DNA of 64,000 bases from Mesorhizobium xinjiangense. Its GTDB lineage: Bacteria; Pseudomonadota; Alphaproteobacteria; Rhizobiales; Rhizobiaceae. The notes beneath the pieces were generated by a model. The model was not told the origin of the DNA. It made no database searches and saw only the letters and a list, made by a program, of their open reading frames with translations. The stretch lies in contig NZ_WOAC01000014.1 in assembly GCF_009749525.1 (NCBI RefSeq), forward strand, positions 62,001 through 126,000. Direction: 5' to 3'. The position numbers were made by a program, and so were the translations under genes. This document shows, in pieces, positions 1 to 64,000 of the stretch; positions within the stretch are counted from its first letter, which is position 1, and every line of letters begins with the position of its first letter.

Positions 1-58
1 ATCGATACCTGCGGCGGAGACATTGCATTGCCTGCCGATCCTCCGTCAGCCACCTCGC

Positions 59-1177
59 TCAGACACGCATCGGCATGAGGACATAGAGCGCGTTTTCATC
101 CGCCATGTCGTAGATCAGGGTCGGCGAACCCGCATCGGCCAACATGAAGCGGGCCTCGGAGCCGGAAAGCTGGCTCGAAACGTCGAGCAGATATTTGGCG
201 TTGAAGCCGATCTCGATCGGGTCGGCCTCGTAGTCGGCGGGAATTTCCTCCACCGCGCTGCCCGAATCCGGATTGTTGACAGTCAGCGTCACCTGTCCTT
301 CGGCGATCGAAAGCTTGACCGCGCGCCCGCGCTCGGACGAGATGGTGGAGACGCGATCGACCGCGGCGGCAAAGCTCTGCCGGTCGATGATGAGCTTCTT
401 GTCGTTGCCGGTCGGGATCACGCGCTGATAGTCGGGGAAGGTGCCGTCGATCAGCTTCGAGGTCAAAACGACACTGCCGACGGTAAAGCGTATCTTGGTG
501 TCGGACAGTTCCACCGCGACCTTGATGTCGGGCTGGTCGACCAGCTTTTGCAGTTCGTTGACCGTCTTGCGCGGAACGATGATGCCGGGCATGCCCTCCG
601 AGCCGGCCGGGGCCTCGACTTCGGCGCGCGCCAGGCGGTGCCCGTCGGTCGCCACCGAGCGCAGCTTCAGATCGCCATCTCCTTCGATCGTGTGCAGGTA
701 GATGCCGTTGAGATAATAGCGCGTCTCTTCGGTGGAGATCGCGAACTGCGTCTTGTCGATCAACCCTTTCAGCGCCTCGGCGTCGAGGCGGAACATATGC
801 GAGAAGGAGCCGGCCGACAGTTCCGGGAAATCGGATTGCGGCAGGCACTGCAGGCGGAAACTGGAGCGGCCCGAAATGACCGACACCGCGTTGCCGTCCT
901 CGTCCATCTTCAGCATCACCTCCGCCCCGTCGGGCAGCTTGCGCACAATCTCGTAGAGCAGATGCGCCGGCACGGTCGTTGCGCCGGCCTGCTCGATCTG
1001 TGCGGCCGCCGCCTCCGTCACCTCCAGGTCGAGATCGGTCGCTTTCAGTTCCAACACCGCCCCTTCGGCCTTCAACAGCACGTTGGACAGGATCGGGATC
1101 GTGTTGCGCCGTTCAACGACACGATGCACGTGATTGAGCGACTTCAGGAGATTGGATCGTTTGAGGGTGACGCGCAT
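59..1177 (-). CDS. dnaN: DNA polymerase III subunit beta (sliding clamp)
   Basis: This is the ring-shaped processivity clamp that tethers DNA polymerase III to DNA. The reading frame is open to 1261, but the family start MRVTLKRSNLLKSL lies at 1177 and gives 372 residues, the usual length for rhizobial clamps; I chose it by homology because no strong Shine-Dalgarno is visible. The protein ends in the typical LMPMRV, which supports an intact C-terminus. It lies 193 bases downstream of dnaA on the same strand, the usual dnaA-dnaN order. Beyond its stop, on the minus strand, GGAGG at 40-44 precedes ATG codons at 28 and 23, so another gene (recF would be usual) may start at the window edge, but too little is present to say. 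Confidence 0.97.
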   Translation of the reverse strand: MRVTLKRSNLLKSLNHVHRVVERRNTIPILSNVLLKAEGAVLELKATDLDLEVTEAAAAQIEQAGATTVPAHLLYEIVRKLPDGAEVMLKMDEDGNAVSVISGRSSFRLQCLPQSDFPELSAGSFSHMFRLDAEALKGLIDKTQFAISTEETRYYLNGIYLHTIEGDGDLKLRSVATDGHRLARAEVEAPAGSEGMPGIIVPRKTVNELQKLVDQPDIKVAVELSDTKIRFTVGSVVLTSKLIDGTFPDYQRVIPTGNDKKLIIDRQSFAAAVDRVSTISSERGRAVKLSIAEGQVTLTVNNPDSGSAVEEIPADYEADPIEIGFNAKYLLDVSSQLSGSEARFMLADAGSPTLIYDMADENALYVLMPMRV

Positions 1178-1287
1178 GACGTTTGAGGTCTCATTCATTG
1201 GATTGCTTCGCGGAAGAAGCACAGACGACAACGGCCCGATGGCGGGCCGGGAATGTTTCAAAATGACAGGAAAATGGAGCCGAAGGC

Positions 1288-1324
1288 AAGCCCGCGCACT
1301 GGTCGAACGGCCATGGGCGGGCTT
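1288..1324 (-). terminator. hairpin between dnaA and dnaN
   Basis: Arms AAGCCCGC (1288-1295) and GCGGGCTT (1317-1324) can form an 8-bp stem with a 21-base loop in the dnaA-dnaN gap. No clean T-run follows on the minus strand, while CTTTCTTCGG follows on the plus strand. It may attenuate dnaA-to-dnaN readthrough; function is inferred. Confidence 0.35.
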
Positions 1325-1370
1325 TCTTCGGGGATAAGTGCGGCCGATGCCGGCCGCACGGCCCTCCGCC

Positions 1371-2909
1371 TCAGGCCTGGTCGTTGATCAGGCGGCGCAG
1401 AAGCTCGATTTCCTGGGCCAGGGTGTTGTCGTTGGTGGAGAGATCCTCGATCTTGCGCACGGCATGGAGCACGGTGGTGTGGTCGCGCCCGCCGAAACGG
1501 CGACCGATCTCCGGCAGCGAGCGCGGCGTCATGATTTTTGACAGATACATCGCCACCTGGCGCGGCTTGACGATGGTGCGGGTGCGCCGGTTCGACAAGA
1601 GCTCGGTCTTGGACACATTGTAGTGACGTGCCACCACGCGCTGGATGTCCTCGATGCGCACGCGCTTGGGCTCGCCGGCCTTGTACATATGGCCGAGAAG
1701 CTCGTCGATGCGCTCGATCGAAATCTGCGGCTCGAAGGACTGGCGGAACAGGAGCTGGTTGAAGGCGCCTTCCAACTCGCGGCCGCTGCCGGTGACCGTT
1801 TGCGCGACGTGTTCCAGGATTTCCTGCGGGATGGTCAGCGATTGGTCTTCCTGGCGCGCCGAGACAAGGCGCTGCTCGAGCATGCCGAGCCGCATGGAAT
1901 AGTCCGGCGCCACCATTTCCAGCGAAACCCCGCCCTGCAGGCGCGAACGCACGCGCGGTTCCAGCGATTCCAGTTCTCCGGCCGGCCGATCGGCCGCGAC
2001 CACAACCTGCTTGGCGCTGTCGAGCAGCATGTTGATCAGGTGGCAGAACTCGTTCTGGATCGTCTTTCCCTGCAGGAACTGCATATCGTCGATGACGAGA
2101 AGATCGATGTCGCGCAGCTGCTCCTTCAGTGTCAGGGCGCTGTTGTCGCGGATGGCGGTGGCGAAACGCCACATAAAATATTCGGCCGTCAGATAGACCA
2201 CGCGCGAGCCTGGCTTGTGGCGCAGCGATTCCGCGGCGATGGCCTGCAGCAGATGGGTTTTTCCCAAGCCAACGGAAGCATGGATGTAAAGCGGATTGAA
2301 GCGCACCGACGTCGAAGCGCTTTCGGCAACCGTGCGCGCGGCGGCAAAGGCGACACGGTTCGACGCGCCCTCGATGAAGGAATCGAAGGTGTAGCGCGGA
2401 TCGAGCGGCGAGCCGAGCACGCATTGGCGGGCGGCCCCGTCGACCTGGTGGGAGGGCGCGCGCGGCGCATGCGCCTTGCGGGCCCCGGCGGTGGAGGAGG
2501 AAAGGGCAGACTGCGTGACGCGCACCGCCGGACGCTGCACGGGCTCCTCGGCCGCGCTGTGGGCGCGGTGGTTCCGGGTGGCGCTGCGGAAGATGACCTC
2601 GAGCTTGAGAAGCCCAGGATCCTCGTTGCGCCACATCTCGCCGATGAGATCGAGATAGTGGCTGTTGATCCACGAACGCAGGAAGGCAGTGGGCACGGAA
2701 AGCCGAACGACGCCCTTCGACGCCTCGGCGAGCTTCATGCGCCCGAACCAGCTCGAATAGACGTCGCTGCCGAGGCGGGCCTTGAGCTGCACCTTGACGC
2801 GCTCGAAAACTGCACCGGTCCCAACAGCGTCCGACGGCTCAATGCCGGCGCTATCGCCATGAACGAAAACGAGTTCCTTGCCGGTATCTGCATCTACGCC
2901 GCCGTGCAT
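1371..2909 (-). CDS. dnaA: chromosomal replication initiator protein DnaA
   Basis: This AAA+ ATPase binds DnaA boxes and opens the origin. An N-terminal interaction domain ([12 protein letters not shown]) is followed by a low-complexity linker, then the ATPase domain with Walker A GLGKTHLL and Walker [14 protein letters not shown], and a C-terminal helix-turn-helix with the DnaA signature [16 protein letters not shown]. The length, about 512 residues, is normal. Two in-frame ATGs compete: 2927, with AGGA nine bases upstream, and 2909, with GAGGAAGG five bases upstream. I prefer 2909 on Shine-Dalgarno strength, but 2927 remains possible. The 820-base region upstream holds a CtrA-type site and a consensus DnaA box, suggesting cell-cycle control and possibly autoregulation. 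Confidence 0.96.
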
Positions 2910-3351
2910 CTCTGCCTTCCTCTTCATGACAAATATTTCCTGTCACCCGCCGCTATGCACGCCGCGAGCGCCCTATCTTTGTGTTGCGGCATCACTGCCG
3001 ATTTAAACAATACCCGCCCTTTGTCCCGACCCAACCGGCCGGCAAGCCCCCAAACAAGGTCCAGGGCGGACCCGAACGCTATCGCACATCGGTCAAAAAC
3101 GTTACGCACCGGCTAAACGACGACGCATACCCCCAACGTTTTCGACCTTGAACACAGCGGTGACCCGCCGTCATCGAAAGGCAAAGAAAGTGCGCCCACG
3201 GAATCGCTCCGCGTTGCAGACGGCTCACATTTTCTCGGTATAAAGGCCGTGAGGCCCAGTCCCTTCCGACGGTTGGAGACTACAAAAATCGGGGAGCAAA
3301 GAGCAAGGCCCGTACGTAAGAGAATCTTAATGTCGAAGGCCCACGGGATCG

Positions 3352-3366
3352 TTAAGACTTGGTTAA
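3352..3366. promoter_or_regulatory. CtrA-type binding site TTAA-N7-TTAA
   Basis: The sequence TTAAGACTTGGTTAA matches the full alphaproteobacterial CtrA consensus of two TTAA half-sites separated by seven bases. It lies about 425-440 bases upstream of the dnaA coding start. CtrA is the master cell-cycle response regulator; that this site controls dnaA or replication is inference. Confidence 0.55.
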
Positions 3367-3510
3367 TGAGGCTCTTCCCGCGCGGTAAACTGTTTTGATT
3401 CAAACCCTTTTCGCGAAAGGTGCGTTTCAGTGCCCGGCTATATAAAAAAATCAAAAAAAACTGCTTGACAGACCTTGCCCACTACGGGCCCGCCCCGTCT
3501 GGGGACTGGC

Positions 3511-3519
3511 TGTGGATAA
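3511..3519 (+). promoter_or_regulatory. consensus DnaA box
   Basis: TGTGGATAA is the exact reverse complement of the R1-type DnaA box TTATCCACA. It lies about 600 bases upstream of dnaA. As a single copy it fits DnaA autoregulation or titration better than a full origin, which usually carries several boxes. Confidence 0.55.
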
Positions 3520-3674
3520 GGTTTTGCAACAGACTGAAACAAATGGGCTTTTCGGCACGGTGCATTTATGCGCAGACATTGTTGTACAAGGCAGCTGCGC
3601 GGCCGTATTCCGATCGCCGGCAAACAATCAAAGGGTGCGTTTTTAGCACCTGCGGCAACCCTTTGGAGGCAAAC

Positions 3675-3697
3675 AAAAAACCCGGCGGAGCGCCGGG
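3675..3697 (-). terminator. intrinsic terminator of rpsT
   Basis: On the minus strand a perfect 7-bp stem, CCCGGCG/CGCCGGG (3681-3687 with 3691-3697), with a three-base loop is followed by six T (3675-3680). It lies 50 bases past the rpsT stop codon, the classic rho-independent arrangement. Confidence 0.9.
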
Positions 3698-3746
3698 TTC
3701 GTTAACATGTGTAAACGGCAGCGAGCCGCCGCCGAAGAGAGGTCGT

Positions 3747-4013
3747 TCAGGCGCTCAGGGTCTTCACGCGCTGTGCGAGGCGCGAAACCTTGCGCGATGC
3801 GGTGTTCTTGTGAAGAACGCCCTTGGAGGCCGCGCGCATCAATTCGGGCTGCGCATCGCGCAGGGCGGTCTCCGCAGCGGCCTTGTCGCCAACGGCCAAC
3901 GCTTCTTCGACCTTACGGACGAAGGTGCGCACGCGTGAGCGGCGGTTCTTGTTGACCGCCGTACGACGGGCGATTTTACGCGTAGCCTTTTTGGCCGAGC
4001 GGGTGTTGGCCAT
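3747..4013 (-). CDS. rpsT: 30S ribosomal protein S20
   Basis: This is a primary 16S rRNA-binding protein of the small subunit. The 88 residues, the basic N-terminus [17 protein letters not shown], the internal [11 protein letters not shown] and the ending [20 protein letters not shown] are all typical of S20. The ATG at 4013 has GAGAGG at a normal distance. The gene is monocistronic: a hairpin lies between it and the upstream enoyl-CoA hydratase, and a strong terminator follows it. Placement next to dnaA is characteristic of Hyphomicrobiales. Confidence 0.98.
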
Positions 4014-4072
4014 GATGCCTCTCTCGTTGTCCAGACTATCGGTGCCACTCTCCGGAGACCGGCGGGCACGAA

Positions 4073-4100
4073 AACAATCGGGCGGCCGAATTGGGCCGCC
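4073..4100 (-). terminator. probable terminator after the enoyl-CoA hydratase gene
   Basis: The stem GGCGGCC/GGCCGCC (4081-4087 with 4094-4100) with a six-base loop is followed on the minus strand by CGATTGTTTTCG. It lies about 105 bases past the hydratase stop. The T-run is short, so efficiency is uncertain. Confidence 0.5.
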
Positions 4101-4204
4101 TCAGTCGGTGCGGCTTATAGTGCAGCTTTTCGGCCGCGTCAACGCCGGAATCGCACGGTATCCGCGCCATTTGCGTTCCAATTCCGCGACGACCGCCAAA
4201 GGGC

Positions 4205-4978
4205 TCAGCGATTGCGGAAATTGGGCGAGCGCTTCTCGACGAAGGCGGTCATGCCTTCCTTCTGGTCGTCGAGGGCGAACATGGAGTGAAACACGCGGCG
4301 CTCGAAACGCAGACCCTCGGAAAGGGTGGTCTCGTAGGACCGGTTGACGGCCTCCTTGGCCATCATCACCGCCGGCAGCGAGAACCCTGCGATCTTGGAC
4401 GCCGCCTTCAACGTTTCCTCGATAAGGTCGTCGAGCGGCACGACGCGCGATACCAGCCCGCAGCGCTCGGCTTCCTCGGCGTCCATCATGCGGCCGGTCA
4501 GGCACATGTCCATGGCCTTGGACTTGCCGACGAAGCGGGTCAGGCGCTGCGACCCGCCCATGCCGGGCATGACGCCGAGCGTGATCTCCGGCTGGCCGAA
4601 TTTCGCATTGTCGGCGGCGATGATGAAATCGCACATCATCGCCAACTCGCATCCGCCGCCGAGCGCGTAACCGGCAACCGCGGCGATGATCGGCTTGCGC
4701 ACCCGGGTCATGGCTTCCCAGCCGGCGAAGAAGTCGGTCATGAAGGCGTCGCTATAGGTGAGCGGCTGCATCTGCTTGATGTCGGCGCCGGCGGCAAAAG
4801 CCTTTTCGGAGCCTGTCAGCACGATGGCGCCGATCGCCGCGTCGGCGCCAAAAGCCTCCATCGCCGCCACGACTTCCTTCATGACAGTCGTGTTGAGCGC
4901 GTTGAGCGCCTTGGGACGATTGAGCGTCACCAGGCCGACCTTGCCGCGGGTTTCGACGATGATGGTTTCATAGGCCAT
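4205..4978 (-). CDS. enoyl-CoA hydratase (crotonase family)
   Basis: It hydrates trans-2-enoyl-CoA to 3-hydroxyacyl-CoA in fatty-acid beta-oxidation. The 257 residues and conserved blocks fit short-chain enoyl-CoA hydratases: [11 protein letters not shown] and [14 protein letters not shown] form the oxyanion hole and supply one catalytic Glu, and [12 protein letters not shown] supplies the second. The C-terminus [10 protein letters not shown] is typical. The ATG at 4978 has GGAGGAG eight bases upstream. It lies between mutM and rpsT, its usual place in this order. Substrate chain length cannot be told from sequence. Confidence 0.93.
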
Positions 4979-5025
4979 GAATATCTCCTCCGGCGGGGTG
5001 CGTTCGTGTGCCGACCCGCATTAAC

Positions 5026-5919
5026 CTACCCCTGACAGAAGGGGCAATAGAAAGTGGACCGTCCCGATTGGACGATGCGCCTGACGATACCGGTGCAGCC
5101 CGGTGCGGCGCATGGTTCATTCTCGCGATCGTAAACGCTGAAGCGGTGCTGGAAATAGCCCAGCGAACCGTCGGCCTGCATATAGTCGCGCAGCGAGGAG
5201 CCGCCCGCCTCGACCGCTTCGGCAATGACGTCGCGGATCGCGCCGGCCAGGGCCGCCGCGCGCGCCGGCGCCTTGCCGCGCCGTCCCGAAAGCGTGCCCG
5301 CCTTGCGCGCCGGCGAAAGGCCGGCCCGCCACAGGGCCTCGCAGACATAGATATTGCCGAGGCCGGCGATCAGTTTCTGGTCGAGAAGTGCGCCCTTGAG
5401 CGGTCCGCGCCGTCCGGCGAGCATCCCGGACAGGAGCGGACCGTCGAGCGCGTTGCCGGTCGGCTCTATGCCGAGCCGGCGCATCAGCGGATGCTCGGCA
5501 AGCTCGCCCGGACCGGCCAGGAGCATGAAGCCGAAGCGGCGCGGGTCGTTGTAGACGATGCTGGCCGCGCCGCTCGCTGGATGCAGCAGATGCAGCACCA
5601 CATGGTCGTGTGCAGCCGCCTTCGAGCGCTCATGGTGAAACGAGCCGGGTGTTGCGGCTTCATCGTCGCGCTCGATGCGCCATGAACCGGACATGCCGAG
5701 ATGGCTGATCAGGGCCTGATCGTCGTCGAGATGGACGACGAGATATTTGGCCCGGCGCGACAGGCTGGTCACCGTGCGGCCGGCGAGCCGGGCGGCGAAA
5801 TCCGGCGGAAAGGGAAAACGCAGATCTGGCCGCCGCTGATCGACCGACACGATCCTGGCGCCCTCGAGGACCGGCTGCAGGCCGCGCCGGACAGTTTCCA
5901 CTTCCGGCAGTTCAGGCAT
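5026..5919 (-). CDS. mutM: formamidopyrimidine-DNA glycosylase (Fpg/MutM)
   Basis: This base-excision repair enzyme removes 8-oxoguanine and formamidopyrimidines and cleaves by beta,delta-elimination. Translation must begin at the ATG at 5919, because the mature enzyme needs N-terminal Pro2 and Glu3 ([14 protein letters not shown]); a TTG three codons upstream in frame would destroy this. A helix-two-turn-helix lies mid-protein ([18 protein letters not shown]), and a zinc finger with two Cys pairs (CAAPGC and CPFC) closes the 297-residue protein. Its ATG overlaps the deoB stop by eight bases (ATGCCTGA), suggesting translational coupling to deoB. Confidence 0.96.
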
Positions 5920-7150
5920 CGGCGACAACCCGGCCCAGAAACGACGTGCCGTGCCGGCCCGGCGCCAGCCCGAGATGCTGCGCGACCGTCTCGCCGATAT
6001 CGGCGTATGTCGTCCTCACGCCGATCGGCCCTGCGGCAAGCCCCGGCCCCGTGCCGATGACCGGCACCTGCTCGCGCGTATGGTCGGTTCCCCTCCAGGT
6101 GGGATCGCATCCGTGATCGGCCGTCAGAACGATCATGTCGCCTTCGCGCAGCCGCGAAAGCGCTTCCGGCAGGCGCCGGTCGAAAGCTTCCAGAGCGGCG
6201 GCATAGCCCGCCACGTCCCGGCGATGTCCGTAGAGCGTGTCGAAATCGACGAAATTGGCGAAGACCAGCGTATTGTCGCCCACATCGTCCATGGCGCCGA
6301 GCGCGGCGTCGAACAGCGCCATGTTGCCGGCCGCCTTGCGCACCTCGCTGATGCCCTGATGGGCGAATATATCGCCGATCTTGCCGATCCCGATCACCTT
6401 GCCGCCGGCCGCCACCAGACGGTCGAGCACGGTCGGCTCCACCGGAGGAACGGCGTAGTCCCTGCGATTGGCGGTGCGCTCGAAATCGGCCGACGTCGCG
6501 CCGACGAAGGGCCGCGCGATGACGCGCCCGATGTTGAGCGGGTCGATCAGGCGGCGAACGATCGCGCAAAGATCGTAAAGCCGCTCCAAGCCGAAATGCT
6601 CTTCATGCGCGGCGATCTGGAACACCGAGTCCGCCGAGGTGTAGCAGATCGGCTTGCCGGTCAGCACGTGCTCCTCGCCCAGTTCGCGAATGATGTCGGT
6701 GCCGGAAGCGTGGCGGTCGCCCAGGATGCCCGGCAGTTTCGCCTCGCGGATGATCGCTTGCGTGAGTTCGGTGGGAAAGGTCGGCACGGTGTCGGGGAAA
6801 TAGCCCCAATCGAACGTGGCCGGAACGCCGGCGATCTCCCAATGGCCCGACGGCGTGTCCTTGCCGCTGGAGACCTCCTGGGCTGCGCCGAAGAAACCGA
6901 CGGGTTTCACGCGCTCCATCGCCTCCGGGTGTCGTCCCGTCGCCAGGGCGGCGGCCTCGCCAAGCCCGAGACGCATCATGTTGGGAAGATCGAGCGGGCC
7001 GGCGCGCAGTCCGGGCCGGTCCGCCGCGCCGCGGGCCACAGCGGCAGCGATGTGGCCAAGCGTATCCGAGCCCGCGTCGCCAAAACTGGGCGCGTCCGGC
7101 GCACCGCCGACGCCAAGGGAATCGAGCACGAAGAGAAATGCGCGCGCCAT
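5912..7150 (-). CDS. deoB: phosphopentomutase
   Basis: It interconverts (deoxy)ribose 1-phosphate and 5-phosphate, linking nucleoside salvage to the pentose pathway. It belongs to the alkaline-phosphatase superfamily: an N-terminal metal-binding segment [16 protein letters not shown], the phosphorylated Thr in [12 protein letters not shown], and C-terminal metal ligands in LTADHGCDP and [11 protein letters not shown]. The preferred start is 7150 (MARAFLF), with GGCGGAAG upstream, giving 412 residues; the in-frame ATG at 7171 has no Shine-Dalgarno. No other deo genes are nearby. The downstream partner is mutM, overlapped by eight bases. Confidence 0.95.
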
Positions 7151-7241
7151 GCGAAGCTTCCGCCGCCCCATTCAGACCATTTCGCCCACACATAGGCCGC
7201 GGCGGCGCGGTTGGCAATTCACCGTATGAACGGATTCCGGG

Positions 7242-7859
7242 TCAGCAGTCCTCGCACATGATGCGCTGCGTCATGCGCGGCCTGACGTGATAGTCCTCGT
7301 GCATCTCGATGCTGTCGAAGAGGGACGTCAGGCCGATCGACTCTGGAGAGCCTTCGTTCCAGGTCAGGATCGGCTGGTAGGTCAGGTCGGATTCGACGCG
7401 GATGAGGAAGGAATTGCGCACGTTCAATGCCGCGGGCACGTCGGTGATTTCCTGGTCTTCCGGCAGGTAGCGGGACGTTGCGCCGTCCTCCATCTTGCGC
7501 GACCAGGCGACGGTGGCCTTGGGCATGTCGTCGTCGGAGATGTCGATCGCCGTGATATAGATCGATGGGCGCGACCTGTTATAGGGCAGCAACGTCACTT
7601 CGCCGATTTCCATGATCGCATCGAGCTCACCCCTTGTGGCCTTGTTCAGCTGACCGACGAGATCGGACACCATTGCGCCGACGCGCGATGCCTTCTTGTG
7701 GGTTTCGATCGCCTGCGAAAATTCCATGGTGCCGAAGTAGAGCACCAGCATGACCGGCAGCAGGAGCGCGAACTCGACCGCCGCCACACCGCGCCTGTCG
7801 TTGATCGCGCCGTGCAGTCGCATGCGCATCCCCCCGGCCCAAGATCGCATCGTCGCCAT
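7242..7859 (-). CDS. TadE/TadG-family minor pilin-like protein
   Basis: Probably a minor pseudopilin of the Tad pilus. After a short basic leader comes the TadE motif DRRGVAAVEFALLLP followed by a hydrophobic helix (VMLVLYFGTMEFSQAI). The remaining roughly 140 residues are extracytoplasmic and end in a Cys pair (CEDC). The Glu in AVEFA is the usual +5 residue of type IV pilins. The open frame reaches 7997, but ATG 7859 has GGGAGGGGGAA upstream and skips an implausible leader that would run through a dispersed repeat. It is paired with a second TadE-like gene upstream (7994-8596). The product is 205 residues. Confidence 0.82.
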   Translation of the reverse strand: MATMRSWAGGMRMRLHGAINDRRGVAAVEFALLLPVMLVLYFGTMEFSQAIETHKKASRVGAMVSDLVGQLNKATRGELDAIMEIGEVTLLPYNRSRPSIYITAIDISDDDMPKATVAWSRKMEDGATSRYLPEDQEITDVPAALNVRNSFLIRVESDLTYQPILTWNEGSPESIGLTSLFDSIEMHEDYHVRPRMTQRIMCEDC

Positions 7860-7920
7860 GACGGCGTTCCCCCTCCCGGATCGGTCCATCGCTTCACTGA
7901 ATCGATGAACCGACCTGACC

Positions 7921-7982
7921 TTTTGATTTGACGCAATTCCGGGCGGAGAACCGGCTTCCACTTCTCCTGGAATTGCTCTAGC
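7921..7982. repeat. dispersed palindromic repeat (GCAATTCC family), copy 1
   Basis: Arms GCAATTCC (7933-7940) and GGAATTGC (7969-7976) enclose an inner GGAGAA/TTCTCC pair. The unit matches, in reverse orientation, the one at 49050-49112, including the flanking ATTTGA. It lies between the two TadE-like genes. Similar elements are common in Hyphomicrobiales intergenic DNA (from memory). Confidence 0.75.
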
Positions 7983-7993
7983 GCCCCGGCCGG

Positions 7994-8596
7994 TCAATTT
8001 TCGAACCTTTCGTTCTTCCAGGTGACGGTGGCGAAATGCAGCGTCTTGCCGTCACTCAGATTCGACATGGTTTCGCGCAGAAAATCGGTCATGACCGGCC
8101 AGCGATAAAAGACCCGCAGCATGTTGCGATCTTCGGAATCGCCGGCCTCGACCTTGAAGCCTTCGGGGTCGACATTGCCGTTGATTGTCAGAACGATCTC
8201 ACCGTTGTCGATCTTGTAACCCGTGGCGGCCGCGGCCGCGTAACTCGCATGCGTGCGCAGATCGACATCCAGCCCATCGCAGCCGCTCGCCACCAGAAGA
8301 TCGAGCCGGTCGCAGATGAGCTTCTCCAACACGTCCTGGTCCAGATCCTCGGCCCGCACCTGCCCGGTGCGCACGAAACGCGCTACCTCGTCGGTGGCGT
8401 TCGTCAGGATCTGCTGACCGACGAAGGATATGCAGCTTTCCAGGACGGCAAAGATCAGCAACGAAAAAGGTAGGACGAGCACGGCAAACTCGATCGCCAC
8501 CACGCCGTCGCGATTGCGCAGGAAGCCGCGACGGCGCCGGTGGCGGCCGCCGGCGGCTTCTTCGATGCCGGTATTCTTACTGGCCATCATGACCAT
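7994..8596 (-). CDS. TadE-family minor pilin-like protein
   Basis: A second TadE-like protein of 200 residues. An Arg-rich N-terminus is followed by the pilin-type motif NRDGVVAIEFAVLVLP with Glu at the expected position and one hydrophobic helix, then an extracytoplasmic domain. Two Cys (in CDRLDLL and SGCDGLD) could form a disulphide. The start at 8596 is the first of three closely spaced in-frame ATG codons (also 8590 and 8587), so it is uncertain by a few residues. It probably acts with the neighbouring TadE-like protein in pilus assembly. Confidence 0.82.
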   Translation of the reverse strand: MVMMASKNTGIEEAAGGRHRRRRGFLRNRDGVVAIEFAVLVLPFSLLIFAVLESCISFVGQQILTNATDEVARFVRTGQVRAEDLDQDVLEKLICDRLDLLVASGCDGLDVDLRTHASYAAAAATGYKIDNGEIVLTINGNVDPEGFKVEAGDSEDRNMLRVFYRWPVMTDFLRETMSNLSDGKTLHFATVTWKNERFEN

Positions 8597-8748
8597 CGCG
8601 CCAAACCCCCAATGTTTTGACGCGGCGACGATAGCCGGCGGAGTTTGAAGTCCGGTTGCGAAAACGGCTCAAATCGAGGCGGTGGCGTTAACTGTGCCGC
8701 AACCGAACCGATGAGGGCGGCCGGGCGGACCACACCGCGTGCAAATGC

Positions 8749-9186
8749 CTATCGAGCGTTCAATTCCGCTTCGGACAGCCGCTCGGCTTCGCTCTTGTAG
8801 GAGCTTTCGCAATAGGGCGTGCACGACAGTGTCTGCACCATGTCGCGCCGGTAGATGCGCACCGAGCGAGCGTCCTGGCGGGCGACGAAGACCTGCTCGT
8901 CGACCACCGGCTGACCGTCGATATCAAGCACCACGAGATTGGTTGCGCCGAAACCCTTGCCGGTGAGCACGATGGTGCTGGCATCCTGCACCGCGGCGTC
9001 GGCGATCTCGGGATTGCCGACGACCACCGTATCGGCCGGTCGGGCAAGCTTGACGATCTTGGCCTCGTTCATCATCAGCTTGATGCCGGCCTCGGCGGAT
9101 GCCGGCAGCGAATGAAACGCCATAACCGATGCGGCCAAGGCCGCAAGTCCCGCCTGTTTGAGAATGCCGATGTGCCGATATGCCAT
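8749..9186 (-). CDS. pilus assembly protein with secretin N-terminal domain only
   Basis: A 145-residue exported protein with a signal peptide (hydrophobic LAALAASVMA, cleavage after SLPASA). The body, with KLARPADTVVVGNPEIADAAV and GKGFGATNLVVLD, resembles the N-terminal pilus domain found before the BON and secretin domains of CpaC; the CpaC encoded at 10896-12479 has the equivalent VVDLPQDAYDILVANPAVADAV. It lacks any secretin barrel. Two Cys (CTPYC) may form a disulphide. It diverges from cpaA across a 258-base gap and probably helps assemble or pilot the outer-membrane channel; that role is inference. Confidence 0.8.
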   Translation of the reverse strand: MAYRHIGILKQAGLAALAASVMAFHSLPASAEAGIKLMMNEAKIVKLARPADTVVVGNPEIADAAVQDASTIVLTGKGFGATNLVVLDIDGQPVVDEQVFVARQDARSVRIYRRDMVQTLSCTPYCESSYKSEAERLSEAELNAR

Positions 9187-9445
9187 TTCCGACCCCCGCT
9201 TTGAACCCGGTCGCGACGATGCAGCGCAATGGTGAATCTTCGGTTAAGGCAAGGGAACGCCGGCAGCCAGGCGGGGGACGCGCAACTGCGGCGCTCCCGC
9301 AATGCCCGTTATCAAATGGGTAAGGCTTTATATTAAGCCCGCCGAAAGTGCCCCCCGCTAGACTTCGTTCATTCGGCAGCATTGCGCGGGACGTTCCGGC
9401 GGGCGGGCCGACAAGGTAGCGGGGCCCGACCCCGAAGGGGGAATT

Positions 9446-9967
9446 ATGATCGAGGCAGCCATTTTCGTCATCTTTCCGTTCTGCATGGTCTTTGCGGCCG
9501 TCTCGGATCTCATGTCGATGACGATCCAGAATCGCGTATCCCTGCTTCTGGTGGCGGGTTTTGCGCTGATCGCCCCCATGACCGGGATGCCATGGGAGGC
9601 TTACGGGCTGCATTTCCTCGTTATGGCGGCCGTCCTCGCCTTCACCTTCACGCTGTTTGCGCTGAACGTCATGGGCGGCGGCGATGCCAAGCTGATGGCC
9701 GCCTCGGCGCTGTGGATGGGACCGGGAATGGCCCTTGTGGACTACCTGTTCACGGCAACGATGCTGGGTGGAGCGCTGACGCTGGGGCTCTTGCTGTTTC
9801 GCAACTCCCCGCTGGCCATCTTTGCCGGACGCTCGATCTTTACCCAGCATCTGGCCGACGCGTCCGTCGGCATTCCCTACGGCATCGCGCTTGGCGCCGG
9901 CGGTCTGCTGGCCTTCCCGGCCTCCCCGCTGATGGGCTGGGCGATGGAGCGGCTGACGGCTGTCTGA
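9446..9967 (+). CDS. cpaA: prepilin peptidase CpaA/TadV (A24 family)
   Basis: An inner-membrane aspartic protease that cleaves the leader of the Flp prepilin. At 173 residues it is the short A24 type without the N-methylation domain. The two catalytic Asp are seen in AAVSDLMSM near residue 20 and in the hallmark GGGDAKL. Several hydrophobic helices fill the rest. The ATG at 9446 follows GAAGGGGGAATT. It is the first gene of the plus-strand cpa cluster, 125 bases before cpaB. Its natural substrate, an Flp pilin, is not encoded in this window. Confidence 0.93.
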   Translation: MIEAAIFVIFPFCMVFAAVSDLMSMTIQNRVSLLLVAGFALIAPMTGMPWEAYGLHFLVMAAVLAFTFTLFALNVMGGGDAKLMAASALWMGPGMALVDYLFTATMLGGALTLGLLLFRNSPLAIFAGRSIFTQHLADASVGIPYGIALGAGGLLAFPASPLMGWAMERLTAV

Positions 9968-10092
9968 GGGGCCGCGCGATATTCAACTAAAGATTAAGTA
10001 CGACGATAAGTATCGCGTTAACCTTAATTTGACGATTGCCGCTCCATCTTCAACCCGGGCAAGTGATTGGGACAGGGCATGGGGCACTTTCT

Positions 10093-10899
10093 ATGAACAC
10101 CTCACGGCTAATTGTATTGGGCGTGGCAGCCGCCGCGGCGATAGGCGCAGGTCTCGTCGCCAAGAACATGGTATCCACCCCGACCGTCGTCGCGTCGGTC
10201 GGACCGAGCGAACCGGCAATCGAAACGGCCGACGTGCTCGTCGTCTGGCAGGATGTTCCGATCGGAAGCCCGATCGACGGGCAACTGCGCTGGCAGGCAT
10301 GGCCGCGCGACGCGGTGAGCAATGGCTTCATCACACGGGACATGGAGCCCGAAGCCAAGGAACTGCTCGGCCACTCGGTCGCGCGCTACGCCATGTACAA
10401 GGGCGAGCCGCTGCGCCGCTCCAAGCTGGTCGGCGAAGGACAGAGCTTCATGTCCTCCGTTCTGCCGGCCGGCAAACGAGCCGTCGCGACAAGGATATCG
10501 GCCGACACATCCGCTGGCGGCTTCATTCTTCCCAACGATTTCGTCGACGTCGTCATGACACGGCGCGACGATACGGAAGGCGGAAACGGTTTCGTCACCG
10601 AAACGATCCTGAAGAACATCAAGGTTCTGGCGATCGACCAGACGATTCAGGAAGACGAGAACGGCCAGAAGGTGAAAGTCGGCCAGACCGCCACCCTGGA
10701 GCTGACGCCCCGGCAGGGAGAAATCATCACCGTTGCGCAGGAGATGGCCGACCGGCTCACGCTCGCTCTGCGCTCGGTCAACGATGCCCAGGAAGTCGTC
10801 GGTGTCGGCGCCGACTATCTGGTGAGCGGCGCCGGGCGGCCGGGAACGGTCCGCCTCATCAAGTTCGGCGAAGTCTCAGAGGTGGGAGCGCGCAAATGA
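10093..10899 (+). CDS. cpaB: Flp pilus assembly protein CpaB/RcpC
   Basis: A periplasmic Tad component anchored by an N-terminal hydrophobic segment (LIVLGVAAAAAIGAGL) and containing a SAF-like domain (VVWQDVPIGSPIDGQ, then the conserved GKRAVATRIS and FVDVVMTRR). The 268-residue length is normal. I start it at ATG 10093, immediately before the transmembrane segment, rather than 57 bases upstream in frame. Its TGA overlaps the cpaC ATG (ATGA), so the two are translationally coupled. In Tad systems CpaB is thought to work with the secretin. Confidence 0.92.
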   Translation: MNTSRLIVLGVAAAAAIGAGLVAKNMVSTPTVVASVGPSEPAIETADVLVVWQDVPIGSPIDGQLRWQAWPRDAVSNGFITRDMEPEAKELLGHSVARYAMYKGEPLRRSKLVGEGQSFMSSVLPAGKRAVATRISADTSAGGFILPNDFVDVVMTRRDDTEGGNGFVTETILKNIKVLAIDQTIQEDENGQKVKVGQTATLELTPRQGEIITVAQEMADRLTLALRSVNDAQEVVGVGADYLVSGAGRPGTVRLIKFGEVSEVGARK

Positions 10900-12479
10900 A
10901 TCCGCATTACAAAAAGGACGGGGCGCCCGCGCGCTCCGTGCATCTGTCGCGACTGGCCGCAACGCTTCTGGCGGCAACGGCATTCACGACCGTGATCGAC
11001 ACCTGCCTGACCCACGGGCCGGCACGGGCCAGCGACCTGACGGTCGATGCCGCCACGGCCGGCAGCCAGCGCATCAAGCTCGGGCTCAACAAGTCGATCG
11101 TCGTCGATCTGCCGCAGGACGCCTACGACATTCTCGTGGCGAACCCGGCCGTGGCCGACGCCGTGACACGAACCGCACGGCGCATCTACCTTTTCGGAAA
11201 GCAGGTCGGCGAGACCAATGTCTTCGTCTTCGGTCCGAATGGCGAGCAGATCGCGAGCCTCGACCTGCAGATCGAGCGCGACGTGGCCGGGCTCGAGGAC
11301 TATCTGGAACGCTTCGTGCCGAATTCCGACATCCAGGTCGAGCTGTTGAACGACAATGTCGTCCTCACAGGCACGGCCGAGACGCCGCTCGACGCGATGC
11401 GGGCGGGACAGCTCGCCGAGGCATTCGTCACAGGCGGCGAGGCCACGACCGGCCAATACGCGATCACGGCGGCCTCACCAGGCGGCGCCGGCGGCTGGGG
11501 TGGCGAGGTCGCCATCAACAATCCGGACGGCGCGCGCCAGAAGAGCGCCATCATCAATCTGCTCAAGATCATCGGCGAGGACCAGGTCACGCTCAAGGTG
11601 ACGGTCGCCGAGGTCAGCCGCAACGTCATGAAGCAGCTCGGCGTCAACCTGATCGCCGGCGGCGACAATAACGGCATAAGCTGGGGCGCCATAAGCGACA
11701 ACGTCATGGGTCTCGGCAAGCCGATGTCGGCTTCTGCGCTTTCGCTCGGGACGTCGGCTCTCGATGGCTACCTCAACGCCATGGAGCAGGCCGGTGTCAT
11801 GAAGACGCTCGCCGAACCCAACCTGACCGCCGTTTCCGGCGAGAAGGCGACCTTCAAGGTTGGCGGCGAGTTCAATCTCGTCACCGGGCAAACGGTCGAG
11901 CAGGGCGACGTGACCAAGGGCCAGAGCGATCAACTGGTCTACGAGGTCGAGAAGCTCGAATACGGCATCGGGCTGGAGTTCCAGCCGGTGGTTCTTTCTC
12001 CCGGGCGCATAAGTCTGAAAATCAGGACGCAAGTCTCCGAGCCGACCAATGAGGCTTCGGTTTCCTTGTCGACGGGTGTGCGCACGCCGGGCATGAATGC
12101 ATTGTCCATCCGCAAGCGGCTCGCCGACACGACGGTCGAGCTGCCATCGGGCGGCTCGATGATGATCGCCGGCCTGGTGCGCGACGATGTCCGCCAGGTC
12201 ATCAACGGCTTTCCCGGCCTGCGAAAGCTGCCGGTGCTCGGCACGCTGTTCCGCAGCCGCGACTTCGTGCGCAACGAGACCGAGCTGGTCATCATCGTGA
12301 CGCCCTATCTGTCACGGCCGGTGGCGCGCAACCGGCTTGCCAAGCCAGATGACAATTTCAACGCCGCCAGCGACGGCGCGGGCATGTTCCTCGGCCGCGT
12401 CAACCGCGTTTACGGCACCATGAAAACCGATCTGCCGAAGGGCCGCTATCACGGCGTCGTCGGCTTCATCTACAAGTGA
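10896..12479 (+). CDS. cpaC: Tad pilus outer-membrane secretin CpaC/RcpA
   Basis: It forms the outer-membrane channel through which the Flp pilus exits. The 527 residues comprise a signal peptide ending around GPARASD, an N-terminal pilus domain, a BON-type domain (SDIQVELLNDNVVLTG), and the C-terminal secretin domain with VTLKVTVAEVSRNV, the conserved LAEPNLTAVSGE and the late block LPVLGTLFRSRDF followed by TELVIIVTPYL. The start at 10896 is fixed by the ATGA overlap with cpaB. Followed by cpaD, its usual partner lipoprotein. Confidence 0.95.
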   Translation: MNPHYKKDGAPARSVHLSRLAATLLAATAFTTVIDTCLTHGPARASDLTVDAATAGSQRIKLGLNKSIVVDLPQDAYDILVANPAVADAVTRTARRIYLFGKQVGETNVFVFGPNGEQIASLDLQIERDVAGLEDYLERFVPNSDIQVELLNDNVVLTGTAETPLDAMRAGQLAEAFVTGGEATTGQYAITAASPGGAGGWGGEVAINNPDGARQKSAIINLLKIIGEDQVTLKVTVAEVSRNVMKQLGVNLIAGGDNNGISWGAISDNVMGLGKPMSASALSLGTSALDGYLNAMEQAGVMKTLAEPNLTAVSGEKATFKVGGEFNLVTGQTVEQGDVTKGQSDQLVYEVEKLEYGIGLEFQPVVLSPGRISLKIRTQVSEPTNEASVSLSTGVRTPGMNALSIRKRLADTTVELPSGGSMMIAGLVRDDVRQVINGFPGLRKLPVLGTLFRSRDFVRNETELVIIVTPYLSRPVARNRLAKPDDNFNAASDGAGMFLGRVNRVYGTMKTDLPKGRYHGVVGFIYK

Positions 12480-12496
12480 GCTTGGGAGCGGGGGTT

Positions 12497-13213
12497 ATGA
12501 GCAAAGCTTTGTTTCAGGGTCGCCACGCCTGGGCCGCGGGTCTGCGCATCGGCGGAACCGCCACGGCAATCATGGCATTCGCCGTCATGGCCGGATGCAC
12601 GCGGACCGATTCCGTCGTCGTCGGGGCGGTGCCCGACGACTATCGCACCAACCATCCGATCGTCATCACCGAAAAGGATGAGGTCATCGACCTGCCGGTT
12701 GCATCGAGCGACCACACGATGACGCCGGTGCAGAAGGTGGCGCTCGACGGTTTCATGGCCAATTATGACAGGCGCTCGGGATCGCTGGTCCGCATCATGG
12801 TGCCGAGCGACACGGCCAATTCCGCTGCCGCCAGCCGCGTTGCCCGCGACCTCGCGGCGCGCATGCAGGTCAAGGGCGTTCCCGGCGGCCGCATCGTCAC
12901 GCTGGCCTACAAGGCGGGGTCGCCGCAGGCCGAAGCACCGATCCGCGTCGCCTATGGCCGCATGCAGGCCACGACGGGACCGTGCGGGCGTTGGCCCGAC
13001 GACATTCTCGGCAATGGCGAAAACAAGCACTACGCCAATTTCGGCTGTTCCTACCAGAACAACCTGGCCGCGCAGATCGCCAACCCGGCCGATCTCATCG
13101 GCCCGCGTGAACAAACGGAAATCGACGCCGCCAACCGCGTCGACGCAATCCGCGAATATGAAGAACGCGGAGTTGCCGACTATGTCCGCGGCAACCGCGA
13201 AGTCGATTTCTGA
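12497..13213 (+). CDS. cpaD: Tad pilus lipoprotein CpaD/RcpB
   Basis: An outer-membrane-associated lipoprotein of the Tad apparatus. The lipobox AVMAGC places the lipidated Cys at about residue 34. The body has typical CpaD features: RTNHPIVITEKDEVIDLPV, a central region and a late Cys pair in PCGRWPDDI and FGCSYQNNLAAQIANP, probably a disulphide. The ATG at 12497 follows GGAGCGGGGGTT, 17 bases after the cpaC stop. The product is 238 residues, normal for the family. Confidence 0.92.
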   Translation: MSKALFQGRHAWAAGLRIGGTATAIMAFAVMAGCTRTDSVVVGAVPDDYRTNHPIVITEKDEVIDLPVASSDHTMTPVQKVALDGFMANYDRRSGSLVRIMVPSDTANSAAASRVARDLAARMQVKGVPGGRIVTLAYKAGSPQAEAPIRVAYGRMQATTGPCGRWPDDILGNGENKHYANFGCSYQNNLAAQIANPADLIGPREQTEIDAANRVDAIREYEERGVADYVRGNREVDF

Positions 13214-13231
13214 TCGCCGGAGAGGAATGAC

Positions 13232-14527
13232 ATGAGCAATCTTGCCTATGACACGGAACTGCCGGAGCACGAAATGCCGGCGCAGGAGATGGCGCCGGCC
13301 CGCGATGTGGAGTTGAACGACATCCGGCCGATCCCGCGCATCTCCATCCAGGCCTTTTGCGAGACTGAGGCGGTGGCCAAGCTGATCGAGCGGGCGGGCG
13401 GCGACCGGCGCATGGCCAAGACGCATCTGAAGGTGCAGTTGGGCGGCATCGAGGCGGCGCTCGACTATTACGGCCAGGCGCCCACGCCCAATCTCATCGT
13501 GCTGGAATCGCGCGCCGAGCCAAAGCGGTTGCTCGACGCGCTCGACCGGCTGGCCAATGTCTGCGACCCATCCACCAAGGTCGTCGTCATCGGGCATTAC
13601 AACGACGTCTGGCTCTACCGCGAGCTCGTGAAATCGGGCGTGTCCGAATATGTCGTGGCACCGGTTTCGCTGGCCGACGTGGTAGGCACCGTCGCGCAGA
13701 TTTTCGTTGATCCAGGCGCCGAACCGCTCGGCCGGTCCTTCGCCTTCATCGGCGCCAAGGGCGGCGTGGGGTCGTCCACCCTGGCGCACAATGTCGCCTG
13801 GGCGATGTCCTGTGCCTTCGAATCCGAGGTCGTCATGGCCGATCTCGATCTGCCGTTCGGCACCGCCAACATCAATTTCGACCAGGACCCGGCGCAAGGC
13901 ATCGCCGAAGCGGTCTATTCGCCGGAACGCCTCGACGAGGTCTATCTCGACAGGCTGCTCGCGCAATGCGCCGAACGGCTGTCGCTGCTGGCGGCACCCT
14001 CGACGCTCGAGCGAACTTATGATTTCGATGCCGACGCTTTCGGCCAGATCATCGAGACGGTGCAGCGCACCGCGCCTTTGCTGGTGCTCGACATTCCGCA
14101 CCTGTGGAATGGCTGGACGCGCAGCACGCTGACCCAGGCCGACGAGATCATCATCACCGCGACGCCCGAGCTGGCCAATCTGCGCAACACCAAGAACCTG
14201 CTCGACACGCTCGCCAAGCTGCGCCCCAATGACGCCGCGCCGCGGCTCGTCATCAACCAGGCAGGCGTGCCGAAACGTCCCGAAATCTCGCCGGAAGAAT
14301 TTGCCGAGCCGCTGGGGCTCGATCCGATCGCGGTCATTCCCTTCGAACCGCAATTGTTCGGCAACGCATCCAACAACGGGCGCATGCTCGGCGAGATGGA
14401 CGCCCAGCACGCGATCACCAGGACGGTGAGCGACATCGCGCACATCCTGACGGGTCGCAGCGAGATCAAGCCCAAGGCGAAGCCGGGCCTGGCCGGCCTG
14501 CTCGGCAAGCTGCAACGCAAGGGATAG
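13232..14527 (+). CDS. cpaE: Tad pilus assembly ATPase-like protein CpaE/TadZ
   Basis: A polar-localisation factor for the pilus machinery. The N-terminal roughly 150 residues resemble a receiver-like domain (LIVLESRAEPKRLLDAL, VVVIGHYNDVWLYRE). The C-terminal part is a MinD/ParA-type P-loop domain with deviant Walker A AKGGVGSSTLAHN and Walker B MADLDLPFG. The ATG at 13232 follows GAGAGGAATGAC, 18 bases after cpaD. The 431-residue length is normal. Confidence 0.93.
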   Translation: MSNLAYDTELPEHEMPAQEMAPARDVELNDIRPIPRISIQAFCETEAVAKLIERAGGDRRMAKTHLKVQLGGIEAALDYYGQAPTPNLIVLESRAEPKRLLDALDRLANVCDPSTKVVVIGHYNDVWLYRELVKSGVSEYVVAPVSLADVVGTVAQIFVDPGAEPLGRSFAFIGAKGGVGSSTLAHNVAWAMSCAFESEVVMADLDLPFGTANINFDQDPAQGIAEAVYSPERLDEVYLDRLLAQCAERLSLLAAPSTLERTYDFDADAFGQIIETVQRTAPLLVLDIPHLWNGWTRSTLTQADEIIITATPELANLRNTKNLLDTLAKLRPNDAAPRLVINQAGVPKRPEISPEEFAEPLGLDPIAVIPFEPQLFGNASNNGRMLGEMDAQHAITRTVSDIAHILTGRSEIKPKAKPGLAGLLGKLQRKG

Positions 14528-14572
14528 CCCCGCTTCGAGCGGCGGCGGCAACGAACGACCGAGGCGTGAAAC

Positions 14573-16075
14573 ATGTTTGGACGAAGAGGCAGCGAAACAA
14601 TTGCCAGGAACGGCAGCGACGGTTCCGACCTCGCAGCCGCGCCGGCGCCCACGCCCGGCGCGTCGTCGGCGGAGCCGGCCGTCATGTCTGGCGCTTCCGC
14701 TCCGGCCGGGCCGTCGGATGCGCCCGTGATGCGCCCCAGCGTCGATGCGCCGCCGCTGGCGGCCGAGCCCAGGAAAAGCACGCGTGAGCGCGGCGACAGC
14801 TATTACGACACCAAAAGCCAGGTCTTCACCGCGCTCATCGACAGCATCGACCTGTCGCAGCTGGCCAAGCTCGAGCCGGACAGCGCACGCGAGGAAATCC
14901 GCGATATCGTCAACGATATCATCGCGATCAAGAATCTCGTCATGTCGATCTCCGAGCAGGAGGAACTGCTCGAGGACATCTGCAACGACGTGCTGGGCTA
15001 CGGTCCGCTGGAGCCGCTTCTGGCGCGCGACGAGATCGCCGACATCATGGTCAATGGCGCCAGGAAGGTCTATATCGAGGTCGACGGCAAGGTCGAGAAC
15101 ACCGCCGTTCGATTCCGCGACAACCAGCAGCTCTTGAACATCTGCCAGCGCATCGTCTCCCAGGTCGGTCGCCGTGTCGATGAATCGAGCCCGATCTGCG
15201 ACGCGCGCCTGCCTGACGGATCGCGCGTCAACGTCATCGCGCCGCCGCTCGCCATCGACGGCACGGCGCTCACCATCCGCAAGTTCAAAAAGGACAAGCT
15301 GACGCTCGATCAGCTCGTCAAATATGGGTCCATCTCGCCGGCCGGCGCGGAAGTCCTGAAGATCATCGGCCGCGTGCGCTGCAACGTCGTCATCTCCGGC
15401 GGCACCGGCTCCGGCAAGACGACGCTGCTCAACTGCCTGACGAACTATATCGACCGCGACGAGCGCGTCATCACCTGCGAGGACTCCGCCGAGCTGCAAC
15501 TGCAGCAGCCGCATGTGGTGCGGCTGGAGACGCGCCCGCCCAACCTTGAGGGCGAAGGCGAAATCACCATGCGCGACCTGGTCAAGAACTGTCTGCGCAT
15601 GCGTCCCGAACGCATCATCGTCGGCGAGGTGCGTGGCCCCGAGGTCTTCGACCTCTTGCAGGCGATGAACACCGGCCATGACGGCTCGATGGGAACGATC
15701 CACTCCAACAGCCCGCGCGAATGCCTGAACCGCATGGAATCGATGATTGCCATGGGCGGCTTCCAGCTGCCGCAGAAGACGGTGCGCGAGATCATTGTCG
15801 GATCCATCGACGTCATCATCCAGGCGGCGCGCCTGCGCGACGGCACGCGCCGCATCACCCACGTTACCGAGGTCATCGGCATGGAAGGCGATGTTATCGT
15901 GACGCAGGATCTCGTCGTCTACAACATGCAGGGCGAGGACCAGGGCGGCAAGATCATCGGCGAACACGTGTCGACGGGCATCGGCCGCCCGGCCTTCTGG
16001 GACCGTGCGCGCTACTATGGCGAGGAGGCCCGGCTGGCCAACGCGCTTGAAACGATGGAACGGCAGGCCGGCTGA
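14573..16075 (+). CDS. cpaF: Tad pilus secretion ATPase CpaF/TadA
   Basis: The hexameric type II/IV secretion ATPase that powers Flp pilus assembly. After a low-complexity N-terminus of about 75 residues rich in Ala and Pro comes the conserved CpaF N-domain ([20 protein letters not shown]), then Walker [13 protein letters not shown], the Asp box [18 protein letters not shown], Walker [16 protein letters not shown] and the His box [15 protein letters not shown]. The 500 residues are slightly long because of the N-terminal extension. It is part of the contiguous cpaB-tadC operon. Confidence 0.96.
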
Positions 16076-16093
16076 TCGGGAGGGCTAAGTCGC

Positions 16094-17107
16094 ATGTTCG
16101 GGATCGATCCGACCATCATCCTCATCTTCGTGCTTGCCGGCGTCAGCGCCGGGGCGGCGGCCTACGCCGTCATGTTCAATCGCATCGAGGACGAACGAAC
16201 CACCGACCGGCGCCTCGACAGCATCAAGAAGGCGGAGACGGACCGCACGGTGGTCAAGGCCGCGCGCGATCGCGTCACCGAGGTCGCCAAGCGCCGCAAG
16301 GCCGTGCAGGATTCGCTCAAGGAACTAGACGAGCGCCAGAAATCCAAGGACCAGCACATCCGGAAGCCACCGTTGAAGCTGATGCTCAAACAGGCCGGAT
16401 TGTCCGTGACCGTCGGCCGCTTCTATCTCTACTCGGCGATCTGCGGACTTGCGCTGGCGGTCGTCGCCCTGATTGCCGGTGCGCCGCTCTGGGCCGTTCC
16501 GGGGGCCCTGGTGGTCGGCGGGCTCGGCCTGCCGCGCTGGACCGTCATCTTCCTGCGCAAGCGCCGGATCACCGCATTTCTGGATGAACTGCCCAACGCG
16601 CTCGATGTCATCGTGCGTTCGGTGAAGTCGGGCCTGCCGCTCAATGACAGCGTGCGCCTGATCGCCAGCGAGGCGCGCGAGCCGGTGCGCGGCGAGTTCC
16701 GCCGCATCGTCGAGAGCCAGCAGCTCGGCATCTCGATCCCGGAGGCCTGCATGCGCATGCAGGAGACGACGCCGTGTCCAGAGGCCGGCTTCTTCGGCAT
16801 CGTCATCCAGATCCAGTCGCAGGCCGGCGGCAATCTCTCCGAGGCGCTTGGCAATCTCTCGCGCGTGCTGCGCGACCGCCGGAAAATGAAGGCGAAGATC
16901 CAGGCGATCTCGATGGAGGCCAAGTCCTCGGCGGCGATCATCGGCGCTCTGCCCTTCATCGTCGCCGTGCTCGTCTCTGTCACCAGCCCGAACTATCTCG
17001 TGCCGCTGTTCACCACGAGCACCGGCCACATCATCCTGGGCGTGTCGGCCATCTGGATGTGCGTCGGCATCTTCGTGATGCGCAACATGATCAATTTCGA
17101 AATCTGA
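16094..17107 (+). CDS. tadB: Tad inner-membrane platform protein TadB
   Basis: One of the paired polytopic platform proteins of the Tad machine. There is an N-terminal transmembrane helix, a basic cytoplasmic stretch, a hydrophobic pair around YLYSAICGLALAVVAL, then the T2SSF domain (DELPNALDVIVRSVKSGLPL, QSQAGGNLSEALGNLSRVLRDR) and C-terminal membrane helices. The 337 residues fit the family. It is separated by 18 bases from cpaF and 21 from tadC. Confidence 0.93.
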   Translation: MFGIDPTIILIFVLAGVSAGAAAYAVMFNRIEDERTTDRRLDSIKKAETDRTVVKAARDRVTEVAKRRKAVQDSLKELDERQKSKDQHIRKPPLKLMLKQAGLSVTVGRFYLYSAICGLALAVVALIAGAPLWAVPGALVVGGLGLPRWTVIFLRKRRITAFLDELPNALDVIVRSVKSGLPLNDSVRLIASEAREPVRGEFRRIVESQQLGISIPEACMRMQETTPCPEAGFFGIVIQIQSQAGGNLSEALGNLSRVLRDRRKMKAKIQAISMEAKSSAAIIGALPFIVAVLVSVTSPNYLVPLFTTSTGHIILGVSAIWMCVGIFVMRNMINFEI

Positions 17108-17128
17108 CGGGAAACGGGACCGGAACTC

Positions 17129-18115
17129 ATGACCGACCAGATCGTCAAGGCGCTGTTCGATCCCGCTTTCCTGATCGCCATACTCGTGGCTGTCGCGGTC
17201 TTCGCGACGGCGTTCACCCTTATGCCGGCGCTGAGCGGCAACGAGTTGAAGGCGCGCATGAGGTCGGTGGCGCTGGAACGCGAGGAACTGCGCGCCAGGC
17301 AGCGCGTCCGTCTCGCCGCCGAGGCCAACAAGCGCAAGGGCCTGCGTCATCAGGATGCGGGCAGGATGCGCAACATCGTCGACAAGCTCGACCTGCGCCG
17401 CGCGCTGGCCGACGAGGCGACGATGGCCAAGCTGCGCATGGCCGGCTTTCGCGGCCAGAACCCGCTGACGCGCTTCCTGTTTTTCCGACTGCTTCTGCCG
17501 GTGGTCGGCTTTGCCGGCGGCGCGGTCTACATCTTCGTCCTGGGCGGTCTGGCCGACCGGCCGCTCTTTCTGCAGATCTTCGCCTGCGTCATCTGCGCCT
17601 ATGCCGGCTTCTACGCGCCGATCTTCTACGTTTCCAACCGGGCGAGCAAGCGCAAGCAGTCGATCCAGCGGGCATGGCCGGACGCCCTCGACCTGACGCT
17701 GATCTGCGTCGAATCGGGGATGTCCATCGAAGCCGCCTTTCGCCGCGTCGCCGACGAGATCGGAACGCAATCGGTTGAACTGGCCGAGGAACTGGTATTG
17801 ACCAATGCCGAGCTCGCCTTCCTGCAGGAACGCCGCCAGGCCTACGAGAACCTGGCCAACCGCACGGGGCTGGAATCGGTCAAGAGCATCACCCAGGCGC
17901 TGATCCAGGCCGAACGTTACGGCACGCCGATCGCCCACGCATTGCGCGTTCTGGCCCAGGAAAGCCGGGACATGCGCATGAACGAGGCGGAAAAGAAGGC
18001 GGCCGCCCTGCCGCCCAAGCTCACCGTGCCGATGATCGTGTTCTTCCTGCCCGTGCTGTTTGGCGTCATCATGGGACCGGCGATCATTTCGGTCTCCCAG
18101 AAAGGCCTGTTCTGA
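17129..18115 (+). CDS. tadC: Tad inner-membrane platform protein TadC
   Basis: The second platform protein, also with a T2SSF domain (AWPDALDLTLICVESGMSI, with a later ALIQAERYGTPIAHALRVLA). There are hydrophobic helices near the N-terminus, in the middle and at the end (MIVFFLPVLFGVIMGPAII). The 328 residues are normal. It is the last gene of the cpaA-tadC run; a palindromic element (18164-18212) follows and may end the transcript. Confidence 0.93.
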   Translation: MTDQIVKALFDPAFLIAILVAVAVFATAFTLMPALSGNELKARMRSVALEREELRARQRVRLAAEANKRKGLRHQDAGRMRNIVDKLDLRRALADEATMAKLRMAGFRGQNPLTRFLFFRLLLPVVGFAGGAVYIFVLGGLADRPLFLQIFACVICAYAGFYAPIFYVSNRASKRKQSIQRAWPDALDLTLICVESGMSIEAAFRRVADEIGTQSVELAEELVLTNAELAFLQERRQAYENLANRTGLESVKSITQALIQAERYGTPIAHALRVLAQESRDMRMNEAEKKAAALPPKLTVPMIVFFLPVLFGVIMGPAIISVSQKGLF

Positions 18116-18163
18116 CGAACTGCCAATGCACGCCCTCCTTGCCCATCATGCATAGATTCAAAG

Positions 18164-18212
18164 AGTTAGAGCGTCCATTGTGCGTCCAAATGGACGCACG
18201 GCGCGCTAATGG
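18164..18212. repeat. palindromic element after tadC
   Basis: Perfect arms TGCGTCC/GGACGCA (18181-18187 with 18192-18198) with an AAAT loop, flanked by AGAGCGTCCATTG and CGGCGCGCTAATGG. Composition resembles dispersed palindromes of Hyphomicrobiales. It could also act as a weak terminator for the tad operon. No second copy is seen in this window. Confidence 0.5.
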
Positions 18213-18291
18213 CTGCTCCCTTGTTTCCGCCCGCGGAATCTCAAAAGCTGGCCGCCATACTGCGATGACACTGCGCTGAGCGGAGGCCGGC

Positions 18292-18897
18292 ATGCAGGAT
18301 GAGGTGCTGAGCGGCTATGCGGCCTCGTGCGGCGAATTGATCCCGCGCTTCGAGCGCTTTTCATCGGCCGAGCTCCTGCGCCATGTGAGCGATCTCCTGC
18401 CCGACCGGCCATCGTGGATTGCCGACATCGGCGCCGGAACCGGGCGCGATGCAGCATGGCTGGCGCAGCAGGGCCACCAAGTGGTGGCGGTGGAGCCGGT
18501 GGCAGAATTGCGCCGGGCCGGCATGGACCTGCATCCCGAGCCGGGGATCGAATGGCTGGACGATCGTCTGCCCGCGCTCTCGCGGCTGCGCCCTCGCGGC
18601 CCGTTCGACGTCGTCTTGCTGAACGGCGTCTGGCACCACCTGGAAGAGGAGGAGCGCCACATTGCAATGGCCGCTGTCGCTTCGACTACCCGACGCGGCG
18701 GCCTGCTCGTCATGTCCCTGCGTCATGGCCCGGGCGCAAAGGACCGGCCGGCCTATCCGCTGCAGGCGGACGACACGATCGGACTTGCCGCGAACGCGGG
18801 CTTCGATCTCGTGCGCCGGATGGAAACCGATTCCGTCCAGGCGGCGAACCGCGCGGCGGGCGTCTGGTGGACATGGCTGGCGCTGCGGCGCGCCTGA
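18292..18897 (+). CDS. class I SAM-dependent methyltransferase
   Basis: A small Rossmann-type methyltransferase of 201 residues. Motif I is IADIGAGTGRDAAWLA, the acidic strand-2 end is VVAVEPVAELR, and motif IV is FDVVLLNGVWHHLEEEER, followed by GGLLVMSLRHGP. The substrate cannot be predicted. The ATG at 18292 has GGAGG five bases upstream. It is the first of a small accessory group between tadC and tadD and has no obvious operon partner. Confidence 0.85.
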   Translation: MQDEVLSGYAASCGELIPRFERFSSAELLRHVSDLLPDRPSWIADIGAGTGRDAAWLAQQGHQVVAVEPVAELRRAGMDLHPEPGIEWLDDRLPALSRLRPRGPFDVVLLNGVWHHLEEEERHIAMAAVASTTRRGGLLVMSLRHGPGAKDRPAYPLQADDTIGLAANAGFDLVRRMETDSVQAANRAAGVWWTWLALRRA

Positions 18898-19017
18898 CCC
18901 GCCTTCGGCACCGACACGCCGTAACCATCTCCGCGCGGTCCAGCAGGAGCGGCGATATCCGACCTTCGATCAAGCCATAGAAGCGCACGATGCGCCCGCC
19001 AAAAAGCTGACGTTGAC

Positions 19018-19512
19018 TTACATTCCGCTCACGTTGCCAAGGCGGATTGAATCCTGATTTTTCACCGCCGATCCTGCGCCTCCGAGCCGATCGAGATTTG
19101 CAATCAGGCGATCGAGCAAGGCGACGAATTGCGTCGCCTCCTCGTCCGAGAAACCGTCGAGTGCTTCGCGGTTGCCTTGGAACAAGGCGGCACAAGCATC
19201 GGGCAGACGTGCAAGCGCAACGTCCGTCAAGGAAATGCGGCTGCTGCGGCCATCCGCCGGATCGGTGGATCGCCGGATCAGCCCGTCTCTCTCCATCCGA
19301 ACCATCATCTGCGCCATGGAGGGCTGCTCGATCCTGACGAACCGGGCCAGGTCCCGTTGCGTCTCCGCCCGACCGTTCTTCAGCGCCATCAGAGCCGGCA
19401 GGTAGCCGACACCAAAGCCCAAGGGTTTGAGCCTTGCTTCGCTCAGGCGCGCAAAGCCTCGCGCGGCCAGGCTGATCAGGTGCCCCGGCGTCGACAACAC
19501 GTCCAGTTCCAT
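19018..19512 (-). CDS. MarR-family transcriptional regulator
   Basis: A winged-helix regulator of 164 residues. Characteristic stretches are AETQRDLARFVRIEQPSMAQ (helix-turn-helix) and RDGLIRRSTDPADGRSSRI (wing with the conserved DxRS/R). The ATG at 19512 has AGAGGA six bases upstream; the frame is open much further but that extension is not family-like. It diverges from a SnoaL/NTF2-like gene across 115 bases holding a CATAGGTG direct repeat, its likely operator. It probably represses itself and the divergent gene; the ligand is unknown. Confidence 0.87.
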   Translation of the reverse strand: MELDVLSTPGHLISLAARGFARLSEARLKPLGFGVGYLPALMALKNGRAETQRDLARFVRIEQPSMAQMMVRMERDGLIRRSTDPADGRSSRISLTDVALARLPDACAALFQGNREALDGFSDEEATQFVALLDRLIANLDRLGGAGSAVKNQDSIRLGNVSGM

Positions 19513-19525
19513 CCCATTCCTCTTG

Positions 19526-19553
19526 CATAGGTGCCTATATTGATACATAGGTG
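19526..19553. promoter_or_regulatory. candidate MarR operator
   Basis: CATAGGTG occurs twice in direct orientation (19526-19533 and 19546-19553), 20 bases apart (two helical turns), and the segment between also has inverted arms CCTAT/ATAGG (19534-19538, 19547-19551). It begins 14 bases upstream of the MarR start codon in the divergent promoter. Binding is inference. Confidence 0.5.
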
Positions 19554-19627
19554 ACAATACAACGCGGGGCCGCGGCTCGCAACGGCAGCAAGCCGCGTTC
19601 CTGAAAATGCTGAAAGGACGAACTGTA

Positions 19628-19996
19628 ATGGACAGCGAAATCGCGCTCGTGAAGCGCATGTATGACTGCTTTAACGCGCGGGACATTGACGGCGTTGTGG
19701 CTGTTCTCACTGATGACGTGGCTTGGGCAAACGGCATGGATGGCGGCCATGTTCATGGCTGCGAGGCAGTCAGGGAGTACTGGACGCGTCAATGGACGAT
19801 CGTCAGTCCGCATGTCGAGCCGGTGAGTTTCAGCAAGGCAGCGGACGGCTCAATTCTCGCAGAGGTTCAACAGTCCGTCCGAGATCTCGAAGGCAGGTCC
19901 CTCGAAGGTCAAACGCACGGACTGAAGGACAAGACGATCACACACATCTTCCGCCTGCAGGATGGCAAGGTCTCGCGCTTCGACATCCGCGACTGA
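19628..19996 (+). CDS. SnoaL/NTF2-like domain protein
   Basis: A 122-residue protein of the NTF2-like alpha+beta barrel superfamily, with an N-terminal helix VKRMYDCFNARDIDGVVAVL, the typical DDVAWANG turn and alternating strands to VSRFDIRD. Members include small isomerases, hydrolases and binding proteins, so the function is open. The ATG at 19628 follows AAAGGACGAACTGTA; another in-frame ATG 21 bases upstream lacks a good Shine-Dalgarno. It is divergent from the MarR gene, which probably controls it. Confidence 0.75.
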   Translation: MDSEIALVKRMYDCFNARDIDGVVAVLTDDVAWANGMDGGHVHGCEAVREYWTRQWTIVSPHVEPVSFSKAADGSILAEVQQSVRDLEGRSLEGQTHGLKDKTITHIFRLQDGKVSRFDIRD

Positions 19997-20220
19997 AAAT
20001 CAGCCGTTCGATATGGAGTAGGGCATGGCGACCTGTATGTTGGTTGCCACGCCTCGGTGCGTAACGACGATGGTGGTTTGTGCCCGCGCAAAAATTCGCG
20101 TCTGCTTTAGACGACGGATGGCTCGAGAGCGGACCCATGGCCTCCCACCCAATTGCGGCCGGTTGCGCATCGGACAAGTGCGCGTAGTGTAGCCGGCGGT
20201 CAACACGGTTGGGAGCACAC

Positions 20221-20958
20221 ATGATTGTCCAGGCCTGTTTGAACGGCGCGCGTCAGCGCGGTTTTCACCCGCAGCTTCCATTGACCGTCGCCGATCTGGC
20301 GCGCGACGGCGCAGCCTGTGTCGCAGCCGGCGCGGCCGAATTGCACCTTCATCCCCGCGCTTCCGACGGCAGAGAAAGCCTGGCGGCCGTCGACGAAACG
20401 ATGCCGGCCCTGCGTCGGGCCTGTCCGGGAACCCTGATCGGCGTGTCGACCGGAGCATGGATCGAGGCGGACGAGGCGCGGACCCGCGAGGCCATAGCCG
20501 GGTGGCGTGAGCTGCCCGACTACGCCTCCGTCAACCTCGCCGAACCCGACGCGCCCGGCGTGATGAACGTTCTGCGCCAACGTGGCGTGGGCATCGAGGC
20601 CGGCCTGGCGTCGGTCGCGGATGCCGAGCGCCTCGTGAAGCTGGACGATCGTGACCGGGTGCTGCGCATCCTGATCGAGATCGAAGAGCAGGCGCTCGAG
20701 CCAGCCTACGAGATCACTGACGGGATTGCTGCCGTTCTCGAGCGCGCCGGCATGCGCCGGCCGGTCCTGCTGCACGGTTTCGACGCGACCGTTTGGCCCT
20801 TCGTCGAATTGGCGCGTGAGCGGCGCTGGTCGACGCGGGTCGGCCTGGAAGATGGCAAGCATCTGGCTGATGGAGCCGTGGCGCCCGACAACACGGCACT
20901 GGTGGCCGCCGCCGTGGCAATTTTCGCAAATACGCCCGCAGGTGAAGCCGCTCGATAG
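20221..20958 (+). CDS. BKACE-family (beta-keto acid cleavage) protein
   Basis: Resembles the beta-keto acid cleavage enzyme family (DUF849), zinc-dependent TIM-barrel enzymes that transfer an acetyl group from acetyl-CoA onto a beta-keto acid. Seen are the N-terminal CLNGAR, the metal-binding HLHPR, GVSTGAWIEAD, and VGLEDGKHLADG near the C-terminus. At 245 residues it is shorter than typical BKACE proteins (about 270-310). The ATG at 20221 follows GGGAG. It lies alone, convergent with tadD, so the substrate is unknown. Confidence 0.75.
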   Translation: MIVQACLNGARQRGFHPQLPLTVADLARDGAACVAAGAAELHLHPRASDGRESLAAVDETMPALRRACPGTLIGVSTGAWIEADEARTREAIAGWRELPDYASVNLAEPDAPGVMNVLRQRGVGIEAGLASVADAERLVKLDDRDRVLRILIEIEEQALEPAYEITDGIAAVLERAGMRRPVLLHGFDATVWPFVELARERRWSTRVGLEDGKHLADGAVAPDNTALVAAAVAIFANTPAGEAAR

Positions 20959-20978
20959 GCCCCATTCGGGAGGCCGCT

Positions 20979-21800
20979 TCAGCCCCCCTTGTTCTTCCGC
21001 TTGTCTTCGTCCTTGAGCTGGTTCCAGCTGTTTTGCTGAGCGAGCATGGAGCGCAGATAGGCGACATTCGCCTTGGCCTGGTCGGGTGGAAGCTCTTTCG
21101 TCGCGATACGCTCGGCCTCGTCGAAGCGGCCTTGCAGGCCGACGACGAGCGCCAGGTTCTGGCGCACCCGGCTGTCGGCGCCGGGCAGCGCGGCCGCCTT
21201 GCGCATATGGGTCTCGGCCGTCTTCAGATCGCCTTCGAGGAGATAGGACATGCCCAGATTGGACAGGATCGAGGGCTCGTCGGGTTTCAATTCGAGCGCC
21301 CGGCGGTAGAGGTCGCGCGCCTCGGCCGCCTCGCCGATCTGGTCGAGGATCGCCGCCTCCGCCGACATCAGTTTCCAGTCGGGATATTCCGGCGTCTGGG
21401 CGCGGCGGATCGAATCGAGCGCCGGCTCGAGTTCGCCGGATGCCGCCAGCGCCTTGCCGTAGGCGGCCAGCACTTCCCGGTCCTTGGGATGGTCGATCGC
21501 AAGCTTTCGCATGACGGCCAGCGACTGGTCGGTGCGCCCGTTCATCTGCAGCACGTTGGCATAGCTGAGCGCAACCGGCTTGTTCGAAGGATCTCTGGTG
21601 TATCGGTGTCCGAGCTTGTCGGCCGCCCTGTCGAGTTCCCGGCTCGACATCTGATCCAGTTGCATGGGGCTGGACCGGCTGATCGACCCCGTCGTCATCC
21701 TGTCCTTGGCGCAGCCCGATATCGCCGCCGCCAACGCCATGGCGATCGCCGTCGTCGCCAACCGTTTGCCGGTTGCGTTCATCCCCCGATTGGTCAACAT
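20979..21800 (-). CDS. tadD: Tad pilus TPR lipoprotein TadD
   Basis: A tetratricopeptide-repeat lipoprotein of the Tad apparatus. The N-terminal signal ends in a lipobox (AAAISGCAKD). TPR-like helices fill the body, for example LYRRALELKPDEPSILSNLG and MRKAAALPGADSRVRQNLAL, ending in a Lys-rich tail. The ATG at 21800 has GGAGAAGG upstream, giving 273 residues. It is on the opposite strand from the cpa-tadC run and separated from it by four accessory genes. Half-sites of TTAA type lie upstream at about 21865-21885. Confidence 0.85.
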   Translation of the reverse strand: MLTNRGMNATGKRLATTAIAMALAAAISGCAKDRMTTGSISRSSPMQLDQMSSRELDRAADKLGHRYTRDPSNKPVALSYANVLQMNGRTDQSLAVMRKLAIDHPKDREVLAAYGKALAASGELEPALDSIRRAQTPEYPDWKLMSAEAAILDQIGEAAEARDLYRRALELKPDEPSILSNLGMSYLLEGDLKTAETHMRKAAALPGADSRVRQNLALVVGLQGRFDEAERIATKELPPDQAKANVAYLRSMLAQQNSWNQLKDEDKRKNKGG

Positions 21801-21915
21801 GCCCCTTCTCCGCCAGTGCAACGTGCCTGATTTGGATTACCGCCGGTTTGGAGAAATAATCCGTTAACCCTAACGGACCGTTAAGTCCGCAAGGTTTCGA
21901 CACCAGGAGTTGAAA

Positions 21916-23298
21916 GTGCCGACAAAGCCGATCGAACTGACCGCCACGGAGGCCGAGGGCTCGCGCCCCGTCCATCTGGTCGAGAAGGGAACGCTGGCGG
22001 AAAAGGGCCTACCACCCGAGATTCTCGCCTGGGCGCAGGACAACGGCTTTTCAGGCAGGGCCGGCGAGACGCTTGTCTATCCGGACCAATCGGGGCGCCT
22101 CGGCGGCGTGCTCTTCGGCATCGAGGGTGCAGAGGGCTTCGCGCCGCTGGCAACCGGCGCGCTGGCGCGGTCGCTGCCGGAGGGCGACTGGCATTTCGCC
22201 GACGCGCCGGACAATCCGCATCTTGCCGCGCTCGGCCTTCTGATGGGCGCCTACCGCTTCGACCACTACAAGAAGAATGGCGCAAAGGGCCTGCGCTTCG
22301 CCTTGCCGGACGGTGCCGACCTCGCCCGCGTCGGCCGCGTCGCCGACGGCGTTTATCTGACGCGCGATCTCATCAACACTCCGACCAACGATCTCGGGCC
22401 GGCCGCGCTCGAACAGGCCGTGCGCGACCTCGCCGACGCGCATGGGGCCGAGGTGAACGTCGTTTCGGGCGATCAGCTTCTGCAACAGAATTTTCCTATG
22501 ATCCATGCCGTCGGGCGGGCCGGTACCGAGGCGCCACGGCTGATCGACCTGACATGGGGCCCGGCCGATGCGCCCAGGGTCACGCTCGTCGGCAAGGGCG
22601 TGTGCTTCGATACCGGCGGGCTCGACATCAAGCCGGCCAGCGGCATGCTGTTGATGAAGAAGGATATGGGCGGGGCGGCAAACGTCCTCGGGCTTGCCTC
22701 GATGATCATGGCGGCCGGGCTCAAACTGCGCCTGCGGGTTCTTATCCCCGCGGTCGAGAACGCCATTGCCGGCAACGCTTTCCGGCCCGGCGACGTGCTG
22801 CAAAGCCGCAAGGGGCTTACGGTCGAGGTGGGCAATACCGATGCCGAGGGCCGGCTCGTGCTCGCCGACGCGCTGGCCCTGGCCGACGAGGAGGCGCCGC
22901 AATTGCTGATCGACATGGCGACGCTGACCGGCGCGGCCCGCGTGGCGCTGGGGCCCGATGTGTCGCCTTTTTACACCGACGACGAGGCGCTCGCCGCCAA
23001 GATCATGACGGCATCGGGCTCGCAGGCCGACCCTCTGTGGCGCATGCCGCTATGGAAGCCCTACGATGCCAGGCTTTCCTCCAAGGTGGCCGATCTCAAC
23101 AACGTCACCGCCGACGGCTTCGCCGGCTCGGTGACGGCCGCCCTGTTCCTGCAGCGCTTCGTCGAGCGGACCGCCGCGTGGGTCCATTTCGACATCTATG
23201 GCTGGAACCCTGCGGACCGTGCGCACGCGCTCACCGGCGGAGAGGCGCAGGGCATCCGGGCGCTCGAACGCCTGATCGCCGAGCGCTTTGCCGGCTGA
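21916..23298 (+). CDS. leucyl aminopeptidase (M17 family)
   Basis: A cytosolic di-metal aminopeptidase releasing N-terminal residues from peptides. The catalytic C-terminal domain is complete: VGKGVCFDTGGLDIKP, KKDMGGAA and the family signature NTDAEGRLVLADAL carrying metal ligands. The 460 residues fit the shorter alphaproteobacterial M17 group. I start at GTG 21916, which has AGGAG six bases upstream; the in-frame TTG at 21910 abuts that Shine-Dalgarno. The adjacent downstream genes are a winged-helix protein and an NlpC/P60 hydrolase, a recurrent arrangement in this order. Confidence 0.93.
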   Translation: MPTKPIELTATEAEGSRPVHLVEKGTLAEKGLPPEILAWAQDNGFSGRAGETLVYPDQSGRLGGVLFGIEGAEGFAPLATGALARSLPEGDWHFADAPDNPHLAALGLLMGAYRFDHYKKNGAKGLRFALPDGADLARVGRVADGVYLTRDLINTPTNDLGPAALEQAVRDLADAHGAEVNVVSGDQLLQQNFPMIHAVGRAGTEAPRLIDLTWGPADAPRVTLVGKGVCFDTGGLDIKPASGMLLMKKDMGGAANVLGLASMIMAAGLKLRLRVLIPAVENAIAGNAFRPGDVLQSRKGLTVEVGNTDAEGRLVLADALALADEEAPQLLIDMATLTGAARVALGPDVSPFYTDDEALAAKIMTASGSQADPLWRMPLWKPYDARLSSKVADLNNVTADGFAGSVTAALFLQRFVERTAAWVHFDIYGWNPADRAHALTGGEAQGIRALERLIAERFAG

Positions 23299-23371
23299 CC
23301 GGCTTGCCAGGCAAGACGTTTCGCGATTGAATGATACGGGACCGAAACGACCATTGCCGGGGATGGCGATC

Positions 23372-23722
23372 ATGTCGATCACACTGCGTCCCGTCCAGGC
23401 CCTGCGGCTGTGGCAGAATGTGGCCCTGGCCGAAATCAACGACCAGCGCCCGGACCTCACAATGCGCCAGGCGGCGATCCTTCTGACGATCTATCTGGAT
23501 CCGCCGCCTCATACGGTGCGTGGTCTGGCCGCGCGGTTGAACGTCACCAAGCCGGTCATCACCCGCGCGCTCGACACGATGGGAGCGATGAAGCTGGTTT
23601 CGCGCCATCGCGATCAGCGCGACAAGCGCAATGTTCTTGTCAGACGCACCGTCGAAGGGGCCCTCTTTGTGGAACGTTTCGGCGATGCGATTGTGGAGAA
23701 AGCAAGAGGCCTGCCGCTTTGA
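23372..23722 (+). CDS. MarR-like winged-helix protein
   Basis: A 116-residue DNA-binding protein. The helix-turn-helix PPHTVRGLAARLNVTKPVIT and the wing MKLVSRHRDQRDKRNVLVRR match MarR-type folds but without long dimerisation helices. In-frame ATGs at 23363 and 23372 are both possible; 23372 has GGGGA at a better distance. Its TGA overlaps the TTG start of the following NlpC/P60 gene (TTGA), so the two are probably co-translated. The target is unknown. Confidence 0.82.
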   Translation: MSITLRPVQALRLWQNVALAEINDQRPDLTMRQAAILLTIYLDPPPHTVRGLAARLNVTKPVITRALDTMGAMKLVSRHRDQRDKRNVLVRRTVEGALFVERFGDAIVEKARGLPL

Positions 23723-24579
23723 CATCCCTGGATCCCAGATTGCACGCCTACCGGCCGGACCTTGCCGATATCCGCCTGCAGCGCCGGGTGGAAGCCGGGC
23801 GCTTCGTGGAAGGCCGTCCGATGCGCATTGCCGTACCGGCCGCCGACATGAGGGCCGGGCCGGCGGCGGACTCCGGGGTCAACAGCCAGCTCGTGTTCGG
23901 TGATCCGGTTCTGCTGTTCGAGACGGGCGGGGACACTGCTTGGGTACAAGCGGTCGAAGACGATTATGTCGGTTATGTCCGGTCCTCCGACCTGGCCGAA
24001 CCGGACGCCGGGCCGACCCATCATGTGGTCGTGCCGCGTACATTCGCCTATCCCGGTCCCGAGTTGAAGGCGCCGGCGACGCGGACCTTGTCGATGGGCT
24101 CGCGCGTTCGTGTTGTCGGCCATGCCGAAACGCGCGGCACGCATTATGCGCTGCTTGCCTCGGGCGAAGCGCTGATCGCAGCGCACCTGCTGGCGATCGA
24201 TGAGTGGTTGCCCGATTTCGTGACGGTGGCGGAGATGTTCGGGCACACGCCCTATCTGTGGGGCGGCACGAGCGGTTTCGGGCTCGATTGCTCCGGCCTG
24301 ATCCAGCTTGCCATGCGCATGGCCGGACGCGTGGTGCTGCGTGATTCCGACATGCAGGCCGAAACGATCGGCACGCCGGTCGAGCCGGGCGGCGATCATG
24401 CCGGCCTGCGGCGCGGCGATCTCGTCTTCTGGAAGGGCCATGTCGGCATCGTCTGCGCGCCGGGGCAGATGATCCACGCCTCGGGCCACCAGATGATGGT
24501 GGTGAAGGAACCGCTGGCCGAAGCCGTCGCGCGGATCAGGCGCGTCTACGCGGAACCGACAGGATTCCGCCGGCCGTGA
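23719..24579 (+). CDS. NlpC/P60-family peptidoglycan hydrolase
   Basis: A cysteine peptidase acting on peptidoglycan stem peptides. The N-terminal region has bacterial SH3-like segments (VQAVEDDYVGYVRSSDL), and the C-terminal NlpC/P60 domain shows the catalytic Cys in FGLDCSGLIQLAM, His in WKGHVGIV and a third polar site in MIHASGHQMMVV. No signal peptide is seen. Translation starts at TTG 23719, overlapping the upstream stop; the N-terminus TSLDPRLHAYRPDLAD is family-typical, which supports this rare start. 286 residues. Confidence 0.88.
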   Translation: MTSLDPRLHAYRPDLADIRLQRRVEAGRFVEGRPMRIAVPAADMRAGPAADSGVNSQLVFGDPVLLFETGGDTAWVQAVEDDYVGYVRSSDLAEPDAGPTHHVVVPRTFAYPGPELKAPATRTLSMGSRVRVVGHAETRGTHYALLASGEALIAAHLLAIDEWLPDFVTVAEMFGHTPYLWGGTSGFGLDCSGLIQLAMRMAGRVVLRDSDMQAETIGTPVEPGGDHAGLRRGDLVFWKGHVGIVCAPGQMIHASGHQMMVVKEPLAEAVARIRRVYAEPTGFRRP

Positions 24580-24585
24580 ATTCGC

Positions 24586-25536
24586 TCAATAGCCGGCCTT
24601 GCGGTCGACGAGATTGCGCAGCGGCTCGCCACGGTCGAAGGCGTCCATCTGGTCGAGCATCGGCGGGGCCAGATGGGCGGGATCGGACGTCGCCGCGGCA
24701 TGCGGCGTGACGAACACCTTGGGATGCGTCCAGATCGCGCTGGTCCTGGGCAAAGGCTCGGTCTCGAAGACGTCGAGGCTCGCTTCCTTCAACATTCCGT
24801 CGTCGAGCGCGCGCACGATGTCGGCATCCTTTTGCAGCTTGCCGCGCCCGGCATTGATCAGCACAGCGCCGCCGATCGCATTGTCGCGCCTGAGCTTCGA
24901 CAGGAGCGCATAGTCGACGATGCCGGTCGTGCCCGGGGTCAGCGGCAGGAGCACGACGAGAATGTCCGTCGCAGCCAGGAAGTCTGAAAGGCCGTCATTG
25001 CCGCTGAAGGTGGTGACGCCATCCACCGTCTTCGGGGTGCGCGTCCAGCCATTGACCCGATAACCAAGGGCGATCAGCGCATTTGCCGCCGCGCCGCCGA
25101 GCTGGCCGAGGCCCATGATCCCGACCGAGACCTGATCGGCAGGCGCCTGGGGCGGCTCATGCCAAACCTTGCGCTTCTGCTGCGCGCGATAGAGTGCGCC
25201 CTGCCGGTGATGGTCGAGCACCCGCCAGCAGACATATTCCACCATGTACTGCGTCAGGTTCTCGGCCACGACCCTGACGATGGGAACGTCCGGCAAGCCC
25301 GGATCGGCGAACAGGTGATCGACACCGGCGCCGATCGAGAAGATCGCCTTCAGATTGGGCAGCGTCGCCAGCAGGTTCGGCCGCTGCTTCCACACCACCG
25401 CATATTCGATCGACGGGTCGGCCGGACCGTCCGGCTCGAGCACGACGTCGCGCCGCGCCGACAGCAATTCGTGCCAGCGGCGCGGATTGAAGCCGGTGAT
25501 GGAAAGCAGAATGCGTCCCTTGGGCTTGTCGGTCAT
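24586..25536 (-). CDS. glyoxylate/hydroxypyruvate reductase A-like 2-hydroxyacid dehydrogenase
   Basis: An NAD(P)H-dependent D-2-hydroxyacid dehydrogenase of the GhrA type. The dinucleotide-binding motif is GIMGLGQLGGAAA; the catalytic Arg is in INAGRGKLQ, Glu in DVFETEPLP and His in VTPHAAA. The 316 residues match GhrA length. The ATG at 25536 is chosen over a TTG at 25563. It ends six bases from the convergent NlpC/P60 gene and lies 29 bases downstream of yejF on the same strand. Glyoxylate or hydroxypyruvate is the likely substrate by family. Confidence 0.85.
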   Translation of the reverse strand: MTDKPKGRILLSITGFNPRRWHELLSARRDVVLEPDGPADPSIEYAVVWKQRPNLLATLPNLKAIFSIGAGVDHLFADPGLPDVPIVRVVAENLTQYMVEYVCWRVLDHHRQGALYRAQQKRKVWHEPPQAPADQVSVGIMGLGQLGGAAANALIALGYRVNGWTRTPKTVDGVTTFSGNDGLSDFLAATDILVVLLPLTPGTTGIVDYALLSKLRRDNAIGGAVLINAGRGKLQKDADIVRALDDGMLKEASLDVFETEPLPRTSAIWTHPKVFVTPHAAATSDPAHLAPPMLDQMDAFDRGEPLRNLVDRKAGY

Positions 25537-25565
25537 GGCTTCGGCTTTTCCCCCCGGTCTCAATT

Positions 25566-27194
25566 CTATTGGCTGACGACGCCCGCCGGCGCCGCCTCGA
25601 TGTCGAACGCCGCGGCAATGAGCGCCCTGGTATAGTCGGTCCGCGGCTCTTCGAAGATCTGCTGGCAGGGACCGAATTCCATCACCTTGCCATTGCGCAT
25701 GACGACGACCTCGTTGGCAAGCGCGCGCACTACCTTCAAGTCATGGCTGATGAACAGATAGGCCAGATTGTGCTTTTTTTGCAGATCACGCAGCAGGTCG
25801 ACCACCTGCGCCTGCACGCTCATGTCCAATGCCGAGGTGGGCTCGTCGAGCATGACGAATTTCGGCTTGAGCACCATGGCCCGGGCAATCGCGATGCGCT
25901 GGCGCTGGCCGCCGGAAAATTCGTGCGGATAGCGGTACCGTGTCTCGGGATCGAGGCCGACTTCCTGCAACACTGCGACAACGCGGTCGTCACGCTCGTC
26001 TGGCGACAGCTTCGGCTCGTGAATGCGCAAGCCTTCCTCGATGATCTCGGTCACCGACATGCGGGGGCTGAGCGAGCCGAACGGGTCCTGGAAGACGATC
26101 TGGATCTCGCGGCGCAAGGGACGCATCTGGGAAAGGGAGAGACGGTCGATGGATTGGCCGCGGAAATCGATCTGGCCTTTCGAGGCGATCATGCGGCAGA
26201 GCGCCAGGCCGAGCGTCGTCTTGCCCGATCCCGACTCGCCGACGATACCCAGCGTCTGCCCTGCCCGCACCGTCGCGTCGATCCCGTCGACGGCCTTGAC
26301 GTGGTCCACCACACGGCGAAAGAAGCCCTTCTTGATCGGGAACCAGACCTTGACGTCGCTGCCGGTCATGACGCTCTCGGCATCCGGGTCGGCTGCCGGC
26401 GGCTGGCCTTTCGGTTCGGCGGCGAGCAGGTGGCGCGTGTAGTCGTGCTGCGGATTGTCGAATATTTCGCCCGTCGGGCCGTGCTCGACGATCTTGCCCT
26501 TCGTCATCACGCAGACACGGTCGGCAATGCGCCGCACGATGCCCAGATCGTGGGTGATGAAGAGCACCGACATGTCGTTCCTGGCCTTGAGCCGGTCGAG
26601 CAGTTCCAGGATCTGCGCCTGCACCGTGACGTCGAGCGCCGTGGTCGGCTCGTCGGCGATCAGCAGCGACGGCTCGTTGGCCAGCGCCATGGCGATCATG
26701 ACACGCTGGCGCTGGCCGCCGGACAATTGGTGCGGATAGGCGCCGAGCCTCTTTTCGGCATCGCGGATTCCGACCTCTTCGAGCAGTTCAAGCGTGCGCT
26801 CGCGCGCCCGGGCTTCGCCCATGCCCTGATGCACCTTCAGGATCTCGCCGATCTGCTGCTCGATCGTGTGCAGCGGATTGAGCGACGTCATCGGCTCCTG
26901 GAAGATCATGGTGATCTTGCTGCCGCGCACGCGCCTGAGCTCGGCCTCGCCGGCGGCAAGAAGGTCGTGCCCGTTAAACAGGATCTCACCGGAGGGATGG
27001 CTGGCCGACGGATAGGAGAGAAGCTTGAGCACCGAAAGCGCGGTGACCGACTTGCCGGAGCCCGACTCGCCGACGAGCGCCACCGTCTCGCCCGGGGCGA
27101 TGTCGAAGGAGACGCGGTCGACGGCAAGGTTCTCCGCCCCGCCTTGGGTAAAGGCGACGGACAGATCGCGTACGGATAGGAGAGGGGCTTCCAT
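25566..27194 (-). CDS. yejF: peptide ABC transporter ATP-binding protein (YejF-like)
   Basis: A double-ABC ATPase that powers uptake of oligopeptides. The first half carries Walker [12 protein letters not shown], signature LSGGQRQRV and Walker B DEPTTALD; the second [20 protein letters not shown] and DEPTSALD. The 542 residues are typical of YejF. It belongs with yejE, yejB and two solute-binding genes upstream but is cut off from yejE by a toxin-antitoxin island of about 1.1 kb. Its ATG shares one base with the stop of a truncated PIN gene (TAATG), so translation may depend on that remnant or on readthrough from the island. Confidence 0.94.
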
Positions 27195-27355
27195 TAGGGC
27201 CGACTTTCCAGGATTGCTTCAAGCATATCGGTTGTAGGAGCCATAGTTTTCAGATTCGCCGCGGTTGCGGCAGCATGCCGCTGCCGTTCATTCCGGCCTT
27301 CGCCAAGCTCAATGAATATGTTGGTATCCAGGTAAAGGCGTCGAATGGACCCCAT
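27194..27355 (-). pseudogene. truncated PIN-domain toxin (53 codons)
   Basis: A short frame reading MGSIRRLYLDTNIFIELGEG, then diverging and ending TTDMLEAILESRP. The start is a clear PIN-domain N-terminus: LYLDTNIF supplies the first catalytic Asp (residue 10). PIN toxins are about 130 residues, and the other acidic residues that complete the active site are absent, so it is almost certainly inactive. Its ATG overlaps the stop of the preceding antitoxin (ATGA) and its TAA overlaps the yejF ATG (TAATG). I infer that a deletion removed the toxin's 3' part and fused the remainder to yejF. Confidence 0.72.
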
Positions 27356-27591
27356 CAATAATCCCACTCGTCGCGCAACTCGCGTATGCGATCGACCGCT
27401 TCTTCCATCGTCACGCCGCGCGCATTGGCGCGCGCATCACGCAGGGACTTCAGAAGCTCTTCGCGGGTCATCGGAGGGCGCAGCGCTTCTTCCTCGATGG
27501 TGATCTTCACCGACGCATCCGACGCTATGTCGCCACGCAGTTCTTCCGGCAGCTTCGAAGCGGGGTAGTGCTCAAGGACGATCTTGTTCAT
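27355..27591 (-). CDS. antitoxin-like protein upstream of the PIN remnant
   Basis: A 78-residue acidic protein (MNKIVLEHYPASKLPEELRG at the start, ending RIRELRDEWDY). A C-terminal acidic or aromatic tail after a predicted helix is usual for antitoxins that wrap around PIN toxins. The four-base overlap with a following PIN frame is the standard antitoxin-toxin layout. With its partner truncated, it is a likely orphan antitoxin. I do not recognise a named family with certainty. Confidence 0.65.
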   Translation of the reverse strand: MNKIVLEHYPASKLPEELRGDIASDASVKITIEEEALRPPMTREELLKSLRDARANARGVTMEEAVDRIRELRDEWDY

Positions 27592-27648
27592 GGTCTCGAA
27601 CCTGCGGTTCCGATGCTTCCTGCATAGTAGACATTTCCACGCGCCACT

Positions 27649-28053
27649 TCAAAGCGCAGCCTCGACATCGGTGTGGCGGAAATCGTCGCCCTTGAACAGG
27701 AGCGGCTCGCCACGCGCCTTGGCCAGCGCATAGGCGAAGCAATCGCCGAGATTGAGCCTGGCCTTGTGGTTGCCCTTGCCGAACTTCTTGAACGCCCCGC
27801 GGGCGAGCTGGGCCTGCTCCGGGCCCACAGTTGCGATTCCCATCCCGAGCTTGCCCATCAACGGCTCAAGCATTTCGGAAGCTTCCGGCATGGAGCCGCG
27901 GTCTATGCGCAGACACACTTCGAGGTAGTTCACCGGCGATATCTCCACTGGCGATGATCGTGCGATCACCGCCCGGAAATGCTTGCGCTCCGGTTCGTCC
28001 AACAAAATGGCCAGCAGAGCCGATGCGTCGACGATCACTTTGGCAGTCCCCAT
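27649..28053 (-). CDS. vapC: VapC-type PIN-domain ribonuclease toxin
   Basis: A Mg-dependent endoribonuclease toxin. All PIN acidic residues are present: Asp9 in VIVDASALLA, Glu45 in VNYLEVCLRI, Asp104 in LNLGDCFAYALAKARGEPLL and Asp123/124 in KGDDF. The 134 residues are normal. The start overlaps the 3' end of the antitoxin gene by 19 bases. VapC proteins typically cleave tRNA or rRNA; the target here is unknown. It sits with vapB in an island that separates yejE from yejF. Confidence 0.92.
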   Translation of the reverse strand: MGTAKVIVDASALLAILLDEPERKHFRAVIARSSPVEISPVNYLEVCLRIDRGSMPEASEMLEPLMGKLGMGIATVGPEQAQLARGAFKKFGKGNHKARLNLGDCFAYALAKARGEPLLFKGDDFRHTDVEAAL

Positions 28054-28283
28054 TCGTCGTACAGGTCGGAATGATCGCTTGTTACACCTGGTGGCGGTGG
28101 CGGTATCCTGGCGAGTATTTCATCGACCTGCCTCATCTTTTCGGCCACGTCCCGCTCACGCCTCAACCGCTCGATCTTCTCCTCCAAAGCGCCCTGGATC
28201 GCCGAGGTCATTGTCTCACCCGTTTCAGCCGCCAGATCCTTGGCCAACTGTTCGACCCTGGGGTTCTTGATGTTCATGCCCAT
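28035..28283 (-). CDS. vapB: VapB-type antitoxin
   Basis: The antitoxin of the vapBC pair. The N-terminus (MNIKNPRVEQLAKDLAAETG, then TMTSAIQGALEEKIE) fits the VapB/PSK transcription-factor family, which uses a ribbon-helix-helix. The C-terminus has a Pro-rich linker (PPPPPG) and an acidic tail DLYDEWGLPK that would bind the toxin. ATG 28283 has GGAGG five bases upstream; 28277 is also possible. It probably represses its own operon through the palindrome at 28294-28322. Confidence 0.88.
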   Translation of the reverse strand: MGMNIKNPRVEQLAKDLAAETGETMTSAIQGALEEKIERLRRERDVAEKMRQVDEILARIPPPPPGVTSDHSDLYDEWGLPK

Positions 28284-28293
28284 GACAACCTCC

Positions 28294-28322
28294 ATGGTAG
28301 AAACTTGGCCATATTATACCAT
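28294..28322 (-). promoter_or_regulatory. candidate vapBC promoter and operator
   Basis: Inverted arms ATGGTA (28294-28299) and TACCAT (28317-28322) flank a minus-strand TATAAT (28318-28313), a perfect -10 hexamer. No good -35 is seen at 17 bases. It lies 11 bases upstream of the vapB start, in the gap after the yejE stop, as expected for an autorepressed toxin-antitoxin operon. Confidence 0.5.
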
Positions 28323-28332
28323 TTGTGCAAGC

Positions 28333-29484
28333 TCACCGGAACGTCTTCCGCGGATCGAAGGCGTCGCGCGTGGCCTCGCCGATGAAGATCAGCAGCGACA
28401 GCATGAGCGAGATGACAATGAAGCCGGAGATGCCGAGCCACGGCGCATTCAGGTTCTGCTGGCCCTGCCTCAGGAGTTCGCCCAGCGACGCGGAACCCGG
28501 CGGCAGGCCGAAGCCGAGGAAATCGAGCGACGTCAGTGTCGTGATCGACCCGTTCAAGATGAAAGGCAGGAAGGTGAGCGTGGCCACCATGGCGTTGGGC
28601 AGGAGGTGGCGGAACATGATCGTCAGGTTCGATACGCCGAGCGCCCGGGCGGCGTTGACATATTCGAAATTGCGTGCGCGCAGGAACTCCGCCCGCACCA
28701 CGCCGACAAAGGCGACCCAGGAAAACAGCAGCATGATGCCAAGCAGGATCCAGAATCCGGGCGGCAGAACGGCGGCAATGATCAGGATCAGGTAGAGCAC
28801 GGGAATGGACGACCAGATCTCGATGAAGCGCTGGAAGAGGAGATCGGTCCAGCCGCCGAAATAGCCCTGCACCGCGCCGGCCGCCACGCCGATGATGGCG
28901 GAAAAGAGGGTCAGCGCCAGGCCGAACAGCACCGATATGCGGAAGCCGTAGATGACGCGGGCAGCCACGTCGCGCGTCTGGTCGTCCGTACCCAGCCAGT
29001 TCCAATTGCCGAGCGTGCAGCCGGGATCCTCGACGCCAAGGGGATAGCGGTTGCAGCGCGTCTCGCGGTCATACATCCATGACGGCCTGGCGGGCGCGGC
29101 CTCGGGAATCTCGTTGTTGACGGTGCGGTAGGAGTAGCGGATCGGCGGCCAGACCAGCCAACCATTGGCTTCGATCTCCTCGTGGATCACCGGATCGCGG
29201 TAATCGGTGACGGCGAGGAAGCCGCCGAACTTTTCTTCCGGATAGTCGACCAGCACCGGAAACAGGATCTCGCCCTTGTAGGAGGCGATGATCGGCTTGT
29301 CGTTGGCGATGAACTCGGCACCGAGCGACAGGACGAAGAGCACCAGGAAGATCCAGAGCGACCAGTAGCCGCGCCGGTTGGCCTTGAAGTTCTGCCAGCG
29401 TCGCTGGTTCAGCGGTGAGATCCACGGCCGGCGTGGCCGCGCTCCGGCCTGCGGAACGGTTGGGGCGGCGACCCGTTCCATCAC
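28333..29484 (-). CDS. yejE: peptide ABC transporter permease (YejE-like)
   Basis: One of two inner-membrane permeases of the oligopeptide transporter. The long N-terminal segment before the permease domain ([20 protein letters not shown] followed by [18 protein letters not shown]) is characteristic of YejE. Then come multiple helices and the EAA-type loop [20 protein letters not shown]. The 383 residues are normal. It overlaps yejB by four bases (ATGA). A toxin-antitoxin island follows where yejF would be expected. Confidence 0.94.
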
Positions 29485-30581
29485 ACGTCCCTCCGTTCGA
29501 AGTCGATGCGCGGGTCGATCCAGGTATAGGTGAGGTCGGCGAGAAGGCTGACGAACAGGCCGATCAGCGAGAATATATAGAGATTGGCGAAGACCACGGG
29601 ATAGTCGCGATCAAGCACCGAGCGGAAGCCGAGCAGGCCGAGCCCGTCGAGCGAGAAGATGTTCTCGATCAGCAGCGAGCCGGTGAAGAAGGCCGAGATG
29701 AAGGCACCGGGAAAGCCGGCGATGATGATCAGCATCGCGTTGCGGAACACGTGACCGTAGAGCACCTGCCGCTCGGTCAGCCCCTTGGCCCGCGCGGTCG
29801 TCACATATTGCTTGCGGATCTCGTCGAGGAAGGAGTTCTTGGTCAAGAGCGTCGTCGTGGCAAAGGCCGACATCACCATGGCAGTCAGGGGCAGCGTTAT
29901 GTGCCACAGATAGTCGACGATCCTCGCGGGCCAGGACAGTTCGTGCCAGTTGTCGGAGACCAGGCCGCGCAACGGGAACCAGTCGTAGAACGAGCCGCCG
30001 GCAAACAGCACCATCAACAGGATGGCGAATAGGAATCCCGGAATCGCATAGCCGACGATGACGATGCCGCTCGTCCAGATGTCGAAGGCCGATCCGTCCT
30101 TGACCGCCTTGCGAATGCCGAGCGGGATCGAGATCAGGTAGGAAAGAAATGTAATCCACAGGCCGAGAGAGATCGACACCGGCATCTTTTCAACGATCAG
30201 GTCGACGACCGAGATGTCGCGGAAGAAGCTCTCGCCGAAATCGAACCGGGCATAGTCCCAGATCATCTTGAAGAAGCGCTCGAGCGGCGGCTTGTCGAAG
30301 CCGAACTGCTCCTCGAGTTGTTTGATGAATTCGGGGTCGAGACCCTGCGCCCCGCGATATTTGGACGAGTACTCCCCGCCCGTATCGAAGCTCTGGTTGC
30401 CGACGTCCCCGCCGGCTCCGGAAATGCGGTCGGTGGCGTCTCCGGCCTGGCCGGTGACCTTGGCGATCACCTGCTCGACCGGACCGCCCGGCGCGAACTG
30501 AATCACGGCAAAAGAGATCGCCATGATGCCGAACAGCGTCGGGATCATCAACAACAGGCGTCTGAGGATATAGGCGCCCAT
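29481..30581 (-). CDS. yejB: peptide ABC transporter permease (YejB-like)
   Basis: The other permease. It begins [20 protein letters not shown], the usual N-terminal helix of DppB-type permeases, has an extra periplasmic stretch (roughly residues 40-90) and the EAA loop [20 protein letters not shown]. The 366 residues agree with YejB. It is coupled to yejE by an ATGA overlap and lies 27 bases after the second solute-binding gene, so all are probably one transcript. Confidence 0.95.
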
Positions 30582-30608
30582 CAGATGAAGGCCCCGGTCG
30601 TGGCGTTC

Positions 30609-32492
30609 TCAACCCTTGCCAATTGCCTTCGCCTTCTCAAGATCGGCCCACCAAAGCGCTTCCACCGGAAAGCCGTAATCCGGCTTCGGTTCCTTGAAGC
30701 CGAACATGTCCCAGAAAGCGGCCCGGTGATTCGCCGCATGCCAATTTGGAATCCAGTCGCGCCGCGCGCGCAAGACCCGGTCGAGCGCCCGCATGGCGGT
30801 GGTGAATGTGGAGCGGTCTCCGGCCTGGGCGGCAATCTCGATCAGCGCGTCGACGGCCGGGTCGCTGGTTCCGGGAAAGTTGCGCGAGCCGGAAATCTCG
30901 GCGGCGCGCGAATGAAACAGATTGGACAGCGATTCGCCGGTCGGCGTGGCGGCAAAGGCCGCCGCCATCCCGACCATGTCGAAGTCGAAATCAAGCTGGC
31001 GCGCCTGGAATTGTGCCGCATCGACAAGCCGGATCGAGGCGTCGATGCCGATGGCCCGCATATTCTCGACAAAGGGCGTGTTGGCGCGCACGAAAACCTG
31101 GTCCTGAACCAGGATCTCCACCGCCATGACCTCGCCGGCTTCGTTGCGCAGCAGGCCGTCCCGGCGCGTCCAGCCGGCTTCCGTCAAAAGGCGGGCCGCC
31201 TTGCCGAGCAGCTTGCGGTCACGGCCGGAGCCGTCCGAGACCTCCATGGTGACGGCTTCGCCGAACGCTTCGTCGGGGATTCGGCCGCGGAATTTTTCCA
31301 GGAGCGCCAGTTCCTCGGGCGACGGCATACCCTCGGCCATGTAAGGCGAACGCTCGAAGGTCGATTGCGAGCGCTCATAGGCGCCGTAGAAAAGATTCTG
31401 CCGGGTCCATTCGAAGTCGAAGCACAGGCTGATCGCGTGCCGCACGCGGGAATCGGCGAAGCGCGAACGGCGCTGATTGAGCGCCCAGGCCTGCATGATC
31501 GGGCTCTTCTCGGCCGGAAATTCGCGCTTGACCACCTTGCCGTCCCGGATCGCCGGGAAGTCGTATCCGGTCGCCCAGACCCGCGAGGTGAATTCCTGGC
31601 GATAGAGAACATTGCCCTTCTTGAAGGCTTCGAAGGCGGCCTGGCGTTCGCGATAGAATTCGATGCGGATGCGCCCGAAATTGTAAAGTCCGCGATTGAC
31701 CGGAAGGTCGCGGGCCCAATAATCCTCGACCCGGTCATACTCGATGTAGCGCCCTGCCGCGAAGCGCCCGACCTTGTAGGGTCCGGAGCCGAGCGGCGGC
31801 TCGAGCTGCGAGCTGTCGAAGGGATGCTCGGAATAGAACGCCTTCGACACGATCGGCAGCGTCGCAACGCTGAGAATGGAGCGTTGCGAATGCTCGCCCG
31901 TGAAGACGAGCCGCACGTTCCGTTCGTCCTGCGCCACGGCATCCTCGAGCTCGCGCAGGGCGATCACGAGGCTGGCATGGCCTTTGTCCTTGAAGGTCAG
32001 ATAGGTGAAGGCGACGTCGGCGGCCGTCACCGGCGTGCCGTCGTGGAAACGCGCCTCGGATCGCAAGCGGAAGACATAGCTCTTGCCGTCGTCACCGATC
32101 GTCACGCTCTCGGCGAGCAGCCCGTAAATGGCGTCGGGTTCGTCAATCGCCCGGACCATCAGGCTGTCGAAGCACATTTCCATGCGCTGCGGCGCGTCGC
32201 CGCGCCGGGCAAAGGTGTTGAGCGTGTTGAAGGTCAGCGGGTTCTGGTTGAAGACCCAGTTCGGCGGCATGAAGTTGAATGTCCCGCCCTTCGGCGCCTC
32301 CGGGCTGGCATAGTCGAAATGAGTGAAGTCGGGGCCGTATTTCAGGTCGCCGAAGGCGGACAGACCGTGCAGGGGCTTGCCTGTTTCAACGCCGGCGAAC
32401 CCCCTCGCGGGCACGACAGAAGCGGCGAGCGCACCGCCGAAAAGGGCCAGGAACCGCCGGCGCGTGAGACCATTGATCGTCGATCGAAGCAA
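30609..32492 (-). CDS. extracellular solute-binding protein, family 5 (Tat-type signal)
   Basis: A periplasmic peptide-binding lipocalin-independent component of the Yej transporter (SBP family 5, about 627 residues). The N-terminus TRRRFLALFGGALAASVVPA is a twin-arginine-type signal, unlike the Sec signal of its neighbour. Family blocks: HFDYASPEAPKGGTFN, VTAADVAFTYLTFKDKG and EPPLGSGPYKVGRF. Only two bases separate the neighbour's stop from the TTG at 32492, which I take as start; the 59 in-frame codons upstream overlap the neighbour. It resembles that neighbour throughout and may bind different peptides. Confidence 0.88.
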   Translation of the reverse strand: MLRSTINGLTRRRFLALFGGALAASVVPARGFAGVETGKPLHGLSAFGDLKYGPDFTHFDYASPEAPKGGTFNFMPPNWVFNQNPLTFNTLNTFARRGDAPQRMEMCFDSLMVRAIDEPDAIYGLLAESVTIGDDGKSYVFRLRSEARFHDGTPVTAADVAFTYLTFKDKGHASLVIALRELEDAVAQDERNVRLVFTGEHSQRSILSVATLPIVSKAFYSEHPFDSSQLEPPLGSGPYKVGRFAAGRYIEYDRVEDYWARDLPVNRGLYNFGRIRIEFYRERQAAFEAFKKGNVLYRQEFTSRVWATGYDFPAIRDGKVVKREFPAEKSPIMQAWALNQRRSRFADSRVRHAISLCFDFEWTRQNLFYGAYERSQSTFERSPYMAEGMPSPEELALLEKFRGRIPDEAFGEAVTMEVSDGSGRDRKLLGKAARLLTEAGWTRRDGLLRNEAGEVMAVEILVQDQVFVRANTPFVENMRAIGIDASIRLVDAAQFQARQLDFDFDMVGMAAAFAATPTGESLSNLFHSRAAEISGSRNFPGTSDPAVDALIEIAAQAGDRSTFTTAMRALDRVLRARRDWIPNWHAANHRAAFWDMFGFKEPKPDYGFPVEALWWADLEKAKAIGKG

Positions 32493-32494
32493 GG

Positions 32495-34369
32495 TCAGTT
32501 CTGGCTCCTGTATTTGGCCGCAAGCGCGGCCTCCCTTTCCGGGTCGATCCACCAGGAATCGATGTCCACGCCGACATAGGCGGGCTGCTTTTCCGGTAAG
32601 CCGAACTTGTTCCAGTAGGCAAGCCACAGCTCCGAGCGGTGCCACTGGGGCACGACATAGAAATTCCACAACAGCACCCGATCGATCGCCCGGGTGGCGG
32701 CGATCAGGTCGTCGCGATCCTCGGCATAGATGACGCGTTCGACAAGCGCGTCGACGACCGGGTTCTTGATGCCGGCGAGATTGCGCGAACCCTGCACGTC
32801 GGCGGCCTGCGAGCCCCAGAACTCGCGCTGCTCGTTGCCCGGCGACGCCGACTGGGCGAACTGGCCGGTGATCACGTCGAACTCGAAGCCGCGCACGCGG
32901 TTGATATATTGCGAGGTGTCGACGATGCGCAGCGACGCATCGATGCCGAGCTTGCGCAGCGTGGCGATGAAGGCCCCAGAGATCGTCTCGTCGGTCGGTC
33001 CGCGTCCGAGAATGGTGAAGGCAAACTGCTTGCCCGTCTCCTCATTGACCATCCGGCCATTCTTGATGACCCAGCCGGCCTCGGCGAACAGTTTCACCGC
33101 GCGGCGCAGATGTTGGCGCTCGGTCTGCGGCGAATCGTAGACCGGCAGCTTGAACTCTTCCGTGAACATTTCCGGCGGCAACTGGTCGCGATATTGCTCC
33201 AGGATCTCCAGTTCCTTGCCCTGCGGCAGGCCGGAGGAGGCAAGCTCGCCGCCCTCGAAATAGCTGTCCGTGCGCGTGTTCTGACCATAGAACAGATTGC
33301 GATTCATGCTCTCGAAGTCGAACGCCACGGTCAGCGCCTGGCGCACCTTGCGGTCCTGGAACTGCGGGCGGCGCAGATTGAGGACGAAAGCCTGCATCGG
33401 TTCGCCCGATTCGGTCGGGAATTCGCGCTTGACGACGTCGCCTTCCTCGAAGGCCGGGAAGTCGTACTCGACCGACCATCGCCGCGAGCTGTTCTCCGGG
33501 CGGATGTCTTCCAGCCCACCCTTGGTGAAGGCCTGCCATTCGGCGTTCTCGTCCTGGATGTAGATGTATTTGCGCCGATCGAAATTGTAACGCCCGACAT
33601 TGACCGGCAGGTCGGCCGCCCAATAATCCTCCACCCGTTCCCAGACGATCTCCGAGCCGGGCCGGAAGCTGGCAATGCGGTAGGGGCCCGAGCCGAGCGG
33701 CTTTTCAAGCGTCGGCCGGGTGATGTCGCGCGTCTTGCCATTTGCGTCCGTGCCCGTCCACCAATGCTTCGGCAGGACCGGCAAGTCGCCGATGATATGC
33801 GGCAGCTCGCGGTTGCCGGTCTGGTCGAACGTGAACAGGATCTCGCGCTGCGAAATCGCCTTGGCCTCGGTGACGCTGGAGAAATAGCGGTTGAAGTTGG
33901 GGCTGGTCTCCTTGAGCACATCGAAGGACCACACGACGTCTTCGGCCGAAATCGGCTCGCCGTCATGCCAGCGCGCCTTGGAATTGAGGCGGTATGTCGC
34001 GGAGGAATAGTCGTCGGGATGGGTGAAGGCCTCGGCAATCAGCGGGTGGCTGGTGCCGGGCTCGTCGGTCGATTGCTGCATCAGCGTGTCCCAGAGGAAG
34101 CCGCCGAAGAAGTTGAGACCGGCAGCCGCCGTACCGCGCACGATGAAGGGATTGAAACTGTCGAAGGTGCCCGAAGAGACCGAATTGAGCGTTCCGCCCT
34201 TCGGCGCATCGGGTTTGACGTAGTCGTAATGCTGGAAATCGTCGCCGTACCTGGACTCGCCGATCAGCGAGCTTGTGGAGCGCCACTCTTCCGCCGCCGC
34301 AGCGGAGCAGGACAAAAGCAGCGCCGCCATCGTCAGGCGCACCGCGCGAGCCGCCATGTGCACGTCCAT
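32495..34369 (-). CDS. yejA: extracellular solute-binding protein, family 5 (YejA-like)
   Basis: A periplasmic oligopeptide-binding protein of 624 residues with a Sec signal (LTMAALLLSCSAAAAEE). Conserved blocks: YDYVKPDAPKGGTLNSVSSG, ISAEDVVWSFDVLKETSP and LEKPLGSGPYRIASFRPG. It shows the DYWAADLPVNVGRYNFDRRK block also present in the next gene, indicating duplication. The ATG at 34369 has GGGGAG five bases upstream. It is the first gene of the yej operon. Confidence 0.93.
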   Translation of the reverse strand: MDVHMAARAVRLTMAALLLSCSAAAAEEWRSTSSLIGESRYGDDFQHYDYVKPDAPKGGTLNSVSSGTFDSFNPFIVRGTAAAGLNFFGGFLWDTLMQQSTDEPGTSHPLIAEAFTHPDDYSSATYRLNSKARWHDGEPISAEDVVWSFDVLKETSPNFNRYFSSVTEAKAISQREILFTFDQTGNRELPHIIGDLPVLPKHWWTGTDANGKTRDITRPTLEKPLGSGPYRIASFRPGSEIVWERVEDYWAADLPVNVGRYNFDRRKYIYIQDENAEWQAFTKGGLEDIRPENSSRRWSVEYDFPAFEEGDVVKREFPTESGEPMQAFVLNLRRPQFQDRKVRQALTVAFDFESMNRNLFYGQNTRTDSYFEGGELASSGLPQGKELEILEQYRDQLPPEMFTEEFKLPVYDSPQTERQHLRRAVKLFAEAGWVIKNGRMVNEETGKQFAFTILGRGPTDETISGAFIATLRKLGIDASLRIVDTSQYINRVRGFEFDVITGQFAQSASPGNEQREFWGSQAADVQGSRNLAGIKNPVVDALVERVIYAEDRDDLIAATRAIDRVLLWNFYVVPQWHRSELWLAYWNKFGLPEKQPAYVGVDIDSWWIDPEREAALAAKYRSQN

Positions 34370-34520
34370 TATTGCTCCCCTTCGTTCTCATTTCCAATGT
34401 AGCCCGCGAATGACGGCTGAAAACCCTGTGAGGCTTTCCCATTGGAGCGAATGTGACAATTGTCCGGGAAATTGGGAGGACAAAAGTCAGAATCGCTGTG
34501 CCACTCGTGACCCTAACAAG

Positions 34521-34547
34521 AAAAAGCCGGGCTGAACCCGGCTTTTT
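34521..34547 (-). terminator. strong intrinsic terminator after the cytochrome c gene
   Basis: The perfect 11-bp stem AAAAAGCCGGG/CCCGGCTTTTT (34521-34531 with 34537-34547), loop CTGAA, gives T-runs in both directions. It lies 25 bases past the cytochrome gene stop and isolates it from the yej operon. Confidence 0.92.
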
Positions 34548-34571
34548 CGTGGAGAACAGATTACAATTTCG

Positions 34572-35303
34572 TCACTGAGCGGCGGGCTCTTCGGCCTCGG
34601 GCGCCGTTTCCTGCGTCTCGGCGGGCGCATCGGTCGATGCGTCATCTCCGTTCGCCGCCGGCTCTTCGGCGGCAGGCTGTTCGCCCTCTGGTGCCGCTTC
34701 CTGGGCCGCGGCCGGGTCTTCCCCGGTGGCCGCCTCGGCCGCCTCCGGCTCCTCGACCTCAGGCAACGGCGCGGGGTCGTCGGAGAGCGTGCGCAGATAG
34801 GCGATCAGATTGGCCCGTTCCTCGGGCCGCTTGACGCCGGCAAAGGCCATCGCCGTGCCCTTCACATAATTCCTCGGGCCTTCCAGGAAATGGTCGAGAT
34901 GCTCGTAATCCCAGTGCACGGAATGGTCTTCGGAGAACTCCGTCATCCCCCCGGAATAGGAAAACCCTTCATGCGAGGCGATCGGGCGGTTGACGATATT
35001 CCACAGATTGGGGCCGACCTTGTTGGCGCCGCCATTTTCGGCGGTGTGACAGGCCACGCATTTCTTGAACACGGCTTCGCCGGCCGACGCGTCGGCCGAG
35101 GCCAGACGAACCGCAATGGGTTCGACCGACGGCCCCTCATCCGCGGCGCCACCTTCCTCCGGCTCGGCGGCGACGACCTCGAAGCCCGGCTTTTCGGGCG
35201 CCGGGCTGGCGAATATCGAGTCCGACACGATGCCGATCGAGAAGACGACGAAGGCCGCGCCGAGCAGCCCGCCGAGCAGCTTGTTCAGTTCGAAGGAATC
35301 CAT
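34572..35303 (-). CDS. membrane-anchored c-type cytochrome (CycM-like)
   Basis: A class I cytochrome c held in the membrane by an uncleaved N-terminal helix ([17 protein letters not shown]). The heme is attached at CVACH (Cys82, Cys85, His86), with Met152 in GTAMAF the likely axial ligand. In rhizobia such proteins (CycM) pass electrons from the bc1 complex to aa3 oxidase. At 243 residues it is longer than CycM (about 180), because of an extra acidic Ala/Glu/Pro tail of about 68 residues. It is divergent from kdsB and followed by a strong terminator. Confidence 0.92.
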
Positions 35304-35478
35304 TTGCTCCGATAGCTCCTGAAGACTGCCGGCCCCTCCGGCATGCCTGTGGTCCCGCCGGCCGCGGCCGGTAAAATCGCGCGGAAGCTAGGTCTTTTGC
35401 TTCTGGGTTGCAACACATATAAGGGCCTTTCCTAGTGAGACCTTTTGCCACCTGCCCGACCTCGATTTACGACGGCCC

Positions 35479-36219
35479 ATGTCCAATCTGATCCTCATTC
35501 CGGCCCGCATGGCCTCGCAGCGCCTGCCGGGCAAGCCATTGGCCGATATCGCCGGCAAACCGATGATCGTGCATGTCGCCGACCGCGCGGCGGCGAGTGG
35601 GCTGGGGCGCGTCGTGGTGGCCACAGACAGCGCCGAGGTACACGACGCCGTCACCGCGGCGGGTCACGAGGCGATCATGACGCGCGACGACCATCAGTCG
35701 GGGTCCGACCGCATCCACGAGGCGCTGGAGCTTGTCGATCCGGAAGGCCAGGCCGATGTCGTGGTCAATGTTCAGGGCGATCTGCCGACGATCGACCCGC
35801 AATTGATCGCCGCCGCGCTGGAACCGTTCGACGATCCCTCCACCGACATTGCGACACTGGGTGTCGAGATCGAGCGCGAGGAGGAAAAGACCAATCCCAA
35901 CGTGGTCAAGATCGTCGGCTCGCCGATCGGCCCCGGCCGTCTGCGGGCGCTCTATTTCACCCGCGCCACCGCGCCCTGGGGCGATGGCCCGCTTTACCAC
36001 CACATCGGGCTTTATGCCTATCGCCGAGCCGCGCTGAAGCGTTTCGTTGCGCTCAAGCCGTCGCCGCTGGAACTGCGCGAGCGGCTGGAACAGTTGCGTG
36101 CGCTCGAAGCGGGCATGCGCATCGACGTGCAACTGGTGCGCACCGCGCCGCTCGGCGTCGACACGGCGGAAGACCTCGAGCGCGCGCGCCAAATCATCGC
36201 ATCCACCGAAAATGGCTGA
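35479..36219 (+). CDS. kdsB: 3-deoxy-manno-octulosonate cytidylyltransferase
   Basis: Activates Kdo as CMP-Kdo for lipopolysaccharide core synthesis. The N-terminal nucleotide-binding loop [23 protein letters not shown] in [17 protein letters not shown] and the later [13 protein letters not shown] are all family features. The 246 residues are normal. It is followed six bases later by prephenate dehydratase, a neighbour relation common in rhizobia and probably an operon. Confidence 0.96.
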
Positions 36220-36225
36220 GCAGAC

Positions 36226-37095
36226 ATGACATCAGGGACCAACAAGATTGCCTTTCAGGGCGAGCCGGGAGCCAATTCCGACACGGCCTGCCGCGACATG
36301 TTTCCCGACATGGAGCCCCTGCCCTGCCCGACCTTCGAGGATGCGTTCAATGCCGTGGAAACCGGCAAGGCCGATCTGGCGATGATCCCGATCGAGAACA
36401 CCATCGCCGGTCGCGTCGCCGATATCCACCATCTGCTTCCCGAATCGCGCCTGCACATCGTCGGCGAATATTTCCTGCCGATCCATTTTCAGCTGATGGT
36501 GCTGCCCGGCACCGAGCTTGACGACATCAAGGCCGTCTACAGCCACATCCACGCGCTCGGCCAGTGCCGCAAGGTCATCCGCCGCCACCGCTGGAAGCCG
36601 ATGGTCGCCGGCGACACGGCGGGCGCGGCGCGCCTCGTCGCCGAGGACGGCGAACCGGCCAACGCAGCGCTTGCGCCACGGCTGGCGGCCAAGCTTTACG
36701 GCCTGGATATCGTCGCCGAGAATGTCGAGGACACCGACAACAACGTGACCCGCTTCGTGGTCTTGTCGAAGACGAAGCAATGGGCGCCACGCCATGATCC
36801 CGACAAGAAGATGATGACGACCTTCATCTTCCGCGTGCGCAACGTGCCGGCCGCTCTCTACAAGGCCATGGGCGGCTTCGCCACGACCGGCGTCAACATG
36901 ACCAAGCTGGAAAGCTACCAGCTCGGCGGCAAGTTCTTCTCCTCGCTGTTTTACGCCGATGTCGAGGGTCACCCGGAAGACCGCAATGTCGCGCTGGCGC
37001 TCGAAGAGCTGCAGTTCTTCTCGCGCGAGGTGCGCATTCTCGGCGTCTACGAGCAGCATCCCTTCCGCGAGACGCAGAGCGAGGAAGAAGACTGA
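36226..37095 (+). CDS. pheA: prephenate dehydratase
   Basis: Converts prephenate to phenylpyruvate in phenylalanine biosynthesis. The 289 residues contain a periplasmic-binding-like catalytic domain (IAFQGEPGANSDTACR, IPIENTIAGRVADIHHLL, DNNVTRFVVL with the catalytic Thr-Arg-Phe) and a C-terminal ACT domain (VPAALYKAMGGFATTGVNMT, then KLESYQLGG) that usually gives feedback inhibition by Phe. It is monofunctional, with no chorismate mutase domain. The start at 36226 lies six bases after kdsB. Confidence 0.95.
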   Translation: MTSGTNKIAFQGEPGANSDTACRDMFPDMEPLPCPTFEDAFNAVETGKADLAMIPIENTIAGRVADIHHLLPESRLHIVGEYFLPIHFQLMVLPGTELDDIKAVYSHIHALGQCRKVIRRHRWKPMVAGDTAGAARLVAEDGEPANAALAPRLAAKLYGLDIVAENVEDTDNNVTRFVVLSKTKQWAPRHDPDKKMMTTFIFRVRNVPAALYKAMGGFATTGVNMTKLESYQLGGKFFSSLFYADVEGHPEDRNVALALEELQFFSREVRILGVYEQHPFRETQSEEED

Positions 37096-37116
37096 TTTGG
37101 ACCGGACCAAAGCCAC

Positions 37117-38052
37117 ATGACGGCCGACCGCCCGCTTCTCGGCATTCTCCTCATGGTTGGGTTCTGCGCGATGGCGCCGCTGGGCGATTCCATTGCCAAG
37201 ATCCTTGGCGACACGATTCCGTTGCTGCAGCTTCTGCTCGTGCGCTTTGCCGCGCAGTCGGTCCTTCTTCTGCCGTTCATCCGGTGGGGCGGCCATAGCC
37301 TGCGGGTGACGCCGCGCGTGCTCAAGCTGACGGCGATCCGCACGCTGCTGCACATTGCCGGCATCGGCTCGCTCTTCGCCGCGCTGCGTTATCTGCCGCT
37401 CGCCGATGCCACGGCGATCGCCTTCGTCATGCCCTTCATCATGCTGCTTCTGGGGCATTTCGTGCTGCAAGAGGAGGTCGGGCCCCGTCGCCTGGCAGCC
37501 TGCGCGGTCGGCTTCATCGGCACCCTTCTGGTCATTCAGCCGAGCTTCGTCGAAGTCGGCTGGCCGGCGCTGCTGCCCCTGCTCGTCGCGCTTTCCTTCG
37601 CCTTCTACATGCTCGTCAGCCGGCAGGTGGCCAAGGAATGCGAGCCGATGGTGCTGCAGACGATCAGCGGCATGATGGCGACGGCCGGCCTTGCCGCCCT
37701 GGCTATCTTGACGTTCGGCAGCGACATACCGGCCCTCGGGATGATCCGGCCGCAGCCGCGCGACGCCTTTCTCCTGGCAGCGATCGGCATCATGGGAACC
37801 TTCGCCCACCTGCTCATGACCTGGTCGCTGCGCTTCGCGCCCTCGGCGACGCTGGCGCCGATGCAGTATCTCGAAATTCCCTTTGCCACCTTTTTCGGAT
37901 GGCTGATCTTCCACGACCTGCCCGACGGCCTGGCCGCGCTCGGCATCGCGATCACGATGGGCGCGGGGCTTTATGTCATCTACCGCGAGCGGGTTGCCGC
38001 ATCCATGCCGCACCGGCCGGCCGCCGATGGCCCCTTCGCCGGCCAAGGCTGA
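37117..38052 (+). CDS. EamA/DMT-family transporter
   Basis: A drug/metabolite-transporter superfamily permease of 311 residues with about ten hydrophobic helices and two EamA repeats (an early GFCAMAPLGDSIAKIL, and a later STAEMIS-like element FAPSATLAPMQYLEIPFATF). The last residues are hydrophilic. Substrate cannot be assigned. It follows pheA by 21 bases and may be co-transcribed with it. Confidence 0.9.
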   Translation: MTADRPLLGILLMVGFCAMAPLGDSIAKILGDTIPLLQLLLVRFAAQSVLLLPFIRWGGHSLRVTPRVLKLTAIRTLLHIAGIGSLFAALRYLPLADATAIAFVMPFIMLLLGHFVLQEEVGPRRLAACAVGFIGTLLVIQPSFVEVGWPALLPLLVALSFAFYMLVSRQVAKECEPMVLQTISGMMATAGLAALAILTFGSDIPALGMIRPQPRDAFLLAAIGIMGTFAHLLMTWSLRFAPSATLAPMQYLEIPFATFFGWLIFHDLPDGLAALGIAITMGAGLYVIYRERVAASMPHRPAADGPFAGQG

Positions 38053-38115
38053 CCGATCGCTTCAAAAAGGGACACCCGCGTCCCGTTGTGCTACGCTTCG
38101 GCCAAGGTAGCGGCC

Positions 38116-38919
38116 ATGAATAAGCCCCCGGGAGCAAATGCGGATACGCAGGAGCAGTGGCGCGAAGTCCTGACGAAGGGCCACCCGCGCCTGAAGTTCC
38201 TCCAGCGCTGCATGCGGCACCTGCCCGGCCCGCCGCGCTGCAAGATCTGCAACAATCCCTTCGGCGGTGCCGGCGGTTATGTTTGCCGCATGGCGGGATT
38301 TCGCCCGTCAAGGAAGAACCCGCGCATCTGCGCCGCATGCTGCGAGGACATGCCGCTGGGCGGCGCCGAGATCGAGACCGCGATCCTTTTCGCCGATATC
38401 CGCAACTCCACCGCTCTTGCCGAAAGGCTGGGACCGACCGCCTATGCGGAGGCACTCAACCGCTTTTACGCCACGGCGACCGACGTGCTGGTCCGCCATG
38501 ATGCGACGGTCGACAAGCTGATAGGCGACGAGGTGATGGCCTTCTTCATCCCAGGCTTTGCCGGCCCCGATTTCAAGCAGGCCGCCATCCGGGGCGGAAT
38601 ACGCCTGCTCGAGAAGCTGGGCTATGGCAACGGCGAGCCGTTGCTGCCGGTCGGTGTCGGGATCGACGCCGGCGTCGCCTTTGTCGGCAATGTCGGCGGC
38701 GAGGATTTCATCGATTTCACCGTGCTCGGCGATCCTGTCAACAGAGCCGACCGCATCCAGGCGCTCGCGGCGTCCGGCGAAATCCTCGTCAGCCCCTCCG
38801 CCTTTGAGGCGGTCGCAGACGCCTATCCCGACTGCCGGCCGCGGACGTTCGAACTGCGCGGCAAGTCCGAGCCGGTCAGCCTCTATTCGCTGCCACTCCA
38901 ATCCCCCGCAACGACCTGA
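38116..38919 (+). CDS. class III adenylate/guanylate cyclase with N-terminal Cys cluster
   Basis: A soluble nucleotide cyclase of 267 residues. The catalytic domain starts at AILFADIRNSTALAERLG with metal Asp94, has the second metal Asp138 in KLIGDEVMAFF, and the late block FTVLGDPVNRADRIQALA with Asn and Arg transition-state residues. Ahead of it lie six Cys (42, 45, 57, 72, 75, 76) in two groups, suggesting a zinc site or iron-sulphur sensor. The ATG at 38116 is chosen over the in-frame codon at 38086. It is convergent with nudC, 15 bases away. Whether it makes cAMP or cGMP is not clear from sequence alone. Confidence 0.87.
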   Translation: MNKPPGANADTQEQWREVLTKGHPRLKFLQRCMRHLPGPPRCKICNNPFGGAGGYVCRMAGFRPSRKNPRICAACCEDMPLGGAEIETAILFADIRNSTALAERLGPTAYAEALNRFYATATDVLVRHDATVDKLIGDEVMAFFIPGFAGPDFKQAAIRGGIRLLEKLGYGNGEPLLPVGVGIDAGVAFVGNVGGEDFIDFTVLGDPVNRADRIQALAASGEILVSPSAFEAVADAYPDCRPRTFELRGKSEPVSLYSLPLQSPATT

Positions 38920-38934
38920 ATCGCCGCGGCCGTC

Positions 38935-39882
38935 TCACGAATCGCTTTCGGCCCAGGCCTTGATCAGGTGGTGCGCGATGGCCCCCGGCGGGGGGACGGC
39001 AAGGCCGTCGCGATGCGTCCCCGACAGCATGGCGCGAACCTCCTCGCGGGGGAACCAGCGGCAATCCTCCAACTCATCCTCGTCGCGTCGTATGTCGCGG
39101 TCGAGCGCCTCGCCGAAGCAGCCGATCATCAGCGAATGCGGGAACGGCCAGGGCTGGCTGGCATGGTAGACGACGCGGCCAATGCGCAGGCCGGACTCCT
39201 CGAAAGTCTCGCGCCTGACCGCGTTCTCGATCGTCTCGCCGGGCTCGATGAAGCCGGCGAGACAGGAATACATGTTCGGCTGGAAATGCGGGCTGCGGCC
39301 GAGAACGCAGGCATCGGCACGCACCGCCAGCATGATCGCCACGGGATCGGTGCGCGGGAAGTGCTGGGCCTGGCAGTTCGGGCAGACGCGCTTGCAGCCG
39401 GCGGCGCGCATCTCGCTCGGATTGCCGCAGCGCGAACAGAAGCGGTGGCTGGAGTGCCAGGCGAGAAGCGATGCGGCCTGCGCCAGCGCGCCGAGATCGG
39501 CCACCGACAACAGGCCCTGGATAAAGACCGAGCGGTAGTCGATCGCCTTGATCGTATCGGGCAGAGCCTCCGGTTCGATGCCGGCTGGCGCGCCCAGCAC
39601 CGGCGCGCCCGCCGCATTCCAGCCCATAAGCACGGCATGTTTCAGCTTTGCCGACAATTCCTTCGCCTGCGCGATGTCGTGCCACGGCTGCAAACCGTCC
39701 GTGCCGTGCCTGAGATAGGCGCGGCCGCCACGCATGAGCATCAGCCGCGCCGCGGGATCGGCGAGCGCCTTTGTCACACCGTCGTCTTCGCGCTTCTCCG
39801 ACAGGCTCTCGATCTCGTTGCCGGCAAACCCGACGAATTGGCTCGGCTCGCGCGGCGGCGCGTCGAAAAGGCGAAACGGCAT
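38935..39882 (-). CDS. nudC: NAD(+) diphosphatase NudC
   Basis: A Nudix hydrolase that splits NADH/NAD into NMN(H) and AMP and can remove NAD caps from RNA. A zinc ribbon (CSRCGNP and CPNCQ) precedes the Nudix box GFIEPGETIENAVRRETFEE, followed by SLMIGCFGEA and the SQPWPFP that typifies NudC. The 315 residues fit. The ATG at 39882 has GGGAG five bases upstream. The HIT-family gene lies 23 bases upstream on the same strand and probably shares its transcript. Confidence 0.95.
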   Translation of the reverse strand: MPFRLFDAPPREPSQFVGFAGNEIESLSEKREDDGVTKALADPAARLMLMRGGRAYLRHGTDGLQPWHDIAQAKELSAKLKHAVLMGWNAAGAPVLGAPAGIEPEALPDTIKAIDYRSVFIQGLLSVADLGALAQAASLLAWHSSHRFCSRCGNPSEMRAAGCKRVCPNCQAQHFPRTDPVAIMLAVRADACVLGRSPHFQPNMYSCLAGFIEPGETIENAVRRETFEESGLRIGRVVYHASQPWPFPHSLMIGCFGEALDRDIRRDEDELEDCRWFPREEVRAMLSGTHRDGLAVPPPGAIAHHLIKAWAESDS

Positions 39883-39905
39883 GAATTCTCCCGGATGAAT
39901 ATTGC

Positions 39906-40325
39906 CTACATCGCCTGACGCACGGCTTCGGCAAACTGATGGATATCTTCGCGGCGATAGGGCCGGCGCACGCCATGCCCCCAGACCGGGCCCGGCCAGT
40001 TCGGATCGCCTTCCGAACGCGCGATCACATGCACATGGAGCTGGCGGACCATGTTGCCCAGCGCGCCGATGTTGATCTTGGTGCAGCCGGTGACCTGCTT
40101 CAACGCCTGGGCGACCATTGTGCTCTCGAAAGTCAGCATGGTCTGATCGAGCGGGGTGAGTTCGTGCATTTCCTCCACGCCCGGGCGTTGCGGGACAAGC
40201 AGCAGCCAGGGCCAGCGGCAATCGTCCATGACCCTGAGCTCGCACAAGCCGAGCCACATGACCGGCATGCTGTCGGCATGCAGGACCTTGTCGAGCTCGA
40301 AGCCTCTTTTCTGCCCTTTGAGCAT
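39906..40325 (-). CDS. HIT-family nucleotide-binding protein
   Basis: A histidine-triad protein of 139 residues, probably hydrolysing or transferring nucleotide phosphates. The triad is seen as QLHVHVIAR; upstream DCRWPWLLLVPQRPGVEEMH is typical of proteobacterial HIT proteins. Substrate unknown. Followed closely by nudC, another nucleotide-processing enzyme. Confidence 0.9.
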   Translation of the reverse strand: MLKGQKRGFELDKVLHADSMPVMWLGLCELRVMDDCRWPWLLLVPQRPGVEEMHELTPLDQTMLTFESTMVAQALKQVTGCTKINIGALGNMVRQLHVHVIARSEGDPNWPGPVWGHGVRRPYRREDIHQFAEAVRQAM

Positions 40326-40441
40326 GCACGTGTTCCCGTTCGTAATGAGAAGCTAGATTGAGGCGCCTGTCGCCGCAAGACTTTCGTGCTGCGGCGCGCG
40401 AGGACGTGATCGCCGCGCGCAGCCGAATCCCGCAACGGCTC

Positions 40442-40470
40442 TTGCATTTGCCGCGCCAATTGACGATATG
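40442..40470 (+). promoter_or_regulatory. promoter of the SRP RNA gene
   Basis: TTGCAT (40442-40447), a 17-base spacer and GATATG (40465-40470) form a plausible sigma-70 promoter. Initiation seven bases downstream would fall on the first G of the GGGAGG that begins the SRP RNA stem. Confidence 0.6.
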
Positions 40471-40476
40471 GGGATC

Positions 40477-40577
40477 GGGAGGTTGGTGGTGGACGAGCCA
40501 CTCGCCAACCGGGTCAGATCCGGAAGGAAGCAGCCCTAACGAGCCACGGCACGGGTCATCGTGCCAGCCTCCCACCT
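40477..40577 (+). ncRNA. ffs: bacterial small signal recognition particle RNA (4.5S)
   Basis: The RNA that partners Ffh in co-translational membrane targeting. The conserved apical region is intact: GGTCAGATCCGGAAGGAAGC followed by AGCC carries the two internal loops bound by the Ffh M domain. The ends pair, GGGAGG (40477-40482) with CCTCCC (40568-40573), closing the long hairpin. It sits directly upstream of dnaX, as in most proteobacteria. Exact ends are inferred from pairing. Confidence 0.95.
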
Positions 40578-40671
40578 CTTTCCCCGCCCCCGCATTGACG
40601 GCCGGCGTTCCCCGCGCAAGAGTTCCGGCTCTGTGGAAACGAGTCTTGCAAGACGGAGCGACATTCGAGCC

Positions 40672-42510
40672 ATGAGCGAGGCCGGCACAGCCGACAGGTC
40701 GAAAACGGACGGCGCCTATCGCGTTCTGGCGCGCAAGTACCGGCCGACCAATTTCTCCGAACTCATCGGCCAGGAGCCGATGGTGCGCACGCTGACTAAT
40801 GCGTTTGCCGCCGGACGGATCGCCCAGGCCTGGATGCTCACCGGCGTGCGCGGCGTCGGCAAGACGACCACGGCCCGCATTCTCGCACGAGCTTTGAATT
40901 ACAGGACGGCGGAGATCGACCAGCCGACGATCGACCTCACCGTGGAGGGCGAGCACTGCCGGGCGATCATGGAAGGCCGCCATGTCGACGTGATCGAGAT
41001 GGACGCCGCCTCGCATACCGGCGTCGACAATATGCGCGAACTGCTCGAGCAGGTGCGCTATGCGCCGGTTGCGGCGCGCTACAAGGTCTACATCATCGAC
41101 GAGGTGCACATGCTGTCCGGCGGCGCCTTCAACGCCATGTTGAAGACGCTGGAAGAACCGCCGCCGCATGTGAAGTTCATCTTCGCCACGACCGAGATCC
41201 GCAAGGTGCCTATCACCATCCTGTCGCGCTGCCAGCGTTTCGACCTTCGCCGCATCGATGCGACCGTGATTGCCGAGGATCTCAAGCGCATCGCCGGCCT
41301 GGAAAACATCGCGGCCGAGGACGAAGCGCTCGCCATGGTGGCCCGGGCGGCCGAAGGCTCGATGCGCGATGCGCAGTCGATCTTCGACCAGGCGATCGCC
41401 CACAGCGCCGGCAAGGTCACCGCCGAAACGGTGCGCTCCATGCTCGGGCTTGCCGACCGCGCGCGCGTGGTCGACCTGTTCGAGCATCTCATGAGCGGCA
41501 ATGTCGCTGCCGCGCTGGCCGAATACCGCTCGCAATACGACGCCGGCGCCGATCCGGCGGTCGTGCTGACCGACCTTGCCGAATTCAACCACCTCGTCAC
41601 CCGCATCCGCTTCGTTCCCGATGCCGCGCACGACGCTTCCCTGACCGAGGAGGAACGCCGACGCGGCGAGGAATTCGCCGGCAAGCTCTCCGTGCGCGTG
41701 CTCTCGCGCGCCTGGCAGATGCTGCTCAAGGGCATTTCGGAGGTCCAGAACGCACACCGGCCGGTGAGCGCCGGCGAGATGGTGCTTATCCGCATCGCGC
41801 ATGCGGCCGATCTGCCGACGCTCGACGAGGCGCTGAAATCGCTCGAAAGCGGCGACCGGGTGGCTGCCGACGTCCCGCGGCCGGACCCCGCTCCGGTCGG
41901 CGCGCCAGGCAATGGCGGCGCTGGCGGCGGCGCAGGTGCGACCGCGGTGGCGAACCGGCACGTCGTATCCTCGGGCAACGGCAATGCCCCGGCCATGCGT
42001 CTGGTCGAGCCGTCGCCGGCCGCCGCGCCGTCGCCGGTCGCCGCGCCGGAACCGCCGCCGCAGCCGGAAGAGCCACAAGTGCCGATCGCCTCGCTGGAGG
42101 ACGTCGCAGCCCTTGCCGACGCCAATCGCGACATGGCCTTCAAGGTCCAGCTCAAGCGTTGCGTGCGCCTGGTGCGCATCGAGCCCGGATTGCTCGAGGT
42201 GAGCCTTACCGAGGACGCGCCGAAGACGCTGCTCAACGATCTGACGACGCGGCTGAAGAGCTGGAGCGGGCGCAACTGGTTCGTATCCCTGTCGCGCGAA
42301 CCGGGCGGCGAGACCCTGGCCGAGATCGAGGATAACCGGCGCGAGAGCGCCATCGTCGACGCCAAGGCCGATCCGACGGTGGCGGCGGTGCTGGCGCGCT
42401 TTCCAGGCGCCCGCATTACCGATGTGCGCATCTTCGAGGCCGAGGATGAGTTGAACCCGGCGGACATTGCCGACGACGGCGACATTGACGATGATGACGA
42501 CGAACTTTGA
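40672..42510 (+). CDS. dnaX: DNA polymerase III subunits gamma/tau
   Basis: The clamp-loader ATPase subunit. Near the N-terminus it shows YRVLARKYRPTNFSELIGQE, Walker A GVRGVGKTTTARIL, Walker B YIIDEVHMLSGGAFNA, the SRC arginine-finger motif ILSRCQRFDLRR and sensor elements. The C-terminal part, after a Pro/Ala-rich linker, is the tau-specific region. The start is ATG 40672 (612 residues); the in-frame GTG at 40561 would lie inside the SRP RNA. No clear slippery A-run for frameshifting was seen. Followed by ybaB. Confidence 0.95.
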   Translation: MSEAGTADRSKTDGAYRVLARKYRPTNFSELIGQEPMVRTLTNAFAAGRIAQAWMLTGVRGVGKTTTARILARALNYRTAEIDQPTIDLTVEGEHCRAIMEGRHVDVIEMDAASHTGVDNMRELLEQVRYAPVAARYKVYIIDEVHMLSGGAFNAMLKTLEEPPPHVKFIFATTEIRKVPITILSRCQRFDLRRIDATVIAEDLKRIAGLENIAAEDEALAMVARAAEGSMRDAQSIFDQAIAHSAGKVTAETVRSMLGLADRARVVDLFEHLMSGNVAAALAEYRSQYDAGADPAVVLTDLAEFNHLVTRIRFVPDAAHDASLTEEERRRGEEFAGKLSVRVLSRAWQMLLKGISEVQNAHRPVSAGEMVLIRIAHAADLPTLDEALKSLESGDRVAADVPRPDPAPVGAPGNGGAGGGAGATAVANRHVVSSGNGNAPAMRLVEPSPAAAPSPVAAPEPPPQPEEPQVPIASLEDVAALADANRDMAFKVQLKRCVRLVRIEPGLLEVSLTEDAPKTLLNDLTTRLKSWSGRNWFVSLSREPGGETLAEIEDNRRESAIVDAKADPTVAAVLARFPGARITDVRIFEAEDELNPADIADDGDIDDDDDEL

Positions 42511-42531
42511 ACAGACCGCGAGGATAGCGAG

Positions 42532-42855
42532 ATGAAAGATCTGATGGGCCTGATGGGAAAGGCCAAGGAAATGCAGGCCAAGTTCGAGGCCATGCAGGAA
42601 GAGGTCGCCAGTCTCGAGGCCACCGGTCAGGCCGGCGGCGGGCTGGTCAGCGTGACGCTGTCGGGCAAGGGCGAGATGAAGTCCTTGAAGGTCGACCCGT
42701 CGCTTTTCAAGGAAGAGGAAATCGAGATTCTCGAGGACTTGATCCTCGCCGCGCACAACGACGCCAAGGCCAAGATCGAGGCGCTGATGCAGGAAAAGAG
42801 CAAGGACCTGACGGCCGGCCTGCCGATCCCACCCGGATTCAAGCTGCCGTTCTGA
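42532..42855 (+). CDS. YbaB/EbfC nucleoid-associated protein
   Basis: A small DNA-binding dimer of 107 residues. The helix [20 protein letters not shown], the [20 protein letters not shown] strand region and the ending [16 protein letters not shown] are family-typical. It follows dnaX by 21 bases. In most relatives recR comes next; here an unrelated oxidoreductase does. Confidence 0.95.
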
Positions 42856-42925
42856 GGCTGGCGCGGCGTCATCTTCAATTCTTTTGAAGTATCCCTGCCT
42901 TGGCTCTCGCAAAAGCTGAACCTAC

Positions 42926-43915
<990 letters not shown>

Positions 43916-43921
43916 GGCCGG

Positions 43922-44923
43922 TTACAGCCTGTTCGGCAACACGCGGTCGGGCGGGCGGTGCCCGTCGAAGAAGGTGCGAATGTTGATGAGCACCTTGTCG
44001 CCCATGTCGATGCGGCCCTCGATGGTGGCCGAGCCCATATGGGGCAGGAGCACGATCTTTCCCTTGGCGGCGAGCTTCACCAGCTTCGGATTGACGGCCG
44101 GTTCGTGCTCGAAGACATCGAGCCCGGCGCCGGCCAGCTTGCCCGCCTCGACCATCTCGATCAGCGCCTTCTCGTCGATGATCTCGCCGCGCGCAGTATT
44201 GACGATGTAGGACGTCGGCTGCATCAGCGCGAGACGGCGCGCCGAAAGCAGATGGAACGTGGCCGGCGTCGAGGGACAGTTGACCGAGATGATGTCCATG
44301 CGGGCGAGCATCTGGTCGAGGCTTTCCCAATAGGTCGCCTCCAACTCGTCTTCGATGTCCGGCATGACGCGGTTGCGGTTGTGATAGTGGATCGACAAGC
44401 CGAAGGCCTTGGCGCGGCGGGCCACGGCCGTGCCGATGCGCCCCATGCCGACAATCCCGAGACGCTTGCCCCAGATGCGGTGCCCGAGCATCCAAGTCGG
44501 CGACCAGCCGTTCCACTTGCCGTCGGCGCCCAGTATGTTGGCGCCCTCTATGAGGCGGCGCGGGACGGTCAGGATAAGGCCCATCGTCATGTCGGCCGTG
44601 TCCTCGGTCAGGACGTTCGGCGTATTGGTGACGGCTATTCCCTTCTCGGAAGCGGCCTCGACGTCGATATGGTCGACCCCGTTGCCGAAATTGGCGATCA
44701 GCTTGAGCTGCGGACCGGCCTGGGCGATCAGCGCGGCATCTATGCGGTCGGTGATGGTCGGCACGAGAACCTCGGCCTCCTTGACCGAAGCAACAAGCTC
44801 GGGCTGGGTCAGCGGCTTGTCGTCGATGTTCAGCCGGGTGTCGAAAAGCTCGCGCATGCGGGTTTCGACGGGATCCGGCAGCTTCCGCGTGATGACCACC
44901 AAAGGTTTTTTTCTGCCCGCCAT
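43922..44923 (-). CDS. D-2-hydroxyacid dehydrogenase (glyoxylate reductase type)
   Basis: An NAD(P)H-dependent reductase of 333 residues. Coenzyme site LGIVGMGRIGTAVARRAKA; catalytic Arg in VNTARGEIIDE, Glu in DVFEHEPAVN and His in LLPHMGSATIEG. The overall look fits glyoxylate/glycerate dehydrogenases. The ATG at 44923 has GAGGAA five bases upstream; I prefer it to the in-frame codon at 44965. It diverges from the SH3-domain gene. Confidence 0.9.
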   Translation of the reverse strand: MAGRKKPLVVITRKLPDPVETRMRELFDTRLNIDDKPLTQPELVASVKEAEVLVPTITDRIDAALIAQAGPQLKLIANFGNGVDHIDVEAASEKGIAVTNTPNVLTEDTADMTMGLILTVPRRLIEGANILGADGKWNGWSPTWMLGHRIWGKRLGIVGMGRIGTAVARRAKAFGLSIHYHNRNRVMPDIEDELEATYWESLDQMLARMDIISVNCPSTPATFHLLSARRLALMQPTSYIVNTARGEIIDEKALIEMVEAGKLAGAGLDVFEHEPAVNPKLVKLAAKGKIVLLPHMGSATIEGRIDMGDKVLINIRTFFDGHRPPDRVLPNRL

Positions 44924-45086
44924 CGTTTCCTCGCGTCCGGGTCCTGTTGAGACCTCTTTAACCAAGACAGGCGATAGTCGAAAGCCGTATCAGCCCGGCT
45001 CCTGTGTACCAACAGGTCCGGGCAATGACAAAGAAAAACAGGTCTGCGCGCCAGTCCCTTCCCGGGCGCGCCTCATGGAAAGAGGA

Positions 45087-45653
45087 ATGCAATTGTCTCG
45101 CTACGTGTCGCTTCGCCTGATTGTCAGCGCCGCGCTCGTGGGGCTTGCCGTCGCCACGCTGCCCACACTTTCCGGCTTCGACGGCAAAGCCGTGGCGCAG
45201 ACGGTTACGCGTGGACCGAGCGGCCTGCCGCTGCCACGATTCGTCAGCCTCAAGGCGAGCCGGGCCAACCTGCGCGTCGGTCCGGGCCGCTCCTATTCGG
45301 TGGACTGGATGTATATGAAGTCCGGCCTGCCGATGGAGATCATCCAGGAATACGGCAACTGGCGCCGGGTGCGCGATTCGGAAGGCACCGAAGGGTGGAT
45401 CAACCAGTCGCTGCTATCGGGCCGGCGGACCGGCCTCGTCACACCCTGGAACCGCGACAAGGATACGGTGATCAATCTGCTCCAAGAACCCGACGAGGGA
45501 GCGCGCGTCGTGGCGGTGCTGCAACCCGGCACGCTGGGCACGATCAGTGCCTGCAACGGGAGTTGGTGCGAGATGCGCTTCGACGGCCATGAGGGCTGGA
45601 TCGGCCAGACACAGATCTGGGGCGCCTATCCGGATGAGCGGATCACCGACTGA
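45087..45653 (+). CDS. exported protein with two SH3-like domains
   Basis: A 188-residue protein with a signal-type N-terminus (LIVSAALVGLAVATLP) followed by two bacterial SH3 repeats: SRANLRVGPGRSYSVDWMYM through RDSEGTEGWINQSLLSGRR, and LLQEPDEGARVVAVLQPG through FDGHEGWIGQTQIWG. Such domains often bind cell-wall components. Start choice is uncertain: ATG 45087 is used, with ATG 45075 and TTG 45093 (AGAGGA six bases upstream) as alternatives. Function is not known. It converges on irr. Confidence 0.82.
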   Translation: MQLSRYVSLRLIVSAALVGLAVATLPTLSGFDGKAVAQTVTRGPSGLPLPRFVSLKASRANLRVGPGRSYSVDWMYMKSGLPMEIIQEYGNWRRVRDSEGTEGWINQSLLSGRRTGLVTPWNRDKDTVINLLQEPDEGARVVAVLQPGTLGTISACNGSWCEMRFDGHEGWIGQTQIWGAYPDERITD

Positions 45654-45672
45654 TCCGCCGCGGCCGCATGTT

Positions 45673-46095
45673 TCAGCCGCGCTTGTGCCGCAGCCGCACC
45701 ACGATGTCGATATTGGCGATTTCCATGCCTTCCGGCGGTTCCGGGAGGTTGGTCACCGTGACCGGTCCGCCGGCGATATCGAGCAGGGTGTTGTCACTCT
45801 CGATATAGAAATGGTGATGGTCCGACGTGTTGGTGTCGAAATAGGTCTTGGCACCCTCCACCGCGACAATGCGCAGCATGCCCGCTTCGGTGAACTGGTG
45901 CAGCGTGTTGTAAACGGTGGCGAGCGAAACCGGGAAGCCGGCCGCCAGTGCCTCTTCGTGCAGTTCTTCTGCCGCGAGATGACGGTCGCCCTTGGCAAAC
46001 AGCAGGCCGGCCAGCGCCACGCGCTGCCGCGTCGGACGCAAGCCGGCCGACCGCACCTTGGCGGTCACTTCCGTTTCGTCGATCCGTTCCTGCAT
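45673..46095 (-). CDS. irr: Fur-family iron response regulator Irr
   Basis: A heme-responsive transcriptional regulator of iron and heme metabolism in Hyphomicrobiales. Helix-turn-helix segment HLAAEELHEEALAAGFPVSL followed by ATVYNTLHQFTEAG; the His-rich NTSDHHHFYIE matches Irr. 140 residues from ATG 46095; an in-frame TTG 15 bases upstream is less likely. Its place next to and divergent from fabA, with fabB and fabI following, is a conserved rhizobial arrangement. No clear iron-control element was recognised in the 240-base divergent gap. Confidence 0.92.
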   Translation of the reverse strand: MQERIDETEVTAKVRSAGLRPTRQRVALAGLLFAKGDRHLAAEELHEEALAAGFPVSLATVYNTLHQFTEAGMLRIVAVEGAKTYFDTNTSDHHHFYIESDNTLLDIAGGPVTVTNLPEPPEGMEIANIDIVVRLRHKRG

Positions 46096-46334
46096 ATGGT
46101 CCCGTTCCAATATCCGATGGGCGCACGCACATCGCGGTGCATATCAACGCCGATGCAGCAATCCCCTCCACAGCATATATTCCGTCGGCAATTGCAGATC
46201 AATAGCACCACATTGACCCGTGCCCCGCATCACGATAAGCGCAGGCATCGGTTTTCGGCTGCCAGCCGTCCGTGCTAGTGATGCAATCGACAAAGATCGG
46301 CAGAGTGCCGACGGGGACGAGCGGGAAGGATTCA

Positions 46335-46847
46335 ATGTCGGACAGAAAATCCAGCTTCGGGTATGAAGAGCTTCTCGCATGCGCCAGGGGAGACCTGTTC
46401 GGCCCCGGCAATGCCCAATTGCCGGCCCCGCCAATGCTGATGTTCGACCGCATCACCGAGGTGAGCGAGGAAGGCGGAGAATTCGGCAAGGGCTTCATCC
46501 GGGCCGAATTCGACATCAAGCCGGATCTCTGGTTCTTCCCCTGCCATTTCATCGGCAATCCGGTCATGCCCGGCTGTCTCGGGCTTGATGCGCTGTGGCA
46601 GATGACAGGCTTCTTCCTCGGCTGGCTCGGCCTGCCCGGCAAGGGCATGGCGCTGTCGACGGGCGAGGTCAAGTTCAAGGGCATGGTCACGCCGGACGTC
46701 AAGAAGGTCGAATACGGCGTCGATTTCAAGCGCATCATGCGCGGGCGGCTCGTGCTGGGGATCGCCGACGGCTGGTTGAAGGCCGACGGAGAACCCATCT
46801 ATCAGGCCACCGACCTGAAGGTCGGTTTGTCCAAACAGGAAGCATGA
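46335..46847 (+). CDS. fabA: 3-hydroxydecanoyl-ACP dehydratase/isomerase
   Basis: Introduces the double bond for unsaturated fatty acids by dehydrating 3-hydroxydecanoyl-ACP and isomerising the product. Catalytic His in [20 protein letters not shown] and Asp in the following GLDALWQM are present. The 170 residues are normal. The ATG at 46335 has GGAAGGA five bases upstream. First gene of fabA-fabB-fabI. Confidence 0.96.
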
Positions 46848-46896
46848 ACCGGATTCACATACGGGCATCCTGCCTCCAGCCTCCAAGGAGAGCCAC

Positions 46897-48117
46897 ATGA
46901 GACGCGTCGTCGTCACCGGACTGGGTATCGTGTCCTCGATCGGCAACAATGCCGATGAAGTCGAGGCTTCGCTGCGCGAAGCCAAATCCGGCATCACTTT
47001 CTCCGAGGAATTCGCCGAACACGGCTTCCGCTGCCAGGTCTGGGGCGCGCCGACGCTCGACCCGGCCGAGCATGTCGACCGGCGCGCGCTGCGCTTTCTG
47101 TCGAAGGGAGGCGCCTGGAACCACATCGCCATGGAGCAGGCGATCGCCGATGCCGGCCTCGAGCAGAGCGACGTCACCAACGAACGCACCGGCATCATCA
47201 TGGGTTCGGGCGGCCCGTCCACCCGCACCATCGTGGAAGCCGCCGAAACGACCATCAAGAACAAGAGCCCCAAGCGCATCGGGCCGTTCGCTGTGCCCAA
47301 GGCCATGTCCTCGACCGCATCGGCGACGCTCGCCACCTGGTTCAAGATCCATGGCGTCAACTATTCCATCTCGTCGGCCTGCTCGACGTCGGCGCACTGC
47401 ATCGGCAATGCGGCGGAGATGATCCAGTGGGGCAAGCAGGACATGGTCTTTGCCGGCGGCCATGAGGATCTCGACTGGACGATGTCGAACCTGTTCGACG
47501 CCATGGGCGCCATGTCGTCCAAGTACAACGACCGGGCGAGCGTGGCTTCGCGCGCCTATGACGTCGACCGTGACGGGTTCGTGATCGCCGGCGGCGCCGG
47601 CGTTCTGGTGCTCGAGGAACTGGAGCACGCCAAGGCACGCGGCGCCAAGATCTATGCCGAGATCACCGGCTACGGCGCGACATCGGATGGTTTCGACATG
47701 GTGCAGCCTTCGGGCGAAGGCGCGGTGCGCTGCATGCGCCAGGCGCTCTCCAACGTCGAGGGCAAGGTCGACTACGTCAACACGCACGGCACGTCGACGC
47801 CCGTCGGCGATTCGCGCGAAATTGCCGCGATCCGTGAAGTCTTCGGCGAGGACATGCCGCATATCGCCTCGACCAAATCGCTCACCGGCCACTCGCTGGG
47901 CGGTGCCGGGGTGCAGGAATCGATCTACTCGATCCTGATGATGCAGGCTGGCTTCATCGGTGAAAGCGCTCATATCGAGAAGCTGGACCCCGAATTCGAA
48001 GGCGCCCCGATCGTGCGCCAGCGCATCGACGATGCGAAGATCGACACGGTCCTGTCGAACTCCTTCGGCTTTGGCGGTACCAACGCCACGCTCGTCTTCC
48101 AGAGATATTCTGCCTAG
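46897..48117 (+). CDS. fabB: beta-ketoacyl-ACP synthase I
   Basis: Condensing enzyme that elongates unsaturated acyl-ACP. Catalytic Cys in [12 protein letters not shown], first His in [11 protein letters not shown] and second His in [12 protein letters not shown]. The C-terminus [17 protein letters not shown] is family-typical. The 406 residues and linkage to fabA favour FabB rather than FabF. It begins 49 bases after fabA and ends 11 bases before fabI, so the three are likely one operon. Confidence 0.96.
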
Positions 48118-48128
48118 GAACCCCGGCC

Positions 48129-48935
48129 ATGACAGCGATTATGCAGGGCAAGCGCGGCCTGGTTATGGGTGTCGCCAACGACCATTCTATTGCCTGGGGG
48201 ATCGCCAAGGCGCTTGCCGGGCACGGCGCCGACCTTGCCTTCACCTATCAGGGCGAGGCATTCGGCCGGCGCGTCAAGCCGCTTGCCGACAAGGTCGGCG
48301 CGAAGCTGATCCTGCCGTGTGACGTCGAGGATGGCGCATCGATCGATTCGGTCTTCGAAACGCTCGGCAACGAGTGGGGCGGCCTCGATTTCATCGTTCA
48401 CGCAATCGGCTTTTCCGACAAGAACGAGCTCAAGGGCCTTTATGCCGACACGACGCGCGACAATTTCGTGCGCACGATGGTCATCTCCTGCTTCTCGTTC
48501 ACGGAAGTGGCGCGCCGGGCGGCCGCAATGATGGGCGAGGGTTCGTCCATGCTCACCCTCACCTATGCCGGCTCGGAACGCATCATGCCGAACTACAACG
48601 TCATGGGTGTCGCCAAGGCCGCGCTCGAAGCGAGCGTGCGCTATCTCGCCTATGATTTCGGTCCGCGCGGCATTCGCGTCAACGCCATCTCTGCCGGGCC
48701 TGTGCGCACGCTTGCCGGTTCGGGCGTGGCTGATGCCCGCCATATGTTCGCCTACCAGAGCCGCAACGCGCCGCTCCGGCGCACGGTCAATATCGACGAG
48801 GTCGGCAATTCGGCCTTCTACCTCCTGTCGGACCTGTCGTCAGGCGTCACCGGCGAGATCCACTATGTCGATTCGGGCTACCACATCACCTTGATGCCGA
48901 CGCTGGATGAGCTGAAGAGCTGGGAACGCGGCTAG
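48129..48935 (+). CDS. fabI: enoyl-ACP reductase (NADH)
   Basis: Carries out the last reduction of fatty-acid elongation. It is an atypical short-chain dehydrogenase: nucleotide loop GVANDHSIAWGIAKALAGHG, and Tyr and Lys in the Y-x6-K pair YNVMGVAKAALEAS, preceded by TLTYAGSERIMPN; the late block GPVRTLAGSG is usual. The 268 residues fit. The start is 48129 or four codons later. A large nested palindromic repeat begins two bases after the stop. Confidence 0.95.
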   Translation: MTAIMQGKRGLVMGVANDHSIAWGIAKALAGHGADLAFTYQGEAFGRRVKPLADKVGAKLILPCDVEDGASIDSVFETLGNEWGGLDFIVHAIGFSDKNELKGLYADTTRDNFVRTMVISCFSFTEVARRAAAMMGEGSSMLTLTYAGSERIMPNYNVMGVAKAALEASVRYLAYDFGPRGIRVNAISAGPVRTLAGSGVADARHMFAYQSRNAPLRRTVNIDEVGNSAFYLLSDLSSGVTGEIHYVDSGYHITLMPTLDELKSWERG

Positions 48936-48936
48936 C

Positions 48937-49047
48937 GCGCGTTCGCTTCAAACGGAAACGTTTGAAGCAAAGATATGCGCGCCAGATCAATATGTTGGAA
49001 CATGTACCTTTCGCTCAAACGATTCCGTTTGAGCGGGACATGTTCTA
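48937..49047. repeat. nested palindromic repeat (CAAACG family), copy 1
   Basis: Two linked hairpins: GCTTCAAACG/CGTTTGAAGC with a GAAA loop (48945-48968), then CGCTCAAACG/CGTTTGAGCG with an ATTC loop (from 49012). It is nearly identical to 53271-53386 over more than 90 bases. Its right arm is damaged: after GAGCG it reads GGACATGTTC, lacking part of the AAAGGT seen in the other copy. It directly follows fabI. Confidence 0.85.
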
Positions 49048-49049
49048 AA

Positions 49050-49112
49050 GCAATTCCAGGAGAAGTGGGAACCGGTTCTCCGTCCGGAATTGCGTCGAAA
49101 TCAAATGGTTAG
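49050..49112. repeat. dispersed palindromic repeat (GCAATTCC family), copy 2
   Basis: Arms GCAATTCC (49050-49057) and GGAATTGC (49086-49093) enclose GGAGAA and TTCTCC, and the element ends in TCAAATGGTTAGATCGG. It matches the element at 7921-7982 in opposite orientation and is joined directly to the preceding CAAACG-family repeat. The stretch up to the next gene has nothing else. Confidence 0.75.
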
Positions 49113-49172
49113 ATCGGCATCCGATCCCGTGAAACGGTGCGCCGATCTAACTGCCGCGCGTCCCGCGCGTGT

Positions 49173-50228
49173 TCAGCGGCGCGCCCACAGAACCTTGAAA
49201 CGCTCGTTGCGTGCCGTTTCACCGTGGCTGCCGAAGGCCGCCTCCAGCATCCTTTCATAGGGCAGCGGATTGTTGGCGACCATGAAGAGCCTGCCGCGCG
49301 GCTTGAGCGCGGCCGAGGCCGCGCGGATCATGCCTTGCCCGATCACCGGATCGGCCGCCCGCCCCTGATGAAAGGGCGGGTTCATGACAACAAGATCGTA
49401 TTGCCGGGTGACGGGTTCGTGCAGCAGGTCGCGCCAGAACAGTCCGAGCGGCACATCGCCGGCAAGCGGCGCCAGATTGCGCCCGGCCGCCTGCAGCGCG
49501 GCATGGTCGGCCTCATAGAGGTCGAGCGCGTCGATTGCCTCGCCACGACGCAGCACTTCTGCCGAAAGATACCCCCAGCCGGCGCCGAAATCGGCCACGC
49601 GCCCGAAAATAGCGTCCGGCAGATGCCGGGCCAGCAGCTCGGAGGCGGGATCGATACGGTCGTGCGAAAACATGCCGGGCGCGGTCTCGAACCGGCCGTC
49701 GACGCGGTCCCGCGGCCCGGGCTGCAGCCTGTCGACGGCGCCAGGGTCGTTGTTGCGGAACCAGAAGGCGATGCCATGATGCTTGGACAGATGGTCCTCC
49801 AGCGGCACGATGCGGGCGGTCCGCTTGCGCAGACTGTCCGCGCCATCCTTCTTGCTGCCGGCCACAACGACGAGGCCGCCGGGCGCCACCCGTCGCACGG
49901 CCTCAGCCAGCCAGGCTTCGTTCTGCCCGCGATGGCGGCCAGCCAGCACCAGCGCCATGTCATAGGCCTCACCCTCGGCGTCGGGCGCCACCGAATAGCC
50001 GCGCTGCTCCATTCCCAAGTAAGCCGGCCGAAAACCCTGGACGGCCTGCAGCGCATCGCAAAAGCCGGAGGGCGGGCGCAGATTTTCCGGCGCACCGATA
50101 AAAAGCACGCGCGTATCCGCGCCCGGCATGGCGAGAATTTCGGCCTCGAATGGATAGAAAAGGGTCTTCTGGGTGTCGTCGGTCACGGGCTTCGAACCAT
50201 ATTTGTACCAACGGGACGGGCCCGTCAT
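49173..50228 (-). CDS. RsmC-like class I SAM-dependent methyltransferase
   Basis: Probably a 16S rRNA guanine N2-methyltransferase of the RsmC/RlmG group. The C-terminal half has motif I VADFGAGWGYLSAEVL and the catalytic NPPF element VVMNPPFHQGRAAD. The N-terminal half is a degenerate methyltransferase-like domain (ALVLAGRHRGQNEAWLAEA), as in RsmC. The 351 residues agree. The start is uncertain: ATG 50228 has a weak Shine-Dalgarno. No operon partners. Confidence 0.87.
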   Translation of the reverse strand: MTGPSRWYKYGSKPVTDDTQKTLFYPFEAEILAMPGADTRVLFIGAPENLRPPSGFCDALQAVQGFRPAYLGMEQRGYSVAPDAEGEAYDMALVLAGRHRGQNEAWLAEAVRRVAPGGLVVVAGSKKDGADSLRKRTARIVPLEDHLSKHHGIAFWFRNNDPGAVDRLQPGPRDRVDGRFETAPGMFSHDRIDPASELLARHLPDAIFGRVADFGAGWGYLSAEVLRRGEAIDALDLYEADHAALQAAGRNLAPLAGDVPLGLFWRDLLHEPVTRQYDLVVMNPPFHQGRAADPVIGQGMIRAASAALKPRGRLFMVANNPLPYERMLEAAFGSHGETARNERFKVLWARR

Positions 50229-50362
50229 TCAGACTTGGCCAGCGTAACGAAATAAGGCCGGAATCCAATCCGTGATGCTGCTCCCTGACACTCACGGTCC
50301 GAAGTGGCTCCCAGAAAACCTTCGCTCCGGCTTTCGGGATGACGCCAAGGGGCGCGGAACGG

Positions 50363-50389
50363 AAAACGGGCGCGCCCAAAGGCGCGCCC
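50363..50389 (-). terminator. intrinsic terminator of pnp
   Basis: The perfect 9-bp stem GGGCGCGCC/GGCGCGCCC (50368-50376 with 50381-50389) with a four-base loop is followed on the minus strand by GTTTTCC. It lies about 32 bases past the pnp stop and ends the long rimP-to-pnp gene run. Confidence 0.75.
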
Positions 50390-50420
50390 GCCGGCTCCGT
50401 CCCAGCCCTTTCGTCGGAGA

Positions 50421-52574
50421 TCAGGCCTCGGCGTCTTCTTCCGCCTCTTCCTTCTTCTTCTTGGCGTCGATCTCCTTGCCCGTCTCCTGGTCGACGACCT
50501 TCATCGACAGGCGAACCTTGCCGCGCTCGTCAAAGCCCATCAGCTTGACGAAAACCTTGTCGCCTTCCTTGACCACGTCGGTGGTCTTGGCGACGCGTTC
50601 CGGCGCCAGCTGCGAGATGTGCACAAGACCGTCGCGCGGGCCGAAGAAATTGACGAATGCGCCGAAATCGGCGGTCTTGACGACCGTGCCTTCATAGATC
50701 TCGCCGACTTCCGGCTCGGCCACGATGGTGTGGATCCACTTCTTCGCCGCCTCGATCTCCTTGGCGTTGGAAGAGGCGATCTTCACCGTACCGTCGTCGT
50801 CGATGTTGACCTTGGCACCGGTCTTCTCGACGATCTCGCGGATGACCTTGCCGCCCGAGCCGATAACGTCGCGGATCTTGTCGGTCGGGATCTGCATGAC
50901 CTCGATGCGCGGCGCGAACTCGCCAAGCTCGGAGCGGCTCTCGGTGATCGCCTTGGCCATTTCGCCGAGGATATGCTCCCGGCCGTCCTTGGCCTGGTCG
51001 AGGGCGACCTTCATGATCTCCTCGGTGATGCCAGCGATCTTGATGTCCATCTGCAGCGAGGTCACGCCGTCGGACGTGCCGGCGACCTTGAAGTCCATGT
51101 CGCCGAGATGATCCTCGTCACCGAGAATGTCGGAGAGCACCGCGAAGCGCTCGTCCTCCTTGATCAGTCCCATGGCAATGCCGGCCACCGGACGGGCCAG
51201 CGGAACGCCGGCATCCATAAGTGCCAGCGAGGTGCCGCAGACGGTCGCCATGGAGGACGAACCGTTGGATTCGGTGATCTCGGAGACGACGCGCAGCGTA
51301 TAGGGAAACTGCTCGACGCCCGGCAGGATGGGATGGATGGCGCGCCAGGCGAGCTTGCCGTGGCCGATCTCGCGGCGGCCGGGCGAACCCATGCGGCCCG
51401 TCTCGCCGACGGAGTAGGGCGGGAAGTTGTAGTGGAGCAGGAAACGCTCCTTGTAGGTGCCGGTCAGAGCGTCGATGAACTGCTCGTCCTCTCCCGTGCC
51501 GAGCGTCGCGACGGCGATCGCCTGGGTCTCACCACGGGTGAACACGGCCGAACCGTGCGTGCGCGGCAGGACACCGACCTCCGACACGATCGGCCGAACG
51601 GTCTTGAGATCGCGTCCGTCGATGCGCGCGCCGGTGTCGAGGATGTTCCAGCGCACGATCTTGGCCTGGAGATCCTTGAACACGGTGCCAACCTGCTCGG
51701 CCGTCCATGCGGTCTCCTCGGCATCCTCCGGCAGCAACGCCTCCTTGGCCTTGGCCTTGGCGGCGTCGACGGCGGCGTAGCGCTCCTGCTTGTCGGTGAA
51801 CTTGTAGGCGGCGCGCAGGTCGTCCTCGATCAGCCCGAGCATCTCCTTCTCGAGCGCCGAGAGGTCTTCCGTCGAATGCTCGCGCGGCTCCTTGGCCGCC
51901 ACTTCGGCCAGCTTGATGATGGCGTCGATGACCGGCTGGAAGCTCTTGTGGCCGAACATGACCGCGCCGAGCATGACGTCCTCGGCCAGTTCGTGGGCTT
52001 CCGATTCCACCATCAGGACCGCATCGGCCGTACCGGCGACGATGAGGTCGAGCTTGGATTCCGGCATCTCGTCGATATGCGGATTGAGCACATACTCGCC
52101 ATTGATGTAGCCGACACGGGCGCCGCCGATCGGGCCCATGAAGGGCACGCCGGAAAGCGTCAGCGCGGCGGAAGCAGCGACCATGGCGACAACGTCCGGG
52201 TCATTTTCCAGATCGTGCTGCAGGACGGTCAGAACCACCTGCGTGTCGTTCTTGTAGCCGTCTGCGAAGAGCGGGCGGATCGGCCGGTCGATCAGGCGCG
52301 ACGTCAGTGTTTCCTTCTCGCTAGGACGGCCCTCGCGCTTGAAGAAGCCGCCCGGAATCTTGCCGGCGGCAAACGTCTTTTCCTGATAATTGACGGTGAG
52401 CGGGAAGAAATCGAAGCCGGGCTTCGGTTCCTTGGCCGAGACGACCGTGGCGAGAACGACGGTTTCGCCATAGGTGGCAAGCACGGCGCCGTCGGCCTGA
52501 CGTGCGATCTTGCCGGTTTCCAGGATGAGCGGACGCCCGCCCCATTCGATTTCGACTTTGTGGTGATTGAACAT
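50421..52574 (-). CDS. pnp: polyribonucleotide nucleotidyltransferase
   Basis: 3'-5' phosphorolytic exoribonuclease of the RNA-decay machinery. Two RNase PH domains ([20 protein letters not shown] at the N-terminus; [20 protein letters not shown] in the second) are followed by a KH domain ([20 protein letters not shown]) and an S1 domain ([20 protein letters not shown]), then an acidic tail. The ATG at 52574 with AAGGA six bases upstream gives 717 residues; the 30 in-frame codons before it are not family-like. It follows rpsO, as in E. coli. Confidence 0.97.
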
Positions 52575-52815
52575 GTCTTGTCCTTCATATGGCGAAGGCG
52601 GCCGCGCCTTTCGTGGCGGCGGCGAACCTTCGGACAGGCTTCGTTGCGGACGAGCCACGGGCAAGACAGCGGGAAGTCCTCTTCAAGTCCGCGCCGTTGG
52701 CGCCGGGCTTCCTGCAATCCTGCCCCATGACCGGTCCATGGTCGGTTTCCCATCCTGCCTTTCACAGATGGAAACCGGTTCGGGCCGTGCGTTGCACAGG
52801 CCCTGATATCCGAAC

Positions 52816-52840
52816 GGCGGACCCCTTGTCGGGATCCGCC
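52816..52840 (-). terminator. hairpin between rpsO and pnp
   Basis: The 10-bp stem GGCGGACCCC/GGGATCCGCC (52816-52825 with 52831-52840), with one wobble pair, lies 10 bases past the rpsO stop. There is no T-run, so it may be an RNase III processing site or partial terminator, as known between these genes in E. coli. Confidence 0.5.
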
Positions 52841-52850
52841 GGTCAGACAA

Positions 52851-53120
52851 TCAGCGACGCAGACCGAGCTTCTTGATCAGCGTCTGGTAGCGCGCGACAT
52901 CCTTCCTCTTGAGATAGTCGAGGAGGCTGCGGCGCTGCGAGACCAGCTTGAGCAGGCCACGGCGGGAATGGTTGTCCTTGGCGTGGTCCTTGAAGTGTTC
53001 GGTCAGGTTCGTAATGCGCTCCGTCAGAATCGCCACCTGGACCTCCGGCGAACCGGTGTCACCCTTGACGGTGGCATATTCGTTCAGCAATTCCTGCTTG
53101 CGCTCGGCAGTGATCGACAT
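52851..53120 (-). CDS. rpsO: 30S ribosomal protein S15
   Basis: A 16S rRNA-binding protein of the small subunit. The 89 residues are normal; [40 protein letters not shown] and [20 protein letters not shown] are hallmarks. The ATG at 53120 has AAAGGAAAC upstream. It is separated from truB by 329 bases containing a nested palindromic repeat, so it may have its own promoter there. Confidence 0.98.
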
Positions 53121-53270
53121 CGTGGTTTCCTTTCTGTTCTATTTTCAGGAAATGGAGACGCCCACGGCCGGGATGTCGTCCAGCGGGGGCCACTCATGCA
53201 AAACGCCTATAGCGCGATGCTGCGGCGCATATAGTGGAAAATGCCGGCGATTGCCAGAAATAAATGCCAT

Positions 53271-53386
53271 GGCGCGCATTCGTTTCAAACGGAAACGTTT
53301 GAAGCAAAGATATGCGCGCCAGATCAATATGCTGGAACATGTACCTTTCGCTCAAACGATTCCGTTTGAGCGAAAGGTACATGTTC
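53271..53386. repeat. nested palindromic repeat (CAAACG family), copy 2
   Basis: The intact copy of the element after fabI, in the 329-base truB-rpsO gap, which otherwise holds nothing recognisable. Outer arms GGCGCGCAT (53271-53279) and ATGCGCGCC (53312-53320) enclose TTTCAAACG-GAAA-CGTTTGAAG (53283-53304). A second hairpin has a perfect 24-bp stem (53335-53358 with 53363-53386) and an ATTC loop. Confidence 0.88.
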
Positions 53387-53449
53387 AAGCGCGTTCGCAA
53401 AGGAAGATCGAGCAATTCGTATGGCCTTGTACTGCCAGAACAACTCTGC

Positions 53450-54436
53450 TTACCCGGTAAACACCCGCTTCGGCTTGAACATCCCGCCCTCGACGGCGCC
53501 GATGGCGACCAGCCGGCCGCGCAAGGTGGCGCAAGCCTCGTCGGCCTCGGCGGGCGCATCGCGGCCGCGAAGAATGACGGGATTGCCCAGGCGCACGCGG
53601 TTGGCCGCATCGTCGCTCAAGGCCACCTGAGGAAGACAGTCGAGTGCGGCCACGGTTTCCACCAGCAGCGCATCGAGCGCGGCGAAGCGGCCGGCGTCCG
53701 CTCCCAGATCGGGCTTCGGCGCAGTTTCACCATCTGCCGGCTTTGGCGGCAGTGGCGGCGCGACGGCCTCCAGTTGCTCCAGCGTCACGAAATCCTCGCT
53801 CGTAAACGGCTCGACCTCGAGGCGGCGCAGGTCCGATATGTGGCCGAAACAGCCGATGTCGCGGCCCATGTCGCGCGCCAGGCTGCGCACATAGGTGCCC
53901 TTGCCGCATTCGATCTCGAAAACGGCATGGGTCTCGTCAGGACATTCAATGAGTTCGAGCCGGCCGATCTCGACCTCGCGGGCAGGGATCTCCAGCGCCT
54001 CGCCTTCGCGCGCCAGGTCATAAGCGCGTTCTCCGCCGATCTTGATCGCCGAGAATTGCGGCGGGGTCTGCATGATGAGGCCGGTATATTTCGGCAACAG
54101 CGCGCGGATCGCCTCGGCGCTCGGGCGTTCTGCGGAGGTTCGGGTCACCTCGCCTTCCAGATCGTCAGTCGAGCGCTCCTCGCCCCAGCCGACGGTGAAG
54201 CGATAGACCTTGGCGCCGTCCATGACATAGGGCACGGTCTTCGTCGCCTCGCCGAGCGCGATCGGCAGCATGCCGGAGGCCAGCGGATCGAGCGTGCCGG
54301 CATGGCCGGCCTTGTCCGCCTTGAACAGCCATTTGATCTTGGACACGGCCTCCGTCGAGCCCATGCCGACGGGCTTGTCGAGCACCACCCAGCCGGATAC
54401 GGGCCGGCCCTTCTTCTTGCCGCGCCGCGCCATCAC
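53450..54436 (-). CDS. truB: tRNA pseudouridine(55) synthase
   Basis: Isomerises U55 in the T-loop of tRNAs. Catalytic Asp in [20 protein letters not shown]; other blocks are [34 protein letters not shown] and [15 protein letters not shown]. The 328 residues include the C-terminal PUA-like region. Its ATG overlaps the rbfA stop by four bases, so translation is coupled. Confidence 0.96.
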
Positions 54437-54831
54437 TCACCATCCTCTTCGTCATGGCCCAGATCCCGTGCCACCTCGGGCGAGCGCAGGATGTCATCGA
54501 TCTTCGACATGTTGTCGAAGCTGGTATCGAGGCGGAACCGGAACTCGGGCATGTATTTGAACTGGCGCAACGCGGTCGAGACGCGTCCGCGAATAAATTT
54601 CGCATTGCGCGCCAGTGCCTTGATGACCGCCTGGTCGTCGGCCGCGCCGAGCGGAGAGATGAAGGCTGTGGCAATCTTGAGATCGGGCGACATGCGCACT
54701 TCGGATATGGAAAGCACCGTGGTCTCGAGCAGATCGTCGCGCACCTCTCCGCGCTGCAGAACGTCGGAGAGGGCGTGGCGCACCTGTTCGCCGACGCGAA
54801 GCTGGCGCTGGGAAGGACCGGAGGAAGTCAT
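54433..54831 (-). CDS. rbfA: ribosome-binding factor A
   Basis: A 30S maturation and cold-shock factor. Typical [20 protein letters not shown] at the N-terminus, then [20 protein letters not shown] and [22 protein letters not shown] 54831 gives 132 residues; the 12 codons before it in the open frame are not conserved. It is coupled to truB by a four-base overlap and lies 232 bases after infB, with a repeat-like palindrome between. Confidence 0.95.
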
Positions 54832-55002
54832 ATGTGGTCTCTTGGTACCGGGTTTCGCCGGAGCCAAGGCGACCCCGGTTCATCTATTCAATCTAAAATT
54901 CCGGAGCACGGCATCCCGTCCTCGTGGTTCGGCAGGCTCACAAGAGGGCTACTGCCGACGCCAACGTGGCCATTGTTGCGGGGCCGGCCTCGAACCCGCG
55001 CC

Positions 55003-55040
55003 TTCACCCTCATCCTGAGCCTGTCGAAGGGCGAGGGTGA
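55003..55040. repeat. REP-like palindrome between infB and rbfA
   Basis: TTCACCCTC (55003-55011) pairs perfectly with GAGGGTGAA (55032-55040), enclosing ATCCTGAGCCTGTCGAAGGG. This core resembles short REP-type elements widespread in alphaproteobacteria (from memory). No second copy is seen in this window. Confidence 0.6.
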
Positions 55041-55063
55041 ACGCACGGAGCCGATTGCAGCCG

Positions 55064-57639
<2,576 letters not shown>

Positions 57640-57643
<4 letters not shown>

Positions 57644-58290
57644 TCCGTATCCTTTAAGGCGCCGTCTCTATCGGCGAAACCCGTAACCGCCCTGCGGTCG
57701 TCCGGGGATCCGCCCCGGTAACGGTCAAGCGCCACCATACGCTTGAGCACCGCCTTGCCCGCGTCTCCGCCGAGCACGGCAGCATGTATCACATTTGTGC
57801 CCCCCAATGCCAAACCCAATTCCGATTCGGAAAAGAGTCCGTAGCCGGGAATATCGGGGCCTCCGGCATGAACCGTTGCGCGCCGCGCCTGGGCGATCTT
57901 GCGAATACCGTCGGAGGACGCCTCATGCGCATGCAATACGGCAATGGCCTTGCCGCTGCGCACCGCGCTTTCGACCTTGGCCGCACCCAATGCCACGAGG
58001 CCGGCCTTGCGGGCAAGCCCCAGCGTGCCGAGCGTCGCGGCAACCATCAAGGCATCGACACGCATGCCGAGCTCCGGATCGACCTTCACATCCGCCTTGA
58101 AAGCGCGGCGGAACAGATTCTTGCGTGCCGCCTCGTCGACATGGGCGCGCGCCGCGCTAACCCAGCAGCCGCGCCCCGGGAGCTTTCGCTTGAGATCCGG
58201 AACGACCGACATGTCGGGTCCCACGACGAAACGGATCAAGCCATCCGGCTCGCCCGTCCGGCGTGTCACGATGCATGTTCGTTCGGCCAT
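57640..58290 (-). CDS. YlxR-family RNA-binding protein (DUF448) with L7Ae-like C-terminus
   Basis: A conserved member of nusA-infB operons. The N-terminal YlxR domain shows [19 protein letters not shown] and [18 protein letters not shown]. The C-terminal half ([20 protein letters not shown], then [16 protein letters not shown]) resembles the L7Ae RNA-binding fold, the alphaproteobacterial two-domain form. ATG 58290 is preferred; an in-frame TTG is nine bases upstream. Exact role is not established; transcription or rRNA-related control is suspected from context. Confidence 0.9.
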
Positions 58291-58329
58291 TCCGTCCAAT
58301 CGAAACTCCGCTTGCGCCCACCATGACGA

Positions 58330-59928
58330 TCAGGCGTCTGCCTGCGCGGCTTCTTCTTCCGCCTCGACGGGAGCCAGATCTTCTTCGGTGATCCAGCCCA
58401 TCTTCATACGCGAGGCGAGAACCATCTGCTCGGCATCGGCACGACTGATGCCAAAAGCGTCAAGCACTCCGGGAAAGAACTTGGTCTCGCCGTCCTTGCG
58501 TTCCTTCCATCCGACGAGATCGTCGATTGCGTAGCCGGCGAAATCCTCCAGCGTTTTCACGTCGTCTTCGCCAAGGGCGACCAACATCGCAGTGGTGATG
58601 CCCGGGATGTCACGCAGTTCGTCGGAAACACCCAACTCCTTGCGCTTGGCGTCGTGCTCTGCCTCGATGCGCTCGAGATATTCGCGCGCACGCTGCTGGA
58701 CCTCGCTCGCCACGTCCTCGTCGAAGCCGTCGATCGAGGCGATCTCGTCCAGTTCGACGTAAGCCACTTCCTCGACCGAGGTGAAGCCTTCGGATGCAAG
58801 GACCTGGCCAACCATCTCGTCGACGTTGAGGGCCTCCATGAAGAGATTCGAACGTTCGACGAACTCCTTCTGACGCCGCTCGCTCTCTTCCTGCTCGGTG
58901 AGAATGTCGATGTCCCAGCCGGTGAGCTGCGAGGCCAGCCGCACATTCTGGCCGCGCCGGCCGATCGCCAGCGAAAGCTGATCGTCGGGCACCACGACCT
59001 CGATGCGCTCGGCCTCCTCGTCGAGAACGACCTTGGCCACCTCGGCCGGCTGCAGCGCATTGACGATGAAGGCGGCGGCATCTTCCGACCAGGGAATGAT
59101 GTCGATCTTCTCGCCCTGCAGCTCGCCCACGACCGCCTGGACGCGGCTGCCGCGCATGCCCACGCAGGCGCCGACCGGATCGATCGAGCTGTCGCGCGAA
59201 ATCACTGCGATCTTGGCGCGCGAACCGGGATCGCGAGCAACCGACTTGATCTCGATAATGCCGTCATAGATCTCCGGCACTTCCATGGTGAACAGCTTCG
59301 CCATGAACTGCGGATGGGTGCGCGACAAAAAGATCTGCGGGCCGCGCTGCTCGCGCCGCACGTCATAGACATAGGCGCGCACGCGATCGCCATATTTGAA
59401 ATTCTCGCGCGGGATCAACTCGTCACGGCGGATGATGGCCTCGCCACGGCCGAGATCGACGATCACATTGCCGTATTCGACGCGCTTGACCGAGCCGTTG
59501 ACGATCTCGCCGATGCGGTCCTTGTACTCGTCATACTGCCGGTCGCGCTCGGCCTCGCGCACCTTCTGCACGATGACCTGCTTGGCCGACTGGGCGGCGA
59601 TGCGGCCGAAATCCATCGGCGGCAGCTGCTCGGCGATGAAATCGCCGACCTGGGCGTCGGGATTGCGGTGGCGGGCCTCATCGAGCAAGACCTCGCGCAT
59701 CGGCTCCTCGACGGCTTCGACGACTTCCATCAAGCGCTGCAGCTTCATCTCACCCGTCTGCGAGTTGATGTCGGCGCGGATGTTGGTTTCCTGGCCGTAG
59801 CGCGAGCGGGCCGCCTTCTGGATCGCGTCGGCCATGGCGGACAGGACGATCTGCTTGTCGATCGACTTTTCCCGCGCCACCGCATCTGCGATCTGCAGAA
59901 GCTCCAGACGGTTTGCACTGACTGCCAT
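58330..59928 (-). CDS. nusA: transcription termination/antitermination factor NusA
   Basis: Binds RNA polymerase and nascent RNA to modulate pausing and termination. The N-terminal domain begins MAVSANRLELLQIADAVARE; an S1 domain (GEIVNGSVKRVEYGNVIVDL), KH domains (DPVGACVGMRGSRVQAVVGE; LAIGRRGQNVRLASQLTGWD) and C-terminal acidic repeats follow. ATG 59928 with AGGGAG upstream gives 532 residues; the in-frame start nine codons earlier is unlikely. Second gene of the rimP-led cluster. Confidence 0.97.
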   Translation of the reverse strand: MAVSANRLELLQIADAVAREKSIDKQIVLSAMADAIQKAARSRYGQETNIRADINSQTGEMKLQRLMEVVEAVEEPMREVLLDEARHRNPDAQVGDFIAEQLPPMDFGRIAAQSAKQVIVQKVREAERDRQYDEYKDRIGEIVNGSVKRVEYGNVIVDLGRGEAIIRRDELIPRENFKYGDRVRAYVYDVRREQRGPQIFLSRTHPQFMAKLFTMEVPEIYDGIIEIKSVARDPGSRAKIAVISRDSSIDPVGACVGMRGSRVQAVVGELQGEKIDIIPWSEDAAAFIVNALQPAEVAKVVLDEEAERIEVVVPDDQLSLAIGRRGQNVRLASQLTGWDIDILTEQEESERRQKEFVERSNLFMEALNVDEMVGQVLASEGFTSVEEVAYVELDEIASIDGFDEDVASEVQQRAREYLERIEAEHDAKRKELGVSDELRDIPGITTAMLVALGEDDVKTLEDFAGYAIDDLVGWKERKDGETKFFPGVLDAFGISRADAEQMVLASRMKMGWITEEDLAPVEAEEEAAQADA

Positions 59929-59974
59929 TATGGTCTCCCTTGCATCGGTCCGCATGCTCGCGCGGACCGCGAAA

Positions 59975-60607
59975 TCATTCGTCCGTTTCGTGTTCGTCTT
60001 CTTCGCCGCCGGCCTCGATGCCGCGGCGCTTCTTTTGTTCCTGGCGCGCCTTCTTGTCCATTTTCAGCGCGTCCTCGACAAGATCGTCGGTCAGGATCAG
60101 CCGCGCCTCGGCAATCGCCTCATAGGGCACCCGCACAGCCGGTTCGTCGCCATAGCTCGCAGCGTCGCGCTCGATCAGCACGTCATCGGAACCGGCTTCG
60201 GCGATCCGGCCGCGAAACCGCTTGCGATCGGCGATGAGCGTCGAGGTCTCGATCTTCGCCAGATGCCCGGCCCATTGCGCGAAATCGCTTTTGCGCACCA
60301 GCGGGCGATCGATGCCCGGAGACGACACTTCCAGATGATAAGCCTTATCGATCAGGTCCTCAACGTCGAGCAGCGGCGAAACCGCACGGCTCACCTCCTC
60401 GCAGTCGGCGACCGTCATCGTGCCGTCCTCGCGCTCGGCCATGATCTGCAGCGTCAGGCCGTTCTGACCGGATAGCCGCACCCGCACCAGGCGAAACTCC
60501 ATCGACCGCAACAGCGGCAGGATAAGCAGCGCTATGCGCGCTTCGAGCCCTGTCTCGCGGATAAGGCGATCGTCGTTCGCAGTCTGGTTGGTGCTTTCGT
60601 CGGACAT
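59975..60607 (-). CDS. rimP: ribosome maturation factor RimP
   Basis: Needed for 30S assembly. It has [20 protein letters not shown] and the preceding [20 protein letters not shown], both family-typical. At 210 residues it is longer than E. coli RimP because of a charged C-terminal tail ([20 protein letters not shown]). It heads the minus-strand run rimP-nusA-ylxR-infB-rbfA-truB-rpsO-pnp, with a terminator just upstream that insulates it from the arginase operon. Confidence 0.95.
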
Positions 60608-60633
60608 ATGGTCTCCGCTCGGGCCGCAGGAAA

Positions 60634-60667
60634 CAAAAAAGAGCGGGACCGGGTGGACCCACTCTTG
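60634..60667 (-). terminator. terminator of the arginase-ocd operon
   Basis: On the minus strand AAGAGTGGG (60666-60658) pairs with CCCGCTCTT (60647-60639), one wobble, followed by a T-run (60640-60635). It lies about 100 bases past the ornithine cyclodeaminase stop and just upstream of rimP. Confidence 0.8.
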
Positions 60668-60766
60668 TTCAAAGCGACCAAGAATTTGATGCGCATATAG
60701 CGCCGATCGAGGCCATTTGCAAGGGCCGGGACGCCGATGACCCCGTTCCCGCGCGGACGCGCAAGC

Positions 60767-61825
60767 TCAGGCCGGCAACGCGGCCGCCCGCATGAGCATG
60801 CCGAACAGGTCGCGCGGATCGTCGGGATCGGCGAGCAGGTCGAGCTCGTCGAAATACGGCGTCGTGCGGATGAGGTCGCGCATGTAGCGCAGGGCCGAGA
60901 AATCCTCCACCGCAAAGCCCACCGAATCGAACAGCGTGATCTGGTCGCGGCCCGCGCGGCCGGCCGCCTTGCCGGTGATCACCTGCCACAGCTCCGTCAC
61001 CTCATGGTCCTTTTCGAGCTGCTGGATCTCGCCCTCGACGCGCGTCTGCGGCGGGTATTCGACGAAGATCGAGGATCGCAGGAGAATGTCGCGGTGAAGC
61101 TCGGTCTTGCCCGGACAGTCGCCCCCGGCGGCGTTGATGTGGATGCCGGGCCCGACCATGTTGTCGGTCAGGATGGTCGCATATTGCTTGTCGGCGGTGA
61201 CGGTGGTGACGATGTCGGCACCCTCGACCGCCGCCTCGGGCGAGGCGCAGACGGCAATGTCGAAGCCGCGTCCGGCGAGGTTCTTCGCGCAGCGTTCGCT
61301 GGCCGTGCGGTCGATGTCGTAGAGCGACAGCCGGTCGATGCCGACCAACGACCTGAAGGCGACGGCCTGGAATTCCGACTGAGCGCCATTTCCGATTATC
61401 GCCATCGAGCGCGCACCCTCAGGCGCCAGAAATTTCGCGGCAAGCGCCGACATGGCCGCCGTGCGCAGCGCCGTCAGGATGGTCATTTCCGTAATCAGCA
61501 CGGGATAGCCCGTATCCACCTCGGCCATGACGCCGAAAGCGGTCACGGTCTGGCGCCCTTCCTTCGTGTTCTTGGGGTGGCCGTTGACATATTTGAAGCC
61601 ATATGACTCGCCGTCGCTGGTCGGCATCAGTTCGATCACGCCCTCACGCGAATGCGTGGCGACGCGCGGCGTCTTGTCGAATAGTTCCCAGCGGCGGAAG
61701 TCCTCCTCGATATAGCCGGCGAGTGCGGCCAGGAAGCGCTCGATGCCGACGGCGTGGACGATGCGCATCATGTTTTCCACGCTGACGAAGGGCACCAGCG
61801 CGAGGGCGGAAGGGGCATATCCCAT
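60767..61825 (-). CDS. ocd: ornithine cyclodeaminase
   Basis: Converts L-ornithine to L-proline and ammonia using NAD+ as an internal redox cofactor. The mu-crystallin family fold is seen: HSREGVIELMPTSDGESYGF, TALRTAAMSALAAKFLAPEG, nucleotide site AIIGNGAQSEFQAVAF and GIHINAAGGDCPGKTEL. The 352 residues are normal. It starts two bases after the arginase stop, so the pair forms an arginine-to-proline catabolic route. Confidence 0.94.
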   Translation of the reverse strand: MGYAPSALALVPFVSVENMMRIVHAVGIERFLAALAGYIEEDFRRWELFDKTPRVATHSREGVIELMPTSDGESYGFKYVNGHPKNTKEGRQTVTAFGVMAEVDTGYPVLITEMTILTALRTAAMSALAAKFLAPEGARSMAIIGNGAQSEFQAVAFRSLVGIDRLSLYDIDRTASERCAKNLAGRGFDIAVCASPEAAVEGADIVTTVTADKQYATILTDNMVGPGIHINAAGGDCPGKTELHRDILLRSSIFVEYPPQTRVEGEIQQLEKDHEVTELWQVITGKAAGRAGRDQITLFDSVGFAVEDFSALRYMRDLIRTTPYFDELDLLADPDDPRDLFGMLMRAAALPA

Positions 61826-61827
61826 GA

Positions 61828-62748
61828 TCAAAAGCTCCGTGTCGGGCGGTCCATGATGCGGCGGCCCATCAGGCTCGCCACGAGGTCGACGATCAGGGTA
61901 GCGGTGCGGCCGCGCTCGTCGAGGAAGGGATTGAGCTCGACCAGATCGAGGCTCGAGACGAGGCCGCTGTCGCACAGCATCTCCATGGTCAGATGCGCCT
62001 CGCGAAAAGTCGCGCCGCCCGGCACCGTGGTGCCGACGGCCGGCGCAATGCCGGGGTCGAGAAAATCGACATCGAAGCTGACATGGAGCAGGCCGTTCTC
62101 GGCCTTCACGCGGGCCAGAAACTCTCGCAACAATGGTGCGACGCCATGCTCGTCGACGGCGCGCATATCGTGAACAGTGACGCCGGCCGCCTTCAGCGCC
62201 CGGCGCTCGGCCGGGTCGACGCTGCGCACGCCGAAGACGCATATGTGCGCCGGATCGACGCTGGCCTCCAGGTCCGGGAAACTGCCCGCAAAGCCCGTTT
62301 GGCCGCTGGCATAGGCAAGCGGCACGCCGTGCAGGTTGCCGCTCGCGGTGGTGTCGAGCGTGTGGAAATCGGGATGGGCATCAAGCCACAGAACGGACAA
62401 GGGCCTACCCGCGGCCGCCGCCCGGCGCGCCACCCCCGAAAGCGTCCCGGCCGAAATCGAATGATCGCCGCCAAGGAAGATCGGCATGGCGTCGGACGAC
62501 GCCTCGAAGGCGGCATCGCTCAGCAAGGCGGTCCAGGCCGCGACTTCCGGCAGCGCCTTGAGCGCGGCGTTGCCATGCGTCACCGGCCTCGGTAGCGGGG
62601 CGGCGAGCGTGCCCATGTCGGTGACGGTGTGGCCGAGTTCGGTAATGGCCGCGACCAGGCCGGCCGTGCGCAGCGCGCTCGGCCCCATCTCGCAGCCCAT
62701 GCGGCCCGCACCGTCTTGAACCGGCGCACCGACGATCCGGCAATGCAT
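61828..62748 (-). CDS. arginase
   Basis: Hydrolyses L-arginine to ornithine and urea. All manganese-binding motifs of the ureohydrolase family are present: GGDHS (93-97), DAHPDFH (123-129) and SFDVDFLDP (Asp226, Asp228). The 306 residues and the N-terminal VGAPVQDGAGRMGCEMGPSA suit arginase rather than agmatinase, as does the adjacent ornithine cyclodeaminase. Divergent from an Lrp-family regulator across 133 AT-rich bases. Confidence 0.95.
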   Translation of the reverse strand: MHCRIVGAPVQDGAGRMGCEMGPSALRTAGLVAAITELGHTVTDMGTLAAPLPRPVTHGNAALKALPEVAAWTALLSDAAFEASSDAMPIFLGGDHSISAGTLSGVARRAAAAGRPLSVLWLDAHPDFHTLDTTASGNLHGVPLAYASGQTGFAGSFPDLEASVDPAHICVFGVRSVDPAERRALKAAGVTVHDMRAVDEHGVAPLLREFLARVKAENGLLHVSFDVDFLDPGIAPAVGTTVPGGATFREAHLTMEMLCDSGLVSSLDLVELNPFLDERGRTATLIVDLVASLMGRRIMDRPTRSF

Positions 62749-62808
62749 GAACGATCACTCCCTGCTTTGTCTGCAGGTACGATCGAACCCGATTGAGCCG
62801 GCAATCTG

Positions 62809-62821
62809 AATATCAAATATT
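62809..62821. promoter_or_regulatory. candidate Lrp-type operator
   Basis: AATAT-CAA-ATATT is a perfect 5-bp inverted repeat in the unusually AT-rich divergent promoter between the arginase operon and the Lrp-family regulator, of the type bound by AsnC/Lrp proteins. Binding is inferred from position. Confidence 0.45.
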
Positions 62822-62881
62822 GGCAATTAATACAGGCTGAATTATCATTTCGATCAGCATATCTATCCAAAATGGCATGTC

Positions 62882-63319
62882 ATGGACGAACTCAACACAA
62901 GGCTTGTCACCCTGCTGCGCCATGACGGGCGGCGCAGCATTTCCGATCTCGCCATCGATCTCGGCGTATCGCGCGCAACGGTGCGGGCACGCATGGAGCG
63001 GCTCGAGCGGAGCGGCGAGATCCTCGGCTATACGGTGATCCTGCGCGCCGACGCCGTCGACCAGACGGTGCGCGGCATCATGCTGATCGAGATCGAGGGG
63101 CACGCCGCCGACCGCGTCATCAAGGCACTTGGGGGATTTTCCGAAGTGTCGACCATTCACACGACCAACGGCCGCTGGGACCTCGTGGTAGAGCTCGGTA
63201 CCGATTCATTGAGCGCGTTCGACGCCGTCCTGCGGCGCATAAGGCTCATTCCCGGCATCACCGGCAGCGAGACGAGCCTGTTGCTGGCGACGCCGCGCTC
63301 GACAAGGGCGCGGTTATAG
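62882..63319 (+). CDS. Lrp/AsnC-family transcriptional regulator
   Basis: A 145-residue regulator with an N-terminal helix-turn-helix (DGRRSISDLAIDLGVSRATV, then RARMERLERSGEILGYTVIL) and a C-terminal ligand-sensing RAM domain (VSTIHTTNGRWDLVVELGTD). Its divergent placement makes it the likely controller of the arginase-ornithine cyclodeaminase operon in response to arginine or ornithine, by analogy with arginine-catabolic Lrp regulators of rhizobia. Confidence 0.92.
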   Translation: MDELNTRLVTLLRHDGRRSISDLAIDLGVSRATVRARMERLERSGEILGYTVILRADAVDQTVRGIMLIEIEGHAADRVIKALGGFSEVSTIHTTNGRWDLVVELGTDSLSAFDAVLRRIRLIPGITGSETSLLLATPRSTRARL

Positions 63320-63353
63320 GGGCGGCATCAAAGCCGGGCCGCATCCCGCCTCC

Positions 63354-64000
63354 CTACACCCTGAAAAATGTCAGATAGGCTGGCGTGCGGCCTTCGCGGA
63401 TCGCCTTGGCCTCGTAGCGCGTGCCGGGCCAGCCCTCATAGGGCGTGCGCCAGTCGTCGGCTGAAGAAGCCTGCCATTCGAAGGCCGGATGAGCGCCGCA
63501 GTGGGCGAGCGTCCAGTTGACATAGGTGTCGATGTCGGAGGCGAAGCGAAAGCGGCCGCCCGGTTTCAGCACGCGGGCGAAACGGTGGAGATTGACCGGG
63601 CTGACGAAACGCCTTTTCCAGTGCTTCTTCTTCGGCCACGGATCGGGATAGAGAAGATCGATCCCGTCGATGGTGCCCTCTGGCAGCCAGTCGAGCAGCA
63701 CGGTCGCGTCGTCATCGTGCAGGCGGATGTTGGGCAGGGGCGCAGCGTCGTAAGCCTGCAGGAATTTGGCCATGCCGTTGATGAACGGCTCGACGCCGAT
63801 GAAACCGGTTTCGGGAAACCGGCTTGCCTCGTGATGCAGATGCTCGCCGCCGCCAAAGCCGATCTCCAGGCGGACCTCGGCGACAGCGGCAGCAAACAGG
63901 CTTTTCAGGTTGGGCGGCGCGGGCCTGTCCAGATCGAGCGCCAGCTCGGGCAGGCGCCGGGCGTGAATCTCACGCGCCCGGACGCGCAAGGCCTTGCCGC
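63354..64000 (-). CDS. trmB: tRNA (guanine-N7-)-methyltransferase, 5' part beyond window
   Basis: Makes m7G46 in tRNA. SAM-binding site [37 protein letters not shown] with the characteristic PDPWPKKKH, and C-terminal [20 protein letters not shown] are typical. The frame stays open to the window edge, reading [19 protein letters not shown], the expected internal sequence about 20-30 residues after the real start, which therefore lies outside. About 215 of roughly 235 residues are present. Confidence 0.95.

Follow-up and report, generated by a model that had tools for sequence, protein, structure and literature searches.

The gap between truB and rpsO in Mesorhizobium xinjiangense holds a large nested palindrome, which raises the question of whether it serves these genes as an RNA signal or is one copy of a mobile, non-autonomous DNA unit. 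We addressed this question in the window, by which we mean the whole analyzed stretch of 64,000 nucleotides, and in genome-wide comparisons. Open reading frames and profile-based names gave the minus-strand order truB, element, rpsO, pnp, and infB and rbfA presumably lie ahead of truB, as judged from their translations and position. The features that the analysis uses are the following.

53269-53389, plus strand: window copy of the element in its whole length, as delimited by the covariance model, 127.5 bits (G000:C6:115269-115389)
53270-53321, plus strand: hairpin 1 from the fold, with an outer and an inner stem of 10 bp each, separated by a short bulged segment, and the loop GAAA
53322-53334, plus strand: linker GATCAATATGCTG, kept among copies
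53335-53386, plus strand: hairpin 2 from the fold, with 24 uninterrupted pairs and the loop ATTC
53373-53379, plus strand: AAAGGTA in the right arm of hairpin 2, complementary to TACCTTT at 53342-53348; GGA in ordinary copies
48932-49048, plus strand: second copy in the window, whose right stem is imperfect and whose left TAG serves as the fabI stop codon
53450-54436, minus strand: truB, upstream neighbor (TIGR00431)
52851-53120, minus strand: rpsO, downstream neighbor (TIGR00952), start read from sequence
53229-53257, minus strand: candidate rpsO promoter CTGGCA-17-CTATAT, on the rpsO side of the element at a distance of 11 bp

The predicted fold of positions 53261 to 53396 had an energy of -80.4 kcal/mol, compared with a mean of -33.7 (standard deviation, 3.64) for shuffled sequences; the z-score was -12.8, and none of 200 shuffles folded equally well. 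This fold bore out the double hairpin described in the first-pass annotation, with a GAAA loop in the first hairpin and a perfect 24-bp stem in the second. The outer stem that it had described was also present, but with a length of 10 bp rather than 9. At the gathering threshold, Rfam gave no match over the element; elsewhere in the window, it placed a small bacterial SRP RNA gene (RF00169) at 40478-40575.

A BLAST search with the element against its own genome returned at least 86 local matches, distributed over both strands, for the best 40 of 212 candidates. A covariance model built from 34 copies matched at least 150 copies in the same genome (all 150 of the best 150 among 2867 first-look candidates), and the scores of the matches listed ranged from 144.4 down to 63.4 bits. 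We read 140 distinct copies of at least 60 bits in the genomic DNA; of these, 121 were near full length and included their flanks. The 60-bit cut had reduced 144 distinct rows to 140 and 123 near-full rows to 121, and the two near-full rows removed (42.1 and 41.7 bits) were wrong-strand matches. The 117-bp consensus consists of CTAG, hairpin 1, the linker CAGATCAATATGCTG, hairpin 2 and CTAG. The linker pattern GAYCAAYATGCTG had 52 matches in the genome versus 0 for the reversed control; one inspected match (L018) was coding sequence outside the element family. The genome-wide count proposed in the first-pass annotation, which had named a total of two copies with none in relatives as evidence against a repeat family, thus yielded at least 150 matches, and the repeat family stands.

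The copies end in a recognizable way, YTA/G...C/TAR, with the slash at the element boundary. Among the 121 near-full copies, the base before the left TAG was C in 62, T in 17, A in 6 and G in 1, so that the left ends read CTAG, TTAG, ATAG and GTAG in these numbers; the family shows YTAG rather than the end tag GTAG or CGTC given for REP/REPIN sequences in the accessible part of PMC3733652. After the right CTA, the base was G in 28, A in 25, T in 12 and C in 4. Of the 121 copies, 56 had TA at both ends, 103 at one or both ends and 18 at neither. There were no terminal inverted repeats (the ends GCGCGC and GAACATG differ), so the family is not a classical terminal-inverted-repeat element. Of 155 boundary TAGs, 68 closed a frame of 120 codons or more, compared with 25 of 122 other YTAG sites (Fisher p, 4e-5; frames by length), the control sites being drawn from the same loci, with some overlapping. 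These frames came in equal numbers from the left (34) and from the right (34).

Six joined-flank sites were compared with three congeners, and two of them, at rpoD and aat, were readable. At the end of rpoD, the element begins at the natural stop codon, with GACAGC TAG in this genome versus GACAGC or GACAGT followed by TGA in the congeners; the element is absent from all three, and all four genomes then have a GC-rich hairpin with a T-run. The aat frame of this genome stops at the element, two codons short of the congener end, and the element is again absent from all three congeners. The earlier suggestion of a mobile non-autonomous unit is thus supported by the at least 150 model matches and by two sites that lack the element in three of three congeners. 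Base-exact empty sites were absent from every congener comparison, so a TA duplication is not proven. At truB-rpsO and at fabI, the congeners differ and offered no clean empty site. The truB-rpsO gap (window 53121-53449) measures about 330 bp including the element in this genome, and in the three congeners the interval takes up about 2.3 kb and holds additional reading frames; because they differ by about 2.3 kb there, insertion of the window copy itself is not demonstrable. A second palindromic repeat family (CAATTCC...GGAATTG) occurs at window positions 7927-7981 and 49045-49099, the latter copy directly abutting the element copy at 48932-49048; unlike the element, this family is represented in the three congeners by many partial matches. 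A count of repeated flanks, considered as a sign of nested insertion into other repeats, was inflated by overlapping loci and was not used.

From these ends, we infer that the element would insert at YTAR sites, leaving a TA at each end. The two TAs may be a target duplication, or one may come from the target and the other from the terminus of the element. With its outermost G and C, the element would make each boundary a TAG, and an insertion at a gene end would then leave a stop codon and could be tolerated.

Outside its own genome, the searches recovered weaker relatives of the family. In a BLAST search of 41 genomes at 1e-3, the own genome alone matched, with every first-look candidate scored in the three congeners, and the model likewise found no match in these congeners among the best 12 candidates per genome. 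Across the Rhizobiaceae, 12 of 297 genomes, the own genome included, matched the model (best 12 candidates per genome); weaker relatives of about 107 bp occurred several per genome in the genera g63 and g64, and the elements of other genera scored 33 to 51 bits. A family-wide BLAST search at E of 0.01 or below matched 13 of 394 genomes, all except the own genome by short partial matches. Twelve named genomes gave a single model match of 37.5 bits, in a record of Pseudaminobacter arsenicus, which on reading did not resemble the family; neither of the two Brucella genomes among them matched, and the exact linker pattern had no match in the named genomes. Against plasmid records, the element gave no BLAST match at 1e-5 and one partial match at E of 1. 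With a g63 element as the query, 842 places were found in 207 plasmid records (96 Sinorhizobium, 87 Rhizobium, 19 Ensifer and 5 others). Two records with rhizobial sequence carry unexpected titles, Bacillus subtilis strain SK6B4 (L137) and Dysgonomonadaceae bacterium zrk40 (plasmid CP070278.1, nearly equal in length to a Martelella lutilitoris plasmid), and both are probably mislabeled or from mixed cultures.

When ten elements from four other genera were aligned with the window family, they revealed a common right half, CATGT..C.TT.TCGCTCAA followed by TTGAGCG.GACATG and a terminal TA, while hairpin 1 and the linker differed. The similarity lies below BLAST at 1e-5, and the covariance model (best score, 51 bits) together with the reading of the alignment suggests that the window family is related to the plasmid-borne elements of about 107 bp. 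The comparison also bears on the two hairpin cores, which had been called near reverse complements of each other. This holds in the window family, where both contain TCAAACG..CGTTTGA, but each core is itself palindromic and the related families show no consistent likeness; consequently, an origin of one hairpin by duplication-inversion of the other is disfavored.

RIME1 is a multicopy unit of about 107 bp with two palindromes, reportedly named by Osteras, Stanley and Finan in 1995 as the Rhizobium-specific intergenic mosaic element. We take the repeats of about 107 bp in other Rhizobiaceae to be RIME1. The window family resembles RIME1, which is intergenic, in its two palindromes, its occurrence in the Rhizobiaceae and perhaps its position, and it has the corresponding build, with the 117-bp consensus, two hairpins and 140 copies read; the g63 and g64 relatives have the common right-half core. 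However, the stems of hairpin 1 and the linker differ between these RIME1-type repeats and the window family, and BLAST at 1e-5 does not connect them. The first-pass annotation had found the size and order unusual for REP sequences. For RIME-type repeats, however, such a size, about 117 bp, and two hairpins are ordinary, so that only the perfect 24-bp stem remains unusual. In the portions of PMC2573895 and PMC2245857 that were available, RIMEs are annotated as intergenic repeats in S. meliloti, and the former terms such rhizobial repeats sequences of unknown function. The Bru-RS1 and Bru-RS2 repeats of Brucella (103 to 105 bp, palindromic and intergenic according to the accessible text of PMC2267715) are like the window family in size class, palindromes and perhaps position, but the likeness is one of description, and the model found nothing in two Brucella genomes.

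The perfect stem of the window copy is an exception within its family. The right hairpin of ordinary copies contains an asymmetric internal loop, with TACCTTT opposite GGGA; this pair occurred in 61 of 100 parsed rows and TGCCTTT/GGGA in 12 of 100, the counts being taken from 123 rows that include the two later removed and of which 23 did not parse (hairpin energies were likewise computed on the 123 rows). Four of the 121 copies, the window copy included, carry GAAAGG(T/C)A instead of GGGA, and no other copy in the set has a right hairpin as stable as theirs. In each of them, the segment complements the left arm of the same copy. L271 has its own left-arm variant TGCCTTT, matched by AAAGGCA in its right arm. 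The same rewriting was seen in other directions and places: in L256 and L028 the left arm is rewritten from the right, L277 has a private matched pair, and in genus g63 hairpin 1 of L190 and hairpin 2 of L333 are affected. The arm rewriting is the footprint of template-switch (quasipalindrome) correction, with 4 of 121 copies rewritten right from left and three in the reverse or an equivalent manner. Most apparent loop inversions were wrong-strand rows; one candidate was left (L288, TTTC for GAAA), and we claim nothing for it.

It could be argued that the four copies descend from one perfect master and that the imperfect copies have decayed, as they have the AAAGG(T/C)A arm in common. However, with this segment masked, each of the four was nearer to ordinary copies than to the other three, one has its own left-arm variant, and the asymmetric loop also prevails in g63 and g64. 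A perfect-master subfamily is therefore very improbable. We favor the reading in which the perfect 24-bp stem arose later, through a template switch within the hairpin during replication, with the left arm serving as the template for the right. According to the available text of PMC8794818, template-switch mutations create and mend hairpins, and a single event turns one arm into the exact complement of its partner, as here. The window family differs from the cases given there in being a bacterial interspersed repeat, in having separate rewritten copies and in showing both directions. We found no publication that joins this mechanism with rhizobia or with bacterial miniature repeats, although this does not prove its absence in print. 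A bolder proposal, which we put forward as doubtful, is that RIME-type elements move as single-stranded hairpins, that the asymmetric loop is the feature read by the mobilizer, and that the copies perfected by template switching, which occur in more than one genus and include the window copy, are dead ends without lineage.

The main competing view makes the element an RNA signal, that is, a processing site, an RNase barrier or a 3'-end stabilizer selected at gene ends, including that of truB. Its very stable RNA fold and its frequent placement immediately at a stop codon are in keeping with this, as are the paired changes in the outer right stem, where six copies are altered on both sides at one pair, and several stem pairs that are G-U on the plus strand only. 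Paired changes can, however, also be produced by template switching, the frames that end at the element come equally from both sides, and rpoD and aat of the congeners do without it. A T-run longer than 3 followed the right end in 0 of 121 copies and the left end in 1 of 121, and no terminator was called at or near the window copy; an intrinsic terminator, with its T-run after a GC-rich hairpin, was thus rejected. At truB-rpsO itself, the block CTGGCA-17-CTATAT is present in all three congeners, with its first hexamer varied in the named relatives read, and is probably the rpsO promoter as judged from sequence, although a plain sigma-70 scan did not call it. If it is, the element lies outside that transcript and would be present only at the 3' end of a truB transcript. 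With the element at more than 100 other places, frames ending there from both sides and this candidate promoter in between, the RNA-processing role proposed for the gap is not supported, and we consider an RNA element unlikely. The element would rather be a tolerated passenger, with no role beyond that of a stable hairpin where it is transcribed. A separate block upstream of rpsO, CCCGCTGGACGACATCCCGGCC (window 53167-53188, minus strand), is conserved to a striking degree, from Brucella to this genus, and perhaps represents an S15 leader RNA; it had no Rfam match at the gathering threshold.

If the element is mobile DNA, its mobilizer could be sought among the RAYT (Y1) transposases, with the family as a REP/REPIN system and YTAG as its tag. 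The two inverted hairpin units, each with YTAG ahead when read inward, and the absence of terminal inverted repeats are compatible with such a system, and in the accessible part of PMC3733652 the TAG of GTAG REPs likewise supplies stop codons to flanking open reading frames; hairpins and an end tag are further common features. On the other hand, the window family is longer and has YTAG instead of GTAG. The proposed check for a TnpA-REP transposase came out negative, with no Y1_Tnp (PF01797) match in a genome listed as 100% complete and matches in 5 of 14 control genomes, which makes REP/REPIN movement quite unlikely. Transposases of the IS5 type (PF13340, 7 matches) and IS630 type (PF13358, 1 match) were rejected as partners, as no ends in the 8 loci were common with the element. 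The sole element match at these loci was a truncated copy beside an IS5-type transposase gene (L305, G000:C29, about 30647-31135), and the ends of that transposase read CTAA/GAG...CTC/TAAG. We infer that the copies were moved by a transposase acting in trans. According to the part of PMC2266754 that was available, IS711, which is associated with Bru-RS, targets YTAR and duplicates TA; this is the same target rule as the ends of the window family suggest, and we regard it as a lead and not as a test.

Overall, the window element is likely to be a RIME-type mobile DNA element that is lineage specific, high copy and non-autonomous and that carries a template-switched perfect stem. With at least 150 copies in one species and none found in three congeners, the family makes the old question of RIME-type movement in rhizobia tractable. 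Its rewritten stems provide repeated natural cases of template-switch correction within a bacterial repeat family, and they caution against taking paired changes in hairpins of this kind as a sure sign of selection on RNA. If the perfected copies are indeed dead ends, the asymmetric loop would point to the recognition site of the mobilizer, and the family would be a natural record of how frequently hairpins are rewritten during the replication of a bacterial genome.
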